From contig WSZY01000101.1 of NCBI GenBank assembly GCA_013139875.1, forward strand, positions 1 through 10,296: a stretch of DNA of 10,296 nt, in the 5' to 3' direction. A program made the position numbers and the translations under genes. Every line of letters begins with the position of its first letter. The first letter of the stretch is position 1. The notes beneath the pieces are model-generated. The model had not been told where the DNA came from. It was given only the letters and a program-made list of their open reading frames with translations, and did not search any database. Source of the DNA: Mariprofundaceae bacterium. GTDB taxonomy: Bacteria > Pseudomonadota > Zetaproteobacteria > Mariprofundales > Mariprofundaceae. This document shows, piece by piece, positions 1 through 10,296 of the stretch.

Positions 1-1182
1 CAGCAGGCCACTGGCCTGTGATCCCAGTGCGATCACACACGCGCCGGTCAGGGTTGCAAAATCAATAATTTCGGCAGGTTTCTTCTCGGCCGCATAAGCC
101 AGCGCATCACACAGGATAATGCGCCCTTCCGCATCGGTGTTGAGCACTTCGATATTGATCCCCTTATAAGAGGTCACAATATCACCGGGCTTGTAGGCCG
201 CACCACCCAACAGATTTTCAGTGGAAGGGATCACACCCAGCAGATTGATCGGCAGGCTCATTTCGGTTACTGCCTTGAAAATTCCCAGCACAGCGGCTGC
301 GCCGCACATATCAAACTTCATCTCATCCATTGCGCCCGCAGGCTTTATCGAGATACCTCCGGCATCAAAGGTCAGTCCTTTACCAACCAGTGCAACCGGC
401 GCATCATTTTTCTTGCCACCGTTGTACTCCAGCACAATAAAGCGAGGCTCTTTGGCTGAGCCCTGATTAACGGCCAGAAGTGCGGTAAAACCGGCCTTCT
501 CAATAGCCTTCCTGTTCATCACGGTAACTTTCAGTTTTTTGTGTTTCAGTGCCGCTGCCTGGTCACCCAGGAATTCCGGGGTACAGACATTGCCCGGCTC
601 ATTAGAAAGGTCACGGGCAAAGTTGGTTCCCATAGAGACCGCCTTTGCCGTCGCTACCGCAGCTTCTGCCGCATCCAGATCACGGCGCGATGGAATCATG
701 ATCGTGACCGACCTTAATTCGCGTTTGTTCTCTCTCTTCCCGGTCTGGTATTTCTCGAACGTGTAGAGCCCCAGCCAGACGCCTTCAGCGACAGCCTGAA
801 CCTTGTCGGCAAGCGAAGCAGCACGAACATTCAGTTCGGAAAAATAGAGGGAAATATCACGCGCACCACTGGTCTCAAGCTTGCGTGCCGTTTTGCTGGC
901 AAGCGCACGCAGCTTCTGCAACGTCAGCTTCTTCTCATCACCTGCCCCTGCAATCTCCACGCGCTGGCTGTAGGTTCCCTCCACATCATAAAGAGTATGT
1001 GATATGCCAAATTTACCGGAGTTATCAAATTTTCTCAGGAATGCGCCAATCTCTTTCCCGGTAGCCTCCTGAAGTTCCCTGCCTGATTCGGTCAGCTTCC
1101 GGCCTTCAAGAAGCGGCAGAACCACGGCATCATCACGCTGTTTATGGGCACTTCCCGCCTTGACTAAAATCTCGATCATCAT
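1..1182 (-). CDS. pepA: Leucyl (cytosol) aminopeptidase PepA, M17 family; C-terminal part outside window
   Basis: Metal-dependent cytosolic exopeptidase that removes N-terminal residues from peptides; some bacterial PepA proteins also bind DNA. The visible 394 codons cover the N-terminal domain and most of the C-terminal catalytic domain. Metal ligands seen are K268, D273 and D291 (in GKGLTFDAGG and MKFDMCG), then D350 and E352 in the M17 signature NTDAEGR (348-354). Catalytic K280 (SIKPAG) and R354 are also present. All sit two residues before the E. coli PepA numbering, so the enzyme should be active. Two in-frame ATGs occur at 1182 and 1179. An AGGAG at 1190-1186 lies only 3 bases before the first but 6 before the second, so translation may really begin at 1179. 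The gene follows the glnA terminator and so probably has its own promoter, though I see no convincing one. The end lies beyond base 1. Confidence 0.96.
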   Translation of the reverse strand, partial: MMIEILVKAGSAHKQRDDAVVLPLLEGRKLTESGRELQEATGKEIGAFLRKFDNSGKFGISHTLYDVEGTYSQRVEIAGAGDEKKLTLQKLRALASKTARKLETSGARDISLYFSELNVRAASLADKVQAVAEGVWLGLYTFEKYQTGKRENKRELRSVTIMIPSRRDLDAAEAAVATAKAVSMGTNFARDLSNEPGNVCTPEFLGDQAAALKHKKLKVTVMNRKAIEKAGFTALLAVNQGSAKEPRFIVLEYNGGKKNDAPVALVGKGLTFDAGGISIKPAGAMDEMKFDMCGAAAVLGIFKAVTEMSLPINLLGVIPSTENLLGGAAYKPGDIVTSYKGINIEVLNTDAEGRIILCDALAYAAEKKPAEIIDFATLTGACVIALGSQASGLL

Positions 1183-1286
1183 CTGCTCCTAATTTGAAAA
1201 AACTTCTGTTTTCTCTCTCATCCCCCGAAGATAGTGTAAAAAGACAAAAAGAAAAGCACCATTCAAGGCTTTCGTAACCAACAGAT

Positions 1287-1323
1287 AAAAAAAAGGCCAC
1301 CACTTACGTGGCAGCCTTTTTTT
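1287..1323 (-). terminator. Rho-independent terminator after glnA, possibly bidirectional
   Basis: A hairpin has arms AAAAAAGGC...GCCTTTTTT, a 2x2 internal mismatch (CA/CA), an inner CCAC/GTGG stem and a TTAC loop. T runs flank it on both strands: 8 bases on the minus strand (1294-1287) and 7 on the plus strand (1317-1323). It begins about 20 bases after the glnA stop in the direction of glnA transcription, so it should end the glnA transcript and insulate pepA. The symmetry suggests it could also stop transcripts from the other side. Confidence 0.88.
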
Positions 1324-1341
1324 GTTTTCGGAAGAACAGAA

Positions 1342-2775
1342 CTATACTGAGTAGTAAAGTTCCATTTCCATTGGATGTGGGCGCATACGAACTTCATTGA
1401 CCTCTTCCATCTTCAATTCGATGTAAGCATCAATCATATCGTCATCCATCACACCACCGGTCTTCAGGAATTCACGATCTGCATCGAGGCATTCCAGAGC
1501 CTGCTCAAGGCTGGCACAAACTGTTGGAATCTTCTTGCCCTCTTCCGGAGGAAGATCGTAGAGATTCTTATCAGCCGCTTCACCCGGATCGATCTTGTTC
1601 GCAACACCATCAAGTCCGGCCATCATCATGGCAGTGAATGCCAGATACGGGTTGGCCGAGCAGTCAGGGAAACGAACTTCAATACGACGAGCCGGATCGG
1701 AGTTTACAACCGGGATACGGATGGAAGCCGAACGGTTACGGTTTGAGTAAGCCAGCATTACCGGTGCTTCAAAGCCGGGAACCAATCTCTTATATGAGTT
1801 GGTAGAAGCGTTGGTGAATGCATTCAATGCACGGGCGTGCTTGATGATACCACCGATGTACCACAGAGCTTCCTGTGAAAGGTTGGCATACTTATCACCT
1901 GCGAAGAGGTTCTTACCATCTTTCCACAGAGACTGATGAACGTGCATTGCAGTTCCGTTGTCATTGTAGATTGGCTTAGGCATGAATGTTGCAGTCTTGC
2001 CGTGAGCATGTGCCACGTTATGGATCACGTATTTATACCACTGAGACTTATCTGCCTGCTCGATCAACTCACCGAACTTCATCGCCAGTTCGCACTGGCC
2101 AGCAGTTGCTACTTCATGGTGATGACACTCCATGTGGAAACCAAGATCGGTCATCACAAGAGACATGTCGTTACGAATTTCGTGCAGGGAATCAACCGGA
2201 GGAACCGGGAAGTAACCACCCTTTATGCCCGGACGATGACCATAGTTGCGCATCATGCCTTCGGAAGTATCAGCAAAGTTTTTGCCGGAATTCCAGGCTG
2301 CTTCTTCGGATTCGATCTGGTAGCCACAGCTACCCATCTCGTTGTTCCAGGTTACGCCGTCAAAGACGAAAAACTCCAGCTCAGGGCCAAAGTATGCTGT
2401 ATCAGCAATGCCTGCAGAGCGGATATGGTTCAGGGCACGCTGTGCCACCTGACGTGGGCAACGATTATAATCCTGACCGGAGATCGGATCGATCACCTGA
2501 GCAACCAGCACCAGTGTGCAGGCTTCGAAGAATGGATCAATATTTGCACTTGCCGGATCCGGAATCAGAGCCATGTCTGAATTATTGATATCACACCAGC
2601 CGGCTACAGATGATCCGTCGAAGGCAAAGCCATCTTCGAAACTATCTTCACTCAGCTCATGAATTGGAAATGTTACGTGCTGCCATTTGCCGCGTGTGTC
2701 GGTAAAACGAACATCAACAAATTCGCACTCGTTCTCTTCGATCAGATCAAAGACTTTTTTGATTGCGTCACTCAC
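1342..2775 (-). CDS. glnA: Glutamine synthetase type I (GlnA), adenylylation-regulated type
   Basis: Makes glutamine from glutamate, ammonia and ATP in the cytosol; the family forms dodecamers. The frame stays open to a TTG at 2844, but the start chosen is GTG at 2775, because AGGAGA (2787-2782) lies 6 bases upstream and the protein then begins like other GlnA proteins ([14 protein letters not shown]). That gives 477 residues, the normal size. Visible motifs are [12 protein letters not shown] near the N-terminus, the metal-binding pair E132/E134 in [37 protein letters not shown], the glutamate-side NRSASIRIP and the C-terminal ELYYSV. Tyr406 in [10 protein letters not shown] matches the tyrosine that is adenylylated in the enterobacterial enzyme (Tyr397), so GlnE-type control is likely. 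A sigma-54-like promoter lies upstream and a hairpin terminator downstream, so it probably forms its own nitrogen-controlled unit. Stop is TAG. Confidence 0.97.
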
Positions 2776-2781
2776 AGATTG

Positions 2782-2787
2782 TCTCCT
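2782..2787 (-). promoter_or_regulatory. Ribosome binding site that fixes the GTG start of glnA
   Basis: AGGAGA on the minus strand, 6 bases before GTG at 2775. It decides against the upstream TTG at 2844, which would add 23 residues not found at the N-terminus of GlnA proteins and would start almost at the predicted transcription start. Confidence 0.85.
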
Positions 2788-2856
2788 GTTGGAAAATAAA
2801 ATATAGACCCATCCATATTTTTTGAAGAGGGCAGACTTGCACAAGATAATAAAATT

Positions 2857-2873
2857 GGCAATAAGGCCGCCAG
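2857..2873 (-). promoter_or_regulatory. Candidate sigma-54 (RpoN) promoter of glnA
   Basis: The minus strand reads CTGGCGGCCTTATTGCC. The invariant GG (2871-2870) and GC (2859-2858) are exactly 10 bases apart, and both TGGC and TTGC core tetramers are present with the standard 7-base gap. The A-C after TGGC and the final A/T of the full consensus are not matched. Transcription would begin near 2846, about 70 bases before the glnA GTG. Many proteobacterial glnA genes are driven by sigma-54 with NtrC, which fits. Activator sites would have to lie in the 3' end of nadE; I see no clear NtrC dyad there. Confidence 0.6.
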
Positions 2874-2891
2874 AACTCTTGCCGCTTCTAC

Positions 2892-4511
2892 CTACACTTC
2901 ATGAAATGCGTGTGTAATGGGATAACGCCTGTCCCGGCCGAATGCACGCCGGGTGATCTTCACACCCGGCGGTGCCTGACGCCGTTTATATTCAGCTGCA
3001 TGCAGCATACCCACCACGCGCTGAACCTCACTCCTGTCAAACCCCTGTGATGCAATCTCATCAACCGAGAGCCGATCTTCAATGCTTCCCTTCAGGATGG
3101 CATCCAGCTTATCGTAGTCCGGTAGCGAGTCTGAATCCTTCTGGTCAGGCCTGAGCTCTGCAGATGGCGGTTTATCAATACTATTTTGCGGAATTATCTC
3201 ATGCTCACGATTTATGTAGTCTGCCAGTGCAAACACATCGGTTTTATAGACATCCTTCAGCACAGCAAAGCCACCGGCCATATCCCCGTAAAGCGTGGCA
3301 TAGCCGACTGCCATCTCTGATTTATTACCGGTTGTCAGCAGCATGCGGCCGCTCTTATTTGAGATCGCCATTAACAATATACCACGACTGCGAGCCTGAA
3401 TATTCTCCTCTGTCACATCCGGTTCACTCATGCCCCATGCGGCGAATGTATCGGCAAGAACTGTATCAACTGCATCAACAGGCCCTGCAATGGGCAGGGT
3501 CACACTCTCAATGCCGAGATTCACCGCCAGTGCTTCTGCATCTGTAACAGAGTGATCACTGGAGAGCTTCGAGGGCAACAGTACACCCAACACGTTCTCC
3601 GCCCCCAGTGCTTCCACCGCAATGGCTGCCGTGACGGCCGAATCAATACCGCCGGAGAGCCCGATCAGCACCTGCTGGCAGCCATTCCTGTGTACATAAT
3701 CACTTACACCCAGCACCAGTGCAGCATGAATCTGCGCAACCGTTGATGGAACAGGGACAACAGATGACTGGCCGGCCTGCTCCAGGTCGACAACCGGCAA
3801 TGCTGTTTCAAAAAGAGGAGCCCGAAGCAGCAACTCTCCTGCTGCATCGACCACGTGAGAACCACCATCAAAGACCACCTCATCCTGCCCACCCACCGGA
3901 TTGACATAGATCACAGGGGCTGAAAAGCACTTTGCACGTTCACTCATCAGCGCCTCGCGCTCAATCTGTTTATCGATGTGGAAAGGTGATGCATTGAGGT
4001 TCAGCCATACATCGGCAGTCAGCCCGGCCTGTTTCCCTGCCAGCGAGTCGCTCCAGATATCTTCACAGATTCCAATGCCGACCTTCCAGCCATCAATATC
4101 GAAAACAACCTCATTGCCACTACCGGGGATAAAATAGCGCAGCTCATCAAAGACACCATAATTGGGCAGGCACTGCTTATCACAGATGCCGAGCAGTGCG
4201 CCTTTTCGTGCAATAAAGGCACTGTTCATCAACCTGGTTCTGTCACGACCGGCAACGCGGCGCGGCGCACCAAAGACGACAGCACAATCACCACTGGCTG
4301 CAACAATCTCATCCACGGCGAACTCCACCGCTTCCATAAACGAGGGCCGGAGTAGCAGATCTTCCGGCGGATAGCCGGTAACAGCAAGTTCAGGAAAGGC
4401 GATCAGATCACACGATGCATTTTCAGCCCTGTTGGCTGCATCAATCATCAGCTCAATGTTGCCGGTGATATCGCCCACTCTGGGGGCAATCTGTGCCAGC
4501 ATGATTTTCAT
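2892..4511 (-). CDS. nadE: Glutamine-dependent NAD(+) synthetase (NadE, two-domain form)
   Basis: Last step of NAD synthesis: nicotinate adenine dinucleotide is adenylated and then amidated with ammonia taken from glutamine. The 539 residues have two domains. The N-terminal nitrilase-type glutaminase (about 1-250) carries the triad E41 (FPELAVTGY), K112 ([14 protein letters not shown]) and C149 (GIGICEDIW). The C-terminal synthetase (about 260-539) has the pyrophosphate loop SGGIDS (286-291), ENIQAR (369-374), TTGNKSE (393-399) and [13 protein letters not shown] (408-420). Both active sites look complete. The ATG overlaps the queA stop (ATGA), with AAGGAG 5 bases upstream inside queA, so the two are translationally coupled. 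Because it uses glutamine rather than free ammonia, it depends functionally on GlnA, encoded next on the same strand. Stop is TAG. Confidence 0.97.
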
Positions 4512-5554
4512 TGGCTCTCCTTGCCCATCTCTCTGCTCATCCTCCGAATAAACATGGCATCTCCATAGGAGTAAAAACGATATTCCTGCCCTATGGCATA
4601 CTCATATGCAGCCATCATACGCCTGTGCCCCGCCAATGCACTCACCAGCATCAACAGTGTCGATTTTGGCAGATGAAAGTTGGTCAACAGCGCATCCACC
4701 ACTCTGAATTCATACCCCGGATAGATAAAGATGTCCGTTCGTCCTGAACCTGCTTTAACGCCACGACCATCAGAAGCGGCTTCCAGCGTTCGCAGTGATG
4801 TTGTTCCGACAGCCACCACCCGTCTCCCTTCACGCCCGGCCCTGTTGACCTGTTCAGCCGCACTATCAGAAATATGGTAGGCCTCTTCATGCATCACATG
4901 CTCATGAATAGTCTCCACCTGTACCGGTTGAAAGGTTCCCGGGCCGACATGCAGCGTGACATGCACAAAGGTTGCCCCCGCCCGCTGCATCTCTTTCATG
5001 AGTGCTTCGGTCAGATGCAGGCCTGCTGTCGGTGCTGCTACCGCCCCCGGCTTATTGGCAAAAACAGTCTGGTAACGCTCTTTGTCCATTTCCGTGTCCA
5101 CCCTGTCGATATAGGGGGGGAGCGGTATATGCCCGTTTGCTTCAATGGCCTGCATGACGTCTTCAGCCATCAGCCGGACACGCACCTCCTTGCCATCACG
5201 CTGCAGAATTTCTGCACTGAAATCATCAGTGATCGTGATAATCTCGCCCGGTTTAAGCGGCTTGTTTGCCTTTCCCCAGGCGAGCCATTCATTGCTCTCA
5301 GCTGTCGGCTCAAGCAGCAGCAACTCCACCTTCCCGCCACTCTGCTTTTTCCCGAGCAGGCGTGCGGGGATCACACGGGTATCATTGAGAACCCACAGGT
5401 CACCGGGCTGCACCAGTTGAGGCAAATCAGCTATATGCCGGTCCAGGAACGGGTCAGACTGAATATCAAGCAGGCGTGAGGCATCCCTTTCCGGCAACGG
5501 GTGCCCGGCAATCAAATGCTCCGGCAGGGCATAATCAAAATCAGTAAGTTGCAT
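4508..5554 (-). CDS. queA: S-adenosylmethionine:tRNA ribosyltransferase-isomerase QueA
   Basis: Transfers and isomerises the ribosyl moiety of S-adenosylmethionine onto 7-aminomethyl-7-deazaguanine in the anticodon loop of certain tRNAs, giving epoxyqueuosine in the queuosine pathway. The 348 residues are the usual length. Family motifs in order are VLNDTRVIPARL (55-66), GHIPLPPYI (141-149), APTAGLHL (174-181), VGPGTFQPV (203-211), VGTTSLRTLE (249-258), the TNFHLPKSTLLMLVSA block (291-306) and SYGDAMFI (329-336). The N-terminus (MQLTDFDYALPEHLIA) is the normal family start, yet I see no Shine-Dalgarno sequence in the 23 bases separating it from the upstream kinase gene. Translation may depend on ribosomes finishing the kinase. 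The frequent neighbour tgt is not here; the next gene is nadE, overlapping by four bases. Confidence 0.97.
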   Translation of the reverse strand: MQLTDFDYALPEHLIAGHPLPERDASRLLDIQSDPFLDRHIADLPQLVQPGDLWVLNDTRVIPARLLGKKQSGGKVELLLLEPTAESNEWLAWGKANKPLKPGEIITITDDFSAEILQRDGKEVRVRLMAEDVMQAIEANGHIPLPPYIDRVDTEMDKERYQTVFANKPGAVAAPTAGLHLTEALMKEMQRAGATFVHVTLHVGPGTFQPVQVETIHEHVMHEEAYHISDSAAEQVNRAGREGRRVVAVGTTSLRTLEAASDGRGVKAGSGRTDIFIYPGYEFRVVDALLTNFHLPKSTLLMLVSALAGHRRMMAAYEYAIGQEYRFYSYGDAMFIRRMSREMGKESQ

Positions 5555-5577
5555 GGAGATAATCTATATAACAGGAA

Positions 5578-7731
5578 CTATGGCTTTTCTAAAACCCTGT
5601 ACAGGGCCTTTTTCAGATCTTTAGCCCTGAACGGCTTGGCAACAAACATATCCGGCCGCCTCTCTTCAGCAAGGCTTTCTATCTCCACCTCACTATAACC
5701 GGACACCAGAATAACAGGTATCCGGGGGTTGGCTTCACGCATCTTCCTCATCGCATCCACACCACCCAGTCTCGGCATGGTTATATCCAGTAATACGGCA
5801 ACAATTTCTTTCTGGTGTTTACAGAAAACATCCACTCCCTCCAGACCATCGGCTGCCTGTAAAACATCAAAATGAAAATGCTTAAGGAAGAGTGATGCCA
5901 CTTTGCGTACCGCCGGATCATCATCAACAACCAGGACAGTTCCATCGCCTTGCCATCCATCCATCTCGGAAGTAATAACCTCTTTTTTTCTGAAGGTCTG
6001 ATAAGCACGGGGAAGCAGGATCCTGAATTTACTGCCTTTTCCGGCTTTACTGATCACTTCGATCACACCCTTGTGTCCATGAATAATACCGAGCACAGCA
6101 GACAATCCGAGACCCGTTCCGCTCTCTTTTCTGGTAAAGAACGGATCAAAAATCTTTCTTACCGTCTGCTTCGTCATACCACACCCTGAATCAGCTATCG
6201 TAACAAACACATATTTACCTTCGGGAAGATCAGTGCCGTTGTATTGTCTGTCCAGAAATGCCCTGCCTGCATTCATAATTCCGGTACGTATCCGGATATC
6301 TCCTGCATCAGAACCAATCGCTTCGGCCGCATTAATGATAAAGTTCAGAATCACCTGCTGGATCTGTGCCTTGTCTGCCTCGATGGAAAGTGGCTGCTCA
6401 TCAAGTCTCAACTGCAGCTTGATATTCTGATCGAGGGATGCCCTGAGCAGACTGCCCATGTCCCGCACAAGCCCGTTAATTTCCAGTATATCCATGGTAT
6501 GCGGACTTTTGCCGGCATAGGCAAGCATCTGCTTGCACAGTTCCGCTGCCTGGTTACATGCCTCTTCGATATTGTCAAAATGCTCACTGGCTCGCGATGG
6601 CTCTTTCACCTCCCTCCGCGCCAACTCAGCATTACCCATGATAGCTGCCAGAAGATTATTGAAATCGTGCGCAATACCACCGGCGAGCACACCAAGTGAT
6701 TCCAGGCGCTGGGAATGCTCCAGTTGGCCCTGCAACAAAAGGTTCTTCTCCTCATACTTTCTGCTCTCGGACAGATCACGACAGGATATGAGAAAGGATG
6801 GCTCACCATCAAATATCACAGGACTGCCCTGAACTTCAGCAATAAATGTTTCACCGTTTCTGCGTAGCAGTTTTTCCTCCACCACAGGTACGGCTATACC
6901 CTCCTTCATCTGGGTCTGCATCCGTTCAATAGCCATGGAGTGATAATCGGGGTGAATGTAGTCCAGAACCGGTGTTCCCAGAATCTCCTCGCTACTTTCA
7001 GAGGCAAACAACTCTATGCCAGCAGGATTCATATAAACCCATTTCCCATCACGATGTACACCCACGGGGTTGGGTGAATTTTCAAGCAATACCCGGTGAT
7101 TGGCTTCACTCTCAGCCAGTAACACTGTCTCCTGTTTTAATTGCCCCTGAGCTCTCTGCAGAAGTCCTTTTCCCTCTTCGATCGAACTTACAATAAGATA
7201 GGCAAGTATCGTAAAAGCTGCATACACCGAACCAAAGTAAGGCATGATGCTCCAGTCCGGAGAGAGTGGCAGATGACCCAGCCATGCAACAGCCGCAAAA
7301 CCGATGATGGTCAGCGCATAGGTGATCGACCAGGCCAGACCGGCGCGGGCACCGGAGATAAAACCGGAAAAGAAAGGAAAGCCCAGGCTCCATACATAAC
7401 CAATACCGCTGATACCACCGAGAAAAAACAGCAAAAGGAAGAGCGTTGCCGCATACAGGTTCGTGATGGCACCCAACCAGAAAACCGGTGCATCATGGTG
7501 TGACCACCACCATGTCAGGGCAAGCACCAGTGCCATAGCTGCTTCAACCCATGCAAGCAGATAAAAGCCCTGCATAAAATTCAACACAAAGAATACAGTG
7601 ACAAAAGGCAGGGCGGTCAGCAGGCAAATTCTGATCGCTTTCAGCTGCACATCACCAGCATGAGAAACATCCGGCTCCGATGATGTGCCGTGGGTCAAAA
7701 CCGTCTCTTCCGCCGGTTGCTCTGCTGTCAA
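5578..7731 (-). CDS. Membrane-bound hybrid sensor histidine kinase (6 TM - PAS - HisKA - HATPase - REC)
   Basis: A 717-residue signalling kinase with an unknown stimulus. About six hydrophobic segments lie within residues 34-182, followed by a short linker helix (about 184-208) and a PAS domain (about 209-325). HisKA has phosphoacceptor H355 in GGIAHDFNN. The ATPase domain shows N463/N467 (LNFIINAAEA), D514 (IADSGCGM), FDPFFT (528-533) and GTGLGLS (538-544). A C-terminal receiver (about 597-717) has D603-D605, acceptor D649 (LLDITMP), S677 and K699. All catalytic residues are present. The receiver is the last domain: no HPt, DNA-binding or cyclase output is fused, and no response regulator lies nearby, so partners must be encoded elsewhere. 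The start is TTG at 7731, chosen because AGAGGGG (7744-7738) ends 6 bases upstream and the next methionine is residue 53, inside the first membrane segments. It sits 23 bases before queA. Stop is TAG. Confidence 0.92.
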   Translation of the reverse strand: MTAEQPAEETVLTHGTSSEPDVSHAGDVQLKAIRICLLTALPFVTVFFVLNFMQGFYLLAWVEAAMALVLALTWWWSHHDAPVFWLGAITNLYAATLFLLLFFLGGISGIGYVWSLGFPFFSGFISGARAGLAWSITYALTIIGFAAVAWLGHLPLSPDWSIMPYFGSVYAAFTILAYLIVSSIEEGKGLLQRAQGQLKQETVLLAESEANHRVLLENSPNPVGVHRDGKWVYMNPAGIELFASESSEEILGTPVLDYIHPDYHSMAIERMQTQMKEGIAVPVVEEKLLRRNGETFIAEVQGSPVIFDGEPSFLISCRDLSESRKYEEKNLLLQGQLEHSQRLESLGVLAGGIAHDFNNLLAAIMGNAELARREVKEPSRASEHFDNIEEACNQAAELCKQMLAYAGKSPHTMDILEINGLVRDMGSLLRASLDQNIKLQLRLDEQPLSIEADKAQIQQVILNFIINAAEAIGSDAGDIRIRTGIMNAGRAFLDRQYNGTDLPEGKYVFVTIADSGCGMTKQTVRKIFDPFFTRKESGTGLGLSAVLGIIHGHKGVIEVISKAGKGSKFRILLPRAYQTFRKKEVITSEMDGWQGDGTVLVVDDDPAVRKVASLFLKHFHFDVLQAADGLEGVDVFCKHQKEIVAVLLDITMPRLGGVDAMRKMREANPRIPVILVSGYSEVEIESLAEERRPDMFVAKPFRAKDLKKALYRVLEKP

Positions 7732-7737
7732 CTGCTA

Positions 7738-7744
7738 CCCCTCT
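7738..7744 (-). promoter_or_regulatory. Ribosome binding site supporting the TTG start of the kinase
   Basis: AGAGGGG on the minus strand, 6 bases before TTG at 7731. No ATG or GTG gives an alternative start before the membrane domain. Confidence 0.6.
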
Positions 7745-7766
7745 CTTCCAGTTTTATATCGGACAG

Positions 7767-7798
7767 ATCAGAAACAGTTCCTGATAACAGATATTATA
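7767..7798 (-). promoter_or_regulatory. Putative kinase promoter (-10 box) followed by a 19-base imperfect palindrome
   Basis: In the 104-base gap between rpiA and the kinase, the minus strand has a perfect TATAAT at 7798-7793. No good -35 box lies 16-18 bases upstream. Seven bases downstream is the imperfect palindrome ATCAGGAACTGTTTCTGAT (7785-7767), pairing 8 of 9 positions around a central base. It would cover the transcription start, as an operator often does. There is no T run after it, so it is not a terminator. The function is inferred from position only. Confidence 0.4.
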
Positions 7799-7835
7799 CA
7801 GCCCATGATGCACTTGATGCTTTGTCTGCCGGTAA

Positions 7836-8504
7836 TTAACGGATTGTTTCGACACCATCAGGTGTCCCCATCAGTACAACATCAGCGCCCTGATGCGAAA
7901 AGATACCATTGGTCACCACACCCGGAACCGAGTTCAGATGATCTTCCAGTCCGCGTGCGTCGGTAATAGTCAGGCCATATACATCAAGAATAATATTGCC
8001 GTTATCGGTGGTGAACCCTTCGCGGAGCTTCGGCTCACCGCCCAGCTTTTCAGCCACAGATGCAACCAGCTCCTCTGCCATGGGAATCACCTCAATCGGC
8101 AGTGGAAACAGACCCAGTGCATCCACTCTCTTGGTCTCATCAACGATACAGACAAAGCTGTCCGATGCTGCCGCAACGATCTTTTCACGGGTTAGTGCAC
8201 CACCGCCACCCTTAATCAGGTTCTTCCCTGCATCAAACTCATCTGCACCATCAATATAGACAGATAGTGAATCGACCCGGGTCAGTGCCTCATTGAGATC
8301 CAGCACCGGAATACCGTGGCCGGCCAGACGCTCAGCAGTCGCCTCTGAGCTCGCCACTGCACCCTTAATTCTATCTTTCATCGTCGCCAGCGCATCAATA
8401 AACATGTTAGCAGTTGATCCGGTACCGACGCCGACAATACTATCTTCAACCACATAGGAAAGTGCTGCCTCAGCCACTTTCTGCTTCATCTCATCCTGTG
8501 TCAT
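7836..8504 (-). CDS. rpiA: Ribose-5-phosphate isomerase A
   Basis: Interconverts ribose 5-phosphate and ribulose 5-phosphate in the pentose phosphate pathway; cytosolic. The 222 residues match the family length. Motifs are the phosphate-binding GVGTGSTAN (25-33), SSEATAERL (52-60), YIDGADEFD (83-91) and [13 protein letters not shown] (96-108). The expected active-site residues D85, D88, K98 and E107 are each four positions after the E. coli D81, D84, K94 and E103, so the enzyme should be functional. ATG at 8504 has a strong AGGAGG (8515-8510) 5 bases upstream; an ATG at 8508 is out of frame. It is transcribed away from the membrane-protein gene to its right and ends 104 bases before the kinase. 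I see no terminator after it, so some readthrough into the kinase is possible. Confidence 0.97.
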
Positions 8505-8508
8505 GCAT

Positions 8509-8628
8509 CCCTCCTGATCTGTACCGAAAGCCGAAAAAACTGAAGCAGAGCCTAACGGATAACAGAGCCCTTTCCAGTAAAATTCACAACAGTTGGAGGA
8601 GTTAAGTCGACTACGTTATGCTCGCGCC
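8509..8628. promoter_or_regulatory. Divergent intergenic region between rpiA and the membrane-protein operon
   Basis: Both outward transcripts should begin here. On the plus strand, TTGGAG (8593-8598) and TATGCT (8617-8622) are 18 bases apart and could act as -35 and -10 boxes. Transcription would then start at about 8629, the very ATG of the membrane protein. A 7-base direct repeat CAGAGCC occurs at 8546-8552 and 8563-8569. For rpiA I see no strong promoter. All of these calls rest on short motifs. Confidence 0.35.
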
Positions 8629-9318
8629 ATGCTTACAGCGCAGATCGACATTATGATTACCGTACTCTTCTTCGTCGGCCTGCTCCAGCTTGCCTGGCTT
8701 TCGGTCATGCTGCTGCGCCGGAATATTCCCCCGGCCTCGCTCTCGGCTTCACTGCCACCGATGATCTCAATCTGGGTTCTGCTCTGGCCACTTTACGAGC
8801 ACCCGGTCTGGCTCTGGGCCGGCATCATGCTGCTCGCTCTTCCTCTCCTGCTGGCATTCACTGCCAACACCCCCTTCTGGCAACATTTGCGTATCGCCTG
8901 GTCAGGCAGATTTTATGAAGATGAGTCTCCCCGGATGTGGCCGCTGCTATCACTTATTGCCGCTCTTGCTGTTGCTGCAGGTTTTTTTCAGCGCCTGCCC
9001 GAATTCGGTCTCGGGATTGGCCTCGCCATATGCCTGGCCTTCCCTGCTGCCGACCTGCTGGACAGAAGTGGATATATACAGCTCGGCTTTCCGAAGCATC
9101 CTGAACAGACACTGATCGGCCATATCGCTCTGGTCTTTTCCACCACCCTGTTGTGCGGCTGGGCTATCCACCTCTACCACGGTATCGAGTGGCAACGCCT
9201 CCTCATTGCCACACTACTGGTTGGTATTGCTGCCTCTGCCACCAGGGCTTTGCTTCCGACCCATGCCATGCTGCCGCTGGCCACGCTCGGTATGGGTGTG
9301 ACGTTGTGGCTACTATAG
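8629..9318 (+). CDS. Polytopic membrane protein, possibly a divergent polyprenol/phytol-kinase-like (CTP-transferase fold) protein
   Basis: I cannot assign this gene firmly. The 229 residues from ATG 8629 are very hydrophobic, with about seven or eight membrane segments (near 8-29, 40-55, 59-78, 104-120, 124-143, 162-183, 190-206 and 211-229). A polar loop at 80-103 and another at 144-161 (LLDRSGYIQLGFPKHPEQ) separate them. That second loop, followed by TLIGHIALVFST, and the C-terminal ATRALLPTHAMLPLATLG resemble the layout of dolichol/phytol kinases and CDP-diglyceride synthases (a GDG...R..G...K..EGS region, then a Pro-rich last helix). The usual GDG is absent, so activity is doubtful. The frame also opens at TTG 8593. 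Neither start has a proper ribosome site: GGAGG at 8595-8599 is 30 bases before the ATG, out of range. nadC follows after 19 bases. Stop is TAG. Confidence 0.6.
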   Translation: MLTAQIDIMITVLFFVGLLQLAWLSVMLLRRNIPPASLSASLPPMISIWVLLWPLYEHPVWLWAGIMLLALPLLLAFTANTPFWQHLRIAWSGRFYEDESPRMWPLLSLIAALAVAAGFFQRLPEFGLGIGLAICLAFPAADLLDRSGYIQLGFPKHPEQTLIGHIALVFSTTLLCGWAIHLYHGIEWQRLLIATLLVGIAASATRALLPTHAMLPLATLGMGVTLWLL

Positions 9319-9337
9319 TGTTCGGACAGGATAAATT

Positions 9338-10186
9338 ATGAGCTCAACCGATGTCGACAGACTGATTGAGATGGCACTGAACGAAGACGCCGTAACTAAC
9401 GACCTTACCTCTGTCGCTACGATCGGAGATGAGCAAGAGGGTGTGGCATGCATCACTGCCAAGGCAACGGGCCTGCTCTCCGGTATTCCGCCTGCCAGAA
9501 TGGTATTTGAACAGGTTGACCCGGCCATTAAACAGCGCTGGCTGGTTAGTGATGGCGACCGTGTTGATGAGGGTAGTCTGCTCTGTGAGCTTAAGGGCCC
9601 GGTACATTCACTGCTCGCAGCCGAGCGAACAGCCCTGAACTTTCTGCAGCATCTCTCAGGCATTGCCACTGCAACCGCGAGCTATGTCGAAGCACTCTCC
9701 GGTACCAATTGCCGGGTCGTTGATACCCGCAAAACCACGCCCGGCATGCGAAAACTGGAGAAGGCTGCAGTTGTTCATGGTGGTGGTGGCAATCATCGTA
9801 TGGATCTTGAATCCGGCATGCTGATCAAAGAGAATCATATCGAAGCATGCGGCTCAATCACCGAGGCAGTCGGCAAATGTTATTCTCAGGGTGATCATAT
9901 CTGGGTCGAGGTGTAGTGCGAAACCTTCGAGCAGCTGGAAGAGGCAATCCACGCCTGCCCCGACATGATTCTGCTCGATAACATGACACCGGATGAGGTG
10001 GCAAAGGCACGCGGGATAACACCCGGATCAATGCTGCTGGAGGCATCCGGAAATATCACATTGGAGAATGCCCGGGCCTATGCAGTAACAGGTGTTGACC
10101 GTATCGCCATCGGCGCCATCACCCACTCAGCCCCCATACTGGATCTCTCCATGCGTGTCACTCCGAAAAAAACGGGCAGAGCATGA
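9338..10186 (+). pseudogene. nadC: Nicotinate-nucleotide pyrophosphorylase (NadC) interrupted by an in-frame TAG at the active-site Glu codon
   Basis: NadC converts quinolinate and phosphoribosyl pyrophosphate to nicotinate mononucleotide in de novo NAD synthesis. The ATG at 9338 has AGGA (9328-9331) 6 bases upstream. The frame runs 283 codons, the normal length, to TGA at 10184-10186, but codon 193 (9914-9916) is TAG. Before it are R97 (AAERTALNFL), R131/K132 (DTRKTTPGMR), H153/R154 (GGGGNHRM) and K164 (LIKENHI); after it come D214 (LLDNM) and LEASGNITLENARAYAV. Each is 8 positions before the active-site residue numbering of the M. tuberculosis enzyme, so the TAG replaces the active-site glutamate (E201 there). 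GAG to TAG is one base. No other damage is visible and the end overlaps birA (ATGA). Without readthrough only a 192-residue fragment, lacking much of the catalytic barrel, would be made. A sequencing error is possible. Confidence 0.9.
9914..9916 (+). other. Premature amber codon (TAG) inside nadC, codon 193
   Basis: The local reading is GTC GAG GTG TAG TGC GAA, which translates as VEV-stop-CE. NadC relatives have VEVE followed by a short variable residue, with the second E in the active site. The codon lies 21 codons before the aspartate of LLDN, the spacing found in intact NadC proteins, so no bases have been gained or lost around it. No stem-loop or known readthrough context is obvious next to it. 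Confidence 0.95.
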
Positions 10187-10296
10187 ATCCGAATCGGGAC
10201 GCCATTCTGGCTCGCCTTGCCGGCAGCAGCTTACCGGTCTCAGGTGATGCGCTGGCACATGAACTGGGACTGAGCCGGGCAGCTGTCTGGAAACAT
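10183..10296 (+). CDS. birA: Biotin-protein ligase / biotin operon repressor BirA, N-terminal part (gene continues past window)
   Basis: Only 38 codons are visible. They form an N-terminal winged-helix DNA-binding domain: residues from about 5 (RDAILARLAG) lead into LAHELGLSRAAVWKH, the recognition-helix motif typical of BirA. In the full-length family this domain represses biotin synthesis genes, and a following ligase domain attaches biotin to acetyl-CoA carboxylase and other acceptors. The ligase domain cannot be seen here, so another HTH_11-type regulator is possible but less likely. The ATG lies within the nadC stop (ATGA). This overlap suggests translational coupling, which a premature stop in nadC could disturb. 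No strong ribosome site is seen beyond a weak GGGCAGAG at 10174-10181. Confidence 0.85.
   Translation, partial: MNPNRDAILARLAGSSLPVSGDALAHELGLSRAAVWKH

Follow-up and report, generated by a model that had tools for sequence, protein, structure and literature searches.

The nadC frame and its neighbours

The DNA analysed here (the window, 10,296 nucleotides) is the entire contig C194 of genome G000, an assembly of 1.16 Mb in 243 contigs that is 74% complete. Judged by the NadC protein, the closest named relatives are Mariprofundaceae metagenome-assembled genomes (Zetaproteobacteria), the nearest at 84% identity; the Zetaproteobacterial lineage comprises iron oxidisers. Near the end of the window lies nadC, the gene for quinolinate phosphoribosyltransferase (9338–10186, forward strand), which runs from an ATG at 9338 to a TGA at 10184–10186 and has 282 codons before that TGA. 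Codon 193 of this frame is TAG (9914–9916). It is the only internal stop, and the frame is complete on both sides of it, as had been read from the sequence alone. The 5' part (9338–9913, forward strand) is open for 192 codons and the 3' part (9917–10183, forward strand) for 89 codons. Both pieces matched the profile TIGR00078, with 205.9 bits 5' of the stop and 82.3 bits 3' of it (the cut-off for the whole protein is 198.4 bits), and they cover positions 2–174 and 186–269 of the 269 in the profile, so the family is matched over its whole length.

On the downstream side, nadC overlaps birA by an ATGA at 10183–10186. The overlap is thus kept, again as first described, and both it and the gene order are the same in the sister genome G002. 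Only the 5' end of birA, a name that comes from the sequence-only reading and from likeness to G002, is present in the window (10183–10296, forward strand), where the contig ends. The gene goes on in contig C23 (L296), so that the two contigs carry it jointly; they share 28 bases (10269–10296, forward strand, and C23:1–28) with one mismatch at 10281, which is silent in birA. The frame upstream of nadC (8593–9318, forward strand) appeared hydrophobic by eye, had no Pfam match and uses TAG as its normal terminator; it is 81% identical to the frame that precedes nadC in G002. The NAD synthase gene nadE (2892–4511, reverse strand) is intact, also ends in TAG, and scored 696.4 bits against NF010588 (cut-off 479). 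A hybrid sensor kinase with PAS, kinase and receiver domains is encoded at 5578–7731, between queA and rpiA.

Conservation of the interrupted codon and the cost of losing nadC

To place codon 193 in the enzyme, an alignment of 120 homologues (the best 120 of 7,971) was used. All 120 listed homologues have Glu at this position, which corresponds to the active-site E201 in the numbering of the Mycobacterium tuberculosis and pig enzymes. All 120 of these best-matching proteins also share the window residues R97, R131, K132, H153, R154, K164 and D214, and 119 share E191. Chain 1qpn (M. tuberculosis) matched with the same chain-index offset, +7, before and after the site, which equals the +8 given earlier provided that the chain starts at residue 2. 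Codons 131, 153, 154 and 164 plus 8 give R139, H161, R162 and K172, residues of the M. tuberculosis enzyme that are named in PMC3633916. The assignment of the TAG to E201 at a constant offset is therefore sound: the offset is unchanged across the site and the named residues agree at +8. PMC3633916 also places Glu201 and Asp222 of pig QAPRTase close enough to the ribose hydroxyls of the product for hydrogen bonding.

Alignment with nadC of related strains, one of the checks that had been proposed, gave the same picture at the nucleotide level. All 27 named Zetaproteobacterial loci (L032–L058) have GAA or GAG here; the count was confined to these rows, other rows being partly misplaced by indels or strand. 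No PF01729 match in the 57 other genomes having one contained an internal stop.

The remainder of the gene had been described as free of decay, and the comparisons agree. Identity to the nearest listed homologue, P0001, is 93.2% before the stop and 94.4% after it. Substitutions relative to G002 fall at the three codon positions as 21/16/63 before the stop and 7/9/27 after it (Fisher p = 1.0). By these sequence comparisons, nadC is without sign of decay, the 3' part being conserved as well as the 5' part.

We then considered what a loss of nadC would mean for NAD synthesis. A second copy can be ruled out in the assembled sequence, as G000 contains one PF01729 match. Of the other two de novo genes, nadA is present, in frame and without stops, while nadB was not found in this 74% complete genome; the nadB family was matched in 36 of 37 genomes searched, 30 of them above the cut-off. 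As for salvage, G000 and three same-genus genomes (G000–G003 together) had no match to PF04095, the nicotinate and nicotinamide phosphoribosyltransferases; 9 of 37 genomes had one, four of them in the same family and three of those four weak. PnuC was found in none of 21 genomes searched, G000 and the three same-genus genomes included. Alternative NAD entry was judged by these two families, PF04095 and PnuC. Given a single-copy nadC and neither family found, a true null should be very costly, and a fixed null is therefore less likely. Loss would remove the only NAD route seen with these two families tested.

Further in-frame stops in the assembly

To see whether nadC stands alone, 60 further contigs of G000 plus the window, and then 10 more stretches, were compared with stretches of G002; the matched genes amount to about 30% of the genome. 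Ten of the 60 contigs and one of the 10 later stretches were dropped as mostly N. Homology scans used the longest frames only, with a codon-position filter and a check for competing frames, to remove opposite-strand clutter; matches below 40% identity, shorter than 50 residues or failing the filter were discarded, with 197 kept and 169 passing. These 169 matches with a coding substitution pattern cover 49,160 codons and contain 12 in-frame stop triplets (4 TAG, 2 TAA and 6 TGA).

Three of these stops were accepted as internal to a gene, the match running on past them in both directions, and all three are TAG: those in nadC, in resB and in an ABC-F-like ATPase gene. None of the 169 matches held a clear internal TAA or TGA. 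The lone TAG of resB (PF05140) lies at C166:778 (L186, forward strand), in the only copy found in G000, and the 11 other genomes with a match all have resB without a stop. The lone TAG of the ABC-F-like gene, which encodes two ABC domains, lies at C111:25 (L179, reverse strand), 25 bases from the contig end, so that only six codons remain after it; no second copy of this gene end was found in G000. The assembly thus holds further unexplained single-base stops in conserved genes. Six stop triplets near a match start or end or under another frame were set aside (L291, L160, L290, L178, L179:1837 and L186:7123, the last of which overlies a short gene on the other strand), as were three in L292, which belong to a single match over a short gene on the opposite strand.

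In the reverse direction, 9 filtered G002 matches hold stops. Eight of these were discounted because the stops fall at the start or end of the match or under another frame; one of the eight has three stops near its start (L257:7132–7183). The one left in the sister sample, at L236:13411 near an N-terminus, is ambiguous. With three nonsense sites here and no clear one in a sister sample of like size, the evidence of a difference is weak (one-sided probability 1/8 at equal rates); G002 is fragmentary as well and was sampled only where it matches G000. A survey by codon usage alone gave 20 candidate internal stops in G000 and 25 in G002; many were simply the ends of genes, and the survey was not used.

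The positions of the three stops relative to contig ends were also compared. All three lie within the outermost tenth of half their contig, at 0.009, 0.097 and 0.074 of that half length from the nearest end (p = 0.004 by Fisher combination, for a test picked after the data were seen). If wrong bases fell at random, a rate of about 6e-4 per site would account for three nonsense bases in the 49,160 matched codons. Amino-acid mismatch to G002 is not higher near contig ends (0.129 within 50 bases, 0.162 beyond 1600), which speaks against an end effect, although this comparison is blind to an error rate of 6e-4. The main longest-frame comparison, which covered the contigs other than the 10 later stretches, contained no frameshift.

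Origin of the stop codon

Taken together, these results favour, at a probability of roughly 0.6, a TAG that is a wrong or minority-strain consensus base close to a contig end, as opposed to something fixed in the organism. The codon would then encode Glu in the living population; this Glu would hold the ribose hydroxyls, and NadC would work normally, converting quinolinate and PRPP to nicotinate mononucleotide. Because there are three lone single-base stops in conserved genes and no frameshift in the main comparison, base miscalls would fit better than decay. In line with this, PMC11017572, on RefSeq, reassembled and simulated genomes, states that many internal-stop pseudogenes come from assembly errors, that spurious internal stops are tied to low coverage and low-quality reads, and that low-quality reads chiefly add internal stops and not frameshifts. 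Our literature searches found no paper linking nadC and quinolinate with a premature stop codon, and none on premature stops from sequencing and assembly errors in metagenome-assembled genomes.

The overlap with C23 bears on the choice between a wrong and a minority-strain base. Its mismatch would be expected if this neighbourhood was present in the data in two versions and the assembly broke off at that point; being single and silent, it is explained no less well by strain variation than by error. Among 61 of the G000 contigs, contig-end overlaps consisted of the one with C23 and two matches that are not end to end. A second contig with an alternative version of the site was sought, and only the 28-base overlap with C23 came up, which stops short of the TAG.

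A real, very recent nonsense allele private to this strain is a tentative second reading that we consider unlikely. NadC would be dead, and the cell would import NAD precursors by an unseen route or be a doomed variant. The TAG base is, after all, in the assembly; one substitution is enough to create it, and a recent change predicts the lack of decay. That nadB was also not found is in keeping with such a loss, though about a quarter of the genome is missing, and the PF04095 matches in four other genomes of the family, weak as three of them are, suggest that salvage may exist in the wider group. Against this reading stand the lack of PF04095 and PnuC matches in G000 and its three same-genus genomes and the undamaged nadA, and the stops in resB and the ABC-F gene would need independent hits.

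It is improbable that the TAG is read through, by a suppressor tRNA or weak release-factor-1 termination, with a few ambers tolerated and full-length NadC made. All three accepted stops being TAG would accord with it, but TAG accounts for 47% of the single-step routes to a stop, so that drawing it three times out of three is no surprise (p = 0.10). G000 uses TAG as an ordinary terminator, neither rare nor absent: 26 of 125 compared genes end in it, as do 26 of 125 in G002, with 18 common to both, and so do 4 of the 7 genes in the window whose ends were checked. Wholesale reassignment is ruled out by this stop usage. No stop was seen at the same site in relatives, every one of the 120 best of 7,971 homologues having Glu there.

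The search for an amber-suppressor tRNA, which had also been suggested, gave no CUA anticodon among the 20 tRNA genes found in the 74% complete genome, a number so low that tRNAs must be missing from the assembled sequence. A CUA-tRNA pattern had no match in G000, where the reversed pattern had 10, and it was matched in 19 of 21 genomes, with none in G000; the 28-base matches that recur in relatives would probably be tRNA-Arg genes (anticodon TCT) picked up one base out of register. The release factor 1 gene prfA was not found over the cut-off in G000 and is present in the same-genus genomes G001 and G002, which would favour read-through, though it may simply reflect the absent quarter of the genome. 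G000 has just a weak match to the prfA family, at C189:9–488, which is possibly release factor 2. The base directly after the nadC TAG is T, and PMC5289835 links a U following the stop to less read-through. An explanation by RNA structure was likewise rejected, as the RNA downstream of the TAG folds like its shuffles (z = -0.50) and the window has no Rfam match.

A specific form of this, early ambiguous decoding in which an unseen tRNA or a weakened release factor 1 allows some decoding of UAG, ambers are tolerated in nadC, resB and the ABC-F gene, and TAG still serves as terminator, would be a little less probable still. A split enzyme, in which the 192-residue product and a restart fragment form a working NadC, is scarcely credible: both halves are conserved, but the Glu itself is lost, the first downstream in-frame ATG (9965) lies 16 codons past the stop, and the 120 listed homologues are 270–307 residues long apart from one of 223, none as short as the 192-residue product.

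The original observation is thus correct, and nothing found calls for new biology. The sequence-only reading had left a very recent change, an error and read-through unranked; we now place an erroneous or minority base first, private nonsense second and read-through last. Should the TAG be an error, it would illustrate that single stops in fragmentary assemblies may reflect the assembly more than the organism, and the count of lone stops would be a usable gauge of assembly quality. If it is read through, it would suggest that this lineage of iron oxidisers decodes amber codons ambiguously, for which resB and the ABC-F gene allow a direct test.

Amber-recoded or amber-suppressing bacteria carry in-frame TAG in conserved genes, and G000 shares this trait; unlike them, it uses TAG as a common terminator and has no CUA tRNA in the assembled sequence. 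With the NadC family (TIGR00078, PF02749 and PF01729), the window gene agrees over its whole length and in all the other active-site residues named, differing in the stop codon that replaces a Glu invariant among the listed homologues. The window gene also resembles the artefactual internal-stop pseudogenes treated in PMC11017572: although here we infer the error as the cause, the two have in common a change of one base, a conserved gene, no decay, a fragmentary assembly and several affected genes per genome.
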